Below are positions 1 to 47,730 of a stretch of DNA of 47,730 nt, in pieces. The stretch comes from a virus, in IMG/VR virus record IMGVR_UViG_3300009034_000064, positions 1-47,730 of that record, one strand, 5' to 3'. The position numbers and the translations under genes are program-made. Within the stretch, counting starts at the first letter, position 1. Every line of letters starts with the position of its first letter. Below the pieces are notes generated by a model. The model was not told the DNA's origin. It saw nothing but the letters and a program-made list of their open reading frames with translations, and did no database searches.

Positions 1-119
1 ATTGACCAAACTTCGGTCATTACAACTAATCCTACGCAGCCGAATTTTTGTCCGATAATAGAAAATCGCTATTTTTAACATAATTTTGATTTTAGGTATT
101 GACAAAAGAAAACAAATTT
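1..119. repeat. Direct terminal repeat, left copy
   Basis: Bases 1-119 are identical to 47612-47730. A 119-base overlap at both ends of a contig is the usual sign of a closed circular assembly; it matches a common assembler k-mer size, so it need not be a biological terminal repeat. The repeat opens with a small hairpin (TGACC 3-7, GGTCA 15-19) and ends inside the early promoter, so the junction falls in the gap between the amidotransferase gene and the early genes. Confidence 0.95.
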
Positions 120-127
120 GGTAAAAT
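99..127 (+). promoter_or_regulatory. Early sigma70-type promoter
   Basis: A consensus -35 TTGACA (99-104) and a -10 TAAAAT (122-127) are separated by 17 bp. It lies directly ahead of the long run of small plus-strand genes ending at the terminator near 3240. The sequence after the -10 contains ATAAATCG, also found in the conserved element at 3289. Confidence 0.75.
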
Positions 128-171
128 ATAAATCGGCAACTTTATGTGGGTGAATTTGAAAAAGTGTAATT

Positions 172-252
172 ATGGAAATAGAACAAACAATAATAAGTTT
201 TGTAATATTGATAGTGTTTTATTGTTATTTGCTTATCAAATGGCGAAGATGA
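172..252 (+). CDS. Transmembrane mini-protein, 26 aa
   Basis: This short frame encodes an acidic N-terminus, one hydrophobic stretch (about residues 7-23, rich in Ile, Val, Leu, Phe and Tyr) and a basic end (KWRR). That is the layout of a single-span membrane peptide with the C-terminus in the cytoplasm. Its stop overlaps the start of the next gene as ATGA (249-252). It is the first gene after the promoter at 99-127. There is no clear Shine-Dalgarno. No family recognised. Confidence 0.5.
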   Translation: MEIEQTIISFVILIVFYCYLLIKWRR

Positions 253-395
253 AACAGAAACTTTATAAAGTGATATCGACTGAAAACCACAAAGCATTTT
301 TTACAACACGGAAAGAGGCCGAGAAATATATCCGGCACGTTAAGAAACAAGTAAGTGCGTTTACGGAGTTTAGGATATATGAGGTAGAGAAATGA
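249..395 (+). CDS. Small hypothetical protein, 48 aa
   Basis: Basic protein beginning MKQKLYKVIST. The frame is open further upstream to 144, but the ATG at 249 is preferred because it overlaps the stop of the membrane mini-protein (ATGA) and the upstream part looks like non-coding sequence. It has the short beta-alpha-beta look of phage accessory proteins. It overlaps the next gene by ATGA. No function can be assigned. Confidence 0.55.
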   Translation: MKQKLYKVISTENHKAFFTTRKEAEKYIRHVKKQVSAFTEFRIYEVEK

Positions 396-592
396 AAAAA
401 GTAAAAACCCAGAACGGCAAAAAACCTACAGATAATAGTTATCAAGGGCTAATTCGTAAAGTACGTTATCTTGATAAACACATCACAGAATTGACTAAAA
501 GCCGAAATAACTTAGTTGACCAGATTAAAGTATTGTATCACAAATCAGATGAGAACATCGAATTTGAACTTAATAAATTGAAAGGGAAGTAA
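392..592 (+). CDS. Small basic coiled-coil protein, 66 aa
   Basis: Lys-rich N-terminus (about 15 residues), then a helix with heptad-like spacing of Leu and Ile (LDKHITELTKSRNNLVDQIK) suggesting a short coiled coil. The start overlaps the previous stop (ATGA at 392-395). Early-region protein; no family recognised. Confidence 0.6.
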   Translation: MKKVKTQNGKKPTDNSYQGLIRKVRYLDKHITELTKSRNNLVDQIKVLYHKSDENIEFELNKLKGK

Positions 593-593
593 A

Positions 594-779
594 ATGAAAA
601 AGTATTTAGTAAAAGAGCATTTTGTTACTACAGTTGCAATTGAGGTTGAAGCCGAAAATGAAGATGATGCAAGAGAAAAACATATCAAAGCGGTAGTAGC
701 TTTATCCGATAATGAGTATGCACGTCAAGTGGCTCATAATTGTTCTACAATAGACTGGGATATAAAGGAAATAAAATGA
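594..779 (+). CDS. DpnD/PcfM-like small protein, 61 aa
   Basis: Pattern MKKYLVKEHFVTTVAIEVEA followed by an acidic turn and helix (NEDDAREKHI) is typical of small DpnD/PcfM-like beta-beta-alpha proteins common in phages and mobile elements, whose role is unknown. Similar folds recur at 1680 and 1873, so the early region carries several members. A good purine-rich ribosome site (AAAGGGAAG) precedes the ATG. Confidence 0.65.
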   Translation: MKKYLVKEHFVTTVAIEVEAENEDDAREKHIKAVVALSDNEYARQVAHNCSTIDWDIKEIK

Positions 780-940
780 GAACAGCACACTTGCGAATAG
801 ATAAAAACGATAAACAATCTCTGCAACGTCCAGCTTGGACACAGGCCGATTTACACGCTTATCGCCACAGGTACATCGGCGGTAAGATTGGCATAATCGA
901 AAACTATTTTGTGAAGTCAAAAGGATTGGTTAGGAAATGA
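776..940 (+). CDS. Small basic hypothetical protein, 54 aa
   Basis: Starts at the ATG at 776 that overlaps the preceding stop as ATGA. The longer frame from 740 is rejected because it runs inside the previous gene. The protein is basic with HAYRHRYIGGKIG and is predicted soluble. Function unknown. Confidence 0.5.
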   Translation: MRTAHLRIDKNDKQSLQRPAWTQADLHAYRHRYIGGKIGIIENYFVKSKGLVRK

Positions 941-1113
941 AAAATAAAGATATTGATGGTTGGGTTGTGCTTGAAGGTAAGCCAGTTTTTACTGGTAGAA
1001 CCCGTAAACAAATACGAAAATTCATCAAGCATAACAAAAAAGAACGTGGGAAAAATTTTCGCTACATAGGCAAATGTGTTGGTGGTTTTCGTAAGATTAT
1101 TTTAGATACATAA
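937..1113 (+). CDS. Small basic hypothetical protein, 58 aa
   Basis: Begins MKNKDIDGWVVLEGKP and continues with a Lys/Arg-rich helix and a short beta segment (CVGGFRKIIL). It overlaps the upstream stop by ATGA and abuts the next ATG directly (TAA then ATG). No recognised family. Confidence 0.55.
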   Translation: MKNKDIDGWVVLEGKPVFTGRTRKQIRKFIKHNKKERGKNFRYIGKCVGGFRKIILDT

Positions 1114-1287
1114 ATGAAAAAGCTAAAACCACAAGAAGCTATCCAAAAAGCACAACAAATAGCTGATAAATATACTTGTTCGTATGGTGGATTTAATGCT
1201 GAACGTATTTTGAAATTAGCTTGGGAAAAAGTCAGAGCAAAGAATAAATTATTGAAGGAAAAATATGGCGACCGAAAAAGAACTTAA
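1114..1287 (+). CDS. Small hypothetical protein, 57 aa
   Basis: Starts immediately after the previous stop; sequence MKKLKPQEAIQKAQQIADKY, then a helical Lys-rich tail. It overlaps the next gene by 23 bases in another frame, more than its neighbours do, so one of the two ends may be imprecise. Function unknown. Confidence 0.5.
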   Translation: MKKLKPQEAIQKAQQIADKYTCSYGGFNAERILKLAWEKVRAKNKLLKEKYGDRKRT

Positions 1288-1480
1288 AAAATATGAAAAG
1301 TTTGGGAAAAAATATATCTATATAAGTTTAAACAATGAAATCTATCCTAACGATGATGTTTCCCGAAAGTTTTTACTTGCAACTAAACAAGAACTTAAAC
1401 AGCTTAATAAATTGACTAACAACCGGATAAAATTATTTGATAAAAAATATTGTCCAAAGGGATGGGCAGGCTATGAATAA
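1265..1480 (+). CDS. Small hypothetical protein, 71 aa
   Basis: Charged, Lys-rich, mostly helical protein starting MATEKELKKYEKFGKKY, with GAAGGAAAAAT as a good ribosome site just before the ATG. The C-terminus has CPKGWAGYE. No family recognised. Confidence 0.6.
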   Translation: MATEKELKKYEKFGKKYIYISLNNEIYPNDDVSRKFLLATKQELKQLNKLTNNRIKLFDKKYCPKGWAGYE

Positions 1481-1676
1481 AAAAATATTTGACAATTTTA
1501 TAGAAAAAATTACAAAAATCGCAAAGAAACGTCAAGTTGATTTATTACTTTACATAGATGAACGCCAAATGTTGTCATTTTGTGAAATCAGGCCGAAATG
1601 TAGAATAAAACACCGAGTGTTTATGCTTGGAGTTATTGAGGCAAAAGGAAACTATCGAGAAAAGATTGGAGATTAG
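1473..1676 (+). CDS. Small hypothetical protein, 67 aa
   Basis: The start at 1473 (MNKKIFDNFIEKITK) is chosen over 1437 because it overlaps the previous stop by a few bases, as elsewhere in the operon. Alternating helix and strand, soluble. Function unknown. Confidence 0.55.
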   Translation: MNKKIFDNFIEKITKIAKKRQVDLLLYIDERQMLSFCEIRPKCRIKHRVFMLGVIEAKGNYREKIGD

Positions 1677-1679
1677 GAA

Positions 1680-1889
1680 ATGAAAAAATATAAAATAACA
1701 ATACATTCTGACGACCTTGAATGTATAGTAACTGCAAGTGATGAAGAAAATGCGGAACAACAATATCTCAAAGGTGAAATTGACGAATGGCTTGCTGGCT
1801 CGGAATTTGAACAGTCTGATATGACAATAGAGGAAATTGAAATTGGTGAACACGGTTTTGAGGACGAAGAAAATGAAAACACGATATAG
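1680..1889 (+). CDS. DpnD/PcfM-like acidic protein, 69 aa
   Basis: MKKYKITIHSDDLECIVTAS followed by a helix (DEENAEQQYLKGEI) and a strongly acidic tail. The beta-beta-alpha plan matches the proteins at 594 and 1873. GGAAATG gives a weak ribosome site. Role unknown; the acidic surface could suit a DNA-mimic or a protein-binding inhibitor, but that is speculation. Confidence 0.6.
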   Translation: MKKYKITIHSDDLECIVTASDEENAEQQYLKGEIDEWLAGSEFEQSDMTIEEIEIGEHGFEDEENENTI

Positions 1890-2019
1890 CTTTACAATTA
1901 CGCTTGAAGGTACAGGTGAAACACCTGAACTGGCTTGGGAAGATGCTACACTCAATCTTGCTTTACACGGTAATGAAATGCCAGAAGATTATTTAGAAGT
2001 TGAAAGTGAGGAAGAATAA
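1873..2019 (+). CDS. Small acidic protein, 48 aa
   Basis: Starts at the ATG at 1873 inside the tail of the previous gene (MKTRYSFTITLEGTGETP), giving a two-strand-plus-helix fold with helix AWEDATLNLALHG and acidic end. It is related in pattern to the proteins at 594 and 1680. The next gene overlaps by one base (TAATG). Confidence 0.55.
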   Translation: MKTRYSFTITLEGTGETPELAWEDATLNLALHGNEMPEDYLEVESEEE

Positions 2020-2195
2020 TGAATTGTCCAGAATGTTGTACCTACATGGAACGATTGTCTACGGATAGTAGACAGGAATGGTGCAGAGAAATCTACTATT
2101 GCCCTGAATGTGATAAAGAATATAGTCGATTGACTACTTATAAGCAGCAATCAGCATTGGTTGAAAGTGATGAATGGGAAAACAATGACAATTAA
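2019..2195 (+). CDS. Small zinc-ribbon protein, 58 aa
   Basis: Starts MNCPECCTYMERL and carries a second CPEC near residue 28; C3/C6 and C28/C31 form a CxxC...CxxC zinc ribbon. The C-terminus is acidic (ESDEWENNDN). The TAATG overlap with the upstream gene supports the start. Probably a nucleic-acid- or protein-binding accessory factor; the exact role is unknown. Confidence 0.6.
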   Translation: MNCPECCTYMERLSTDSRQEWCREIYYCPECDKEYSRLTTYKQQSALVESDEWENNDN

Positions 2196-2361
2196 AAAAT
2201 TATCTTCATATTTGGCTGCGTATATCTTGTACGAGAAATCAGACACACTGGAAAAGCCAGAAACTGAAAAGGGTTTCAGAGAAGCTCTTGGTGAGGTTAT
2301 AGAGGAAGGAATCAAGACGTTTGAAACGAAACATAACTTGAAAGTGGAGATTAAGAAATGA
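2185..2361 (+). CDS. Small helical protein, paralogue A, 58 aa
   Basis: Sequence begins MTIKKLSSYLAAYILYE and ends with GIKTFETKHNLKVEIKK. It is similar over its length to the protein at 2669 (KKKLVDYLAAYLEHE... GLEAFEST), so the two are paralogues separated by one gene. The start at 2185 is preferred over 2170 because alignment with the paralogue begins there. Function unknown. Confidence 0.6.
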   Translation: MTIKKLSSYLAAYILYEKSDTLEKPETEKGFREALGEVIEEGIKTFETKHNLKVEIKK

Positions 2362-2672
2362 GAATATTATCAGATGCTGATAGACTTGAAATCGCTGTGA
2401 ATTTGTTGGACAAAACAGGACTTGATGAGTACAGAGCCAAATGTGAACGCAGGGAAAAGGAAATGACACTGTTAGAATTAGCGAAACAATACAAACACGA
2501 TGTAGAAGTACGGATAAAATGTATTGAAGGAAAGCGGGATAATTTAGACCCCATTGAATTAGCACCATATTATCAAGAGGCCGTAAAAGATTGTGATACT
2601 CAAATAGCTCATTGGAAGGCAACATTGGCGATAATACGAAAGACTATCGAAGAAAGCGAGGAATTAGAATGA
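2358..2672 (+). CDS. Charged helical protein, 104 aa
   Basis: Starts MRILSDADRLEIAVNLLDKT; rich in Glu, Lys and Arg with long helices and probable coiled coil. It overlaps both neighbours by ATGA, lying between two paralogous genes (2185 and 2669). No family recognised. Confidence 0.65.
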   Translation: MRILSDADRLEIAVNLLDKTGLDEYRAKCERREKEMTLLELAKQYKHDVEVRIKCIEGKRDNLDPIELAPYYQEAVKDCDTQIAHWKATLAIIRKTIEESEELE

Positions 2673-2875
2673 AAAAGAAATTGGTAGATTACTTGGCTGC
2701 TTATCTTGAACACGAGATAGAACTACACGGCAATATGGATGTAGTCGATAATTTTGACACATATATTGACAATGGACTCGAAGCATTTGAATCAACTGAG
2801 CAGATGGTGGTAGATGTGCGTCCAGAATGTCCGTTAGACACAATCACAGATAATGCACTTGAGGACGAAGAATGA
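2669..2875 (+). CDS. Small acidic helical protein, paralogue B, 68 aa
   Basis: MKKKLVDYLAAYLEHEIELH, then YIDNGLEAFESTEQM and an acidic tail. The first 45 residues match the plan of the protein at 2185. The ATG at 2669 overlaps the previous stop (ATGA); the longer frame from 2612 runs inside the upstream gene and is not used. Confidence 0.6.
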   Translation: MKKKLVDYLAAYLEHEIELHGNMDVVDNFDTYIDNGLEAFESTEQMVVDVRPECPLDTITDNALEDEE

Positions 2876-2973
2876 GGCCACTCAAAGGAAACAAGAAACG
2901 CCGCAGGGCACACAGGCAAAAAAAGCAACGGGAACGCTTGGTGCGTCTATCCGGCAAGAAAGGAAAACTGTAA
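2872..2973 (+). CDS. Very basic mini-protein, 33 aa
   Basis: A 33-residue peptide with about half Lys/Arg (MRPLKGNKKRRRAHRQKKQR and onwards). It overlaps the upstream stop as ATGA and ends two bases before the next ATG (TAAAATG), so it fits exactly into the gene chain. Such peptides usually bind nucleic acid. No family recognised. Confidence 0.5.
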   Translation: MRPLKGNKKRRRAHRQKKQRERLVRLSGKKGKL

Positions 2974-2974
2974 A

Positions 2975-3187
2975 ATGAAATATCCAGAAATAGTAGCAAA
3001 AGCAAAGGAAACAGCAAAATTGACTAATATGCGACAAATAGTATATGAATGCCGAGCGAAAGTATACCCGTTCAAAAAGGGTTTTGGCTATTGCAGACAA
3101 GTTGATTTTAATCTTTATGTAGAATCAGGAGAATATCCATTGATTAGACTTTTATTGATTTTACCAAATGGGATTATTGTCCAATAG
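2975..3187 (+). CDS. Hypothetical protein, 70 aa, last gene of the early operon
   Basis: MKYPEIVAKAKETAKLTNMR with a predicted alpha-beta-beta fold and a C-terminal strand (LLLILPNGIIVQ). It is followed 29 bases later by a strong intrinsic terminator, so it closes the first operon. Function unknown. Confidence 0.6.
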   Translation: MKYPEIVAKAKETAKLTNMRQIVYECRAKVYPFKKGFGYCRQVDFNLYVESGEYPLIRLLLILPNGIIVQ

Positions 3188-3192
3188 TTCCA

Positions 3193-3213
3193 AATTGTAT
3201 AAACGGTACAATT
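3193..3213. promoter_or_regulatory. Inverted repeat, possible operator
   Basis: AATTGTA (3193-3199) and TACAATT (3207-3213) are perfect 7-bp arms around a 7-bp spacer. A third half-site AATTGTA lies at 3251-3257, beyond the terminator and just upstream of the next promoter. The spacing suits a dimeric DNA-binding protein, plausibly the HTH protein at 3334 or a small early protein. Inference only. Confidence 0.4.
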
Positions 3214-3216
3214 GCT

Positions 3217-3246
3217 ATAGGCCGTACAACACGGCCTATTTTTTTA
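3217..3246 (+). terminator. Rho-independent terminator of the early operon
   Basis: A perfect 9-bp stem, ATAGGCCGT (3217-3225) and ACGGCCTAT (3231-3239), with loop ACAAC, is followed by a run of Ts (3240-3245). This is the clearest intrinsic terminator in the genome. Confidence 0.9.
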
Positions 3247-3265
3247 TCCAAATTGTAAAATCTTT

Positions 3266-3293
3266 TTGATTTTTCTGGTAAAAATGGTATAAA
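3266..3293 (+). promoter_or_regulatory. Sigma70-like promoter before the HTH regulator
   Basis: TTGATT and TATAAA separated by a 16-bp spacer lie upstream of the gene at 3334, after the early terminator. The -10 region runs into the 35-bp conserved element at 3289-3323, so this promoter may be under special control. Confidence 0.55.
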
Positions 3294-3323
3294 TCGTAGT
3301 TACCGCAGTATATAGGTGGAAGG
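3289..3323 (+). promoter_or_regulatory. 35-bp conserved element, copy 1
   Basis: ATAAATCGTAGTTACCG (17 bp), two variable bases, GTATATA, then RGTRGAAGG. The same 35-bp stretch with only four differences occurs on the minus strand at 43834-43800, ahead of the virion operon. Here the end of the element (GGAAGG) may also act as ribosome site for the ATG at 3334. Shared promoter, operator or leader element; not a known motif to me. Confidence 0.7.
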
Positions 3324-3333
3324 ACAGTTTTTA

Positions 3334-3711
3334 ATGACGAAACGAGTAATCAGTAAATTTGAGGAAAAAGTTATACGGCTGTGTCATCACGATTTTGAAG
3401 GACTAACACAACAAAAAGCAGCAAAACAATTACAATGTTCACAAGCACTAATCAGTCGAACTATTTCATGTTTGAAGAAAAAAGTACCACAATTGTTTCC
3501 TATTTTAACAAAAAAGCAGATACGCCTTCGGGATTACATTATTAAAAATGGTTTAACCCATCAAGAAATTGCTATGCTTTTAGGTGTGTCGAAGGATACG
3601 GTTGATTCAAGAATAATGGCATTGAAGGCCAAAGGTGTATGTTTTGAGAAGCCACGTAAAATGTTACAATATGAAAACTGGATGGACGGTAATATAAAAC
3701 AGAAATTTTAA
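3334..3711 (+). CDS. Double helix-turn-helix transcription regulator
   Basis: 125 aa. Two HTH units are visible: residues about 25-47 (TQQKAAKQLQCSQALISRTI) and about 74-96 (THQEIAMLLGVSKDTVDSRI), resembling sigma-region-4/LuxR-type HTHs. The ATG at 3334 is used, with GGAAGG about 11 bases upstream; a GTG at 3316 is in frame but has no ribosome site. It is the first gene after the conserved element at 3289, and the virion operon carries the same element, so it may regulate itself and the late genes. That link is inference. Confidence 0.75.
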   Translation: MTKRVISKFEEKVIRLCHHDFEGLTQQKAAKQLQCSQALISRTISCLKKKVPQLFPILTKKQIRLRDYIIKNGLTHQEIAMLLGVSKDTVDSRIMALKAKGVCFEKPRKMLQYENWMDGNIKQKF

Positions 3712-4020
3712 ATGAAAACCTATACTTTACTTATAGATGATATAAGAGAAATACACGCTGACTATGTAGTTAGGTCTAAAGAAGCGGCAATATATTTCTT
3801 TCTTTGTTTTGAAGATGTAGTAAAGTTTGAGAATGTATATTTGGATTTTGATTTGGGTGATGGAACTGGACTTGAAGTTTTAAAGTACGCATTTTCCAAA
3901 AATGTAATTATGAAAAATATATATTTAATTACAATGAATCCTGTAGGTCGTAAACAACTTGCTAATTATCTTATTGAACAAGGATACCATGAAGTTGATG
4001 AATCACACTATACTCTCTAA
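3712..4020 (+). CDS. cREC-type receiver-like protein (cyclic-phosphate processing receiver domain)
   Basis: 102 aa. The domain fills the protein: N-terminal LLIDDIRE (paired acidic residues of a receiver fold), the central LDFDLGDGTGLEVLK, and MNPVGRKQLANYL near the end. The DxDLGDGTG and NPVGR motifs are characteristic of the cREC family, receiver-like domains predicted to process cyclic phosphates in RNA or nucleotides. The usual His before the NPVGR motif appears to be replaced (ITMNPVGR). The gene starts directly after the HTH regulator stop, suggesting that the two act together. Confidence 0.75.
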   Translation: MKTYTLLIDDIREIHADYVVRSKEAAIYFFLCFEDVVKFENVYLDFDLGDGTGLEVLKYAFSKNVIMKNIYLITMNPVGRKQLANYLIEQGYHEVDESHYTL

Positions 4021-4083
4021 GGCCAACTGTGGAGACGCAGATAAGATACATAATTTATAAATAACTGGACAGTCCGGTTGGCC
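4021..4083 (+). ncRNA. Structured intergenic RNA, three-way junction
   Basis: Directly after the cREC stop codon, GGCCAA (4021-4026) pairs with TTGGCC (4078-4083). Inside are CTGTG/CGCAG (4027-4031, 4036-4040) closed by a GAGA tetraloop of the GNRA type, and CTGGA/TCCGG (4065-4069, 4073-4077) with a 3-base loop, separated by an A/T-rich linker. It sits just upstream of the ribosome site of the membrane protein at 4102, so it could be a riboswitch-like leader or a processing signal. No known class recognised. Confidence 0.5.
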
Positions 4084-4101
4084 TATTTCTTTGAAGGTGA
4101 A

Positions 4102-4335
4102 ATGATTGATTTAATAGCACAGGTAGGTATAACTTTATTTGGTATGTCGGCTGTGATTTTAGCAGCATTTAAAGAAGAAAAAATCCGCAAATGGGCATAT
4201 GTTTGCGGTTTGTTATCTGAACCTTTTTGGTTAATAACACTTATTTATCATCAACAATGGCTGATTTTATTTACAGTAATGGGCTATACTTATGGATGGG
4301 GACATGGATTTTATTTACATTGGATAAAAAAGTAA
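4102..4335 (+). CDS. Small polytopic membrane protein, 77 aa
   Basis: Three hydrophobic spans are visible: about residues 2-22 (IAQVGITLFGMSAVILAAF), 36-53 and 56-74, with a short charged loop KEEKIRKW between the first two. The ATG at 4102 follows GAAGGTGA; a TTG at 4078 lies inside the RNA fold and is not used. Inner-membrane location inferred. No family named with confidence. Confidence 0.6.
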   Translation: MIDLIAQVGITLFGMSAVILAAFKEEKIRKWAYVCGLLSEPFWLITLIYHQQWLILFTVMGYTYGWGHGFYLHWIKK

Positions 4336-4346
4336 AAGGAAAAAAT

Positions 4347-5006
4347 ATGAATGTAAAAATATTACATAGCGATTGGCCGCATAAAATAAAAATGGGTGAA
4401 ATAAGAGAAGCATTTCAAAAATCTAATTGTGAAAATTACTTCATAGAAACTCCAGATTTTCCAGAAGGATTATGCTTTTACCCAGATGAAGTTGAAATAG
4501 TAAATGAAGAAAATATGGATAGTATAGGCGGAATTAAAGTAGAATCAGGCGAAAAACGAGAATTTAATACTGGAGCAAAAAAACAAGCGTCCGCAGGCAA
4601 GGGAACTCCGGTCTTATTTCCGCCTGATGCTTATTTAGAAATTAGTAAACATTTTGAAGAAGGTGCATTTAATTGTGGTTATGGCCCTCGTAATTGGGAA
4701 AAAGGGATTCCTTTATCAGAGCTTATAAATAGCCTTGAACGGCATATCGCACAAGAAAAGATGGGATTAATAGATGAAAGACACGACAGGGCACTTGCTT
4801 GGAACGCTGTTGTATATCTGGCTACTAAATTGCGGATTCAAGTAGGTATTTTACCCGCTGAATTAAATGATTTGTATGGAGCTTATGGGAAAATACCTAT
4901 TCCAGTAAGGTTACTCGATATGTATTGTGAAAAATGTCAGGAAAAAATCAGAAATGCTAAAAACGGCGAAGCAGTAGCTATTTGTAAAAAATGTGCTAAG
5001 TTATAA
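4347..5006 (+). CDS. dATP/dGTP diphosphohydrolase-like protein (MazZ-like) with C-terminal zinc ribbon
   Basis: 219 aa. The central part shows GAKKQASAGKGTPVLFPPDA, a helix with HFEEGA, and RNWEKGIPLSELINSLERH, then DRALAWNAVVYLA. This is the all-alpha NTP pyrophosphohydrolase pattern of the dATP/dGTP diphosphohydrolase N-terminal family (PF18909), which includes MazZ of 2-aminoadenine phages. The C-terminus has CEKCQEKI...CKKC, a zinc ribbon. It would hydrolyse purine dNTPs to the monophosphate and pyrophosphate, altering the phage dNTP pool. Start at 4347 after AAAAGGA; the longer frame from 4227 overlaps the membrane protein gene. Confidence 0.75.
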   Translation: MNVKILHSDWPHKIKMGEIREAFQKSNCENYFIETPDFPEGLCFYPDEVEIVNEENMDSIGGIKVESGEKREFNTGAKKQASAGKGTPVLFPPDAYLEISKHFEEGAFNCGYGPRNWEKGIPLSELINSLERHIAQEKMGLIDERHDRALAWNAVVYLATKLRIQVGILPAELNDLYGAYGKIPIPVRLLDMYCEKCQEKIRNAKNGEAVAICKKCAKL

Positions 5007-5024
5007 TAATAGGAGGTAAAAAAT

Positions 5025-5420
5025 ATGCGTTTCTACTTCTCGCACTCTATTCGTGGAAAATATGGTAAGGATGCAACATCAGCACAAATGAAGAAAAATT
5101 GTGATAAAGCTATTTTAATAGTTAATGTTCTTCGAGCTACATTCCCTTCACAGGAATTTTATATACCAGCAGAACACGAGGACTTCGTTGGCATAGCGTA
5201 CCATGAAGGTTATTTAACTGAACGACAGGTGCTTGATGTTGATTGTAAGATCATTGATAACTGTGAAGGTGTTATTATTTATGTGCCTGAAGATGATAAG
5301 TTACAAGGCGGGCGACTCGTGGAATATGACTACGCTAAATTGCGTGGTAAATTTGTTTTTATATTCAGTGGTATCGAAGATATAATTAACCGATTGGCAC
5401 AATATATTTTACGGAGCTAA
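5025..5420 (+). CDS. Nucleoside 2-deoxyribosyltransferase-like protein
   Basis: 131 aa. Rossmann-like layout: first strand MRFYFSHSIRG, then HEDF and HEGYLTERQVLDVDCKIIDN and a strand GVIIYVPED followed by GGRLVEYDYAK. This resembles the nucleoside 2-deoxyribosyltransferase/DUF4406-like superfamily, which handles nucleoside bases. It has an excellent ribosome site (AGGAGG) and follows the MazZ-like gene, so a role in nucleotide metabolism is plausible. Catalytic assignment is uncertain. Confidence 0.6.
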   Translation: MRFYFSHSIRGKYGKDATSAQMKKNCDKAILIVNVLRATFPSQEFYIPAEHEDFVGIAYHEGYLTERQVLDVDCKIIDNCEGVIIYVPEDDKLQGGRLVEYDYAKLRGKFVFIFSGIEDIINRLAQYILRS

Positions 5421-5421
5421 A

Positions 5422-5787
5422 ATGGAAAGACCAACCTATAAATCAATTCAAGAAGCTGCAAAGAAATCTAAACGAGCAGCTATAAAAAGTAGTAAAGAAA
5501 AATATCTTTATCTATTATCATTAACATCAGGACAGTTGAAAAGAATACCTGAAGAATTTTTACGTGAAAGTGGTTGTGCAATATGTATACGACATACTAA
5601 TAGCTTAACTAATAAACTTAGAAACAAATGTCCTTTCAAATTAAATTGTTACGGCAATTGTATTAAAGAATGGGTAAAAATGTATAAAGCATGGGACGTT
5701 CATTGTACAGTAACTTATACTGATGAATATTATTATAAATTTATAACTTATGCCGCTAAAATATATCTGAAACTTTTGGAGCTATGA
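5422..5787 (+). CDS. Cys-containing hypothetical protein, 121 aa
   Basis: Basic, Lys-rich N-terminus (about 35 residues), then CAICIRH, CPFKLNCYGNC near residues 53-80, a possible metal-binding cluster, and a Tyr-rich helical C-terminus. It begins one base after the previous stop. This Cys pattern recurs in uncharacterised phage proteins; no function is claimed. Confidence 0.6.
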   Translation: MERPTYKSIQEAAKKSKRAAIKSSKEKYLYLLSLTSGQLKRIPEEFLRESGCAICIRHTNSLTNKLRNKCPFKLNCYGNCIKEWVKMYKAWDVHCTVTYTDEYYYKFITYAAKIYLKLLEL

Positions 5788-5788
5788 A

Positions 5789-6487
5789 ATGAGTCGAGTT
5801 CTCATAATTGGTGATGTTCACGAGCCAGTTTCACGCAAAGGCTATTTGCAATTTTGCAAAGACATGAAGAAAAAGTGGCGTTGCAGCAAGGTAATTTTTA
5901 TTGGTGACTTAGTTGACTGGGCAGCAATCAGTTTCCATTTATGTAACCCAGAGGGACATTCGCCAAATGATGAATTCAAATTGGCATTTTCTAAGGTTCA
6001 AAAATGGTATAGAGCATTTCTAAATGCTACGGTGATAATCGGAAATCACGATGCGAGGCCAAAACGTGTAGCAGAGTCGGTAAACATACCCGCAAAATTT
6101 ATTCGTGATTATGCCGATTTGTGGGAAACACCTAAATGGAACTGGACACAATCAATTATTGTTGATGATGTATTCTATTGTCATGGACATAAAAAAGGCG
6201 GCGGTAAAACCCCGGCCTGGAACCTGTCTCAAAAGATGGGTATGTCAGTTTGTCTCGGCCATTATCATAGTCGTGGTGGTATCAACTGGTCAGCTAATCC
6301 ACTTCGGCGATGGTTCGGGATGGACGTAGGCTGTGGTGTAGACGACAAAGCGTATGCGTTTGCTTATGCAAGTGAGCAACCACAGCGATCCATATTAAGT
6401 GTGGGTATTGTCATTAACGGTACTCCATACCATGAGGTTATGCCATGTGGTAGGGGTGAGAAATATCACGATTCGAGGTTTAAATAG
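5789..6487 (+). CDS. Calcineurin-like metallophosphoesterase 1
   Basis: 232 aa. All family motifs are present: GDVH (residues 8-11), GDLVDW (about 39-44), GNHD (about 85-88), a CHGH motif and GHYHS near residue 157. These bind two metal ions and hydrolyse phosphomono- or diesters. Phage versions near replication genes are often linked to DNA or RNA processing, but the substrate cannot be read from sequence. A second, more distant member is encoded at 10165. Confidence 0.85.
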   Translation: MSRVLIIGDVHEPVSRKGYLQFCKDMKKKWRCSKVIFIGDLVDWAAISFHLCNPEGHSPNDEFKLAFSKVQKWYRAFLNATVIIGNHDARPKRVAESVNIPAKFIRDYADLWETPKWNWTQSIIVDDVFYCHGHKKGGGKTPAWNLSQKMGMSVCLGHYHSRGGINWSANPLRRWFGMDVGCGVDDKAYAFAYASEQPQRSILSVGIVINGTPYHEVMPCGRGEKYHDSRFK

Positions 6488-6639
6488 TGCAATTTAACAA
6501 AATAATAAAAGAAAATAATACACTTGACATAGATACCGGATACACAAGAACTATATGGGCTTTTCCCTTACAAATAGCTATTCAGCATATTTTAAAAGGT
6601 GAAGGTATGCCAATAAATCTTATTGGTTTTGATATATAA
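6487..6639 (+). CDS. Small hypothetical protein, 50 aa, GTG start
   Basis: The GTG overlaps the preceding stop (TAGTG at 6485-6489). Sequence starts MQFNKIIKENNTLDIDTGYT and ends GMPINLIGFDI. There is no Shine-Dalgarno, so translation would depend on coupling. It fills an otherwise empty gap. Function unknown. Confidence 0.45.
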   Translation: MQFNKIIKENNTLDIDTGYTRTIWAFPLQIAIQHILKGEGMPINLIGFDI

Positions 6640-6673
6640 TTTTTCTGCTTCTATTTTACTGTAAATTACTGGT

Positions 6674-6805
6674 ATGAGTAAACGAACAGCTAAAACTCCA
6701 AAGAAAAGCCGCCATCAACGTAAAATGGAACGGCGTAAACTAATTAAGGGACTCCGTGCAGATCCCAGGGGCGGGTACAAGATGGGCAAGATAAGAGGTA
6801 GGTGA
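6674..6805 (+). CDS. Very basic mini-protein, 43 aa
   Basis: Lys/Arg-rich (MSKRTAKTPKKSRHQRKMER, then RADPRGGYKMGKIRGR). The high positive charge suggests nucleic-acid binding. It follows a 34-bp AT-rich gap and is followed one base later by a GTG start. No family recognised. Confidence 0.5.
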   Translation: MSKRTAKTPKKSRHQRKMERRKLIKGLRADPRGGYKMGKIRGR

Positions 6806-6806
6806 C

Positions 6807-6983
6807 GTGGGCAAGGGTGATAAGCGTAGACCATGTTCAATTGGTAAAGAGGAAAAAGTTATCCGTGATGCTTTAATGTGGGGCAAGATTACTCGTGAAA
6901 AATTCGATAAAGAATATGAGAAACTCATGGACGAAGGGAAGATTACACGAAGTGGTCAAGTAGTGAAAAGGGAAAAGACATGA
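6807..6983 (+). CDS. Small charged protein, 58 aa, GTG start
   Basis: GTG start with AGAGGTAGGTGA as ribosome site. Sequence MGKGDKRRPCSIGKEEKVIR, then REKFDKEYEKLMDEGKITR, a helix-rich pattern with a repeated GKITR motif. It overlaps the next gene by ATGA. Function unknown. Confidence 0.55.
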   Translation: MGKGDKRRPCSIGKEEKVIRDALMWGKITREKFDKEYEKLMDEGKITRSGQVVKREKT

Positions 6984-7402
6984 CAAGAACCAACTCCTTC
7001 AGTGACATAAACCATTATCAAGCAAAAACGCAAATCAAAGAACGCTTTAATAAAATTCTTACTGATTTGCAAAAAACAGTTGAGCAAAATGGCTATGCTG
7101 TTCAGGCTGTGCAGCGTTTTCGTGGGTGCCTTGAAAATCCGGAGAATAGTGATGTTTCAAGGTTGCCGGTTTTCGCTCCCGTACCGGCTTGTCCGAAACC
7201 CAATAAAATTTTATGTGTTTTACATCTAATCAGCTATACGGTACAATTATATTGGGCGTTCTGTGCCAGTGGGCAGAAGCACAGAGAATCACTTACCGGC
7301 TATTTAACCAGTCTTGAAATTATTGTTGAAAAAACCCTAAAACATTTAAAAGTAGTGGAAGTACCATCTTCTCTTGGGTACAGGTTAAAGGGGATAGAAT
7401 AA
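6980..7402 (+). CDS. Hypothetical protein, 140 aa
   Basis: Mostly helical, with Pro-rich middle (PVFAPVPACPKPNK) and a C-terminal helix bundle (SLEIIVEKTLKHLKVVE). Start overlaps the previous stop by ATGA, and the end overlaps the next start by one base. No recognised domain; position just before the DUF6899-like and DNA polymerase genes suggests a replication-associated role. Confidence 0.6.
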   Translation: MTRTNSFSDINHYQAKTQIKERFNKILTDLQKTVEQNGYAVQAVQRFRGCLENPENSDVSRLPVFAPVPACPKPNKILCVLHLISYTVQLYWAFCASGQKHRESLTGYLTSLEIIVEKTLKHLKVVEVPSSLGYRLKGIE

Positions 7403-7692
7403 TGCCATATATTCCAGAACATCTTAGGGAACGATATAAAAGATTTCTAAAACTCATAGAACAAACCATGACTCTTGCTCCTGGGCATTTGAACTATGTT
7501 ATTTCAAAATTATGCCATATTTACATTTTACGAAAAGGGAGTGGAAGTACCATCTTCTTTAGCTATAAGGTTTTGAACGAAGTTATCGGTGTTCTTGAAT
7601 CAGTCAAACAAGAATTCTACAGAAAAGTGGCTGCACCCTACGAGGATAAGAAAAAAGTTGAAAATGGCCCTGTGAGTGAATTGGATAAATGA
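7402..7692 (+). CDS. DUF6899-like phage protein, 96 aa
   Basis: MPYIPEHLRERYKRFLKLIE, then PGHLNYVISKLCHIYI and NEVIGVLESVKQEFYRKVAA-PYEDKK. The PGxLNYVI and INEVIGVLE...EFYRRxxxPYEDKK signatures are those of a small conserved phage family commonly found near replication genes; function unknown. Overlaps both neighbours (TAATG and ATGA). Confidence 0.7.
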   Translation: MPYIPEHLRERYKRFLKLIEQTMTLAPGHLNYVISKLCHIYILRKGSGSTIFFSYKVLNEVIGVLESVKQEFYRKVAAPYEDKKKVENGPVSELDK

Positions 7693-8408
7693 CCTATCAA
7701 GAAATTCTTAAATCCGTTGGTTATCCACCTGAAGTTCTGGTCTTGGACTTCGAGACTTACTTCGACAAGGAATACTCCCTATCTAAAATGTCCACGATAG
7801 AATATGTCCGGGATCCGAGGTTCGATTTCACTGGATTGGGAATTGGTTGGCTTAATGATAATGCCCCAGAGTTTCATTTTAAGCCAGCCATATCATTTGT
7901 AATTAGAGATTTACAGGATCATTATAGAGAAAATCTCGAACAGATCACAGTTGTAGCCAAGAATTGTAAGTTTGATATAACCATATTATCTACTAAATTC
8001 GGTATTATACCACCATATATAATTGATATTGACGATTTACTCCGTTATTATGATGCTCGAATGTCTCATCATATGAAAGATGTAGCTCCAATGTTCGGGC
8101 TGCAACCAAAAGGTGATACTAAACAATTTAAAGGATTACATTATGAAGAAATGGATAAAGACACAAAGAGCAATCTTAAGGATTACGGTCTTTTTGACAT
8201 TAGCATTGAATCCGGCCTGTTCAAAATTCTATTACCTAAAATTACGAATCCTACAATTGAGCTTCTTATTGCTCGACATACTCTTGACTTATACTTACGA
8301 CCCCATTTTGCGTTTGATTTTAAAAAAGCGGGACGATTAGAAGTAAATATGCAAATAGAACTTGAAAAAGTTTTAGAAAAAGTATCTTGGGTACAAGCGT
8401 ATGCCTAA
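7689..8408 (+). CDS. Family A DNA polymerase, N-terminal part (3'-5' exonuclease domain)
   Basis: 239 aa. Exonuclease motif I is VLDFETY (D20, E22) and motif II is VVAKNCKFDITIL (N92, D96), with YYDARMSHHMKDVA downstream, matching the DnaQ-like proofreading domain of PolA-type phage polymerases. The frame ends with TAA at 8406, just where the polymerase domain should follow. The rest is in the next frame at 8401, overlapping by 8 bases. Together they give about 662 aa, the usual size of this phage enzyme. Either two subunits, a frameshift site, or a disrupted gene. Confidence 0.8.
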   Translation: MTYQEILKSVGYPPEVLVLDFETYFDKEYSLSKMSTIEYVRDPRFDFTGLGIGWLNDNAPEFHFKPAISFVIRDLQDHYRENLEQITVVAKNCKFDITILSTKFGIIPPYIIDIDDLLRYYDARMSHHMKDVAPMFGLQPKGDTKQFKGLHYEEMDKDTKSNLKDYGLFDISIESGLFKILLPKITNPTIELLIARHTLDLYLRPHFAFDFKKAGRLEVNMQIELEKVLEKVSWVQAYA

Positions 8409-9672
8409 AAAAAGTACCTTAACTATTATCAGAAGCAATAAATTATTTACGAAGATTTTACAAAGTATTCTTCCTGCTGGTGAATCAGTTCCCATGAAAC
8501 AAGGGAAAAATGAAATGATCCCTGCATTAGCTAAAACAGATGAGGAATTTCAACAACTACTGGTACATCCATGTCAAGAGGTACGTGATCTTTGCAATGC
8601 CAGATTAATGGCAAAAAGTTGGCCCTCTCATATCAAACGAATAGATAATATGGCTAATCAAGCTAATGCTTCCAATGGCTTACTCCGTGTTCCTTTGCAT
8701 TATTATGGTGGACATACAGGACGATGGAGTGGTGGAGAAGATATTAATCTTCAAAATCTTAGTGGCCGAGGTAGAGCAGGACAAGGCACACATCCATTGA
8801 TCCAACAAATGAGAAGTTTATTATGTGCTCCAGATAAGAGTATTTTAGGAATTGCTGATTCTGCTCAGATTGAAGCCAGATTATTAGCCTGGTATGCTGG
8901 TCAAAATGATTTAGTTGATGGTTTTGCAAAAGGTGAAGATATTTATAGCACTTTTGCTACTGAGCTTTTTCAATGTTATGTATATAAAGCATTAGAAGAT
9001 GATCCTCCACTTATTAAACGAGTAATGAAAATTAAACGTGGATTTGGTAAAGATGCTATTTTAGGTTGCGGATACGGAATGGGTGCAAATACGTTTTATC
9101 AACGATGTTTAGCAAATGAGGATCTCCGACCTCTGTTCGAGAGTGGTGAATATAACTATGCTTTTATTGATAGACTAATTAAAACTTATCGTAGTACCTA
9201 TGCAAAAATTCCTGAATTCTGGGAAAGTGTTGAAAAAGCATTTAAATGGGTTATTAAATATCCATACAAACGTGTTTATTATCGTGAGTGGCTTTACTTT
9301 GAAAATAATAATGGTACAGTTCATCTTCAGCTTCCATCAGGACGAAAGCTAACTTATCGCCACTGTGCCCTAAAACACACAACCAAAGGATCACAGATAC
9401 GATGGCACTGGGGGCATCTATGGGGCGGTAGTATCACAGAGAATATTGTACAAGCTACGGCACGTGACTTATTGGCCTGGTGGATTCTGGAAATGGAAAA
9501 AATAAATCTAAATGTAACATTTCATAACCATGATGAAATTATTTGTATGTTACGAGAAAATGATGTATGTGGCTTTGATGATATGCTAAAGATAATGCGT
9601 ACTGGCCCAGACTGGGCTAATGGTTTGCCGTTGGACGCAGAAGGGTGTTTGAGTAGGACGTATAAGAAATGA
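8401..9672 (+). CDS. Family A DNA polymerase, C-terminal part (polymerase domain)
   Basis: 423 aa. Visible: TGRWSG (106-111), motif A DSAQIEARL (D153), motif B RGFGKDAILGCGYG (R213, K217, Y225), and motif C HDE (377-379). These are the palm and finger residues of PolA-type replicative polymerases. There is no good ribosome site before the ATG at 8401, and its frame is open upstream only to 8377, so translation must use coupling or frameshifting from the exonuclease ORF. This type of polymerase is also found in 2-aminoadenine phages, which is relevant given the MazZ-like gene. Confidence 0.85.
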   Translation: MPKKSTLTIIRSNKLFTKILQSILPAGESVPMKQGKNEMIPALAKTDEEFQQLLVHPCQEVRDLCNARLMAKSWPSHIKRIDNMANQANASNGLLRVPLHYYGGHTGRWSGGEDINLQNLSGRGRAGQGTHPLIQQMRSLLCAPDKSILGIADSAQIEARLLAWYAGQNDLVDGFAKGEDIYSTFATELFQCYVYKALEDDPPLIKRVMKIKRGFGKDAILGCGYGMGANTFYQRCLANEDLRPLFESGEYNYAFIDRLIKTYRSTYAKIPEFWESVEKAFKWVIKYPYKRVYYREWLYFENNNGTVHLQLPSGRKLTYRHCALKHTTKGSQIRWHWGHLWGGSITENIVQATARDLLAWWILEMEKINLNVTFHNHDEIICMLRENDVCGFDDMLKIMRTGPDWANGLPLDAEGCLSRTYKK

Positions 9673-9818
9673 TGAAATGGATAATTACTCAGTGGTTAAA
9701 ATGGAAACCACCAAATCTAAAAAGAGCAACTCGTATCAGAAGATACCCATTAGGAACTAAATATGCGGCCCCAAACGGACAAGTATATAGGTATTTAAAG
9801 TATGGAAAAACCCGCTAA
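9669..9818 (+). CDS. Small basic protein, 49 aa
   Basis: MMKWIITQWLKWKPPNLKRA, then a basic stretch and GTKYAAPNGQVYRYLKYGK. It overlaps the polymerase stop by ATGA and the next gene by 17 bases. Trp-rich amphipathic N-terminus; function unknown. Confidence 0.5.
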   Translation: MMKWIITQWLKWKPPNLKRATRIRRYPLGTKYAAPNGQVYRYLKYGKTR

Positions 9819-10014
9819 TAAGCCAGAACCAAAGGATCCACGACTAAAACCAGGGGCTGATCTTTGGTGTGCCTCTACTACCAAACGATGCTGTGGCACC
9901 TGTCGAACAGTTAATCTGTTTAGAGATAGAGTTAAGTTGAAGATCTGCCCCAGTGCATTTATTAAAGAGGATAAACATGGACGAAAAAAGCGTAGGATTA
10001 AAAACAGTAGATAG
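9802..10014 (+). CDS. Small Cys-rich basic protein, 70 aa
   Basis: Pro-rich start (MEKPANKPEPKDPRLKPG), then LWCASTTKRCCGTCRTV and KICPSAFI, with five Cys able to bind metal, and a basic C-terminus. Role unknown; probably a nucleic-acid- or protein-binding accessory protein. Confidence 0.55.
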   Translation: MEKPANKPEPKDPRLKPGADLWCASTTKRCCGTCRTVNLFRDRVKLKICPSAFIKEDKHGRKKRRIKNSR

Positions 10015-10168
10015 AGCACTTGCTAAGGCTCTTGGTCGTCATTTTAGCAGGGACAATTGCTGTGGTGTTTTGACTTATGTTTTTAAAGTTTATATAGGCT
10101 GTGGATGTTATGATTACTCCTTTACATGTAAGAAATGTGGTAAATGTGTAGTGGCACCGTGTCTATGA
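9977..10168 (+). CDS. Small Cys-rich protein, 63 aa
   Basis: The ATG at 9977 follows AAAGAGG at ideal spacing. Sequence contains DNCCGVL, GCGCYDYSFTCKKCGKC and VAPCL: eight Cys with a CxxCxxC group, so probably zinc-binding. It overlaps the next gene by ATGA. Function unknown. Confidence 0.55.
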   Translation: MDEKSVGLKTVDRALAKALGRHFSRDNCCGVLTYVFKVYIGCGCYDYSFTCKKCGKCVVAPCL

Positions 10169-10941
10169 AAAATAAAATATTTATTAGCGATTTACATTTA
10201 GGTGACGGGTCTAAAACGGACGACTTCCACAAAGATGCGGAATTACTTGGTTTCTTAGACTATGTTGAAAAGACTGATGCTGAGTTAGTACTACTTGGTG
10301 ATATATATGAACTTTGGCAAGGGCACCTGGATAAAATAATGTGGGCACATAAAGAAGTTTGTGGTAAACTGTTTAGATTATTTCCCCGGAGAGTTTACGG
10401 TAATCATGATTACTTACCGTTCAGTAAATACTGGCAAGAAGGATATTATAATGTTGAACAGGGCATTTTTGCCCAACACGGACACCAATACGACATGTTT
10501 AATAAGTACAAAAACCCACTATTTGCTCTTAAATGGCCAATAGGAAAATATATTACTGTGCTAATTGCGGAACTTGAACGCTGGCTTCATAAAGATGCAG
10601 ATGTTTGGTTTGAAAAAATGATAAATAGATATGGTAAGTTTCTTTGTGATGCTGCTATTATACAGAATAAAGCATATAAGTGGCCGGAGCAGTTGCCTGA
10701 TCTTGAAAGAAACATATATTTACACCTTAATTCTAAGAATTTTTTACGTCATAAAATTATAATCATGGGCCACACCCATCATGCTAATTTAGATTGGCTT
10801 TATGGTGGTGGAATTTATGCCAATTGTGGAGCGTGGGTAGATAATGTTCGGCCCACTTATATCTGTGTCACTGAAGAAACAGTTCAATTATGGGATTGGC
10901 TGGATCATAAAATTATCAGAGAATTATCTATTAAAAAATGA
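10165..10941 (+). CDS. Calcineurin-like metallophosphoesterase 2 (LpxH-like)
   Basis: 258 aa from the ATG at 10165. Motifs: SDLHLGD (N-terminus), GDIYELWQG, GNHDYLPF, HGHQYD and GHTHHA, all metal ligands of the calcineurin-like superfamily in the expected order. The SDLHLGD and GDIYELW combination resembles the UDP-2,3-diacylglucosamine hydrolase (LpxH) group, but phage members may act on other phosphoesters. Overlaps the next gene by ATGA. Confidence 0.85.
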   Translation: MKNKIFISDLHLGDGSKTDDFHKDAELLGFLDYVEKTDAELVLLGDIYELWQGHLDKIMWAHKEVCGKLFRLFPRRVYGNHDYLPFSKYWQEGYYNVEQGIFAQHGHQYDMFNKYKNPLFALKWPIGKYITVLIAELERWLHKDADVWFEKMINRYGKFLCDAAIIQNKAYKWPEQLPDLERNIYLHLNSKNFLRHKIIIMGHTHHANLDWLYGGGIYANCGAWVDNVRPTYICVTEETVQLWDWLDHKIIRELSIKK

Positions 10942-11399
10942 AACACCAAACCCGTGCTCAAAAATATGCCGATCTCGCAGATGCAATAAAAGCTATACGA
11001 GAAAATAAACCAGTGAAACGATCCAGATCAAAAGATAGAAGTATACCTACCCACCCGATTGTACCAGTAACGGAAGGTGTACCAGAGAAATATGTGCTCG
11101 AAAAATGTTTAATTTGGCTAAAAAAGAAACAGATATTTCGTAATCGCCACGATGCGGGAACATTTCAGAATATCCGAGGACAATGGGCAACCTATGGTAT
11201 GAAAGATGCCGGTGATATAATTGGTCTGCTACCTGATGGTAGACATTTTGAAATTGAATGTAAACGTAGTAATGGTGGTCGATTAAGTCTGGGCCAACAG
11301 AAACGTATGCAAAAGATCAATGAGAATAATGGTATTTTTGTTGTGGTGCATGGATTAAAGGAACTGGAATATTATCTGGAGCCATATTTAAATGTATAA
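10938..11399 (+). CDS. VRR-NUC domain nuclease
   Basis: 153 aa. After a basic N-terminus of about 45 residues come EKYVLEKCLIWLKKKQ, FRNRHDAGTF, YGMKDAGDIIGLLPDG and HFEIECKRSNGGRLS-GQQ, the D...ExK core of the VRR-NUC (PD-(D/E)XK) family with the usual QxxxQ/R helix after it. Such phage enzymes act as junction-resolving or structure-specific nucleases in replication and recombination. Confidence 0.85.
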   Translation: MKHQTRAQKYADLADAIKAIRENKPVKRSRSKDRSIPTHPIVPVTEGVPEKYVLEKCLIWLKKKQIFRNRHDAGTFQNIRGQWATYGMKDAGDIIGLLPDGRHFEIECKRSNGGRLSLGQQKRMQKINENNGIFVVVHGLKELEYYLEPYLNV

Positions 11400-11556
11400 A
11401 TTAAAAAGCAAAAGTTGGAAACATATTGTTGCATATTTTATATTCGATTGGCCCTCATTAGTTTTTAGTATTGGGTGGGCAAAAAATGATAAACATTATT
11501 TCCAAATAACTGTTGGGCCATTTAAACTTATAATTTATTTTTTGGAGATAAAATGA
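11392..11556 (+). CDS. Small hydrophobic-core protein, 54 aa
   Basis: MYKLKSKSWKHIVAYFIFDW, then PSLVFSIGWAKN and FKLIIYFLEIK. Two moderately hydrophobic stretches; may be membrane-associated. It overlaps the upstream gene end and the next start by ATGA. Function unknown. Confidence 0.5.
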   Translation: MYKLKSKSWKHIVAYFIFDWPSLVFSIGWAKNDKHYFQITVGPFKLIIYFLEIK

Positions 11557-11687
11557 CCTACGAAAATGAATGTAATACTTGTGATGGAACATGGGAAAGT
11601 GAAGTAAATGATGAGGCTTGTCCTCATTGTGGCGAGGATGATCTTGCTTTAATTGAAACTGATCCTGTTGAGGAAAATGAATCATGA
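11553..11687 (+). CDS. Acidic zinc-ribbon mini-protein, 44 aa
   Basis: CNTC (residues 7-10) and CPHCG (about 23-27) make a compact zinc ribbon in an acidic protein ending ETDPVEENES. GGAGATAAA precedes the ATG. Overlaps both neighbours by ATGA. Function unknown. Confidence 0.55.
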   Translation: MTYENECNTCDGTWESEVNDEACPHCGEDDLALIETDPVEENES

Positions 11688-11881
11688 AAAATTATTCTAA
11701 AGAATTTTGGATAAAAAAACATCATATTACTATCGGCACCCACTGGGATGATTGGTCATTGCCATTACGGGTTCGATGGAATAAATGGAAATCACGCATG
11801 AATGATTATTATTCTATAGATATTTTTACAGATATTCTTTGTTTTTCACTTATTGTCGAAATATTTAGGGGTGACATATGA
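11684..11881 (+). CDS. Small hypothetical protein, 65 aa
   Basis: Trp- and His-rich N-terminus (KEFWIKKHHITIGTHWDDWS) and a hydrophobic C-terminal helix (FTDILCFSLIVEIF). It overlaps the nuclease gene downstream by ATGA. No recognised family. Confidence 0.5.
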   Translation: MKNYSKEFWIKKHHITIGTHWDDWSLPLRVRWNKWKSRMNDYYSIDIFTDILCFSLIVEIFRGDI

Positions 11882-13110
11882 AAAAAACATGGAGACTATC
11901 AGCTTCATTCATAGCAGATTTTAAAGCATGTCCCTATCGCTGCTATGCTAAATATGTTATGGGCATTATACCCATAGAGGATACTGATGCTTTACGCCAG
12001 GGTACCAATTGGCACCGGATCCGGGAAATTATGGGCATGCAACCAGGAACTGTCTGTCCTGAGTGTGCCAACAAGGGTAAAAAGAATTCATTATGTCCCC
12101 TTTGCGAAGGTACAGATATTTTACCAACAGAAATGATGGATGCTGTGATCCGACAGCTTAATCAGGCATATGAAACTGTACCGATGTCAAAAACAAAAGA
12201 AGAATGGCTCACAGAACGAACAATCCTGCTCTATAGCTGTGCCGGTTATAATTGGCATTATGCTGATGATGAATTCGAGGTTGTGGCTGAAGAAGTTCGA
12301 TTCAGCATCCCAATACGAAATCCGGTAACTGGCAGAGCATTGCCGAATGTCACGATGGATGGTATGATAGATAAACTTGTAAGAAGTCCCAACGGACTCT
12401 ATTATGTTGATGAGCATAAATCCACCAGTAAGGCTTTGGATTCTGATTCTACTTATTGGAAACACCTTACTTTAGATACACAAACTCGACTTTATCCTTA
12501 CGCTGCCCAGGTTTTACAGTTGGCGGGAGATCTCGAACAATATGGTATCAAGGCAACTGATCCGTTGATCTGTGGTGTTCGCTACGATGCGTGGCATAAG
12601 CCACAGATCAAACCTAAGAAACTCACCCAGGCTGATAGTAAGAAGTTTGTAGAAACTGGTGAATACATGGGGAATAAGTTTGAATTTCTCGCAGAAGAAG
12701 TTGACGGAGTGTGGCCTGGTAAGGGGACAGTAAATGGCGAACCAGCAGAGATCGAACCAGGTGCCAAAGAAGGAACCTTCACCATCAGAGAGACACCAGA
12801 CATGTACGGTGCCCGATTGCTTGCAGATATTTCCGAGCGTCCTGAGTTCTACTTCGCAAGGAAAGAGATTACCCGAACAGAAGCTGATCTCAAAAAGTTT
12901 GAGCAAGAAGTATACAACATGTACCACACGATAAAATTTATGGCTAAGAATGATGCGTGGTGGAAAAATGAGCAGCAATGTGAAGCTACATTTCGGTGTC
13001 AGAATATAGATATTTGCTACAATAACGTGGATCTTTCCGATGGTCATGTACCGGATGGATTTAAACTAATTGATTGGAAACAGAAAGAGAGGGATAAAAA
13101 GAATGATTAA
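11878..13110 (+). CDS. PD-(D/E)XK (RecB/Cas4-like) nuclease
   Basis: 410 aa. N-terminal LSASFIADFKACPYRCYAKY (RecB-type entry with Cys), RQGTNWHRIREIM, an inserted CxxC...CxxC zinc group (CPECANKGKKNSLCPLCEG), then the core MDGMIDKLVRSPNGLYYVDEHK (D...ExK) and QTRLYPYAAQVL (Q-helix). The C-terminus has CRCQNIDIC-type Cys. These features fit Cas4/RecB-type exonucleases, which prepare DNA ends for recombination. A bound zinc or Fe-S cluster is possible from the Cys; not proven. Confidence 0.8.
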   Translation: MKKTWRLSASFIADFKACPYRCYAKYVMGIIPIEDTDALRQGTNWHRIREIMGMQPGTVCPECANKGKKNSLCPLCEGTDILPTEMMDAVIRQLNQAYETVPMSKTKEEWLTERTILLYSCAGYNWHYADDEFEVVAEEVRFSIPIRNPVTGRALPNVTMDGMIDKLVRSPNGLYYVDEHKSTSKALDSDSTYWKHLTLDTQTRLYPYAAQVLQLAGDLEQYGIKATDPLICGVRYDAWHKPQIKPKKLTQADSKKFVETGEYMGNKFEFLAEEVDGVWPGKGTVNGEPAEIEPGAKEGTFTIRETPDMYGARLLADISERPEFYFARKEITRTEADLKKFEQEVYNMYHTIKFMAKNDAWWKNEQQCEATFRCQNIDICYNNVDLSDGHVPDGFKLIDWKQKERDKKND

Positions 13111-13348
13111 ATTAAGTATTAAAAACGAATCAAATGCAAAAAGAGAAGAATTTGAGGGTACTTTATATCTAAAACAAAATAGTAATGGCGATGTTAATTT
13201 AGTAATAGTGGATGCTAAGGATAATATGGACTGGTATATTGCTAAGTTAAAAACTGATGGGACAATTATGAGACACAACAGTTTGTCAGATGATATTGGT
13301 TTACAGGTTGATGATAATGGTAGAATTATATTATCAGAGGAAGAATAA
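13103..13348 (+). CDS. Small hypothetical protein, 81 aa
   Basis: Beta-rich, acidic (MIKLSIKNESNAKREEFEG; VDDNGRIILSEEE). ATG at 13103 lies inside the end of the nuclease gene with AGAGAGGG as ribosome site. Overlaps the next gene by one base (TAATG). Function unknown. Confidence 0.6.
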   Translation: MIKLSIKNESNAKREEFEGTLYLKQNSNGDVNLVIVDAKDNMDWYIAKLKTDGTIMRHNSLSDDIGLQVDDNGRIILSEEE

Positions 13349-13656
13349 TGGATAGAAACGATTTTACTACAACTGATTCACGCAAACTCCTGGAGAAAAT
13401 ATTTAAAAAGTATTTTTCTAATTGTGGTTTTGATGGTTTCTTAGTTAAATTGGGTCAACCATTTTTGTTTATGTCACTCTATCACAGATATATAGATGCT
13501 GCAATCCATCATGAAGAAATAGAAAAAAACTATTTCGGTTATAAAGGAAAAAAAGGTTCTATAAAAAAGTTAATACAATTACGTTTAATTGGTGCATTAC
13601 AATCTTTTAAAGATCTTATAGATGAAGATATAAATCATTTAAAGGAGATTAAATAA
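13348..13656 (+). CDS. Helical hypothetical protein, 102 aa
   Basis: All-helical protein starting MDRNDFTTTDSRKLLEKIFK, with aromatic and Lys-rich stretches (YFGYKGKKGSIKKLIQLRL). It ends directly before the ATPase gene, within the recombination block. No recognised family. Confidence 0.6.
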   Translation: MDRNDFTTTDSRKLLEKIFKKYFSNCGFDGFLVKLGQPFLFMSLYHRYIDAAIHHEEIEKNYFGYKGKKGSIKKLIQLRLIGALQSFKDLIDEDINHLKEIK

Positions 13657-14517
13657 ATGGCAATAGACAAAAAACCAAGAACTAAATTGACAAAACCCAA
13701 GATGCCGATGCCAAAAGATCCACCAACAACAGCACCCAAAATTAATTTCACAGTAAAATCTTACGCCAATGTTAAACGTGGCGAGAAGATCGTTGTCTAT
13801 GGTGACACCGGCATAGGTAAAACTTCACTGGCTTTACTTGCACCAAAGCCTGTGTTTCTTGACCTGGACGAAGGTGCCTTCGAGTTACGCCATCCGGTCA
13901 CAAAAGAGAAGGTTAATCACATTCCTGGTATCAGAGATTTTAGTGATGTTAGGGCTGCTCTGCAACAAGTAGACTTATATAATGATTACGATACAGTGAT
14001 TATAGATAATGTCACTATCCTTCAGGATTGGGCCGAGCCTTATGTTGTAGCTACGATCCCGACAGAAAAAGGTGCCAGAGTTACCAATCTTGTAGGTTAC
14101 GGGTATAACAAAGGCTATAAACATCTTTACGATGTAATGCGTGGGCCACTTGCAGATTGTGATGAGCTTGTTAGACGTGGTAAGAACGTAATCCTAATTG
14201 CCCAAGCTGCTTTGCGTAGTGTCCCCAACCCAAGTGGTGAGGATTTCCTTCGGGCTGGACTTAGACTACATGCTGATAAAAGCTGGAACATAGAGTCACT
14301 CTATTGTGAGTGGAGTAGCGAAATCTATCGTATTGATTACCTTGATGCTTTTGTAAGCAAGGAAAAGAAAATCAGTGGAAGTCCAACACGGGCTGTGTTT
14401 ACCCAACCAGAACTCCACTTTCGTGCTAAATCACGGAGAGGTTTAGATCCTATTATTTCTTTTGAGGATAAAGCTGATTCTTCAATTTGGCAATTTATTT
14501 TCGGGGGTGAGAAATGA
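13657..14517 (+). CDS. RecA-fold ATPase (AAA_24, Sak4-like recombinase)
   Basis: 286 aa. After a Lys/Pro-rich leader (about 30 residues) come KSYANVKRGEKIVVYGDTGI-GKTS (Walker A), FLDLDEGAFEL, and YDTVIIDNVTILQDWAE (Walker B), then KNVILIAQAAL. This is the AAA_24 pattern of phage Sak4-type single-strand annealing ATPases, which act with an SSB and nucleases. Here it lies between a Cas4/RecB-like nuclease and a putative ssDNA-binding protein, fitting a recombination or replication role. Confidence 0.8.
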   Translation: MAIDKKPRTKLTKPKMPMPKDPPTTAPKINFTVKSYANVKRGEKIVVYGDTGIGKTSLALLAPKPVFLDLDEGAFELRHPVTKEKVNHIPGIRDFSDVRAALQQVDLYNDYDTVIIDNVTILQDWAEPYVVATIPTEKGARVTNLVGYGYNKGYKHLYDVMRGPLADCDELVRRGKNVILIAQAALRSVPNPSGEDFLRAGLRLHADKSWNIESLYCEWSSEIYRIDYLDAFVSKEKKISGSPTRAVFTQPELHFRAKSRRGLDPIISFEDKADSSIWQFIFGGEK

Positions 14518-14843
14518 TAATAATAAAAAGACCACGCAGTAGCGGAAAAACTACTATATTATTACACTACATGATAATAAATCCAGACACTATCTATGTA
14601 GCAAGAAAAGAGGATGATGCTAAACGTGCATTTCGACTATCACAGGATCTTGGATTGAAAATTGATGAAAATAGCTTTAAGAGCATGACTAATCTTAGCA
14701 GAATCCCGCATGATATTAAAATTTTAATTGATGATATTGATTGCATTGTTAGGCACCATCCTCTAAGTGGTTTTAAATTAGCGGAACGAGCATATATAGT
14801 CACTGTAAGCGAGGGATATAATGCCAGTACAACCAAAGCATAA
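14514..14843 (+). CDS. Small P-loop ATPase-like protein, 109 aa
   Basis: Walker A IIIKRPRSSGKTTILLHY at the N-terminus and a Walker B-like KILIDDIDCIV around residue 70. It is too short for a full ATPase and lacks later motifs; it might be a minimal P-loop protein. Overlaps both neighbours. Confidence 0.6.
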   Translation: MIIIKRPRSSGKTTILLHYMIINPDTIYVARKEDDAKRAFRLSQDLGLKIDENSFKSMTNLSRIPHDIKILIDDIDCIVRHHPLSGFKLAERAYIVTVSEGYNASTTKA

Positions 14844-15141
14844 AGTTGGTCGCAACAAACCGTGTCCTTGTGGATCGGGGCTTAAATCAAAACACTGTCA
14901 CCAGGATCCAGCCAAAATAGCAATCTGTGAAGCAATAGTTAGAGAAAAAATGTTGGAACTGATCCTACAAGAGAAGCGGAGAAGGGGCATACCTATAGAA
15001 GTTGTATGTCCTGATTGTAATAAGACACCTGGGATAATTGAAAATTGTGAGTTCTGTAATCACACTGGAGTGGTAACAGAAAACCAAGTAGTTAAAAGAA
15101 AATATGATGAATTATCTGGGGGAAAATCAGATGGCGAGTGA
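14821..15141 (+). CDS. SEC-C motif zinc protein, 106 aa
   Basis: The N-terminal VGRNKPCPCGSGLKSKHCH is a perfect SEC-C zinc motif, as on the tail of SecA, where it binds zinc and SecB or other partners. A second Cys group (CPDCNKTPGI...CEFCNH) near residues 62-80 is another zinc ribbon. Between them is a charged helix. The partner is unknown. Confidence 0.75.
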   Translation: MPVQPKHKVGRNKPCPCGSGLKSKHCHQDPAKIAICEAIVREKMLELILQEKRRRGIPIEVVCPDCNKTPGIIENCEFCNHTGVVTENQVVKRKYDELSGGKSDGE

Positions 15142-15400
15142 AAGACGAGAATTTGATATTAGCAAAGAATTGTGGCGTGAGTATGATTTTGGCAATCGGA
15201 TATATAGAATTAACAATCCAGTTACTCTGGTTTTGTTCTTTAGGACTGGGCCTTATACGCCACTTGGATTCGGACAACAAGGTGACACTCACCGAGTAGT
15301 AGATAAAGATGGCGTGGTTCATTGTTGCCCACGCCCAGGAATAGATGGGTGTGTAATAAGATGGAAAAATTCAAGTAATAGCAAACCTGTTAATTTTTAA
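15131..15400 (+). CDS. Hypothetical beta-rich protein, 89 aa
   Basis: ATG at 15131 chosen over the upstream frame at 15104, because GGGGAAAATCAG provides the ribosome site. Contains RIYRINNPVTLVLFF, then HRVVDKDGVVHCCP and CVIRWKN. No recognised family. Confidence 0.55.
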   Translation: MASERREFDISKELWREYDFGNRIYRINNPVTLVLFFRTGPYTPLGFGQQGDTHRVVDKDGVVHCCPRPGIDGCVIRWKNSSNSKPVNF

Positions 15401-15412
15401 AGGAGATAAAAA

Positions 15413-16249
15413 ATGAGTTTGATTGACAGAGCCGCCACGTTTCGTGGCAAAGTAATTGATCATGGAGTTTCGTTTACCCAAAACGAATTTCCACAGTTTG
15501 TTTGTAAATTACAAGCAGTAGAAATCTATGACGATGATGAAAAAGTGTGGGTAGATTGGACTGATATGGCAGATAATGAAATTACTGCTTATCTCGTGCT
15601 TTTTGGCAGGAGTGGTGAGACTCTTAATTTCAACCAGGTTAAAAAAGCATTTAAATGGGACGGTGCATCTTTTCAAAGTCTGAATAGTGGTGATTATTCT
15701 GAGTTAGGCGTTCAGTTCCGTGTAGAGGAAGATACCTACGAGAACAAAACACGGCTTAAAGTTACTTGGATAGATGAATATGATGCTGAACCTGGCCGTT
15801 CAATACGGAAATTAAACCCGGATGAAATGAAGAAACTGGATGCAATGTACGCATCGAAACTCAAAGCTGCTGGTGCAAAAGCTGCTCCGGCGAAAGCTAA
15901 AGGTGCAGTATCAAAGAAAGGTGTTAAACCAACAAGTCCGAAAGGGTCAGTAAAGAAAAAAGTTGCTCCGTTATCACCAAAGCCAGCAGCAGCACCAGAA
16001 CCACCAACAGCACCACCAACAGGGCCAGATTTACCGGCAGGGCATTGTACGAAACAAGAAGCCTGGGATGAAGTTGTTGAATTAAAAGACGATAAAAAAG
16101 TTACTGATGAAAGTTTAGCTAAATCCTGGCTTGGTGCTATAGCAAAAATAGGTGGTGGTACTCCAACAGCAGAACTCATAGAGAGTCTTACTAATGAACA
16201 ATGGTTTCTGATTAAAGAAAAAGTTAATGCCGAATGTGCATCATTCTAA
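15413..16249 (+). CDS. Putative single-stranded DNA-binding protein with Ala/Pro/Lys-rich linker
   Basis: 278 aa. An N-terminal beta-rich domain (residues 1-130, for example FRGKVIDHGVSFTQNEFPQF) could be an OB-like fold. Next is a basic low-complexity linker rich in Lys, Ala and Pro (about 150-205), and a small helical C-terminal domain. Start after AAAGGAGA. Its place after the Sak4-like ATPase and before the primase-helicase is where phages keep an SSB or DUF669-like protein. The assignment rests mainly on context. Confidence 0.5.
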   Translation: MSLIDRAATFRGKVIDHGVSFTQNEFPQFVCKLQAVEIYDDDEKVWVDWTDMADNEITAYLVLFGRSGETLNFNQVKKAFKWDGASFQSLNSGDYSELGVQFRVEEDTYENKTRLKVTWIDEYDAEPGRSIRKLNPDEMKKLDAMYASKLKAAGAKAAPAKAKGAVSKKGVKPTSPKGSVKKKVAPLSPKPAAAPEPPTAPPTGPDLPAGHCTKQEAWDEVVELKDDKKVTDESLAKSWLGAIAKIGGGTPTAELIESLTNEQWFLIKEKVNAECASF

Positions 16250-16269
16250 ATTGTAAACGCCTGTGGCAG

Positions 16270-16377
16270 CCAGGTCGTGTGCCTGGTGTACCCGCAGAAA
16301 CGGGATTGTTGTGGTTAGTTTAATTAAAATACCGAAGCATGCCGGAGTTATGGGTAATAATCCCATACCACGCAATC
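16270..16377 (+). ncRNA. Cloverleaf-like structured RNA in the primase-helicase leader
   Basis: The 145-base gap between two replication genes folds well. Hairpins CCAGG/CCTGG (16270-16274, 16282-16286) and CCCG/CGGG (16291-16294, 16301-16304) precede a long-range stem GATTG/CAATC (16304-16308, 16373-16377) plus GTGGT/ACCAC (16311-16315, 16367-16371). Inside is an ATGGG/CCCAT arm (16350-16354, 16362-16366) with a 7-base loop stacked as in a tRNA T-arm, and a possible D-like arm GTTT/AAAT. The anticodon-like arm is too short for a tRNA (3 bp, 8-base loop). A leader element or tRNA-like RNA; class not recognised. Confidence 0.55.
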
Positions 16378-16394
16378 GTTTTTAAAGGATTAAT

Positions 16395-18704
16395 ATGCCT
16401 AAGCAAAACTTCTCTGATCTATTTGCCACATATGCAGCCAATATATTAAATGAACCAATGGTAAAACTTTTAGCTGATGAACTTGGAGTTAGTTCTGATT
16501 CTCTGTTAAAACTTGGCTTGGGGTATCATCTGAAAGGTTACTCTCATGCTTATGTGATTCCAGAGCGAGATAATCAGGGTAATATTATTGGCCTAATGCA
16601 ACGATATGCCGATGGTACAAAGACAATGGTTAAAGGCTCAAAACGTGGTTTAATTTATCAGACAAATCCTGAATTTTTAAAAGATGGAGAAAAATATGTT
16701 TCAGGGAAACACAATTGGGAACGAGTTTCAAAAGCCTTACCCTGTCCTATTTGTGGAAAAGCAGATGGATGCCTCGTTTCTGCTGCAAATCCACGAGATC
16801 CAAAAGCCGTTGTGTGTGTGCATATATCAGAAGGATCAATTAAACCACTCGAATTGGGATTTCTTCATATCCTTAAATCAGAAGGGAAGATACGCTCTGG
16901 TTTACAAGGAATCTTGCCACTTACCAAAAAGCCAATCATCGTGGTCGAAGGTCATTCTGATGCTGCGGCGGCTATGGACATGGGTTTCGTGGCTGTTGGT
17001 AGACCTTCGGCAGAAGGTGGTCAATCCCTATTACCCACTTTGCTCCGAGGACAAGAAGTAATTGTTATAGGTGACAATGATGCAGGTGCTGGTAAACGAG
17101 GTATGGAATCTGTATTTCAAACACTCAATTCTATATGTAAAAAAGTTACAAAAGTTTTACCACCATCACAGTTTAAAGATTTACGACAATGGAAGAATCA
17201 AATTAATTTAACCGAAACATCTTTTTTAGAATGGGTACAAGAATATGGTGACACTGGTGGCGATCCTAATATCCTTGAAGATGATGTTGCTCATACAATT
17301 GCAAAAACGTGGTTAGACAGGGAGAAATCAAAAGATGGTTTACCTACGATTCGATGCTATAAAAGTCAGTGGATTCAATTCAAAGATGGACACTATTCAG
17401 ACTGCGATCGAGAAGGGTTTAGGGGTGATATTTACCATTTTCTTGACGGAAAGTTATATCCTAAAATTGACATCAAAGGGGGAATTAGCCTTGTACCATA
17501 TAAACCTACCAGAGCTAAAGTTTCCGACATTATTGATGCCCTTAGCGATTGGTGTACGATCGAAAGAGATCCACCAGTATGGCTTAGGGATGTCAATTAT
17601 CCCAATCCATCCGACTTAGTAGCTTTTAGGAATGGATTACTTGATGTTAATGAATATATTCAAGGGAAAGTAAAATTCTACGACCCTACACCAGCATTAT
17701 TTAGTTTTAATATTTTACCATATAATTTTGATGAAAATGCTCATTCAGAACTATGGGAACAATTTTACAAGGATATATTTAATAATGAAAAGGATCAAAT
17801 CAGATTACTTAGACAATGGTTCGGCTATAATTGTGTGCCAGATATGTCCTACGAAAAATTGTTGCTTTGTACTGGCCGTCCGAGATCTGGAAAAGGTACA
17901 GTCCTTAATACACTTGCCGCTATGCTTGGTAATAAACAGTGTGTGTCAACCTCGTTTCAAACTTTGTGTACCGAGTTTGGGTATCAACCCTTATTGGGTA
18001 AGTTGGCTGTATTACTCGGCGATGCCAAAGTTCCAAAGCAAAGGGAAGCAGAAGCTGCTTTAGAAAAAATTCTTCAAGTAGTTGGTGGAGATCCAGTAGG
18101 AATCAGAAGAATGTATTTGCCATATCTTCCACAAGTCTATTTACAAGCACGGTTTACAATCGCTATGAATGATCTTCCAAATATTCCTGATCAAGCTAAT
18201 GCTTTAGAACCGAAATTAAATATCCTTTATTTCCAGAATTCTTATGTGGGTCGAGAGGATTTTACTTTAAAATCTAAACTACAAAAAGAAGCAAAAGAAG
18301 GAAAGTTAATTAATTTTGCACTTCAGGGATTAAAAGATCTGCGGCAAAGTGATGGATTCATTATACCACAACCAGCAAAATTATTATTAAGACAATTAAA
18401 AGAATTAACTACACCAGTATCATCATTTATAATGGATTGTTGCGAACTTCAACCACCCGATGTTCAAAAATCAGAAGATGAATATTATGTACTCATAGAT
18501 CATCTTTATTTAGCATGGGAACATTGGTGTATAGAACAAGGTATTAAACCAGGAGTTAAAAGTCAATTTGGACGATGGTTTCTTGCTGCATGTCCTACTG
18601 CTGCACCGGCCAGAGTGAGATTAAAAGATAGGAGATATAAAATTTATAGAAAAGTACGTTTAGCAGATTGGGTTTATAAAACCTATTTAGGAATACAGAA
18701 ATGA
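16395..18704 (+). CDS. Primase-helicase (Toprim primase fused to D5-like SF3 helicase)
   Basis: 769 aa. Order: N-terminal domain; zinc finger (C117, C120, C126, C141 of PCPICGKADGC and VVCVH); Toprim core VVEGHSDAAAA (E185) and VIVIGDNDAGAGK (D227, D229); a linker; then the helicase with Walker A CTGRPRSGKGTV (about 492-503) and Walker B LAVLLGDAK (about 537-545). Finally a C-terminal domain with EHWCIEQG like D5-type winged helices. It would unwind and prime DNA at the phage fork. Good ribosome site AAAGGA after the structured leader. Confidence 0.85.
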   Translation: MPKQNFSDLFATYAANILNEPMVKLLADELGVSSDSLLKLGLGYHLKGYSHAYVIPERDNQGNIIGLMQRYADGTKTMVKGSKRGLIYQTNPEFLKDGEKYVSGKHNWERVSKALPCPICGKADGCLVSAANPRDPKAVVCVHISEGSIKPLELGFLHILKSEGKIRSGLQGILPLTKKPIIVVEGHSDAAAAMDMGFVAVGRPSAEGGQSLLPTLLRGQEVIVIGDNDAGAGKRGMESVFQTLNSICKKVTKVLPPSQFKDLRQWKNQINLTETSFLEWVQEYGDTGGDPNILEDDVAHTIAKTWLDREKSKDGLPTIRCYKSQWIQFKDGHYSDCDREGFRGDIYHFLDGKLYPKIDIKGGISLVPYKPTRAKVSDIIDALSDWCTIERDPPVWLRDVNYPNPSDLVAFRNGLLDVNEYIQGKVKFYDPTPALFSFNILPYNFDENAHSELWEQFYKDIFNNEKDQIRLLRQWFGYNCVPDMSYEKLLLCTGRPRSGKGTVLNTLAAMLGNKQCVSTSFQTLCTEFGYQPLLGKLAVLLGDAKVPKQREAEAALEKILQVVGGDPVGIRRMYLPYLPQVYLQARFTIAMNDLPNIPDQANALEPKLNILYFQNSYVGREDFTLKSKLQKEAKEGKLINFALQGLKDLRQSDGFIIPQPAKLLLRQLKELTTPVSSFIMDCCELQPPDVQKSEDEYYVLIDHLYLAWEHWCIEQGIKPGVKSQFGRWFLAACPTAAPARVRLKDRRYKIYRKVRLADWVYKTYLGIQK

Positions 18705-18788
18705 ATAAATTATTTGCTTTTATTACTGCGTGGTTGTGTATTATCTGATTTTTAATGTTAAATTAATTATTTAAAAGGAGAAAATGAA

Positions 18789-19202
18789 ATGAAGAAGTAT
18801 CAAAGATTAATTGTCTGGTTATGTGTTTTAGGTCTTACAGTAATACTTGGTTGCTCGGCGTTTCAAGATGGGGTAACACCTTGTTATATTCCACCAGAAG
18901 TTATAGAATCTACTGGTTCAGAGATTCCTCTAATTTCCTGGATGCCATTTACGTCTTTGTTTGATGCAAAATATGTAAAAGCAAAATTAAAGTTTCAATA
19001 TCTATTACATACTAATTTAATGGAAGCAAGTATTTTTGCATCAGAACAATTCCAACAAACTTTATTTTCACCAGAAGGGCCAATTGGATTACTTTTACCT
19101 ACTTTAATGGGCGGAACTCTTGGTGCGTTCTTAATTTCAAAACCTGGGGACAAAAAGAAAATTGTAGAATTAGAAAATGGCAACACGCATACGAACTCGT
19201 AA
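18789..19202 (+). CDS. Phage lipoprotein, 137 aa
   Basis: The signal sequence KKYQRLIVWLCVLGLTVILG is followed by a lipobox Cys (VILGC, C22). The mature part has two Pro/Ser-rich stretches and a hydrophobic segment (PEGPIGLLLPTLMGGTLGAF) near the C-terminus followed by KPGDKKKIVE. Likely attached to a host membrane; could be a superinfection-exclusion protein or a spanin-like part, but the sequence does not decide. AAAGGAG lies 10 bases upstream of the ATG. Confidence 0.7.
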   Translation: MKKYQRLIVWLCVLGLTVILGCSAFQDGVTPCYIPPEVIESTGSEIPLISWMPFTSLFDAKYVKAKLKFQYLLHTNLMEASIFASEQFQQTLFSPEGPIGLLLPTLMGGTLGAFLISKPGDKKKIVELENGNTHTNS

Positions 19203-19530
19203 TGATCTAATTAATTGGCTTGAAAATAATGCTCCACGTAGAGCAATTGCTCGTGCCATACAAGAAGGTCAGGTTGAAAACTTGGGGGCATTTGAAGAAG
19301 TTGCACCAGATTTTCAACCTGGCTGGATTGTTAAAGTGACTTCAATACACAAGACTATTTGGTTTGTAGTTATTCATATTTGGCATAGAGAATTTAAAAG
19401 TTTCATTAGAAATGATGTCCCCTGGGAAAAGTGGATAGGGGAATTTGCAAACAACAAACTCTATCAAGGTGATAATTCATTACAGTATAAAGAATTGCGA
19501 GATGAAAAATCAACCGAATCCAATAATTAA
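19177..19530 (+). CDS. Hypothetical protein, 117 aa
   Basis: Basic N-terminus with a helix-rich pattern (MATRIRTRNDLINWLENNAP RRAIARAI), then a beta-rich middle (GWIVKVTSIHKTIWFVVIHI). Overlaps the lipoprotein gene by 26 bases. No recognised family. Confidence 0.6.
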   Translation: MATRIRTRNDLINWLENNAPRRAIARAIQEGQVENLGAFEEVAPDFQPGWIVKVTSIHKTIWFVVIHIWHREFKSFIRNDVPWEKWIGEFANNKLYQGDNSLQYKELRDEKSTESNN

Positions 19531-19684
19531 AAGATACTCTGAACGAGTTAAAAAACGTAGATTGTTGTGGAAACAATTAGTAAATAAAATTCTTGTAGCA
19601 ACATATGATTATATAAGTCAATTAGATAATTATGAAATAAGGAGAATTAAAAATGCCGGACAAAAGAGGCAGACGAAAAAATGA
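19502..19684 (+). CDS. Small basic helical protein, 60 aa
   Basis: Starts at 19502 inside the previous gene (MKNQPNPIIKRYSERVKKRR) and ends with a basic tail. Strongly positive, helical. Overlaps both neighbours by about 30 bases, so coordinates are less certain. Function unknown. Confidence 0.45.
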   Translation: MKNQPNPIIKRYSERVKKRRLLWKQLVNKILVATYDYISQLDNYEIRRIKNAGQKRQTKK

Positions 19685-19892
19685 GGATCTGATTAAACTT
19701 GATGATGTACCTAAATTATTACTTGAACTCACTGGAGTAACACGATGTCGAGCTACAGTGTATCAATGGGTAAAAAAAGGTAGACTTAATTATACTAAAT
19801 CAGCAATGATAAAATTGAAAGTAAGCACACGCTTGGGCCGGTACTACACTACAAGAGCGTGGGTCGAGGAATTTATAAGGGCAATTGCATGA
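19653..19892 (+). CDS. Winged-helix/excisionase-like DNA-binding protein, 79 aa
   Basis: Helix LIKLDDVPKLLLELTG, recognition region RCRATVYQWVKKGRLNY, and wing-like STRLGRYYTTRAWVEEFI. This is the MerR/excisionase-type HTH plan and recalls DUF1580, small DNA-binding proteins best known from Planctomycetes. No integrase was found, so a role as Xis is unlikely; a regulator is more probable. AAGGAGAA lies before the ATG. Confidence 0.65.
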   Translation: MPDKRGRRKNEDLIKLDDVPKLLLELTGVTRCRATVYQWVKKGRLNYTKSAMIKLKVSTRLGRYYTTRAWVEEFIRAIA

Positions 19893-19975
19893 TGGAAAGA
19901 TTAATAGCATTAATTATAATAGTCTATGTGAGTGTGCGATTAGCCCGTATAATAGAAGGGTGGTTCAGGAAATGA
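19889..19975 (+). CDS. Transmembrane mini-protein, 28 aa
   Basis: Short ORF with one hydrophobic helix (ERLIALIIIVYVSVRLARII) and a basic end (GWFRK). It overlaps the upstream stop (ATGATG) and the downstream start (ATGA), so it fits the gene chain exactly. Same layout as the mini-proteins at 172 and 44698. Confidence 0.55.
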   Translation: MMERLIALIIIVYVSVRLARIIEGWFRK

Positions 19976-20238
19976 AAATCCGAATAAAAAATTTCTATTA
20001 CATAAGTAATGCCCACGACACACTAACGATGAGAACCTTTAGAGAAGGTGTGCTCCCGATTCTGTGGAACAACAAAGGCTTGTATTGCATAATTTCAAGA
20101 CAAAAAGTTCAAAATGTTTTTGATCTTATAACAGATAAAGCTAATTTGCCAGTATTAAATCAAAAGCAAGTGGATACTTTCTATTGGGATGATGGTGAAC
20201 CGATTACTGCTAAGGCCGCAGCAATGTTACTTAGTTAA
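19972..20238 (+). CDS. Hypothetical protein, 88 aa, last gene of the plus-strand block
   Basis: MKIRIKNFYYISNAHDTLTM, then LPILWNNKGLYCIISRQKVQ and DTFYWDDGEPITAKAAAMLL. The ATG at 19972 overlaps the mini-protein stop. Its last 12 bases overlap the end of the converging minus-strand gene. Function unknown. Confidence 0.6.
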   Translation: MKIRIKNFYYISNAHDTLTMRTFREGVLPILWNNKGLYCIISRQKVQNVFDLITDKANLPVLNQKQVDTFYWDDGEPITAKAAAMLLS

Positions 20239-20403
20239 TAATGCTACTATCAATGCAGTAATAGCTCCACCAGTAATAGTTATTAAAGGAATTGTCACTA
20301 ACCAATGATGCTTTAGATGATTATCGAATTGCTCTTTTAAGGCTTTAAGTTTAGCATCTATGCAGATTAAATATTCTCGATTTGTTATTCGTTTTTCACT
20401 CAT
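20227..20403 (-). CDS. Holin-like (XhlA-type) small membrane protein, 58 aa
   Basis: A soluble helical N-terminus (MSEKRITNREYLICIDAKLK, coiled-coil-like) is followed by one hydrophobic span (LVTIPLITITGGAITALIVA) and a Lys end. This is the layout of haemolysin XhlA-type or small class II/III holins. It overlaps the stop of the upstream gene by ATGA and the convergent plus-strand gene by 12 bp. It is the last gene of the virion operon, a usual spot for a lysis gene; no endolysin is seen beside it. Confidence 0.6.
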   Translation of the reverse strand: MSEKRITNREYLICIDAKLKALKEQFDNHLKHHWLVTIPLITITGGAITALIVALLTK

Positions 20404-23400
20404 CTTGCAAACTTTTCCCTAAGTTTCTTTTCTGGTTTACCTTTCCTCAAAGCATATTTGCTCCATATTAATCTACGGAAATCATCATCTTCTTCTGTTG
20501 CAAGATCCCATGCTCCTTCTGCGGTTATAATTGCCTGTAATGGAATTTTCCCACCTGTCCATGCACCAACAGTACGAGCACCATATCTTGCTATTGTTCC
20601 TGGATCGCCTCTTTTAATTGCACTAATAAGTCTACCAGTTTCTACAAATGGTTCCTCAGCTATCATTCGTGTCGGCCCCCAATCACCAGTAGCTACATTA
20701 TATGCCCATCGACCAACAAATACAAAAGGACACATCATATAGAATAATAGATCCTTAGCAACTTCTTCAACAGTTTGCGGTGGGCGACCACGAGTAATCA
20801 TACCCAATATCATCGCTGGAATTACTTGCTGCATCAACAAACGATAACCTGCCATTGGTAAACTAATTTTTTTAGCTTTTGTTTCACCAAGAACATCATA
20901 CCAGAACATATGAAAATTTTGATTAATCTGATTCTGAAAAACAGTCAAATTTCTTTCCAATTCATGACCCCTAAAAAAAGATGGTAGATCTACAGCTTTA
21001 CCCATAGGTTGGGTATCTTCAACCACACCATCAGCGAATCTAATAGATTCTTCTTCAGACATTTCATGTCGTTGTGCCAATTGATACGCTGATGTCCACA
21101 CAATTGTAGTTGTGTGCCGATCAATATAAGTAGCCATTCTCATTGATAATGGTGATAATTTTTGACCTTTATACATTTTTTGAATAGATTTCTGATTATA
21201 AACTTGTCGAAGATCTCTGTTCCAATCTCTTGTCCGAAGTAATTCTGATTTAGACATAGCTTCATCTTCAATCTGTTTATAATCTAATCCTATTGATGCT
21301 CGTTCAAGATTTGCCAATAGATTTGGAATCATACCTGGGTGAACTCCGGCAGCAGGAAAAAATGATATACCTTGTTTTGCTGCTGTGAGAATTTTAAAAC
21401 CAAGTACAAAATGTATACCAGCCATCCTTAACCATCGTAATGATCTGGCAAGAGCAGAAGTATCATAAGCCGCTTGACCACGTATAGCATCCTGTAACCA
21501 TTTATCAAATACTCGTATTCCATGTCCATAAGTAACATCATTAACAGCCGGTCTAAATTCCCTATTATTTAATATAGATCCAACTTCACTGGCAATTGGT
21601 GCCATTGTTTTAAATCGTTCTAATGCTCTGGCTGCACGAGCGTGAATTACAAATATATTCAATTCCAAATTACGTTGTGCTCCACGTTTTCGCTCAATTG
21701 TATGTTGTTGACCAGGTATAAATTTACTTTCAGTAAATTGTTGCATTAACCCTTCTAAAAAATTAGCATTTCCAAGATCGTTTTTGTCGGTAACAAAAGC
21801 TGTCATATAATTTTCTACTTTAGTCATTTGTGTTATACCATTAGCTTTTGCTATTGCTTCAAACTGCGGCCACTGTTGTTCAAAATAATTTTGAATTTCA
21901 GCAGCTACGAGCATTTCATTTTCTGTTGCTTCAACCGATTTTACAATTTTATCTATTTCTTCTATAGAAAATTCAGATTGTAAATGGTTTAATGTGTGAG
22001 GATTCTGTGCAAGTGCCCACACGCCAATACGTTCAGCCGTAGATAATTTATCTTTTACACCTATATCTTTTATTTCGTGCATCATAGCAGGAGCATCAAT
22101 TTTAAGATCATTCATTGTTACTATGGCTGCTGCCATCGCTTCGCTAAAATTAACATTAGCTTTTGTATCAGCATCTTTAACCGGCTGATAAATATATCGT
22201 ATAAATGGCCCATTATCTTCATAATTATCCAAAGCACGACAGAGCCGTTTTAATCTCGATGAATGTAAGAAATAATAACTTGTTCCAGCTTTCATTGTAT
22301 AAAGAATTTTACGAAGTTTTTTCATATTACGTCTATCTCTACGAGTTAATGCTGGTTTCTGTTTTCTTTCTCGAAGTTTTGCGGTTAATTCAGATACAGG
22401 TGTAGGATCTGGGCCTTCTATCTCTATACCAGCATCTTTTGCTTCACGCTGTAAAGCAAGTATAATTTGCTCACGTTGAGCCGGAACCATAGTTTTCATA
22501 GATCGTAGACCTGTAATTTTTTCCATGAAGTCTCGGCGTTGACCTTCATTCCACCCTAAAAGATCAGGAATCTTATGACCTAAAGCAAGTGCTTTTTTCC
22601 TGGTCATTCGTTTCGGTTCAAGTGGTTTGGTTTCTTGTTCTAATAATGCTTCAATATTTTTCCTATTACGTCTAAGAAAAGCAAGTTCTGTTTTTTCCGC
22701 TTTTGAGCGATCTCCTACTGGTTTATTTTTTAAATCACGGTATCTTTTTTCGGCATTATCTAATCGCTGTTGTGTCTCTGTTGAATTAATACCGTATTGT
22801 TTACCAATAGCTTCATCTGGTGTTTCTGGTTTGATTTGATCTTTAACTTTATCAGTTACAACTTTTGGTTCGATGGGAATAGTCTCTGGTGTAACCGCTA
22901 TTTCTTCACCTGTTGCCAGATTAAATACATAGCGTTCACCGTGTCGTCTACCAAGTTCTATAGCATTTTCTTCAGTAGGTACTACTTCTACAACATCAAG
23001 TACACTATTTTTATTATCCTTATCATACCAAGTCCCAATCTGTCGATTTGGTTGCAGTAATGAATCAACATGTGCGTTTCGGAATCTCAGTATATCTTCT
23101 GTAGTAATCTTTTGTTTACTAAGAGTTTCTGATTCTCCAATTCCTACTGGAAATCCTTCTTTTATAGCTCGACCACTATTCCATTCAATAGTTGAACCAC
23201 CTTCTTTATTGTGCATATTGGAAATTGTCTCAGCTACTGTAAAATTATGAGCTTCAGGAATTGTTCTACCAGTATCAACTTGACGTGCCATTGTTACTGA
23301 TTGACCTTTATCATAACCAGCATCAGCAAATTTCTTAGCTAATTTCATTCCTATATCACCAGCACGCATATCAACTATAGCTCCAGGTATTGGCAACATT

Positions 23401-24446
23401 GCCATAGCTTTTGTTGATTCTACCATTGTTCGCCATAGTCTATGGGCACGTTGTTTTAGATCAGCTTCACCAACAGGATAACCTTGATCACTAAAATAAC
23501 TGGCAAGATCTTCAGCAATGATCATCACACCTTCTTGGGCTACTTCTTCAAAGACTTCCGCAGTTAAAATTTTACCATATTTCTTTGCAACTTGGCCCAT
23601 TAGCTTAGTAATTGATTTTTGAATGATCTTATTTGCCCCCTGTCGTAAACCAGGGGTTAATTGCCCTACCTGAATCTGCTCTATAAGGGCATACGGCAAG
23701 GCAGCGATTCCTGCTATGATCTTAGAGGCTTTCTGATCAAAACCTTTATCTCGCATAGTAAGAAGCATTTCACCAGCACCTTGTTTATACCAAGCATATG
23801 TTGCACCGACTTTGAATCCTGCACCCATAGCTGCTGGTATTGTAATAATTTCTTCTGGAGCAAGTGCTTGTGGCCCTAATTGACCCGCTACAGTTGCAAT
23901 AGCTGCTCCGCCAGCTATGGCTGGTAATGCTTGTCTACCACCTTCTACCATACCAGGTATAATACGAGCACTACCATATTGCATTTCAGTAAACCAATTC
24001 CCCTCAATGGGATCTAATTGATCCTTAGCTTGTTGTCGTTTCCATTCTGAATAAATAGCATCTGGTTCTCCCCTATCAAACATTACAGCTTCAAAATAAG
24101 CCTGATCAGTTAAAAATGATTCTCTGCCTCGTCTATGAGATTCTTGAAGTTTTTCAAAATGAGTTCTTGGTATTCGTATTGCATTAGCATCAATCCATCT
24201 TTTAGCTTCACCACTTTTTTCAAATGATTCACGAGTAAATGCTTTAGCTTCTATTGCATATTCACGCATACGATTCATATATGTATCATAGGCCAGATCA
24301 ATCATTTCTTTAAAAGGTTTTTCTAATATAGGTGCTAAACCAATAGCTTCATTCTCTTTTTTCCACGCCTCGAAGCCAGTAAGTTCTGGTTCAGCTACTA
24401 CTAATCCCGCTTCTACATTTTCTTTTTTCCAGGATTCAAAACTCAT
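20400..24446 (-). CDS. Giant internal virion/DNA-ejection-like protein, 1348 aa
   Basis: The N-terminus has two near copies of a motif, SFESWKKEN and GFEAWKKEN. Residues about 170-270 hold Ala/Gly-rich hydrophobic helices (ALPAIAGGAAIATVAGQLG; IIAGIAALPYALIEQI) that could insert in a membrane. Then come long charged helices, and a C-terminal part with GFKILTAAKQGISFFPAAG, NLTVFQNQINQNFHMFWYDV, FYMMCPFVFVGRWAYNVATG and AIITAEGAWDL, like the LPD38/internal-core proteins of podoviruses. It probably sits in the capsid and enters the host with the DNA. ATG at 24446 overlaps the upstream stop (ATGA). Confidence 0.6.
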   Translation of the reverse strand: MSFESWKKENVEAGLVVAEPELTGFEAWKKENEAIGLAPILEKPFKEMIDLAYDTYMNRMREYAIEAKAFTRESFEKSGEAKRWIDANAIRIPRTHFEKLQESHRRGRESFLTDQAYFEAVMFDRGEPDAIYSEWKRQQAKDQLDPIEGNWFTEMQYGSARIIPGMVEGGRQALPAIAGGAAIATVAGQLGPQALAPEEIITIPAAMGAGFKVGATYAWYKQGAGEMLLTMRDKGFDQKASKIIAGIAALPYALIEQIQVGQLTPGLRQGANKIIQKSITKLMGQVAKKYGKILTAEVFEEVAQEGVMIIAEDLASYFSDQGYPVGEADLKQRAHRLWRTMVESTKAMAMLPIPGAIVDMRAGDIGMKLAKKFADAGYDKGQSVTMARQVDTGRTIPEAHNFTVAETISNMHNKEGGSTIEWNSGRAIKEGFPVGIGESETLSKQKITTEDILRFRNAHVDSLLQPNRQIGTWYDKDNKNSVLDVVEVVPTEENAIELGRRHGERYVFNLATGEEIAVTPETIPIEPKVVTDKVKDQIKPETPDEAIGKQYGINSTETQQRLDNAEKRYRDLKNKPVGDRSKAEKTELAFLRRNRKNIEALLEQETKPLEPKRMTRKKALALGHKIPDLLGWNEGQRRDFMEKITGLRSMKTMVPAQREQIILALQREAKDAGIEIEGPDPTPVSELTAKLRERKQKPALTRRDRRNMKKLRKILYTMKAGTSYYFLHSSRLKRLCRALDNYEDNGPFIRYIYQPVKDADTKANVNFSEAMAAAIVTMNDLKIDAPAMMHEIKDIGVKDKLSTAERIGVWALAQNPHTLNHLQSEFSIEEIDKIVKSVEATENEMLVAAEIQNYFEQQWPQFEAIAKANGITQMTKVENYMTAFVTDKNDLGNANFLEGLMQQFTESKFIPGQQHTIERKRGAQRNLELNIFVIHARAARALERFKTMAPIASEVGSILNNREFRPAVNDVTYGHGIRVFDKWLQDAIRGQAAYDTSALARSLRWLRMAGIHFVLGFKILTAAKQGISFFPAAGVHPGMIPNLLANLERASIGLDYKQIEDEAMSKSELLRTRDWNRDLRQVYNQKSIQKMYKGQKLSPLSMRMATYIDRHTTTIVWTSAYQLAQRHEMSEEESIRFADGVVEDTQPMGKAVDLPSFFRGHELERNLTVFQNQINQNFHMFWYDVLGETKAKKISLPMAGYRLLMQQVIPAMILGMITRGRPPQTVEEVAKDLLFYMMCPFVFVGRWAYNVATGDWGPTRMIAEEPFVETGRLISAIKRGDPGTIARYGARTVGAWTGGKIPLQAIITAEGAWDLATEEDDDFRRLIWSKYALRKGKPEKKLREKFAR

Positions 24447-25315
24447 TCCCAATATCCAAGTTTAATGCCTTCTTTATATGCTTCTTCTGTACCTCTCCGG
24501 CGTAATGTTTCTGCTGATGGTCGAACTATTTCTGGTGCCGGTGGTGGTGGCCCACCAGGAAATGCAAACCAACGTCCTGTAGGTTTAGTTTTTGCTACTG
24601 ATCTACCAAGTGGAGTGATCCCTTCTGCACCTGTTATTCTACGTCTCATTAATTTACCTATTTGACCAGGAGTTCGTAAAGCTCTTATTTCAACAATAGG
24701 TTGACGTTTTTCTTTATTTAACCACCATTCATCATATTTTTCATCTCCCATCATAAAAGCATCCCATTGCATATCTAATTGACGCTGACGTAAAGGATTA
24801 ATAAAATTATAACCAATTTGTTCACGCCATTGGAGATATTGATTTATAATTCCTTGTTTAGTTTTTGGTTCTTTTCCTCTCCGAGTCCAAAATTCAGGAG
24901 TTGTTGGTGCAGCTTCAGCAAAATCTTCTATAGATCCCATTACTGCTGGTGAAGTTATTTGACTTATAGAAAATGGTGTTATTGTTGGTTCCGGTGGAAA
25001 TACTAATCGTTCAGCTTCTGGCCCAAGTTGCATCCGTAAACCAGCTTCTTCTTCAGGAGCACGTTCACGTGGTTGTCTTATAAGTTGTTGAACACGTTGC
25101 CGTTCTTGTTGTTGCTGTCGTAATTGAGTTAAAGAATCAAATTCTAATTTTCTATATTTAGCATTTAATTTTGCTTTTGCAGTTTCAAATTTTCCACGAT
25201 TAGAAAACCAAGATTTATTTAAAGCATCAGCTTCAATTTGCCACTGAGCTTGTAATGTATTTCTTATTTCATTTACCTGGGCGGCAGGTAATTCTTGAAA
25301 TTGTAATCCTGGCAT
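24443..25315 (-). CDS. Internal virion-like protein, 290 aa
   Basis: N-terminal helices with Gln/Arg-rich coiled coil (QLRQQQQERQRVQQLIRQPR), a Pro-rich middle (ERLVFPPEPTITPFSISQ), a Trp-rich region (EFWTRRGKE... EWWLNKEKR), and a Pro-rich stretch near the C-terminus. It lies between a fibre-like gene block and the giant internal protein, overlapping the latter by 4 bases, so it may be part of the same ejected complex. No family named. Confidence 0.5.
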   Translation of the reverse strand: MPGLQFQELPAAQVNEIRNTLQAQWQIEADALNKSWFSNRGKFETAKAKLNAKYRKLEFDSLTQLRQQQQERQRVQQLIRQPRERAPEEEAGLRMQLGPEAERLVFPPEPTITPFSISQITSPAVMGSIEDFAEAAPTTPEFWTRRGKEPKTKQGIINQYLQWREQIGYNFINPLRQRQLDMQWDAFMMGDEKYDEWWLNKEKRQPIVEIRALRTPGQIGKLMRRRITGAEGITPLGRSVAKTKPTGRWFAFPGGPPPPAPEIVRPSAETLRRRGTEEAYKEGIKLGYWE

Positions 25316-25316
25316 T

Positions 25317-25544
25317 TTATTCTATTCCTTCTCTTATCGGTTCAATATAATCATTATTATATAATACCTTATCACCTTCTTCATAAGCTGCACAAAGATA
25401 ACCTATTATACATTGTTTAATCCAATCTCCAATTTGCATTATTGGATTTCCATCTTCATCTACTGGTATAGGATGTGCCAGTGGAAATCTTATTTTAAGT
25501 TTATCCCATTTAGCACTTGATATTGAAATTGTCATTTGAGGCAT
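25317..25544 (-). CDS. Small virion-region protein, 75 aa
   Basis: MPQMTISISSAKWDKLKIRF, then PVDEDGNPIMQIGDWIKQCI. The opening strand followed by a helix and a Pro/Asp loop is common in small phage structural or chaperone proteins. Start preceded by AAGGA. Function unknown. Confidence 0.6.
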   Translation of the reverse strand: MPQMTISISSAKWDKLKIRFPLAHPIPVDEDGNPIMQIGDWIKQCIIGYLCAAYEEGDKVLYNNDYIEPIREGIE

Positions 25545-25554
25545 GCTATTTTCC

Positions 25555-26898
25555 TTATGAACTTGCTAATAAACCATGTGTTTCTAAAGCAGATAATATC
25601 AAATTGATAGTAGATATTACACCTGATAAATCACTTTCAAGTTTTGTTTCATCAATTGTGTCGCTACCAGCTAAATCTTGTGTCGTAGCATCAGCAATAT
25701 GAGATTGTTGACTGGCAATAACTTGGGTTCCATTAACTTTATACGCATTAGCTATATTTAAATTTCCATTATGATCAAGTCGCATCCTTTCAGCAACACC
25801 ATCATCATTAGTTTCTCTTGTAAACCATGCAAAAGCACTATTTTCTTGACCATCAGTAACATCAGTTAAAATTAAAGCAATTTTACCAGTTTCTTCAATC
25901 TGTCCAGCGTCATTTTCAATTCTAAAATTAATTGAAGCACCAATGTTATTAGCTGCTGTACCTGTAGTAAAACGATCAATCCTAAATATTTCTACTGTAG
26001 TATTTGTAGAAGATGGATTTATTAAAAGTCTTGCTGGAACGCCAGTTGTACTTTGGGCAACTAATCCATAATTAGTCCAACTTCTGGCATAAAGACCAAC
26101 TTGACTGTAAGATTGAGCATAAACTGCTATTTGATCATTGCTTGCATTAGAACTACCAAAATAAGCTGTAACAGTAGAATCACCAGAAATCCAGGGAACA
26201 TGAAATGGATAAGACGGATCACAACGAATACCAACATGACCAGAAGATTCTACTGTAATACCTTCAATTACACCTACAGATTGACCAGGTGAAATCTTAA
26301 ATGGCTTACCAGCAGTAACGCTACTTATTCCAATAGCAAAATATACCGGACTCGCACTACCAACTTGAAATTCTATTTCAACATTACTGGTTCCAGTATT
26401 GGCAATTCTGATTCCAATCGGCCATGCTGCATTATCTTCAATATTAAGGAAATAATTAACAGTTGGATCTGCACCAACACCTAATCCAGTATCAAATCTG
26501 GCATAACCAGTACCAGATATATTTTCATTTCCAAAAGATATTGCACCACTGGTATCAGTAATAGATCCACCAGCTAATACAAGGGTATCTATGGTCATAC
26601 CAGCAAATGTTGGACTTGCTCCAGTATCAATATCCTGTGGCGTAGATAATGTAATTGTACCATCACCATCATCAGTAACAAGAACTTGATTAACAGTTTG
26701 AGTTACCCAAGAAGCAAGATCTGCTGACTCTGCATTAGAGTCAGCATCAGTTGCAATCAATCTTAATGCTGATAATCCAGTTAGTGTTACACCAATAAAT
26801 CTTGGTGAACTATCAAAACCTAATTTCTTATTCAGTTTCTGAATAGCTAAACGTGCACTAAGTGGATCATCTGGTTTTGTAGTTGGTGTTAAAGCCAT
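25555..26898 (-). CDS. Tail fibre/appendage-like protein, 447 aa
   Basis: Repetitive beta-rich text typical of phage fibres: VTDDGDGTITLSTPQDIDTG, ASPTFAGMTIDTL, SGHVGIRCDPSYPFHV, MRLDHNGNLNIANAYKVNG. The C-terminus (DETKLESDLSGVISTINLIL) is a short coiled coil, a likely trimerisation element. It would contact the host surface. No enzymatic motif or autocleaving chaperone domain is seen. Confidence 0.7.
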   Translation of the reverse strand: MALTPTTKPDDPLSARLAIQKLNKKLGFDSSPRFIGVTLTGLSALRLIATDADSNAESADLASWVTQTVNQVLVTDDGDGTITLSTPQDIDTGASPTFAGMTIDTLVLAGGSITDTSGAISFGNENISGTGYARFDTGLGVGADPTVNYFLNIEDNAAWPIGIRIANTGTSNVEIEFQVGSASPVYFAIGISSVTAGKPFKISPGQSVGVIEGITVESSGHVGIRCDPSYPFHVPWISGDSTVTAYFGSSNASNDQIAVYAQSYSQVGLYARSWTNYGLVAQSTTGVPARLLINPSSTNTTVEIFRIDRFTTGTAANNIGASINFRIENDAGQIEETGKIALILTDVTDGQENSAFAWFTRETNDDGVAERMRLDHNGNLNIANAYKVNGTQVIASQQSHIADATTQDLAGSDTIDETKLESDLSGVISTINLILSALETHGLLASS

Positions 26899-26899
26899 A

Positions 26900-27790
26900 T
26901 TATCTTATTGCTCCACCCGCTGCTCTTGCACCCGCACCAATAATTCCTGGCACTAAAATAGATTGAACCCAACTTGGGTGCTCAGGTGTACCTACATTCG
27001 TATAACCAGTTCTTGTCTCTGGTCGCTCCTCTAACAATCCACCTGGTGGTGTCCAAGTTCCCATCAATTCTCCTGGGCCAGCTTGTGGCCCTGTATATGG
27101 ATCAAATTGCCATCCTTCGGGAATTCCACCCATACCAGCACTATAACCAGCACCAACGCCACCATAATCAGCACCATAGCCACCAGTAGTAGGTACCCCA
27201 CCACCAGTTACTCCACGAGTAATTGTAGGCGTGGTACGGGCAGACGGAACAACGCTACCACTAATAGATCGTCTGCTTAATCTTTCCATTTCTGCTAAAT
27301 ATTCTTGTAAACTGATTTCTCTATTCTGCAATCTTTCTTGTAATCTCATTTGTTCGAGTGCTAAATTAAACTGTGTTTCAGCAGCACCTGCACGTTCCAT
27401 ATAACCAGCTTTAGCTCCCATAGCTTCCATTAGTCGTTGTGTTCGTATATCTTCAAGTTGAAGTCGTGCTGGCATACCTACTTCTTCTTCCCATTTTCTA
27501 CCAGCACCTACACCAGCAGTAGTACCAGCTAATCCAGCACTAACCATACCCTGAGCCGTAGTTGCTAATGATTTTGTTCTTGCTCGTTCAAGCAATTCTA
27601 ATTCAGCTTTGCCAAATTCACCACCAGGCTTATAACGCTGGATTATTCTATCAAGTAATTCTGTTATTTCACCAGTTTCTATTTTTGGTGCCGGGACATT
27701 AATCTGAGAAGGTGCAGCTAAAGATTCTTCATATCTTTTTCTAATTTCACTTATTCCACCACCATATAATTGGTTAAATATTCCGTTCAT
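26900..27790 (-). CDS. Virion-associated protein with Gly/Tyr-rich tail, 296 aa
   Basis: Residues 1-70 contain SEIRKRYEESLAAPSQINVP; the middle is a helix-rich, Ala/Gln-rich segment (about 80-180) with KAGYMERAGAAETQFNLALE, and the C-terminus is low-complexity Gly/Tyr/Thr (GGYGADYGGVGAGYSAGMGG). It overlaps the tail tubular B-like gene by ATGA. The plan resembles internal virion proteins of podoviruses, but this is inferred. Confidence 0.5.
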   Translation of the reverse strand: MNGIFNQLYGGGISEIRKRYEESLAAPSQINVPAPKIETGEITELLDRIIQRYKPGGEFGKAELELLERARTKSLATTAQGMVSAGLAGTTAGVGAGRKWEEEVGMPARLQLEDIRTQRLMEAMGAKAGYMERAGAAETQFNLALEQMRLQERLQNREISLQEYLAEMERLSRRSISGSVVPSARTTPTITRGVTGGGVPTTGGYGADYGGVGAGYSAGMGGIPEGWQFDPYTGPQAGPGELMGTWTPPGGLLEERPETRTGYTNVGTPEHPSWVQSILVPGIIGAGARAAGGAIR

Positions 27791-29931
27791 TTTAATCTCC
27801 CACTTGGTTTCAAGTCAATTAACAACTGTTCAAAAGCCCATGTTTCATCAGCAGTATTATTCTGTAATTTTATTCCCACATAAACATTTTTAATTTTTTT
27901 ACGTATGTCACCACCTCTCCGCCTACCAGGAGCAGTTATAGTTCCTGATATATTCGGATTGGCATCAGCAGATAATTTTTCAAGAATTTCTTCTGCTGAT
28001 TTAGCGACCCATACATCATATGTTATATCATCTGAATCAGATTGACTTCCGCCAGATGCTCCACCGGCAGTTATACAATTTAATCCAGTTAATTTTCCCG
28101 TTAATTTTGGATCTGGGGCCATAAGAATCGGGCCGAATGTTACATAACTATCAATAGCTGTATCCCCTGATGCTCCTGCATCATCATCTTTTGCATCTTC
28201 ATCGAAATATCTAATGTAACCATCAGAACAACCTAAAATCAATCTCCGATAATCAACATCTGTGGCTTCATAATAAATTGCTGAATAAATTCCACATTCG
28301 TCAGGATATGTTTCTGGAAAAAATCCTTCAGTTCTCAGATCATAAAAATAATTAGAATTAGATCCATCTGATAATTTAGTTATAGCAATTACTATTCCTG
28401 CTCGTCTACGATCATAGACTAATACAATTCGGTAAGTAGATGGATCAACAGCTTCGTCCTTAACTAAATTTGGCAAATTAATTTCTGATACACAAACTGG
28501 TTTTCCAGGAATTGACGTTTTATAAAGTCCATTAGTTCCCCAAAACCAAAAATTTCCTTCATTATCAAAACACCAACTTTTTGGCCCATAAATACCTGTT
28601 GTTAAATCAAGTTCAAGAATAGATCCACTTTCTCTTGCATCTCCAGCTAAGTACCATATTGAATTTATGCAACCAAATATAAGATAATCATCTTTATATG
28701 GCATCAATGCAACTACACTATCTCCTATTTCACCAGCATCAGAACTTCCACCCATAACTGCTGCCTGAGCGTCTATTGAAGTATAAGCAAAGTCCCAGGG
28801 ATTTGCTTGTCGTGGTTGATACCACTGATAAGGAAGTTCTGGATTACCAGATAAAGTAACTCGACCTCTATAATTACAAACTAATGTTGCTTGGTTCGGC
28901 ATATCACCATAATCTAATGTAACTGAATTTGCATCTTTACAATCAGGATAATTTGTCCAATCATACCAATGCGGTGGACTTGTAACGGCTGATGGAGTAA
29001 AAGTAGCTGGATTCATAACAGCCGTAGTATCATCACTTGCAACTGTATTTGAAGTATCAAATGCTGTTGCATCTCCTCCATAATAAGCATGTCCATAAAT
29101 TGCTGTTTTTGCTGTATTAACAAAATCAACAACCATATAAGCATAGTCGCCGCCTGTTTGATCTTGTATAAGAATATCGCCATGTGCTGGTGGATCAGTT
29201 AATGCTGAACAAGTTAATTTTGTATTTATAAAATCTGCTACTTTAAGATTGGTTTTATTCGTAATAAAAATTTTTCCATAAGCCTCTGCCATAGTTAATG
29301 GTAAAGAACAATCTATATCTTCTCTTGCTGCTGCTAATTCTTCCATTGTTCCAGCAGATGATTCATACCATACTTGATTACTACCTACAGCTACAAGTTG
29401 TTTAGTATGTGATTTATCTGTTGGAGTAACATTAGCTCTTAGAAGAAGTCCATACTCTTTAAAATAAATATCTAACGGTTGAGCAAGATCACTCCAAGAT
29501 GAACCAGAATTAAGAGTGTAACAACCTTTTCCACCTGAATATCCACCGGCTGCTACACCACCCCAAGTATAATAATTAGATTGATCTCCACTAAGAGCCT
29601 TTAAAACTATAGCATAAGTCGTACCAGCAGTTAAATCTGCTGTAGAGGATAATACACAAATTTCCCAGGCATAATCTGTTCCTATATCTCCTTCAGCAAT
29701 TGTACCTACTGCGATTTCGACATTATCTGGTCTGCCGTTACCATCTACGCCTTGTATACTAATTGTCAATGTACCAGGCGAATTGAGTTTTTTAACATAA
29801 ACATCAACTTGATCAATAGTATGTGTTATGGCTGGTGTAAAAGTTTGTGCAAACCATTTTACATTATTTAAAATGGTAGCATTATCATCATCATAACCCG
29901 TACTAAAAGATTGTCTTAAAGGTGATGTCAT
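27787..29931 (-). CDS. Tail tubular protein B-like (podovirus gp12-like), 714 aa
   Basis: A beta-sandwich-like N-terminal insertion (residues about 10-165, with WFAQTFTPAITHTIDQVDVY and SIQGVDGNGRPDNVEIAVG) precedes a long beta-propeller-like region with LPLTMAEAYGKIFITNKTNL, NYRGRVTLSG, YKDDYLIFGCINSIWYLAG and YFYDLRTEGFFPE. This pattern is that of nozzle proteins of podovirus tails. The ATG at 29931 shares its A with the stop of the 73-aa gene upstream (TAATG); related proteins usually carry that 73-aa module at their own N-terminus. Confidence 0.65.
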   Translation of the reverse strand: MTSPLRQSFSTGYDDDNATILNNVKWFAQTFTPAITHTIDQVDVYVKKLNSPGTLTISIQGVDGNGRPDNVEIAVGTIAEGDIGTDYAWEICVLSSTADLTAGTTYAIVLKALSGDQSNYYTWGGVAAGGYSGGKGCYTLNSGSSWSDLAQPLDIYFKEYGLLLRANVTPTDKSHTKQLVAVGSNQVWYESSAGTMEELAAAREDIDCSLPLTMAEAYGKIFITNKTNLKVADFINTKLTCSALTDPPAHGDILIQDQTGGDYAYMVVDFVNTAKTAIYGHAYYGGDATAFDTSNTVASDDTTAVMNPATFTPSAVTSPPHWYDWTNYPDCKDANSVTLDYGDMPNQATLVCNYRGRVTLSGNPELPYQWYQPRQANPWDFAYTSIDAQAAVMGGSSDAGEIGDSVVALMPYKDDYLIFGCINSIWYLAGDARESGSILELDLTTGIYGPKSWCFDNEGNFWFWGTNGLYKTSIPGKPVCVSEINLPNLVKDEAVDPSTYRIVLVYDRRRAGIVIAITKLSDGSNSNYFYDLRTEGFFPETYPDECGIYSAIYYEATDVDYRRLILGCSDGYIRYFDEDAKDDDAGASGDTAIDSYVTFGPILMAPDPKLTGKLTGLNCITAGGASGGSQSDSDDITYDVWVAKSAEEILEKLSADANPNISGTITAPGRRRGGDIRKKIKNVYVGIKLQNNTADETWAFEQLLIDLKPSGRLK

Positions 29932-30152
29932 TAATCTACTACCGTAACTGTGCAAATAGCTACTATGGGTACAGCATTAGCACCTATTTGTTGGTCATAT
30001 CTTTTATCTAAACCTGGACGTTGACCACCACGTATTCGATTACCAAGAGTATCATATGGACGCATGTTTTTTATATCAGGTGATGTTGCAATTGGTTGTT
30101 CAGACGTAGCACGTCCTTTATCAACACCCTTTATTGGAAAAGGTATCTTCAT
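29931..30152 (-). CDS. N-terminal module of the tail tubular B-like protein, 73 aa
   Basis: MKIPFPIKGVDKGRATSEQP, then SPDIKNMRPYDTLGNRIRGG and QRPGLDKRYDQQI, ending VPIVAICTVTVVD. The PFPIxGVD...SPxxxNxRPxD...RGGQRPGLDK pattern normally forms the first 70 residues of tail tubular B-like proteins. Here it ends in TAA and the rest begins at once (TAATG). Translational coupling of two chains, or a recently split gene. Confidence 0.65.
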   Translation of the reverse strand: MKIPFPIKGVDKGRATSEQPIATSPDIKNMRPYDTLGNRIRGGQRPGLDKRYDQQIGANAVPIVAICTVTVVD

Positions 30153-30204
30153 CGTGTATCCTTACAACAAAATTATATAAAGACTGTAATTTACAGAATA
30201 TTAA

Positions 30205-30474
30205 TTATGCAATAGTTACAAGATCAAAGTTTGCTACTGCACCTTCTGCTCCTTGATTTACGTAAAGAACTGAATCACCAGCAGCTATACATCTAATGTA
30301 AATACAACCAGGTGCGTAAGTATCTGCTGCTTCTGCTTCAAGAACTGTATACGCAGATGTGCCATAACAAAGCAGAATACCTTTTTCAGTTTTAAATATA
30401 ACCTGCACAGTTGTCGAAGGTGCTGGTGCTGGAACCATATTGTGATGCTCGTGAGCTAAATTAAATTCACTCAT
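30205..30474 (-). CDS. Small virion-region protein, 89 aa
   Basis: MSEFNLAHEHHNMVPAPAPS, then beta-rich TTVQVIFKTEKGILLCYGTS and GCIYIRCIAAGDSVLYVNQG. A small beta-barrel-like protein that could decorate the head or neck. AAGGAG ribosome site. Position between the neck and tail genes. Confidence 0.55.
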   Translation of the reverse strand: MSEFNLAHEHHNMVPAPAPSTTVQVIFKTEKGILLCYGTSAYTVLEAEAADTYAPGCIYIRCIAAGDSVLYVNQGAEGAVANFDLVTIA

Positions 30475-30524
30475 TTATATCTCCTTATTACGCCATATCC
30501 TTGACCGTTATTTTAGAATCCTTT

Positions 30525-31844
30525 TTACAAATCATGTTCTGTGGTTACATCTAACCACGTTCTTTCTCTTATATATCGTTTTCTATGATCCATAGATCCA
30601 AGTTTTCTTGGAGCAGATCTAATGTCTGCTGCATATGCTGCTGGAAGATCTTTCTTCATATACTTATTAACAAAACCAGCTACTATATCCTCAACATCTA
30701 ATTCTGCTTGTGCAAGACATGCTGATTTAATTGCTTCATCAAATTTAAGACCTGCCGGATGAAGATTTCCAGGTGGTTCTAAGTAATAAACGCTATCAGT
30801 ACTATCAGTAGGATCTTCACCAGAGTCAGAACTATCATCAACACCCAACCAATTTGCAACTGTTATTGTAAACGTGTCGCCAGCAAAATCAGTAACAAGA
30901 GCCTGAGAATTTTTTCCAGTCCCACTAATTATGTAAATTTTCCAGCCATTAAAATAATCATCTGGATAATATTTGGCAAAACTGGAATCTATTAATGTCG
31001 TTGCACTTCCACCAGATGATATTCCGGCAACCATTCTCAACTTATCAAAGAAAAGTGTATATGGAAATTCGAGAGTATCAGCAGCTACAGGCTGAGGATC
31101 TACAATAAGTTCCCATCTTCGCTTTGGCCCTGTTCCACCAGAAGTATATTCAACTGGTCGAATAGCAGCATATCTTGGATAACCAGTATTAACTGTTACT
31201 GCTCGTCTTGCTCGAATATATGCCTCATCACGCCACTCAATTACTGCTGAATGACTTGTATCTGCTATATAATGGATTTCACCATTTACTTCGCCACCAA
31301 AATTTTCAGCAAGAGGGTAACGAGCAATATCACCGCCTACTGTTTCAACTGGTGTAATAGCAAATGTAGAATTGGCTGCTGGATCAGTTCCACCAGGATT
31401 ACCGTAAGCATCAAGCCAATCAAGCACATCAATAACTCCACCACTTGCAGTATAATCATCAATTTTAGCATAACTACCCGCACCTGTGCCAGTGAGAATG
31501 TAGATATACCAATCATTTAGATCATCATCGGAATCATAAGTAGTTTCAAGAGTAGCATCAGTTAAAGAAGTTGCATCAGCAGCATCGGCAGTACCAGTAA
31601 TACGGGTAGCCGTAAGTATTACGCTCATTATTCTACGCATCCACCGCCAACCTTTAGGTGGAGCATCAGAAATAAACATTCTAATTCCATCATTTACAAT
31701 TTTTTTGCATAAATCAAAATTATGTACATCTACTGGAATCATAGCTGATTCATTACCACCAGAACCGTAATAAGCTATACCAGCTTCACGAGCGACTCGT
31801 AAAATTAAATCATAAAAATTTAATGCTGATGTAGGTTCGGACAT
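30525..31844 (-). CDS. Tail tubular protein A-like/head-tail adaptor, 439 aa
   Basis: N-terminal helical part with NFYDLILRVAREAGIAYYGS and NDGIRMFISDAPPKGWRWMR is the adaptor (gp11-like) core, completed by C-terminal LKFDEAIKSACLAQAELDVE. Between are two copies of a beta module: about 91-163 (SLTDATLETTYDSDDDLNDW, TGTGAGSYAKIDDY) and about 281-355 (TLIDSSFAKYYPDDYFNGW, SGTGKNSQALVTDF). The modules are likely surface additions. Overlaps the upstream stop (TAATG). Confidence 0.6.
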   Translation of the reverse strand: MSEPTSALNFYDLILRVAREAGIAYYGSGGNESAMIPVDVHNFDLCKKIVNDGIRMFISDAPPKGWRWMRRIMSVILTATRITGTADAADATSLTDATLETTYDSDDDLNDWYIYILTGTGAGSYAKIDDYTASGGVIDVLDWLDAYGNPGGTDPAANSTFAITPVETVGGDIARYPLAENFGGEVNGEIHYIADTSHSAVIEWRDEAYIRARRAVTVNTGYPRYAAIRPVEYTSGGTGPKRRWELIVDPQPVAADTLEFPYTLFFDKLRMVAGISSGGSATTLIDSSFAKYYPDDYFNGWKIYIISGTGKNSQALVTDFAGDTFTITVANWLGVDDSSDSGEDPTDSTDSVYYLEPPGNLHPAGLKFDEAIKSACLAQAELDVEDIVAGFVNKYMKKDLPAAYAADIRSAPRKLGSMDHRKRYIRERTWLDVTTEHDL

Positions 31845-32221
31845 TATTTAATCTCTTTCATACTAAAAATTCTACAGATAGCTTCTTCATGTATTGGGCC
31901 ACCAAGTGGTGTAATACCAGGTCTGTTTTCTGCTGATAAAGCAATGTGTCTATTTATACCATCTTTTAGAATTTTTGCTTCACGTTCATCTAAAATAATA
32001 GTATTATCTTCATAATTTAAAAGTGTTTTACCAAGTATAACAGCTTCAGCAATTTCTTCACCACTTCTAAATACGCCAGGTGCTCGAAGCCAAGCAGATA
32101 AATTTTCACGAAACGGATATATTTTTTCTTCTTTATCTGTAGCGTTTGGATCTTTCTGTGTTGGTTTAAGTACATTCATTTCAATCTTAAATTCAGTTAA
32201 ATCTAATTCAAATTTTTCCAT
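31844..32221 (-). CDS. Virion-region protein, 125 aa
   Basis: Acidic, helical: MEKFELDLTEFKIEMNVLKP, then YPFRENLSAWLRAPGVFRSG, LDEREAKILKDGINRHIALS. GGAGAAAAGCC ribosome site lies just beyond a structured intercistronic region. Position after the capsid-side genes suggests a neck or assembly protein. No family named. Confidence 0.55.
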   Translation of the reverse strand: MEKFELDLTEFKIEMNVLKPTQKDPNATDKEEKIYPFRENLSAWLRAPGVFRSGEEIAEAVILGKTLLNYEDNTIILDEREAKILKDGINRHIALSAENRPGITPLGGPIHEEAICRIFSMKEIK

Positions 32222-32236
32222 GGCTTTTCTCCATTA

Positions 32237-32290
32237 AATGTGGGTTAAAAAGGCCAAGTCACGCCCCACATTAAAGGAGCGTGACCGGCC
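32237..32290 (-). terminator. Terminator with alternative (antiterminator-like) pairing
   Basis: On the minus strand, GGCC (32290-32287) and GTCACGC (32285-32279) pair with GCGTGAC (32264-32258) and GGCC (32255-32252), followed by five Us (32251-32247): an intrinsic terminator. Its loop holds AATGTGGG (32272-32265), which can instead pair with CCCACATT (32244-32237) after the U-run. Two mutually exclusive folds are thus possible just before the ribosome site of the 125-aa gene. Confidence 0.6.
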
Positions 32291-32301
32291 AAAGATACAA
32301 A

Positions 32302-33096
32302 TTATCCTTGAAGCATAAACAACGGGCCATTACCAGAGATGCTACCTGAAACAACATAACCAGCATACTGACAACTTTTAGCAGCCGGAATAGTTACACC
32401 AAGAGCAGTAGCACCATCAGAAATATTCCCAACATCATGCCAGAAACCACCGTTCTTTCCACCAGTATTGCCAAGATTGGCTTGTGGAGCAGCCCAAACT
32501 AATCCTTTAACCTGTACCCAAAAATAAGTATTCGCAGCAGTAATTTTTACTGCCGGAACTCCAGCTTTAGGATAATCCTGATGTGTTCCTGTTCTCAAAG
32601 CTGCATAGGGATTCTGATATGTCTCGCAAGCTGACGAGGTTGTAACTGCTTCTGTAAGTGGCCCATCAAGGTAGACTTTAAATAAAGCATTTGCATCAGC
32701 AGCATCATTACCAATAATTCCTCTGAATTGAGTATTATTAGTAGAACCATCGAAAATACAAATATAACCGCCACGCAACTCATCTTGTGTTAAAGCAGCA
32801 TGAGTGGCCGCAGGAACAGTTACTTCCTTATCACCAACAGCCGCAGTTACAACAAATGTTGTATATGCTGTATAACCACTATAGGTAAACTCACAGCCTT
32901 GACCAGATATACAAGCTGCACTTGATTTTGCATATCTGAACTCACGTCCATCAGGTAAAACTACCCTATCACCGAGTTCCCAGTGAGGGGCTTTAGTCAA
33001 AGATGTTTCATAGATAAAACCCCAATCAGGGGCAGTTCTATGACCAACAAGGCTTTGAATACCCAATAAAACACTTTTCCATTTTCCTTTTGCCAT
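32302..33096 (-). CDS. Capsid-region (decoration-like) protein, 264 aa
   Basis: ATG at 33096 after GGAGAAAAAATT. Begins MAKGKWKSVLLGIQSLVGHR, then GFIYETSLTKAPHWELGDRV VLPDGREFRYAKSSAA, TAAVGDKEVTVPAATHAA and RGGYICIFDGSTNNTQFRGI, C-terminus KSCQYAGYVVSGSISGNGPL. Beta-rich surface-protein text downstream of the capsid gene, between two terminators, consistent with a decoration or head-fibre protein made in large amounts. Confidence 0.6.
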   Translation of the reverse strand: MAKGKWKSVLLGIQSLVGHRTAPDWGFIYETSLTKAPHWELGDRVVLPDGREFRYAKSSAACISGQGCEFTYSGYTAYTTFVVTAAVGDKEVTVPAATHAALTQDELRGGYICIFDGSTNNTQFRGIIGNDAADANALFKVYLDGPLTEAVTTSSACETYQNPYAALRTGTHQDYPKAGVPAVKITAANTYFWVQVKGLVWAAPQANLGNTGGKNGGFWHDVGNISDGATALGVTIPAAKSCQYAGYVVSGSISGNGPLFMLQG

Positions 33097-33111
33097 AATT
33101 TTTTCTCCAAA

Positions 33112-33143
33112 AAGGGGCCAAAGAGCCAATTGCTCGGCCCCTT
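33112..33143 (-). terminator. Terminator/attenuator after the capsid gene
   Basis: On the minus strand AAGGGGCC (33143-33136) pairs with GGCCCCTT (33119-33112), with inner GAGC/GCTC pairing, and is followed by a short U-run (CCTTTTTGG). It sits between the major capsid gene and the next gene's GGAG ribosome site, so it would reduce downstream expression relative to the capsid. Confidence 0.6.
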
Positions 33144-33157
33144 GAAAATTAATATTA

Positions 33158-34246
33158 TTAGCTTGCCTTGTGCATTACAAAACCACAAGTACGTAGATTC
33201 AAACACAGATTGTTATGAGCACCATCAAGAAAGACCGTAAAGGTCGTATGTTGACCACGATCAGTCATAGGTTCTCCTTCTTCCATCCAGTAACCATCCT
33301 GGACATAAGGAATAAATTTTGCAAAGTCAATACAATAAATTGGTGTAAGACTTGCACTATCTAAATTCGGAATGTAGACCACTGGTAATCTGTTAATATA
33401 AACCAAACCACCATCATCCACTTTAAGGTTACTCAAAACATCTTTACCAGTATGACGATCATCTTTCTGATCAGCCAAATTCATCAATTCTGCCGCTGTA
33501 TCAGAATCAGTATAGACCCGTTTCTGTGCTGTACGTTTATCTTGTGGATCATTAATAAATAACGGAGCTTTAAAACGAGTTTTCATAAAAGCTATCCGAA
33601 AACTCTTTAACATAGCATTGTCAATAGAAGTATAAATCGCACAGTAGTTTCGCCATTTAGCTTCCGTATTGGAATTAATGTTAGCACGTGTATACGAATA
33701 AGAAGCATCCTGGAATTTTACAGCTTGACCAAGAAAACCAGCACTTGAATTTACTGTACCACTGGTATCAGTATATGGAGTCAAGTAATAGGGAACGCCA
33801 TATGGATATAAATCATCCGTAGAGCTTTCCGGAGTTTTCCAGGCTCTTTCCTCGATCAAATCAGCCAGCGACCAAAGACCATCAATCCTACGAACTTTCA
33901 TAAGATTAATAAAACCTTTAGCTGAATTTTTATTCCTCATAATCTCTAAACGATCCCAGGAATAATTTGTGCCGATTTGAGTCCAGGGCACTTTAATAGT
34001 ATGCATAACATCACCAACAGCAGGTTCATCAGTATCGAAAAGTCTCCGATACCGAGCATTACCTGTGTTATCCAACATAACTTTACGCTCGATCTGAGGG
34101 CCACCATCTACTTCCATTCGTTCTGTCTGATAGATACGACAAAATTCATAGTCTTGATTATCCCAAGCAACTTCAAATTCTTGCTTAGGAAGATCATTTA
34201 AGGTAATGGCAATAAGATCGGCTAAATCAGCATTTTTAACAGCCAT
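33158..34246 (-). CDS. Major capsid protein
   Basis: 362 aa, in the expected place after the scaffold. Visible: an N-terminal arm (NADLADLIAITLNDLPKQEF), a strand-turn region with GNARYRRLFDTDEPAVGDVM, WDRLEIMRNKNSAKGFINLM (E-loop/spine-like), and LPVVYIPNLDSASLTPIYCI near the C-terminus. This is the plan of an HK97-fold major capsid protein of podoviruses. Strong ribosome site (AAAGGA). Assignment by context and pattern. Confidence 0.8.
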   Translation of the reverse strand: MAVKNADLADLIAITLNDLPKQEFEVAWDNQDYEFCRIYQTERMEVDGGPQIERKVMLDNTGNARYRRLFDTDEPAVGDVMHTIKVPWTQIGTNYSWDRLEIMRNKNSAKGFINLMKVRRIDGLWSLADLIEERAWKTPESSTDDLYPYGVPYYLTPYTDTSGTVNSSAGFLGQAVKFQDASYSYTRANINSNTEAKWRNYCAIYTSIDNAMLKSFRIAFMKTRFKAPLFINDPQDKRTAQKRVYTDSDTAAELMNLADQKDDRHTGKDVLSNLKVDDGGLVYINRLPVVYIPNLDSASLTPIYCIDFAKFIPYVQDGYWMEEGEPMTDRGQHTTFTVFLDGAHNNLCLNLRTCGFVMHKAS

Positions 34247-34268
34247 TTTAATCCTTTCTTAAATACGA

Positions 34269-35552
34269 TTATCCACCAAAAACTTTATTAAGTCTCTGAG
34301 TCGTGACACTTTCTAATTCCTGTTTTGTCTGGGGTTTTGTATCTCCAGGTTGAGCAGTACCAGAAGGTTTAAGAGTAAGATTCTTGCTACGTTCAGTAAC
34401 TTTAGTTTTGATGTCCTCACGTATTACTTTTTCTCGTATTGGTTCAGTTACACTTAGATGAGCTAAATTCAATGCTTCATCTATTTTCATTTCCCGTCCG
34501 AGGGTACGAGCACCATTAATCATCTGATCCATCATTTCAACAACAGTCCACCGATTCATTTTTTGACCGGGAGTAAGACTACTCCAATCAATAGCATCTT
34601 TAGGTAATTCACCATAAAATTCTTTATAACCTTTTAATGTATCACTTTCAAAAAATGTTTCAATCTGCTGTTCAATTGCAGCAGCTTCCTGTTCAGCAGC
34701 CCGAATCTGTGCGGGATCCAAATTAGATGGTTGGCCCGTTGCCGGAGCAGATCTGGTTGCTTTAAGTGCTTGATTCTCATCAAATAGTGCTTTTTGCATA
34801 TTTTGTTGAGATTCAACAAGATCAACAACAGGATCATTAGGATATTCTTTACGCAATTTTTCAATATCCATGCCTTTGAATTCAGGTTGCTTTTCTATTT
34901 TTTCTTTTGATTCCGGAGCAGACTTTGCAGCAATTTGTTCTTTTCGTACACGACCAAGTGCTGCAAAATCCCTTGATGATCTATTAAGTGCTTCATAAAT
35001 ATTGCCCAGTGTCCTTACTGTCAATTCAGGGTTAGCTTTATAAGCATTTTTAATATCTTCTTCTGTCCAACCCCTATGGATCGCCGCCCGAACATAAGCA
35101 TCAGAAAGTTTTGAAACGTCTTTCTTTTTATCTTTATCTTTCTTTTTATCCTTATCTGTTCCGGCATCCTCATCCTTAGCTTTACTACTATCTTCCTTGT
35201 CTTTCTTTTCTCTATCTACTTTTGTTTCCACTCCAAGTTTAGCTTCTTCTTTTTTTTCTGCTGCGGTAGGGCCATCTTTATCATCAGTTTCATCTGCCGA
35301 ACCATCATCTTTTTTCGGGGTAGAATCATCTGATTCTTCAGAAGGTTCTGGCGGCACTTCCAACTTCTCATGCGTTACAAAAGTTTTTTTAAGTCTTTCA
35401 TCTGTTGCTTTTTCAAGATCTTCTTCTGCCTGAATTTCTTTAGCTTTATCCAGGATTACATCTGCTGCTTCTTGATCAGGACTTTCTAAATCTGATTCTA
35501 TTTTTGAAACAGCTTCTTCTAATTCTTGTGAATTTTTTTCTGGTTTTAGCAT
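34269..35552 (-). CDS. Scaffolding-like protein, 427 aa
   Basis: Very acidic and Lys-rich, low-complexity N-terminal half (for example KEEAKLGVETKVDREKKDKE, DKDKKKDKDKKKDV), then helices with PNDPVVDLVESQQNMQKALF and a C-terminal helical end. Acidic, helical, Lys-rich text directly upstream of the capsid gene is typical of a scaffolding protein. It would hold the capsid shape during assembly and then leave. Confidence 0.7.
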   Translation of the reverse strand: MLKPEKNSQELEEAVSKIESDLESPDQEAADVILDKAKEIQAEEDLEKATDERLKKTFVTHEKLEVPPEPSEESDDSTPKKDDGSADETDDKDGPTAAEKKEEAKLGVETKVDREKKDKEDSSKAKDEDAGTDKDKKKDKDKKKDVSKLSDAYVRAAIHRGWTEEDIKNAYKANPELTVRTLGNIYEALNRSSRDFAALGRVRKEQIAAKSAPESKEKIEKQPEFKGMDIEKLRKEYPNDPVVDLVESQQNMQKALFDENQALKATRSAPATGQPSNLDPAQIRAAEQEAAAIEQQIETFFESDTLKGYKEFYGELPKDAIDWSSLTPGQKMNRWTVVEMMDQMINGARTLGREMKIDEALNLAHLSVTEPIREKVIREDIKTKVTERSKNLTLKPSGTAQPGDTKPQTKQELESVTTQRLNKVFGG

Positions 35553-35612
35553 ATTATTTTTCCTTTATATCAAGCCGCCCACGACAAGTGGGGGTGGGTT
35601 AATTTCAGGATA

Positions 35613-35840
35613 TTATTTCGCTCTTTTTCTTCCAGCAGCAGCCATTGCTTGGAATCGTTTCTTGCCGTATTTTTTACGACCGATGGCAGCAGCTACAGCA
35701 CCAGGATCTATTGCACCACCAAGTCTTGCTGATTCTTTTACGGCTTTAAAACGTGGGCCTGCACCTGGTTTAGCTTTTGCAGCTACTCTTTTATATTTTT
35801 TTCTGGCTGCTCGTCTTTGTGCTAATGTACTTTTAGCCAT
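35613..35840 (-). CDS. Very basic small protein, 75 aa
   Basis: Highly Lys/Arg/Ala-rich throughout (MAKSTLAQRRAARKKYKRVA; AIGRKKYGKKRFQAMAAAGR). Nucleic-acid binding or internal-virion basic protein is plausible. First gene after the scaffold upstream; function unknown. Confidence 0.6.
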   Translation of the reverse strand: MAKSTLAQRRAARKKYKRVAAKAKPGAGPRFKAVKESARLGGAIDPGAVAAAIGRKKYGKKRFQAMAAAGRKRAK

Positions 35841-35844
35841 TTAT

Positions 35845-36075
35845 TTACACTCCTAAACGCACTCGATATATTTCTTTTTTTCCTAATTTTTTAATTTTTT
35901 GTGGCACTTTCCTGAATCCAGTTTTTTTTAAATATTTATCGTGTTGCCTAAATGAAGTAAATCTAATTCTTCCATCAGGTAAAACATCTATATCTGGAAA
36001 TTGTTCACGATGTTCTTTTATTTGATCGGGGGAAATCGCCAATGAATCAGAAATATATTCATAATCACCAGGCAT
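35845..36075 (-). CDS. Hypothetical protein, 76 aa
   Basis: MPGDYEYISDSLAISPDQIK, then REQFPDIDVLPDGRIRFTSF and RQHDKYLKKTGFRKVPQKIK. The PDGRIRFTSFRQHDKYLKKTGF pattern is found in small phage proteins near capsid genes; role unknown. Overlaps the upstream stop (TAATG). Confidence 0.6.
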   Translation of the reverse strand: MPGDYEYISDSLAISPDQIKEHREQFPDIDVLPDGRIRFTSFRQHDKYLKKTGFRKVPQKIKKLGKKEIYRVRLGV

Positions 36076-36296
36076 TATTTTTTTTCCAAATTAATTAATT
36101 TTGCTGCTACTTTTTTTTCTAATGCAGCTTGTCGAGCACGTGCTGCTTGCCGTCTAACTTCTTTTTTAACAGCAGCAAAAAATTTAGGTTTACTCCTAAT
36201 TTCTATGGCTTCAATTAAAGTGCGTGCTGCACTTTCAACTTCCCACTTATCAAAACCATCTAATTTTTTCTGTTGTGTTACTTCTGGACTTGCCAT
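36075..36296 (-). CDS. Small charged helical protein, 73 aa
   Basis: MASPEVTQQKKLDGFDKWEV, then ARTLIEAIEIRSKPKFFAAV and a Lys/Arg/Ala coiled-coil-like tail. It overlaps both neighbours by one base. Function unknown. Confidence 0.6.
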   Translation of the reverse strand: MASPEVTQQKKLDGFDKWEVESAARTLIEAIEIRSKPKFFAAVKKEVRRQAARARQAALEKKVAAKLINLEKK

Positions 36297-36517
36297 TATC
36301 TTCTCCTTCCAGTTGGAGGAAATCTTCTTTTTGCGTAGGCTTTTTCACCATAATAGAGTTCTCTAAGTTTTCTCGCAACTTTTGCTTGTAAAGATTCTTC
36401 TTTCTTTTTTCTCTGTTGAGCTTTTTTAGCAGCAATCTTATGAGCTTCTGCAATATCTTTTCCTATTCTAAGTTGTCTTTCCAATTCTCTACCGTATTTT
36501 TGCCTTCTTATAGCCAT
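36296..36517 (-). CDS. Small very basic helical protein, 73 aa
   Basis: ATG at 36517 chosen, one base after the portal stop codon; frame continues upstream inside the portal gene. Sequence MAIRRQKYGRELERQLRIGK with long Lys/Arg-rich helix and a PPTGRRR end. Four short basic proteins (35613-36517) form a cluster between portal and scaffold. Confidence 0.6.
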   Translation of the reverse strand: MAIRRQKYGRELERQLRIGKDIAEAHKIAAKKAQQRKKKEESLQAKVARKLRELYYGEKAYAKRRFPPTGRRR

Positions 36518-36518
36518 T

Positions 36519-38324
36519 TTATAATCCCATTCTTTCAAACATTGCTGATTGACCTTCTGCTGCTCCCATTTGAACAGTTTGATTAAATTCTTGTCCTGGT
36601 GTCATTATAGTTCGTGTCTCTGGAAATCCCTCATTTTGTGCAATTGCATTTGGAGTAATCATAGAAGCTTTACCAGTATTTTGTGGGCCTTTTGCCATTA
36701 TCATAGCCATTTTTCGTTCAAATTCTGGATCATCAAACCAATCTTGAACATCTTCTGTAATATCAAGTTGATTTGCAAGATCTGTAATTGCTCTTTGTAC
36801 ATTAAATGGAACACCCATTTGTATTGCTACCATTGCAGAATTCATTAATGCCGGTACAAGATTCACTCCAAATTCAACAATACGTCTGGATTTAATGGTC
36901 GGATCTAAACGTGACATTGATCTTGCTACAATTCTAAACGTAAACTTTAAAAAGTCACCTACTCTTTGTTCAGGTGTCAATCGTAATTGAATTTGTTCAC
37001 CACCAGTTCTTCGTTTCGTTAGTGGAATATCAATTAATGGATCAGTATGTAAAAACCATGCAATCTTTCGACTAATCTCGGCTGTTTGGTCGTAAAGAAT
37101 TCCTCGTGCATCTTCAATACTAACGTTTGCATTTGCTTGAAGAATTTGTGATCGTGTTGCGGTTTCACGACCTTTTGCTACTCTTGGAATATTACCAGCC
37201 ATTTGATCAGGATTCCCAGATATGTAATTATACCATATTTGAAGTTCTTGTAACATCATTTCATTACTACGATTTTGTCCACCAAAAGACACAACTTGAA
37301 TTCCTTTAGGATCTACAGAAGCTACACTATCACCATCTCTACTTTCAATTACATCTTGAGCTTCATCTGCTTGACCGGGATTATAAAGAAGAATATCTTT
37401 TTGTCTATCAGCCTGATCCATAGTCTTTTTGAATATTCTATTTGCCATTCTATGAAGATCATACCAAAGACTTACAGAAGCAACTGGTAGTGGATTATTT
37501 GGTACTGGTGGAGTAAATGACAAAAATGTATATGGGCCTTCTTTTGGGCCATAATAATCTTTCATCCGAATATATTTATCAAATGTAATTTGCATCGGAT
37601 CAGGAATAGTTACTATAGCATTAGCTTCAGGAACCCACAATTCTACAATATCTACAAAATCTTGAAGTGTATACATTTCCATTTGAGCTATATTATTTTT
37701 TGTAATATCTTCAACTCTTTTATCTACATTATATTTAGATCGTGGTAGCTTTATTACTAAATCATGATCATATCCGTCAGTATCTAAAAGAAGTTGTCTT
37801 GGTGTTCGTATTCGATCGCCCAGGAAAGTTGCTTTTTCAAGTTCAGTACAAACAGGATCAATTACAAAATCATCAAGATCAACAAGGCCAGTGTAAATTC
37901 GTCCAGGATCTACTCGTATGTCACCGAATTGAAGCATTTCTCCACTGGCAGCTATACCTGTTTTAACAATACCCATTGCAAATATAGCATTAACAATCCA
38001 AGCTCGCAAAGTTTGTTTCAATTTAATATCACGTTCAGTTTTATCTACTGCTAATCCCAGTAATTCACCATATAATCTTTGTGGAGTAAAATCAGTAATA
38101 AGTTCATTAATTGGATTTTGCATAACTAAATTTGGCACCATTGTTTTAATAGTATGAAAAATCAAATTAATTGGCTCGTCACCACTTAATCCTTTTATCC
38201 CACAATAATATTGACCAACAAATTCTTTTACAAATATAGCTCTGGCACGTCTATACTGTTGCATCCTTTCAAATCCACGTTTTGCAACTTGTTGCACTTT
38301 TTGTGAAGTTACTTCTTCTGGCAT
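36519..38324 (-). CDS. Portal protein
   Basis: 601 aa. Begins MPEEVTSQKVQQVAKRGFER with the helical entry of podovirus portals, followed by FHTIKTMVPNLVMQNPINEL, DDFVIDPVCTELEKATFLGD, FLSFTPPVPNNPLPVASVSL, WYDLHRMANRIFKKTMDQAD and a helical C-terminus. This is the standard text of a P22/DUF4055-like portal. It sits between the terminase and the scaffold/capsid genes, as expected for the head vertex through which DNA is packaged. Confidence 0.85.
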   Translation of the reverse strand: MPEEVTSQKVQQVAKRGFERMQQYRRARAIFVKEFVGQYYCGIKGLSGDEPINLIFHTIKTMVPNLVMQNPINELITDFTPQRLYGELLGLAVDKTERDIKLKQTLRAWIVNAIFAMGIVKTGIAASGEMLQFGDIRVDPGRIYTGLVDLDDFVIDPVCTELEKATFLGDRIRTPRQLLLDTDGYDHDLVIKLPRSKYNVDKRVEDITKNNIAQMEMYTLQDFVDIVELWVPEANAIVTIPDPMQITFDKYIRMKDYYGPKEGPYTFLSFTPPVPNNPLPVASVSLWYDLHRMANRIFKKTMDQADRQKDILLYNPGQADEAQDVIESRDGDSVASVDPKGIQVVSFGGQNRSNEMMLQELQIWYNYISGNPDQMAGNIPRVAKGRETATRSQILQANANVSIEDARGILYDQTAEISRKIAWFLHTDPLIDIPLTKRRTGGEQIQLRLTPEQRVGDFLKFTFRIVARSMSRLDPTIKSRRIVEFGVNLVPALMNSAMVAIQMGVPFNVQRAITDLANQLDITEDVQDWFDDPEFERKMAMIMAKGPQNTGKASMITPNAIAQNEGFPETRTIMTPGQEFNQTVQMGAAEGQSAMFERMGL

Positions 38325-38458
38325 TATTTTTTATCCTTATAACCTATACACTTTTTTCTCAAAATTCCATCACCCTTCACACCTTTTAGTCGCATCGTTT
38401 TCAATATGGGACAATCATTACGATGAATATATTTTTTACACTCAACTTTAGTTGCCAT
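38324..38458 (-). CDS. Small basic protein, 44 aa
   Basis: MATKVECKKYIHRNDCPILK, then RKKCIGYKDKK. Three Cys and many Lys. ATG at 38458 is chosen after GGGG; the frame is open upstream but lies inside the next gene. The portal gene starts at its stop (TAATG). Function unknown. Confidence 0.5.
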   Translation of the reverse strand: MATKVECKKYIHRNDCPILKTMRLKGVKGDGILRKKCIGYKDKK

Positions 38459-38633
38459 TATATTTATCCCCAATAGGCAACCAGCAATATTCATCAAATT
38501 TATGTCCAGCTTGATAAACACGTTTTTTAGCAGTTAATAAATGGAATCGTTTGCCCCGTTCTACTTCTATAATAACAGGTAAACTATCATCCAATTTATT
38601 TAATTTCTGTTTTAATTCTTTTACTGTAATCAT
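38448..38633 (-). CDS. Small hypothetical protein, 61 aa
   Basis: MITVKELKQKLNKLDDSLPV, then IIEVERGKRFHLLTAKKRVY. A small helix-strand-strand protein common next to phage packaging genes; role unknown. Overlaps the terminase stop by ATGA. Confidence 0.6.
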   Translation of the reverse strand: MITVKELKQKLNKLDDSLPVIIEVERGKRFHLLTAKKRVYQAGHKFDEYCWLPIGDKYNGN

Positions 38634-40555
38634 GTTCCCCCATTATTAAAATCAAATCCCTTACGCCACGATTTAGACTTCGCTGCTTTTTTCTTTTTCA
38701 TTATCTGTTCTCGTCTATAACCGCATGAATTATATGGTGCTTGTGCTCCTTTATATTTAGTTTTAGGTAATTCTTTATCATCAAGCGTCAACGCATCAGC
38801 TATCACAACATCACCATGAGTTTTTCTGGCTGATGCACTTTCCTCGACTAAACATGCCGGGCCAACTTTATTATCACCATAATGGATATATAATTTAGCT
38901 TGTTCTAAACCATATTCTGAATGATTTATATACCCACCATGTGCTAAAATTCTATCATATAATGACAATAATTGATATTTACTATCTTTACCTGTATGAA
39001 ATCCATAACTCATCATTTTCTTATCAACGATTTGTCCAGGTTTCACTTTTCTATGGTAATAAGGATACTTAAATTCTCTTACAACTATTCGGCCAAAATC
39101 CCATCCAGGCCCATTATTTTCCCATCTTAAAAATGGTAAACTTCGTGGCTCTCGTCCACCAACCCAAATAGCTAAAGCAATAGCAATTCGTGCCATGTCA
39201 TACGGTGGGGTATTAGCATCACGCCATTCTGCGATTTTTTCACCTGTTTCTTTACATTTAATTGAGATAACTGATTCAGATGCTCCCTGACCTTTACCAA
39301 TATCAATCCCAAAAATATAAGTTTTACTCTGATCTGGTCGATCCATAATCAACATAGTCCAAACTCTTAACGGCCCTTTGCTACCTTTTTTTATTGATAT
39401 TGCTCCGAGTTTTCGACCACGAATCAAATCATTGATCCTATCATTCGAAGTATTTGGTTTAAAATGTATATGATAACGTGTTCTTGGTTCTCTTGCAAAT
39501 AAAGCTATATGTTTATCAATGTTGTGAATTGTAAAGAACGCATCGCCGGACTCAATATCTTGACGTAAAATTTCTCTTGCCATTTCTTTAGGTGATCTAA
39601 CTGTTTCTTCATGATCGAACCAGGGCGATCTAATTTCGTATTTACCAGATTCTGTTTTACGAACATAACGTCCTTTGCCTTTTTCTGGATGTTCGTGAAA
39701 TGGTAATACAAAAACTTTAATCTGTGCTGAATTTTTCCAGCGACTATATTCTGTACCAGCACCAGCAGGAGTTGAATTTACAATACGCATGAGTGCCACA
39801 TCTCTGGTAGCCGATCTCATTAATTGTCCATGTTCAACTTTGGCAAATTCATCAAGTAATACTACTAAACGTCTGTCACCTGATCCTGCATGTTCCGTAG
39901 TTGACTCTCCATCAATACAACTACCATTCACCATATTTTTCATGTGCATTTTGGTACGATTTTTTTGTCCAAAGAGCACATTCGGTGGCAACATCCATTT
40001 AGGAAGCCATCCATTTATATAATCATGTTTCTGAAATAGTGCTTTCATATTTCCAGTTTGATCAACATAGTCCTGAGTACGTGACATCTCCAAAAGTTGA
40101 CTCTCTGATCTGAATAACCAAAGCCAGTGCAAAAAGTCCACACACAACCAACTGGCTCCCATATCACGAGTTTTATCAATAAGAATATCAAGAGCTTCTT
40201 TTAGATGATATTCAAATTGATTACACAAATCATCCTGAATTTCCCAGGTTATAAATGGATTATGCGGTTGTATAGCTTCAGTTCTCTCGCCAGTTTCCGG
40301 ATCTACGTCAAATTGGTGATAAGTCCAAGCAAAAGTATTTATCCAAAATATCAGTGATTCTCCACATGCAGCAAGCAAGTCACGCTGAAGAATTGGATCA
40401 TGTTCTGCGGCACGAAGTAACTTCTCTCGCCATAGAATATTCTTTACTGGATCTTTTGGCACTTTAAGTCCAGTTCTGGGACACGTCCAGATTTCTGGAA
40501 CATCAGGAAATGGGGTTTTTAACTGAGGCCTAATTATCTCAGTTTCCGCTATCAT
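38630..40555 (-). CDS. Terminase large subunit
   Basis: 641 aa. ATPase Walker A-like LIDKTRDMGASW (about 125-136), Walker B RLVVLLDEFAK (229-239) with catalytic Glu, then a nuclease domain starting with IFGIDIGKGQGASES (about 414-427, first metal Asp D418) and ending near GDVVIADALTLDD. These are the motor and nuclease parts of the packaging ATPase that cuts and translocates DNA. Overlaps the small-subunit-like gene upstream by 17 bp. C-terminus is Lys-rich. Confidence 0.9.
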   Translation of the reverse strand: MIAETEIIRPQLKTPFPDVPEIWTCPRTGLKVPKDPVKNILWREKLLRAAEHDPILQRDLLAACGESLIFWINTFAWTYHQFDVDPETGERTEAIQPHNPFITWEIQDDLCNQFEYHLKEALDILIDKTRDMGASWLCVDFLHWLWLFRSESQLLEMSRTQDYVDQTGNMKALFQKHDYINGWLPKWMLPPNVLFGQKNRTKMHMKNMVNGSCIDGESTTEHAGSGDRRLVVLLDEFAKVEHGQLMRSATRDVALMRIVNSTPAGAGTEYSRWKNSAQIKVFVLPFHEHPEKGKGRYVRKTESGKYEIRSPWFDHEETVRSPKEMAREILRQDIESGDAFFTIHNIDKHIALFAREPRTRYHIHFKPNTSNDRINDLIRGRKLGAISIKKGSKGPLRVWTMLIMDRPDQSKTYIFGIDIGKGQGASESVISIKCKETGEKIAEWRDANTPPYDMARIAIALAIWVGGREPRSLPFLRWENNGPGWDFGRIVVREFKYPYYHRKVKPGQIVDKKMMSYGFHTGKDSKYQLLSLYDRILAHGGYINHSEYGLEQAKLYIHYGDNKVGPACLVEESASARKTHGDVVIADALTLDDKELPKTKYKGAQAPYNSCGYRREQIMKKKKAAKSKSWRKGFDFNNGGT

Positions 40556-40925
40556 TCAAAACCTCATTAATTCTTTTCCTACCTTGTTCTGAGACTCTTT
40601 CTGCCACAGTTAGTTTTTCGTCACCCTCATCAAGTGCTGCTGGAGCTTTACCTTCCATTCTGTCAAAGATTAAACTCATGCAGCCTTTATCCGGAGAATA
40701 AATATACTCAGAAAGAGTACCATCTTTATTCGGTTTCATTTCCGTATACCCAAGTGCTCTTTTCCAAATCAACCGAGCAAGTGCCTCGGCTTTAGTGACC
40801 ATCTTATCTTCAACATTATCAGGATGATCTATTATAAATTCAGTTTTTTCTTCGGCAATTTGTCTAATGAAAGATGATAATAATTTACCGGCTCTGGTTC
40901 TAATTCCTCGTTCTTTATCTGTCAT
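40539..40925 (-). CDS. Terminase small subunit-like protein, 128 aa
   Basis: MTDKERGIRTRAGKLLSSFI, then VTKAEALARLIWKRALGYTE, GCMSLIFDRMEGKAPAALDE, and a helical C-terminus. The AEALARxIWxxALG and IFDRxEGKAP motifs recur in small-terminase/DUF5681-like proteins. Location directly upstream of, and overlapping, the large subunit supports the call. It would recognise the packaging site. Confidence 0.65.
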   Translation of the reverse strand: MTDKERGIRTRAGKLLSSFIRQIAEEKTEFIIDHPDNVEDKMVTKAEALARLIWKRALGYTEMKPNKDGTLSEYIYSPDKGCMSLIFDRMEGKAPAALDEGDEKLTVAERVSEQGRKRINEVLNDSGN

Positions 40926-41152
40926 TTTCTACGTATCTTCCTAACTGCCAATTTACGACCTTTACTTTCTTTTAGATGTCGAGACAATTCTGCTTCTGTC
41001 ATTGATGCGGCTATTCGTCTGGCTACAGCACGTATTGGTTTTGTTGCGGTACCTCGTTTATGTGCTAATGCTGCACCCATTGCCCCACGTTGAGCTTCAG
41101 AAACAATAGGTGTATGTTTTCGTTTTGATTTCGGACAACCTTTTCCCGCCAT
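40922..41152 (-). CDS. Small basic protein, DUF3008-like, 76 aa
   Basis: TPIVSEAQRGAMGAALAHKR, then a linker and MTEAELSRHLKESKGRKLA with a basic end. The SEAQxxxMGAALAxKRG and helical second half resemble the DUF3008 family of small phage and bacterial proteins. Function unknown. Overlaps both neighbours. Confidence 0.6.
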   Translation of the reverse strand: MAGKGCPKSKRKHTPIVSEAQRGAMGAALAHKRGTATKPIRAVARRIAASMTEAELSRHLKESKGRKLAVRKIRRK

Positions 41153-41340
41153 TATTTTTTTCCTATTGCTGCTTGAAGTTCACGTTTTGTTGATTCAAGA
41201 TCATGTTTTATACATACAATACAAACTTCTAAATTATCAAAGGCATCTTCAACAGAATTCGTTAGTATATTAGTTCCACCAATCTTGTAAATAAGATTCT
41301 CTAATCTCAATTGCATTGCTTTTCTTGATAATCTTGTCAT
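41152..41340 (-). CDS. Small helical protein, 62 aa
   Basis: MTRLSRKAMQLRLENLIYKI, then CIVCIKHDLESTKRELQAAI. Charged helices; no recognised family. Starts two bases after the protease stop, so part of the same transcript. Confidence 0.55.
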   Translation of the reverse strand: MTRLSRKAMQLRLENLIYKIGGTNILTNSVEDAFDNLEVCIVCIKHDLESTKRELQAAIGKK

Positions 41341-41342
41341 AA

Positions 41343-42005
41343 TTATTCTATATTTTCCAGGACTTTAATTGCATGATATTTATCAAGTGTTAATTTACAT
41401 ACTTCAGATCGTATAAAATAATTCATTCCCTCAGCGTAAGGATAATGCCAAGAACAAATACCAAGAATATTTCCATCTTTATCAAATAATGGGCAACCAC
41501 TATTTCCTGCGTTTGCGGCACAATCAGTTATTATCATATTTTTTTGATGCGAATAATTATCGGGCATATTTATCGCAGAAACAATTCCTTTAGCTAAAAC
41601 AGGGAAAACACCAAATGGATTTCCTAATATCCAAACTTCTTCTCCTACAATTGCGTTATCAAATTTTGCTTTAGATTCTTTTTCAATTGTTCTAATATAA
41701 ATAATCCCAAGATCTGCTTCAGATTCTTCATACCAATTTACTGCTTTATGTCTCCTACCATCAGACCAAATAATCCAAACATCTTCGGCATTTTTTATCA
41801 TGTGTCCTGCTGTAAGAATCAAATCATCGTCTATAAAAACTCCGCTACCTTGCCAACCATATCCATACATACCTTTAACTTCGATTTTTACAACTGTGGG
41901 TTGTGAATGTGGAACTAATTCTTGATATTTAGTAATTCCGAATACTATAATTACTATAATAATCCAGAATAGGATAGATCTAATTGATTGTTTTCGTTTT
42001 GTCAT
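41343..42005 (-). CDS. Membrane-anchored trypsin-like serine protease (HtrA-type catalytic domain)
   Basis: 220 aa. Residues about 9-23 form a transmembrane anchor (ILFWIIIVIIVFGI) after a basic start. The catalytic triad is clear: LTAGHM (H68), EADLGIIYI (D98) and NAGNSGCPLF (S169), as in S1C proteases; no PDZ domain follows. The protein would face the periplasm or outside of the membrane. It lies in the virion operon near an SPFH protein, so it may act on membrane proteins or in maturation. Role inferred. Confidence 0.85.
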   Translation of the reverse strand: MTKRKQSIRSILFWIIIVIIVFGITKYQELVPHSQPTVVKIEVKGMYGYGWQGSGVFIDDDLILTAGHMIKNAEDVWIIWSDGRRHKAVNWYEESEADLGIIYIRTIEKESKAKFDNAIVGEEVWILGNPFGVFPVLAKGIVSAINMPDNYSHQKNMIITDCAANAGNSGCPLFDKDGNILGICSWHYPYAEGMNYFIRSEVCKLTLDKYHAIKVLENIE

Positions 42006-42006
42006 T

Positions 42007-42351
42007 TTAATCTCCTGGCATAGTCAAACGCCTGAGATATACATTTTTAGAACTCGTATCACCTTCAAAGTATAAGGTAGTTTTACCAATCGGTATTTTT
42101 ATAATGATGGTTTTATCAGCAGGTGCGACCCATTCAATATTCGCTGCTGTAGATGTAACACCAGTTATACCTGCTAATACAGCCGTACCTATACCAGTAA
42201 GAGCATAAACAGCACCTGCAACAACTGTAAATGTCTTATCATCACCGGCAGTACCTGTCGCTACTGTCTGCCCTGATGCGACTACTGGAGCAGCTATATC
42301 TGGATGCGGTGGCACCCGATTACCAGCATTATCACTATGGTGTACTTCCAT
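42007..42351 (-). CDS. Beta-rich small virion-region protein, 114 aa
   Basis: MEVHHSDNAGNRVPPHPDIA, then Ala/Thr/Gly-rich beta text (PVVASGQTVATGTAGDDKTF, TTLYFEGDTSSKNVYLRRL). It resembles small phage capsid-surface or neck proteins. Function unknown. Confidence 0.55.
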   Translation of the reverse strand: MEVHHSDNAGNRVPPHPDIAAPVVASGQTVATGTAGDDKTFTVVAGAVYALTGIGTAVLAGITGVTSTAANIEWVAPADKTIIIKIPIGKTTLYFEGDTSSKNVYLRRLTMPGD

Positions 42352-42352
42352 T

Positions 42353-42580
42353 TTAATCTCCCTGTTTTTGTATTTTATTAATAGATTTTATTTTGAATAC
42401 ATAATCATGTCTATTATGAAACACATTTTTCACACTTTTAACGATTTGTTTAAGTTCTACTATACCTTCAAATTCAAATTCTTTATCAAGTTGCTCATCA
42501 GTAAATGTTGGTTCGCTTCCTTCTGGAATATGAACATTATCTTGGCGTATAATTATAGATTCTATATATTGTTCAGTCAT
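42353..42580 (-). CDS. Acidic small protein, 75 aa
   Basis: MTEQYIESIIIRQDNVHIPE, then FTDEQLDKEFEFEGIVELKQ and a basic C-terminus. Alpha/beta; no recognised family. Overlaps the upstream gene by 8 bases. Confidence 0.6.
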   Translation of the reverse strand: MTEQYIESIIIRQDNVHIPEGSEPTFTDEQLDKEFEFEGIVELKQIVKSVKNVFHNRHDYVFKIKSINKIQKQGD

Positions 42581-42788
42581 TCCGTTTTACTCCACGCTCA
42601 ATTCTCATCTTATTCATTCGCTCTCTGGCTTTTCGTAATTCTATATCTCCTAAGTCACTCATTATCTTTTTTGGATCTAATAAATCAAGTAATTCTTTTC
42701 TAAACTGATAAAATGGCATATCTTTTTTCTCAAAGCCATCATAGAGTGCTCTGATAGCAGGTTCGGTTATTATTTTAGGTCTTGGCAT
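42573..42788 (-). CDS. Small helical protein, 71 aa
   Basis: MPRPKIITEPAIRALYDGFE, then a helix-rich middle (MPFYQFRKELLDLLDPKKIM) and RKARERMNKMRIERG. Good start, overlapping the end of the UGA-interrupted gene. Could be a DNA- or terminase-associated factor; unknown. Confidence 0.6.
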   Translation of the reverse strand: MPRPKIITEPAIRALYDGFEKKDMPFYQFRKELLDLLDPKKIMSDLGDIELRKARERMNKMRIERGVKRND

Positions 42789-43015
42789 GTGAGCAATTCT
42801 CCACGATCTAACTTTTCTTTAATTCTTTTATGCTTTCCTTCAAAAAATTTAAATTTCTCGTTACCTTCAAAGAATTTACACCTATAGTTTTTGTAATTTT
42901 TGCTTTTATCTATTGCACATTTAGGTCACCACACATCCATCCAAGCCGTACTTTTTGGATTCTCGATTCTTTCAGATCCTTCATAGTGAATACATTCTCC
43001 ATAGTATTGTGCCAT
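42770..43015 (-). pseudogene. Small Cys-rich gene interrupted by an in-frame UGA
   Basis: The frame starts at ATG 43015 (MAQYYGECIHYEGSERIENP), overlapping the previous stop (TAATG), meets TGA at 42928-42926 after 29 codons, and then stays open for 51 codons (PKCAIDKSKNYKNYRCKFFE and on) to TAA at 42770. The UGA falls where a Cys of a CxxC pair would sit (UGA-Pro-Lys-Cys). Without read-through, about 140 bases of this packed operon would be empty. Either a recent nonsense change, a recoded UGA, or a sequence error. UGA is an ordinary stop elsewhere in this genome. Confidence 0.5.
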
Positions 43016-43560
43016 TATTCATCCCCCACATCATCTATAACCGTTGTAATTGGTATATTCGTTAAAACTCTTAAATTCCGTGTGGTTCCGAAATCTGTTA
43101 CGTACATACGCATAATCTTCAATCCCCATCCTTCAGCATCTTTTCTCACACCTTCTAAGATCGCTTCTCGAATACCAGAAACGGCACAATTATCATAATC
43201 ATTATGATTAATGTAATTAGCAACAATTCCCAGGGCCAACGTATACAGACTCTTATCGTAATCCTGTACTTTTAGTATCGCCTTTACAGGATCAGCTACA
43301 CGGTACATAATCCCGCCACCAAAGCACAAATCCCGACCATCTTTCGTAAACACACTTTGTGCCCGGAGATCGATTACCTGGGGTGTAACTGTGATTTTTA
43401 TACATTCTTGGATGAGGGGCCATGAGACATACCAACCGGGGGGTGTTAGCCGATACCGGCTTCCGAGGGTTACTCGTACACCGCCCTCATCCGGGTTTAC
43501 GAGCCAGATTCGGGGGATCCAGCAAAATATCTTATCTATCAGAGAACTAAGCCATTCCAT
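43015..43560 (-). CDS. SPFH/band-7 (prohibitin-like) domain protein
   Basis: 181 aa. After a hydrophobic N-terminus (LIDKIFCWIPRIWLV), the text VNPDEGGVRVTLGSRYRLTP PGWYVSWP and VIDLRAQSVFTKDGRDLCFG GGIMYRVADP, LEGVRKDAEGWGLKIMRMYV is the N-terminal SPFH domain. SPFH proteins assemble on membranes and control proteases such as FtsH, phage decision factors among their targets. A membrane protease is encoded nearby at 41343. It is the first clear gene of the virion operon. Confidence 0.8.
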   Translation of the reverse strand: MEWLSSLIDKIFCWIPRIWLVNPDEGGVRVTLGSRYRLTPPGWYVSWPLIQECIKITVTPQVIDLRAQSVFTKDGRDLCFGGGIMYRVADPVKAILKVQDYDKSLYTLALGIVANYINHNDYDNCAVSGIREAILEGVRKDAEGWGLKIMRMYVTDFGTTRNLRVLTNIPITTVIDDVGDE

Positions 43561-43569
43561 TGTATTTCC

Positions 43570-43731
43570 TTAGCACTTATGTTTATATGCTGCAACGGAA
43601 TAAACTATACCGGCAATGAAAAAGGCCAATACAAAAATAATTGCAGGTGAGAAAACCAGAATAGTTGTAACTATCGCAGGGTCGATTAAGCCAAGACCAG
43701 CTATGAACCAGCCCCACTTGCAAGTATCTTC
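43570..43731 (-). pseudogene. Start-less two-span membrane ORF
   Basis: A 53-residue open frame ending at TAA 43572-43570 reads CKWGWFIAGLGLIDPAIVTT, then FSPAIIFVLAFFIAGIVYSV and AAYKHKC, which looks like two membrane spans. It has no ATG, GTG or TTG in frame after the upstream TAG (43734-43732); the only ribosome-site-like AGGAAG leads into another frame. Frameshifted remnant, non-standard start, or sequence error. The frame from TTG 43780 in the other phase is probably not a gene. Confidence 0.35.
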
Positions 43732-43799
43732 CTAAGCACGCAGCTTTCGGGTCGTATCCTGCCGTTGTAATTGTTCTCAATATGCGAACAAAAACATTC

Positions 43800-43834
43800 C
43801 CTTCTACTTATATACGCCGGTAACTACGATTTAT
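43800..43834 (-). promoter_or_regulatory. 35-bp conserved element, copy 2
   Basis: Read on the minus strand from 43834: ATAAATCGTAGTTACCG, two variable bases, GTATATA, then AGTAGAAGG. It matches the plus-strand copy at 3289-3323 in 31 of 35 positions. A TTGCAT (43838-43833) lies 18 bp before TATATA (43814-43809) here, a possible sigma70 promoter. It precedes all minus-strand genes, so it is the likely start of the virion transcript. Confidence 0.65.
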
Positions 43835-43948
43835 GCAATTTCTTGGGGAATTTTTTCAGAATTTTTTTATTTTTACAAGATTCTTCGTGTAATTATGCTA
43901 ATTATAGTGGTTATATTAGTTATGAACCGTTTATATGGGCCATCTTCT

Positions 43949-43964
43949 GTAGTATATATACTAC
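43949..43964. promoter_or_regulatory. 16-bp perfect palindrome, possible operator
   Basis: GTAGTATATATACTAC is a perfect 16-bp palindrome in the AT-rich gap between the minus-strand operon and the plus-strand genes. A dimeric repressor site or a divergent promoter core is possible. Nothing else in the 200 bp gap looks like a gene. Confidence 0.4.
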
Positions 43965-44027
43965 ATAAGACGAGGGATTTAATCTAGTTTGTCTATTTTG
44001 TCTAATTCGGGGATTTTCTATAGGATT

Positions 44028-44180
44028 TTGGATTCTAAGAAGGGTAAACCGGCTCCACGCCACCGATGGGTTAAGGGTAGTACGGGTAGGGGCAGCAAAA
44101 TAGCATTACGATACTTGGCTTTTTCTTTTATAGTTATTGTAGCAATTGCAACGATTATAGTAATTATAGGACAGATGTAA
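44028..44180 (+). CDS. Possible single-span membrane protein, TTG start, 50 aa
   Basis: Frame reads KKGKPAPRHRWVKGSTGRGS, then a clear hydrophobic helix (LAFSFIVIVAIATIIVIIG) at the C-terminus. There is no ATG; the TTG at 44028 follows ATAGGA. Basic N-terminus plus C-terminal span suggest a tail-anchored membrane peptide. Followed by a TGTAAAG/CTTTACA hairpin (44176-44193). Low confidence because of the start. Confidence 0.4.
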   Translation: MDSKKGKPAPRHRWVKGSTGRGSKIALRYLAFSFIVIVAIATIIVIIGQM

Positions 44181-44301
44181 AGTTTCCTTTACAAATCGGC
44201 ATTTTTAGGCTCTGCGTGGGGGTTCCAAGACAATCCCCTTATAATAGTATTAGCAAAACCAATAATAATCAGACTACCCACTACATATAGTAGGTCTTAA
44301 C

Positions 44302-44641
44302 TGTCCATAGCAGATATGTAGTTATGGACACTTAACGCCCTATTACATAAAGACTTATAATCGCCGTCCATAGTGTCCATAGATTTTCTCTATTGTAGCT
44401 TATATAAATATATGTTTTATTGTTTCCTCTAATAATTTACTTGACATATATTAGTGCATATAACTATAAATATAATTACTATATAGAAGTTTATATTAAA
44501 TATCTATGGACAGCATGGACACTTAACCATAAATCCTGTATTTATAACAGGTTACCTGTCCATAGCACTTTCAAATATCTACGGACACACTGGGACAAAT
44601 TACCATAACCCATTATCCTATAAAAGTTTATCTGTCCATAG
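44302..44641. repeat. Array of TGTCCATAG repeats (iteron or operator array)
   Basis: About ten copies of a 9-bp unit occur within 340 bp of gene-free AT-rich DNA. Forward TGTCCATAG: 44302, 44374, 44557, 44633; CGTCCATAG at 44365. Reverse: TTATGGACA 44322, CTATGGACA 44504, variants at 44513, 44579 and, weakly, 44589. Two tandem pairs (44365-44382 and 44504-44521) face each other. The last copy lies 22 bp before the -35 of the promoter at 44663. It has the look of a replication-origin iteron set or a multi-site operator. Confidence 0.75.
44441..44470 (+). promoter_or_regulatory. Possible promoter inside the repeat array
   Basis: TTGACA (44441-44446) and TATAAA (44465-44470) with an 18-bp spacer, in AT-rich DNA between the two halves of the TGTCCATAG array. 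No gene starts just after it; it might make a primer or leader RNA across the repeats. Confidence 0.4.
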
Positions 44642-44662
44642 TAAAAATTTTTATAAAAACAC

Positions 44663-44691
44663 TTGACAGCAGACTATTTATATGTTATACT
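44663..44691 (+). promoter_or_regulatory. Strong sigma70-type promoter of the ImmA/amidoligase block
   Basis: TTGACA (44663-44668), 17-bp spacer, TATACT (44686-44691). The predicted start point is about 44698, which is the A of the mini-protein ATG, so the transcript would be leaderless. A TGTCCATAG copy lies directly upstream. Confidence 0.8.
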
Positions 44692-44697
44692 TTATAT

Positions 44698-44787
44698 ATG
44701 GAAAACCTGCTACTCTACATAATACTGATAGCGTTGGCGATGGTAATTGTCGCTGGAGTATTAATCCACATAGAGGAGAACAAATGA
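44698..44787 (+). CDS. Transmembrane mini-protein on a leaderless transcript, 29 aa
   Basis: One hydrophobic helix (LLLYIILIALAMVIVAGVLI) between MEN and HIEENK. Its ATG is about 7 bases after the -10 box, leaving no room for a ribosome site. Its stop overlaps the start of the ImmA-like gene (ATGA at 44784-44787), whose GAGGAG ribosome site lies inside it. Similar to the mini-proteins at 172 and 19889. Confidence 0.6.
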   Translation: MENLLLYIILIALAMVIVAGVLIHIEENK

Positions 44788-45173
44788 ATCTCAAACAGAT
44801 AGAGAAATTGTCGCCAGTAGAAATTAGTCGCAAAGCAGGATTATATTACGATGGCGAATATGATGCTGAGGAAAAGCATATCACCGTAGACAACAATTTA
44901 TCAGAACAACGGGAAATAATAGTTTTACTCCACGAGATAGGGCACGCAATACACCATAAAAGTGGTTGTAAATGTATAAGTCAACAAAATCATACGTTGG
45001 CAGAATACCACACTTATAGGTTTATTATGAAATTCGCAGAAATTGACCATAGGTTAATTGATGGACTAATAGAGGACGTAACGATAGGATTAAACTGTTC
45101 AAATTCTTATCGCACAGCAGCAAAACGGATAATAGCATTAAAGTCCTGGAAAAAACTGGTAGAACAGCTATAA
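44784..45173 (+). CDS. ImmA/IrrE-type metallopeptidase, 129 aa
   Basis: Contains IIVLLHEIGHAIHHKSG, the HExxH zinc motif of the ImmA/IrrE family, and a downstream Glu-containing helix (NHTLAEYHTYRFIMK). ATG at 44784 follows GAGGAGAAC. These enzymes cut repressors to switch phages or mobile elements on; the usual partner has an HTH, and the double-HTH protein at 3334 or small regulators here could be the target. No fused HTH is present. Confidence 0.75.
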   Translation: MNLKQIEKLSPVEISRKAGLYYDGEYDAEEKHITVDNNLSEQREIIVLLHEIGHAIHHKSGCKCISQQNHTLAEYHTYRFIMKFAEIDHRLIDGLIEDVTIGLNCSNSYRTAAKRIIALKSWKKLVEQL

Positions 45174-45253
45174 TGTTACCGAAACACATTTGGATATTGA
45201 CGTTTTTAGCGTATTTGTGTCTATTATAATAGTACTACTTCTCCTATAAAATG

Positions 45254-45301
45254 CCCTTGCTTGGTTTAATTAAGACCATAGCGTTCAATCGCAAGCAAGG
45301 G
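45254..45301 (+). promoter_or_regulatory. Hairpin masking the ribosome site of the next gene
   Basis: CCCTTGCTTG (45254-45263) and CAAGCAAGGG (45292-45301) form a perfect 10-bp stem. The 3' arm includes the AAGGG just before the ATG at 45305, so the stem would hide the ribosome site. It may gate translation of the three-gene block 45305-47606. Confidence 0.6.
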
Positions 45302-45304
45302 TTT

Positions 45305-45607
45305 ATGAACTGTCTAATAACAAAACAAGGTAAAGTAATCGAATGTAATGGTGGAACACCCCACGAAGTTATTTGTGTGGGTACGTTAAAAATCACGTTA
45401 AAGAAATTCTTGACGAAGCAATCAGGTATACGTATCAAAAGAAAATGGCCGAATTCTGAAGCATTGGCCATTGAGTATTATGATAAACCGTCCGAAGCAC
45501 AATTACGGGTTATTCGCAAAATACTGCGTCAAGATGATTATTATACAGTGGTGCTAAACCTACGGACGATAAGCAAGTTTCGGCCAATTAGAGGGTTTCA
45601 AGTATAA
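45305..45607 (+). CDS. Unknown protein, first gene of the amidoligase operon, 100 aa
   Basis: MNCLITKQGKVIECNGGTPH, then EVICVGTLKITLKKFLTKQS, EALAIEYYDKPSEAQLRVIR, and a Lys/Arg-rich end. Start at 45305 after AAGGG rather than 45251, because the upstream codons overlap the hairpin. It overlaps the amidoligase start by one base. Its conserved partnering could make it a substrate carrier, recognition factor or regulator; family not known to me. Confidence 0.6.
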   Translation: MNCLITKQGKVIECNGGTPHEVICVGTLKITLKKFLTKQSGIRIKRKWPNSEALAIEYYDKPSEAQLRVIRKILRQDDYYTVVLNLRTISKFRPIRGFQV

Positions 45608-46806
45608 TGCCAGAATTGATTTGCGATAATTGTAATTCTGAAATAGACGATATTAACCGTATTGACATAGACGGTAAGATTATTTGTCGCCCGTGTTACG
45701 AAAACGATTATATCGAATGTGATGATTGTGGAAAAGCTATTTTAATTGACTATGCAGAATCCTACGATAGTATATATTATTGTAATGAATGTTTTGAAGT
45801 AAAGTTTGATAGATGCTATGATTGTAGGGAAACATATCCTTCAGGTGAATTAGTCCGTTCTCATATTACGAATGAAGTCTATTGTAGAAATTGTTTTGAA
45901 GAAATTTTTATATTTTGCTATGGTTGTGAATGTGAAGTTTTTAGTCATGATGCTTATTACAATGAACATGATGGTAATTACTATTGCGAAAATTGTTATA
46001 GTGAATGTTGTGAAATAGACAGTGTTTATCATTATGATTATCGACCAGACTCTTTTACATATTATCGCAGTAAAAATGAATCGAAAAACAACAACCAAAG
46101 TAAAAACCTCTATTATGGTATCGAATTAGAAGTAGAAAACGAAAGTAATGTTGATATGGCAGATGTTGTTGATAATTTACCAGAATTTGTTTATGCCAAA
46201 CAAGATGGTAGCTTAACTTATGGTTTTGAAATTGTTTCTAATCCCACAACGTACCAATGGTTAAAAGAAAATACTGCACAATGGTTAAGAATACTTGATA
46301 TACGAAAAAAAGGTTTTCGTAGTTATAATACGAATACTTGCGGTATTCATATCCATTTATCGAAAAATTATTTTAGCAGTTTGCACTTGTATAAATTTTT
46401 AACAGTGTTTTATAAACCGGAAAATGCAAAGTTTATTCTGAGAATTAGTCAAAGAGTAAAAAGCAATTTTGACCGTTGGGCTACTTTATGTGAACGACCA
46501 AACGATAAAAATATATATTATAAAGCAAAAAACAAAACTGGTAACTTGGAAAGATATAGTGCAATTAATTTGCAAAACCCACATACTATTGAAATCAGGA
46601 TTTTTAGAGGAACTCTTAACCCACGTAGTTTTTGGAAAAATATAGAATTTCTACAAGCAATAATTGATTTTACAAAAATTACATCGTTAAATGAAATTGA
46701 CGAACCACACTTTTTGACATTTGTGTATAACCGCAAACAAGAATATATCAACCTACACAACTGGTTATGGGATAAAAAGTTTTATGAGAATAGCTTGAAC
46801 GAATAA
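45607..46806 (+). CDS. Amidoligase-family enzyme with N-terminal zinc ribbons
   Basis: 399 aa. Residues 1-135 hold many CxxC pairs (CDNCNSEID, CRPCYEND, CDDCGKAI, CNECF, CYDCRETY, CRNCFEEI, CYGCECEV, CENCYSEC), several LIM-like zinc ribbons. From about 168 comes the amidoligase core: YYGIELEVENES, KQDGSLTYGFEIVSNP, TCGIHIHLS, and INLQNPHTIEIRIFRGTLN. These GIELE, GxExVS, HxH and ExRxF motifs mark putative ATP-grasp-like/glutamine-synthetase-like carboxylate-amine ligases. It would join a carboxylate and an amine at the cost of ATP. The amidotransferase gene follows at once. Confidence 0.8.
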   Translation: MPELICDNCNSEIDDINRIDIDGKIICRPCYENDYIECDDCGKAILIDYAESYDSIYYCNECFEVKFDRCYDCRETYPSGELVRSHITNEVYCRNCFEEIFIFCYGCECEVFSHDAYYNEHDGNYYCENCYSECCEIDSVYHYDYRPDSFTYYRSKNESKNNNQSKNLYYGIELEVENESNVDMADVVDNLPEFVYAKQDGSLTYGFEIVSNPTTYQWLKENTAQWLRILDIRKKGFRSYNTNTCGIHIHLSKNYFSSLHLYKFLTVFYKPENAKFILRISQRVKSNFDRWATLCERPNDKNIYYKAKNKTGNLERYSAINLQNPHTIEIRIFRGTLNPRSFWKNIEFLQAIIDFTKITSLNEIDEPHFLTFVYNRKQEYINLHNWLWDKKFYENSLNE

Positions 46807-47606
46807 TGTGCTTAGCTATATTAAAACCTGCCAATGAACATATTATAAAACGCCGTTTACGTCAAGGTTTTCAAGAAAACCCCGATGGTGCGGGTTTTAT
46901 GTATGTTAAAAACGGTCAATTAAAAATAGATAAAGGTTATTTTAGCTTTCGCAGTTTTTACAAAGCATATCGACAAGCAGAACAAAAGTGCCCTGATAGC
47001 AATTTTGTTATACATTTTAGAATTGCGACATCAGGGAAAATTTCTTCAAAGCATTGTCATCCATTCTTAATCAATACAACTGTTGCGTTTGTTCACAACG
47101 GTATATTCGCTAAACTTGGTAACAAAGTAAAATCAGATACACAACATTTTAATAATGATTATCTACGATATATGCCACCAGATTTTATCCATAATAAAAA
47201 GTCAATAAGATTTTTAGAAAAATACTGCGGTTGGTTTAATAAACTAATTTTTTTGAACAACAAAAATGAATATTTAATCGTAAATGAATCGGCTGGACGA
47301 TGGTTAGATAATATTTGGTTTTCTAATATCATTGAAACTTCAATCGGTTTTAGTGTTACAACTAATTATGCCACAGAAATAGAAGATAACGATTGGGGTG
47401 AATGTGCTATTTGCACAGGATATTATCCAACTCAACAAATGCAAGAAACAGAAAACGGTCAAGTTATTTGTGAATTTTGTTTTACAAAAAAATTTGGTGG
47501 TTTTCGCCAAGAAGTATGTTACGGATGTGGACAACTTCTTGATATTTATGATACTGGTGATGATTGTCCATACTGCGGAGCAGATTTGAAATACAAGGTA
47601 GTTTAA
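46806..47606 (+). CDS. Class II glutamine amidotransferase-like protein with C-terminal zinc ribbon
   Basis: 266 aa. N-terminal MCLAILKPAN leaves Cys2 as the N-terminal nucleophile after Met removal, followed by NPDGAGFMYVKNGQ, NFVIHFRIATSGKISS, FVHNGIFAKLG and KSDTQHF, the core motifs of Ntn-hydrolase glutaminases. The C-terminus has CAICTGYYP...CEFCF and CYGCGQLLDI...CPYCG zinc ribbons. It could release ammonia from glutamine for the amidoligase or cleave an amide product. Overlaps the ligase stop by one base (TAATG). Confidence 0.8.
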   Translation: MCLAILKPANEHIIKRRLRQGFQENPDGAGFMYVKNGQLKIDKGYFSFRSFYKAYRQAEQKCPDSNFVIHFRIATSGKISSKHCHPFLINTTVAFVHNGIFAKLGNKVKSDTQHFNNDYLRYMPPDFIHNKKSIRFLEKYCGWFNKLIFLNNKNEYLIVNESAGRWLDNIWFSNIIETSIGFSVTTNYATEIEDNDWGECAICTGYYPTQQMQETENGQVICEFCFTKKFGGFRQEVCYGCGQLLDIYDTGDDCPYCGADLKYKVV

Positions 47607-47611
47607 TACCC

Positions 47612-47730
47612 ATTGACCAAACTTCGGTCATTACAACTAATCCTACGCAGCCGAATTTTTGTCCGATAATAGAAAATCGCTATTTTTAACATAATTTTGA
47701 TTTTAGGTATTGACAAAAGAAAACAAATTT
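47612..47730. repeat. Direct terminal repeat, right copy
   Basis: Identical to bases 1-119; see the left copy. Joining the ends gives a 47,611-bp circle. It starts five bases after the stop of the amidotransferase gene, and its opening GACC/GGTC hairpin could weakly terminate that transcript, although no U-run follows. Confidence 0.95.

Follow-up and report, generated by a model that had tools for sequence, protein, structure and literature searches.

We propose that two overlapping genes near the right end of a phage genome encode the subunits of a glutamine-dependent, ATP-driven amidating enzyme, whose substrate would be a carboxylate group of a macromolecule bound through zinc fingers, and we give this reading a probability of about one half. 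The genes encode an amidoligase and a class II glutamine amidotransferase (GAT-II) and lie on the plus strand at 45607–46806 and 46806–47606 of the record IMGVR_UViG_3300009034_000064, a single phage genome of 47,730 nt that is referred to here as the window. The pair is confirmed, and it is widely distributed among phages and gut bacteria. It is also of an already described type, as the amidoligase/GAT-II pairing is known in direct relatives, the phages Marvin and MEP401.

Comparison of the two ends of the window revealed an exact terminal direct repeat of 119 bp (left copy 1–119, right copy 47612–47730). With the same 119 bases at both ends, the contig appears to be either complete or circular, and it is probably a complete genome. 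Replication genes (DNA polymerase, primase, exonuclease, and a Sak4-like protein) are on the plus strand and packaging and virion genes (terminase, portal) on the minus strand, and the pair is placed immediately before the early plus-strand genes. The G+C content of the pair (45607–47606) is 0.30–0.32, as against 0.36–0.37 in the rest of the genome and about 0.37 in the other large genes, which suggests a separate origin. Two minus-strand genes upstream of the packaging genes (41343–42005 and 43015–43560) encode a trypsin-like serine protease and what looks by eye to be a membrane protein of the band-7/SPFH type, an arrangement that is unusual in a phage.

The first protein of the pair (399 aa; 45607–46806, plus strand) contains the GIELEVE, GFEIVSNP, CGIHIHLS, and EIRIFRG motifs from which the first-pass annotation had called an amidoligase, and this family assignment is confirmed by a match to Pfam PF12224 (Amidoligase_2; E 4e-9) at 37.1 bits, above the curated cut-off of 22, and by an AlphaFold model (pLDDT 92.5) with the predicted fold of the glutamine synthetase (GS) superfamily. 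Foldseek searches of the PDB with this model returned two groups of structures, that is, tandem LIM domains (PINCH LIM4-5 as the best match, and LMO2) over the first 135 residues and YbdK, glutamine synthetase, GmaS, the Pup ligase PafA, and Dop over the remainder; the TM-scores are low, partly from the two-part chain, and the E-values modest (1e-4 to 1e-3), with the superfamily consistent throughout. The GS-fold ligase domain spans approximately residues 167–385 (46105–46761, plus strand) and is marked by the motifs GxExE, DxxxxxxxE, GxHxH, and ExRxF. Among 219–220 aligned pairs, G171, E173, E175, E208, G246, H248, R283, E329, and R331 are invariant, and D200 (218/219), H250 (217/220), and F333 are nearly so. 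These motifs presumably correspond, in the same order and with the same spacing, to E129/E131, E212/E220, H269/H271, and E357/R359 of Salmonella GS, and we take the conserved residues to be the ExE, E-x7-E, HxH, and ExR sites at which GS binds metals, substrate, and phosphate. Judged from the sequence, the predicted active-site set, of the glutamine synthetase/GCS/Pup-ligase type, is complete.

The amidoligase stop codon overlaps the start of the second gene (TAATG), whose product (266 aa; 46806–47606, plus strand) contains the MCLA, HFRIATSG, VHNGIF, and SDT motifs that had led to its annotation as a GAT-II. The best match in a single-sequence Pfam search was GATase_4, below the cut-off (E 8e-4; 18.9 bits vs. 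23). A profile built from 51 family members matched the glutaminase domain of Escherichia coli GlmS (1xff) at E 2e-13 and PurF at 1e-9, and the relatives from Clostridia exceed the GATase_6 cut-off. The AlphaFold model (pLDDT 87.2) has the expected fold, with Foldseek ranking GlmS/GFAT first, then PurF, and then EgtC, including EgtC in complex with glutamine or its natural substrate, so that the earlier assignment is upheld. The predicted Ntn-hydrolase glutaminase domain, which begins with the N-terminal Cys, comprises residues 2–178 (46809–47339, plus strand). C2 is invariant wherever it is aligned, and ATG followed by a Cys codon opens the gene in 220 of 230 relatives; H70, R72, T75, H85, P86, H97, N98, and G99 are present without exception across 220 pairs. 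D111, which is present in the protein of the window, is aligned in 177/220, with the alignment being poor at that position. We take the conserved set to represent the catalytic Cys, the oxyanion Asn-Gly, and the Arg that holds the glutamine carboxylate, and D111 would presumably bind the glutamine amino group.

Both enzymes carry multiple zinc sites, as had been noted from the sequence, although the term zinc ribbon fits only the last finger of the GAT-II, the models showing five treble clefs besides. In the amidoligase, eight CxxC motifs (C6/9-27/30, 38/41-59/62, 70/73-93/96, and 104/107-127/130) make up four tandem LIM-like fingers of the form CxxC-x17/19-CxxC (residues 6–130; 45622–45996, plus strand), which are supported by the motifs, the model, and Foldseek. 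Each is modelled as a hairpin followed by a helix that begins in the second CxxC (H28-34, H60-66, H94-100, and H128-135), and a profile search reached LIM structures at E 2e-7. The fold is thus similar to that of LIM domains, whereas the linkers are of seven residues rather than the canonical two and the Pfam LIM score is 19.7 bits vs. 22.9. At the C-terminus of the GAT-II, four CxxC motifs (200/203-222/225 and 238/241-254/257) are predicted from motifs and model to form a treble clef, with its helix at H223-230, and a zinc ribbon (residues 200–257; 47403–47576, plus strand). Most members of the family likewise have zinc fingers. The CxxC count of the amidoligase ranges from 0 to seventeen, with six and two being commonest, whereas the fingers of the GAT-II are optional and found in only part of the family; the co-distribution of fingers between the two proteins is weak. 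Fingers three and four of the amidoligase are almost invariant in a 59-member alignment, a result that is partly selected since members were mostly picked for having at least three CxxC. At the upper end of the range, loci L075, L081, and L082 have 16–17 CxxC, that is, about eight zinc fingers, ahead of the amidoligase.

Relatives of the pair were not detected by single-sequence scans of viral contigs and were found by alignment-based searches. The GAT-II alignment identified 461 related viral stretches, the best 80 loci of which were kept, and the amidoligase alignment identified at least 476 viral stretches (best 79 loci kept) and 329 in bacterial genomes (best 80 kept). With the GAT-II query alone, an amidoligase was recognised just upstream in 77 of the best 80 of 461 loci; of the other three, one is truncated where its contig stops, and the remaining two carry, in the corresponding position, an ORF of 448–449 aa that may encode a diverged amidoligase. 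With the amidoligase query alone, a GAT-II is the next gene downstream in 74/76 viral loci that extend far enough to include one (from the best 79 of at least 476) and in 73/79 bacterial loci (from the best 80 of 329). The pairing is therefore nearly obligate, as the first-pass annotation had expected of related phages, and neither of the two findings that it had named beforehand as speaking against it, unrelated folds for the two proteins and a pair that is not kept together, was obtained. Where the two genes meet, they most often overlap by 1 nt (TAATG, 42 cases) or by 10 nt (31) or are separated by 1–3 nt. Exceptions to the pairing include tandem amidoligases before the GAT-II in L196 and L207, and phage AR1086-1, L217, and L235 have amidoligases with no adjoining GAT-II. 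Evolutionary distances between amidoligases correlate with those between GAT-II proteins (r 0.78; 0/500 permutations) among loci that are not independent, many of those from marine phages and Clostridia being close kin; the correlation fits a long shared history, would be predicted by co-inheritance alone, and does not prove contact.

Further observations concern the surroundings of these relatives. No third gene is conserved near the pair in all related loci, and the neighbors are lineage-specific, being replication genes in marine phages and a DUF960 gene and a serine recombinase in Clostridia. The DUF960 protein is encoded just upstream of the pair in 33 Clostridia loci (e.g., L208 and L244, within L170–L245), and a CcrB-like large serine recombinase is nearby, mostly downstream, in about 36, so that the setting looks like an SCC-type mobile element. 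Strains of Ruminococcus flavefaciens have several copies of the pair each. Two amidoligases are present per block in L007, L008, L009, L196, and L207, with L008 also having two GATs, suggesting either several substrates or a heteromeric enzyme. The closest relative of both proteins (46–51% identity) is in L166, a contig of 45 kb that had been binned as a Lokiarchaeota MAG and in which the pair is flanked by SSB- and DnaB-like genes; it is probably a misbinned phage.

The first-pass annotation also gave the block its own promoter and a third protein, of which only the former was borne out. A sigma-70-type promoter-like site (TTGACA-17-TATACT with extended TG; 44663–44691, plus strand) has 11/12 consensus matches; the number of promoter-like sites in the region is about that expected from shuffled sequence, and it is only the strength of this one that stands out. 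Directly upstream of it, an intergenic array (44297–44641) contains the motifs CTGTCCATAG and CTATGGACAG in both orientations, arranged as 22-nt inverted pairs and 40- and 49-nt direct pairs, and is operator- or iteron-like. Downstream of the promoter come, in order, the gene of an M78-like metallopeptidase, an orphan ORF, and the pair itself. The metallopeptidase (ImmA/IrrE-like, HEIGH motif; PF06114, E 1e-6) is assigned to 44784–45173 on the plus strand within a longer ORF at 44682–45173, since the position of the promoter requires that it begin at the internal ATG at 44784 rather than at 44682, and this start is also supported by a ribosome-binding site (ggag). A protein similar to the full ORF is found in one related locus only (L090), with a HEFGH-type ORF seen also in L089. 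On this account we rejected the peptidase as a component, and it is probably outside the system. The orphan ORF (118 aa, or approximately 100 aa if started at 45306; 45251–45607, plus strand) is joined to the amidoligase gene by TAATG. Its product has no match in any family library and no relative in any related locus fetched, and we therefore also rejected it as the third subunit that had been suggested.

In the mechanism that we favor, the two proteins would form a complex in which the N-terminal Cys of the GAT-II frees ammonia from glutamine and the ammonia is passed to the amidoligase subunit, which would use ATP to phosphorylate a carboxylate, giving an activated acyl phosphate, and convert this to a carboxamide. 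The LIM-like fingers at the amidoligase N-terminus, together with the smaller GAT-II set, would grip the target. If zinc fingers hold the target, it is probably a macromolecule (a protein or a peptide-bearing precursor) and not a free metabolite; a DNA-associated molecule, which was among the targets first suggested, is not supported. One locus, an exception to the usual pairing, bears on glutamine-fed amidation in both directions. In L220 (1674–3845), a single continuous 723-aa frame holds both domains with the Met-Cys internal, reflecting either loss of a stop codon with an internal start or a true fusion. The in-frame joining of the two speaks for the model, whereas the internal position of the Cys counts against it, since translation would have to begin within the frame or the protein be processed. 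The few amidoligases that lack an adjoining GAT-II and the incomplete alignment of D111 also count against it.

GAT-II folds also act as gamma-glutamyl hydrolases, as in EgtC and Dug3. The pair could accordingly work like EgtA/EgtC of ergothioneine biosynthesis, in which a GCS-fold ligase works with an Ntn partner of GAT-II fold: the amidoligase would link a glutamate side chain to a target amine and the GAT-like hydrolase would remove the glutamyl group or relay it, with no supply of ammonia. The amidoligase model matches YbdK (GCS2 group), the GAT-II model matches EgtC too, and the best single-sequence Pfam match of the latter is to GATase_4, which we take to be the group containing EgtC and Dug3; related phage and prophage cassettes, moreover, contain a gamma-glutamyl cyclotransferase (GGACT). 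The conserved Arg and Asp would hold a gamma-glutamyl group equally well, and because both substrates present such a group, conservation at these sites does not discriminate between the readings. However, the ammonia donors GlmS and PurF rank above EgtC by both profile and fold, and GGACT was not found in this genome by a search whose control was positive in nine genomes. EgtC also differs in being a gamma-glutamyl hydrolase of a small-molecule pathway and in having no zinc fingers. Given that the GAT-II is closer to GlmS and PurF, we favor glutamine-fed amidation and regard a scheme like that of EgtA/EgtC as rather unlikely.

Glutamine-fed amidation would itself be compatible with a target in the cell wall. 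LtsA/AsnB and MurT-GatD amidate cell-wall precursors, and a phage enzyme that amidated or cross-modified peptidoglycan stem peptides could bring about superinfection exclusion, causing competing phages or lysins to fail. The multi-gene relative of the LUZ24/phiEco32/PSA-HP1 type has indeed been called an anti-superinfection peptidoglycan modification cassette, although that role is itself a prediction (PMC5498523; PMC10580990). Zinc fingers, however, suit a protein or nucleic-acid ligand, and homologues of the pair are found in mycobacteriophages, in phages that infect Gram-negative methylotrophs, and in genomes of Clostridia, whose walls are very different; we hold a cell-wall target to be rather unlikely. 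That the genes are inactive, decaying, or associated by chance is refuted in practice by their intact frames, invariant catalytic residues, more than 200 paired loci, and confident models, the slightly lower G+C content of the pair pointing to a separate origin only.

The pairing of amidoligase and GAT-II has been reported in mycobacteriophage Marvin and in Methylophilales phages, with superinfection exclusion or secondary metabolites suggested as roles (PMC10580990). In Marvin and its cluster relatives (gp105/gp106), a homologous amidoligase (28% identity, E 8e-14) is directly followed by a homologous GAT-II (25% identity, E 5e-11 over 95%). CxxC motifs are present in both proteins, and the genes are near the genome end; the identity is only 25–28%, however, the CxxC motifs are fewer, and the upstream gene is another one. 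MEP401, MEP402, and their marine relatives likewise have a homologous pair with overlapping genes and a GAT-II that is 39–40% identical, but the amidoligase has an N-terminal stretch of approximately 300 aa in place of the finger array and two CxxC only, and the GAT has no fingers (PMC10580990). A larger peptidoglycan modification cassette is described from the podoviruses LUZ24, tf, phiEco32, RIO-1, and PSA-HP1 (PMC3890496; PMC5498523). The LUZ24/phiEco32 cassette shares the PF12224 amidoligase and class II GAT and adds a COOH-NH2 ligase, an ATP-grasp ligase, and a gamma-glutamyl cyclotransferase. LUZ24-type amidoligases gave no match at E 1e-3 in a protein search and are thus distant. We rejected a full cassette of this type for the present genome, in which the two cassette enzymes searched for separately, GGACT and COOH-NH2_lig (the latter without a positive control), were not found. 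YbdK, glutamine synthetase, GmaS, PafA, and Dop share the fold and active-site layout of the amidoligase at approximately 9–15% identity in structural alignment. To our knowledge, none of them has zinc fingers or a GAT-II partner. The PADLOC models of anti-phage defence gave no significant match for either enzyme, and we found no biochemistry or other experiment on any member of the pair or the cassette in the literature. The amidoligase/GAT predictions reportedly originate with Iyer in 2009.

To these predictions we add two points. Members of the family generally have arrays of zinc fingers and are strictly paired, although we do not claim the finger architecture as undescribed; and the pair is able to exist in the absence of at least two further enzymes that belong to the larger phage cassette. 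As to the benefit for the phage, the least forced guess is an altered host surface or host protein that acts against competing phages. More tentatively, we suggest that the pair may be a self-contained carboxamide writer, a zinc-finger-targeted, glutamine-fed relative of the Pup-ligase fold that would amidate specific host proteins during infection and that is also found in gut Clostridia on recombinase-bearing elements. If the proposed mechanism is true, it would represent a compact and widely spread means of converting acid to amide, with the target chosen by zinc fingers, on phages and mobile elements. Being small and complete, and occurring in culturable phages (Marvin on Mycobacterium smegmatis) as well as culturable bacteria (R. 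flavefaciens), the pair makes a long-standing prediction of comparative genomics directly testable.
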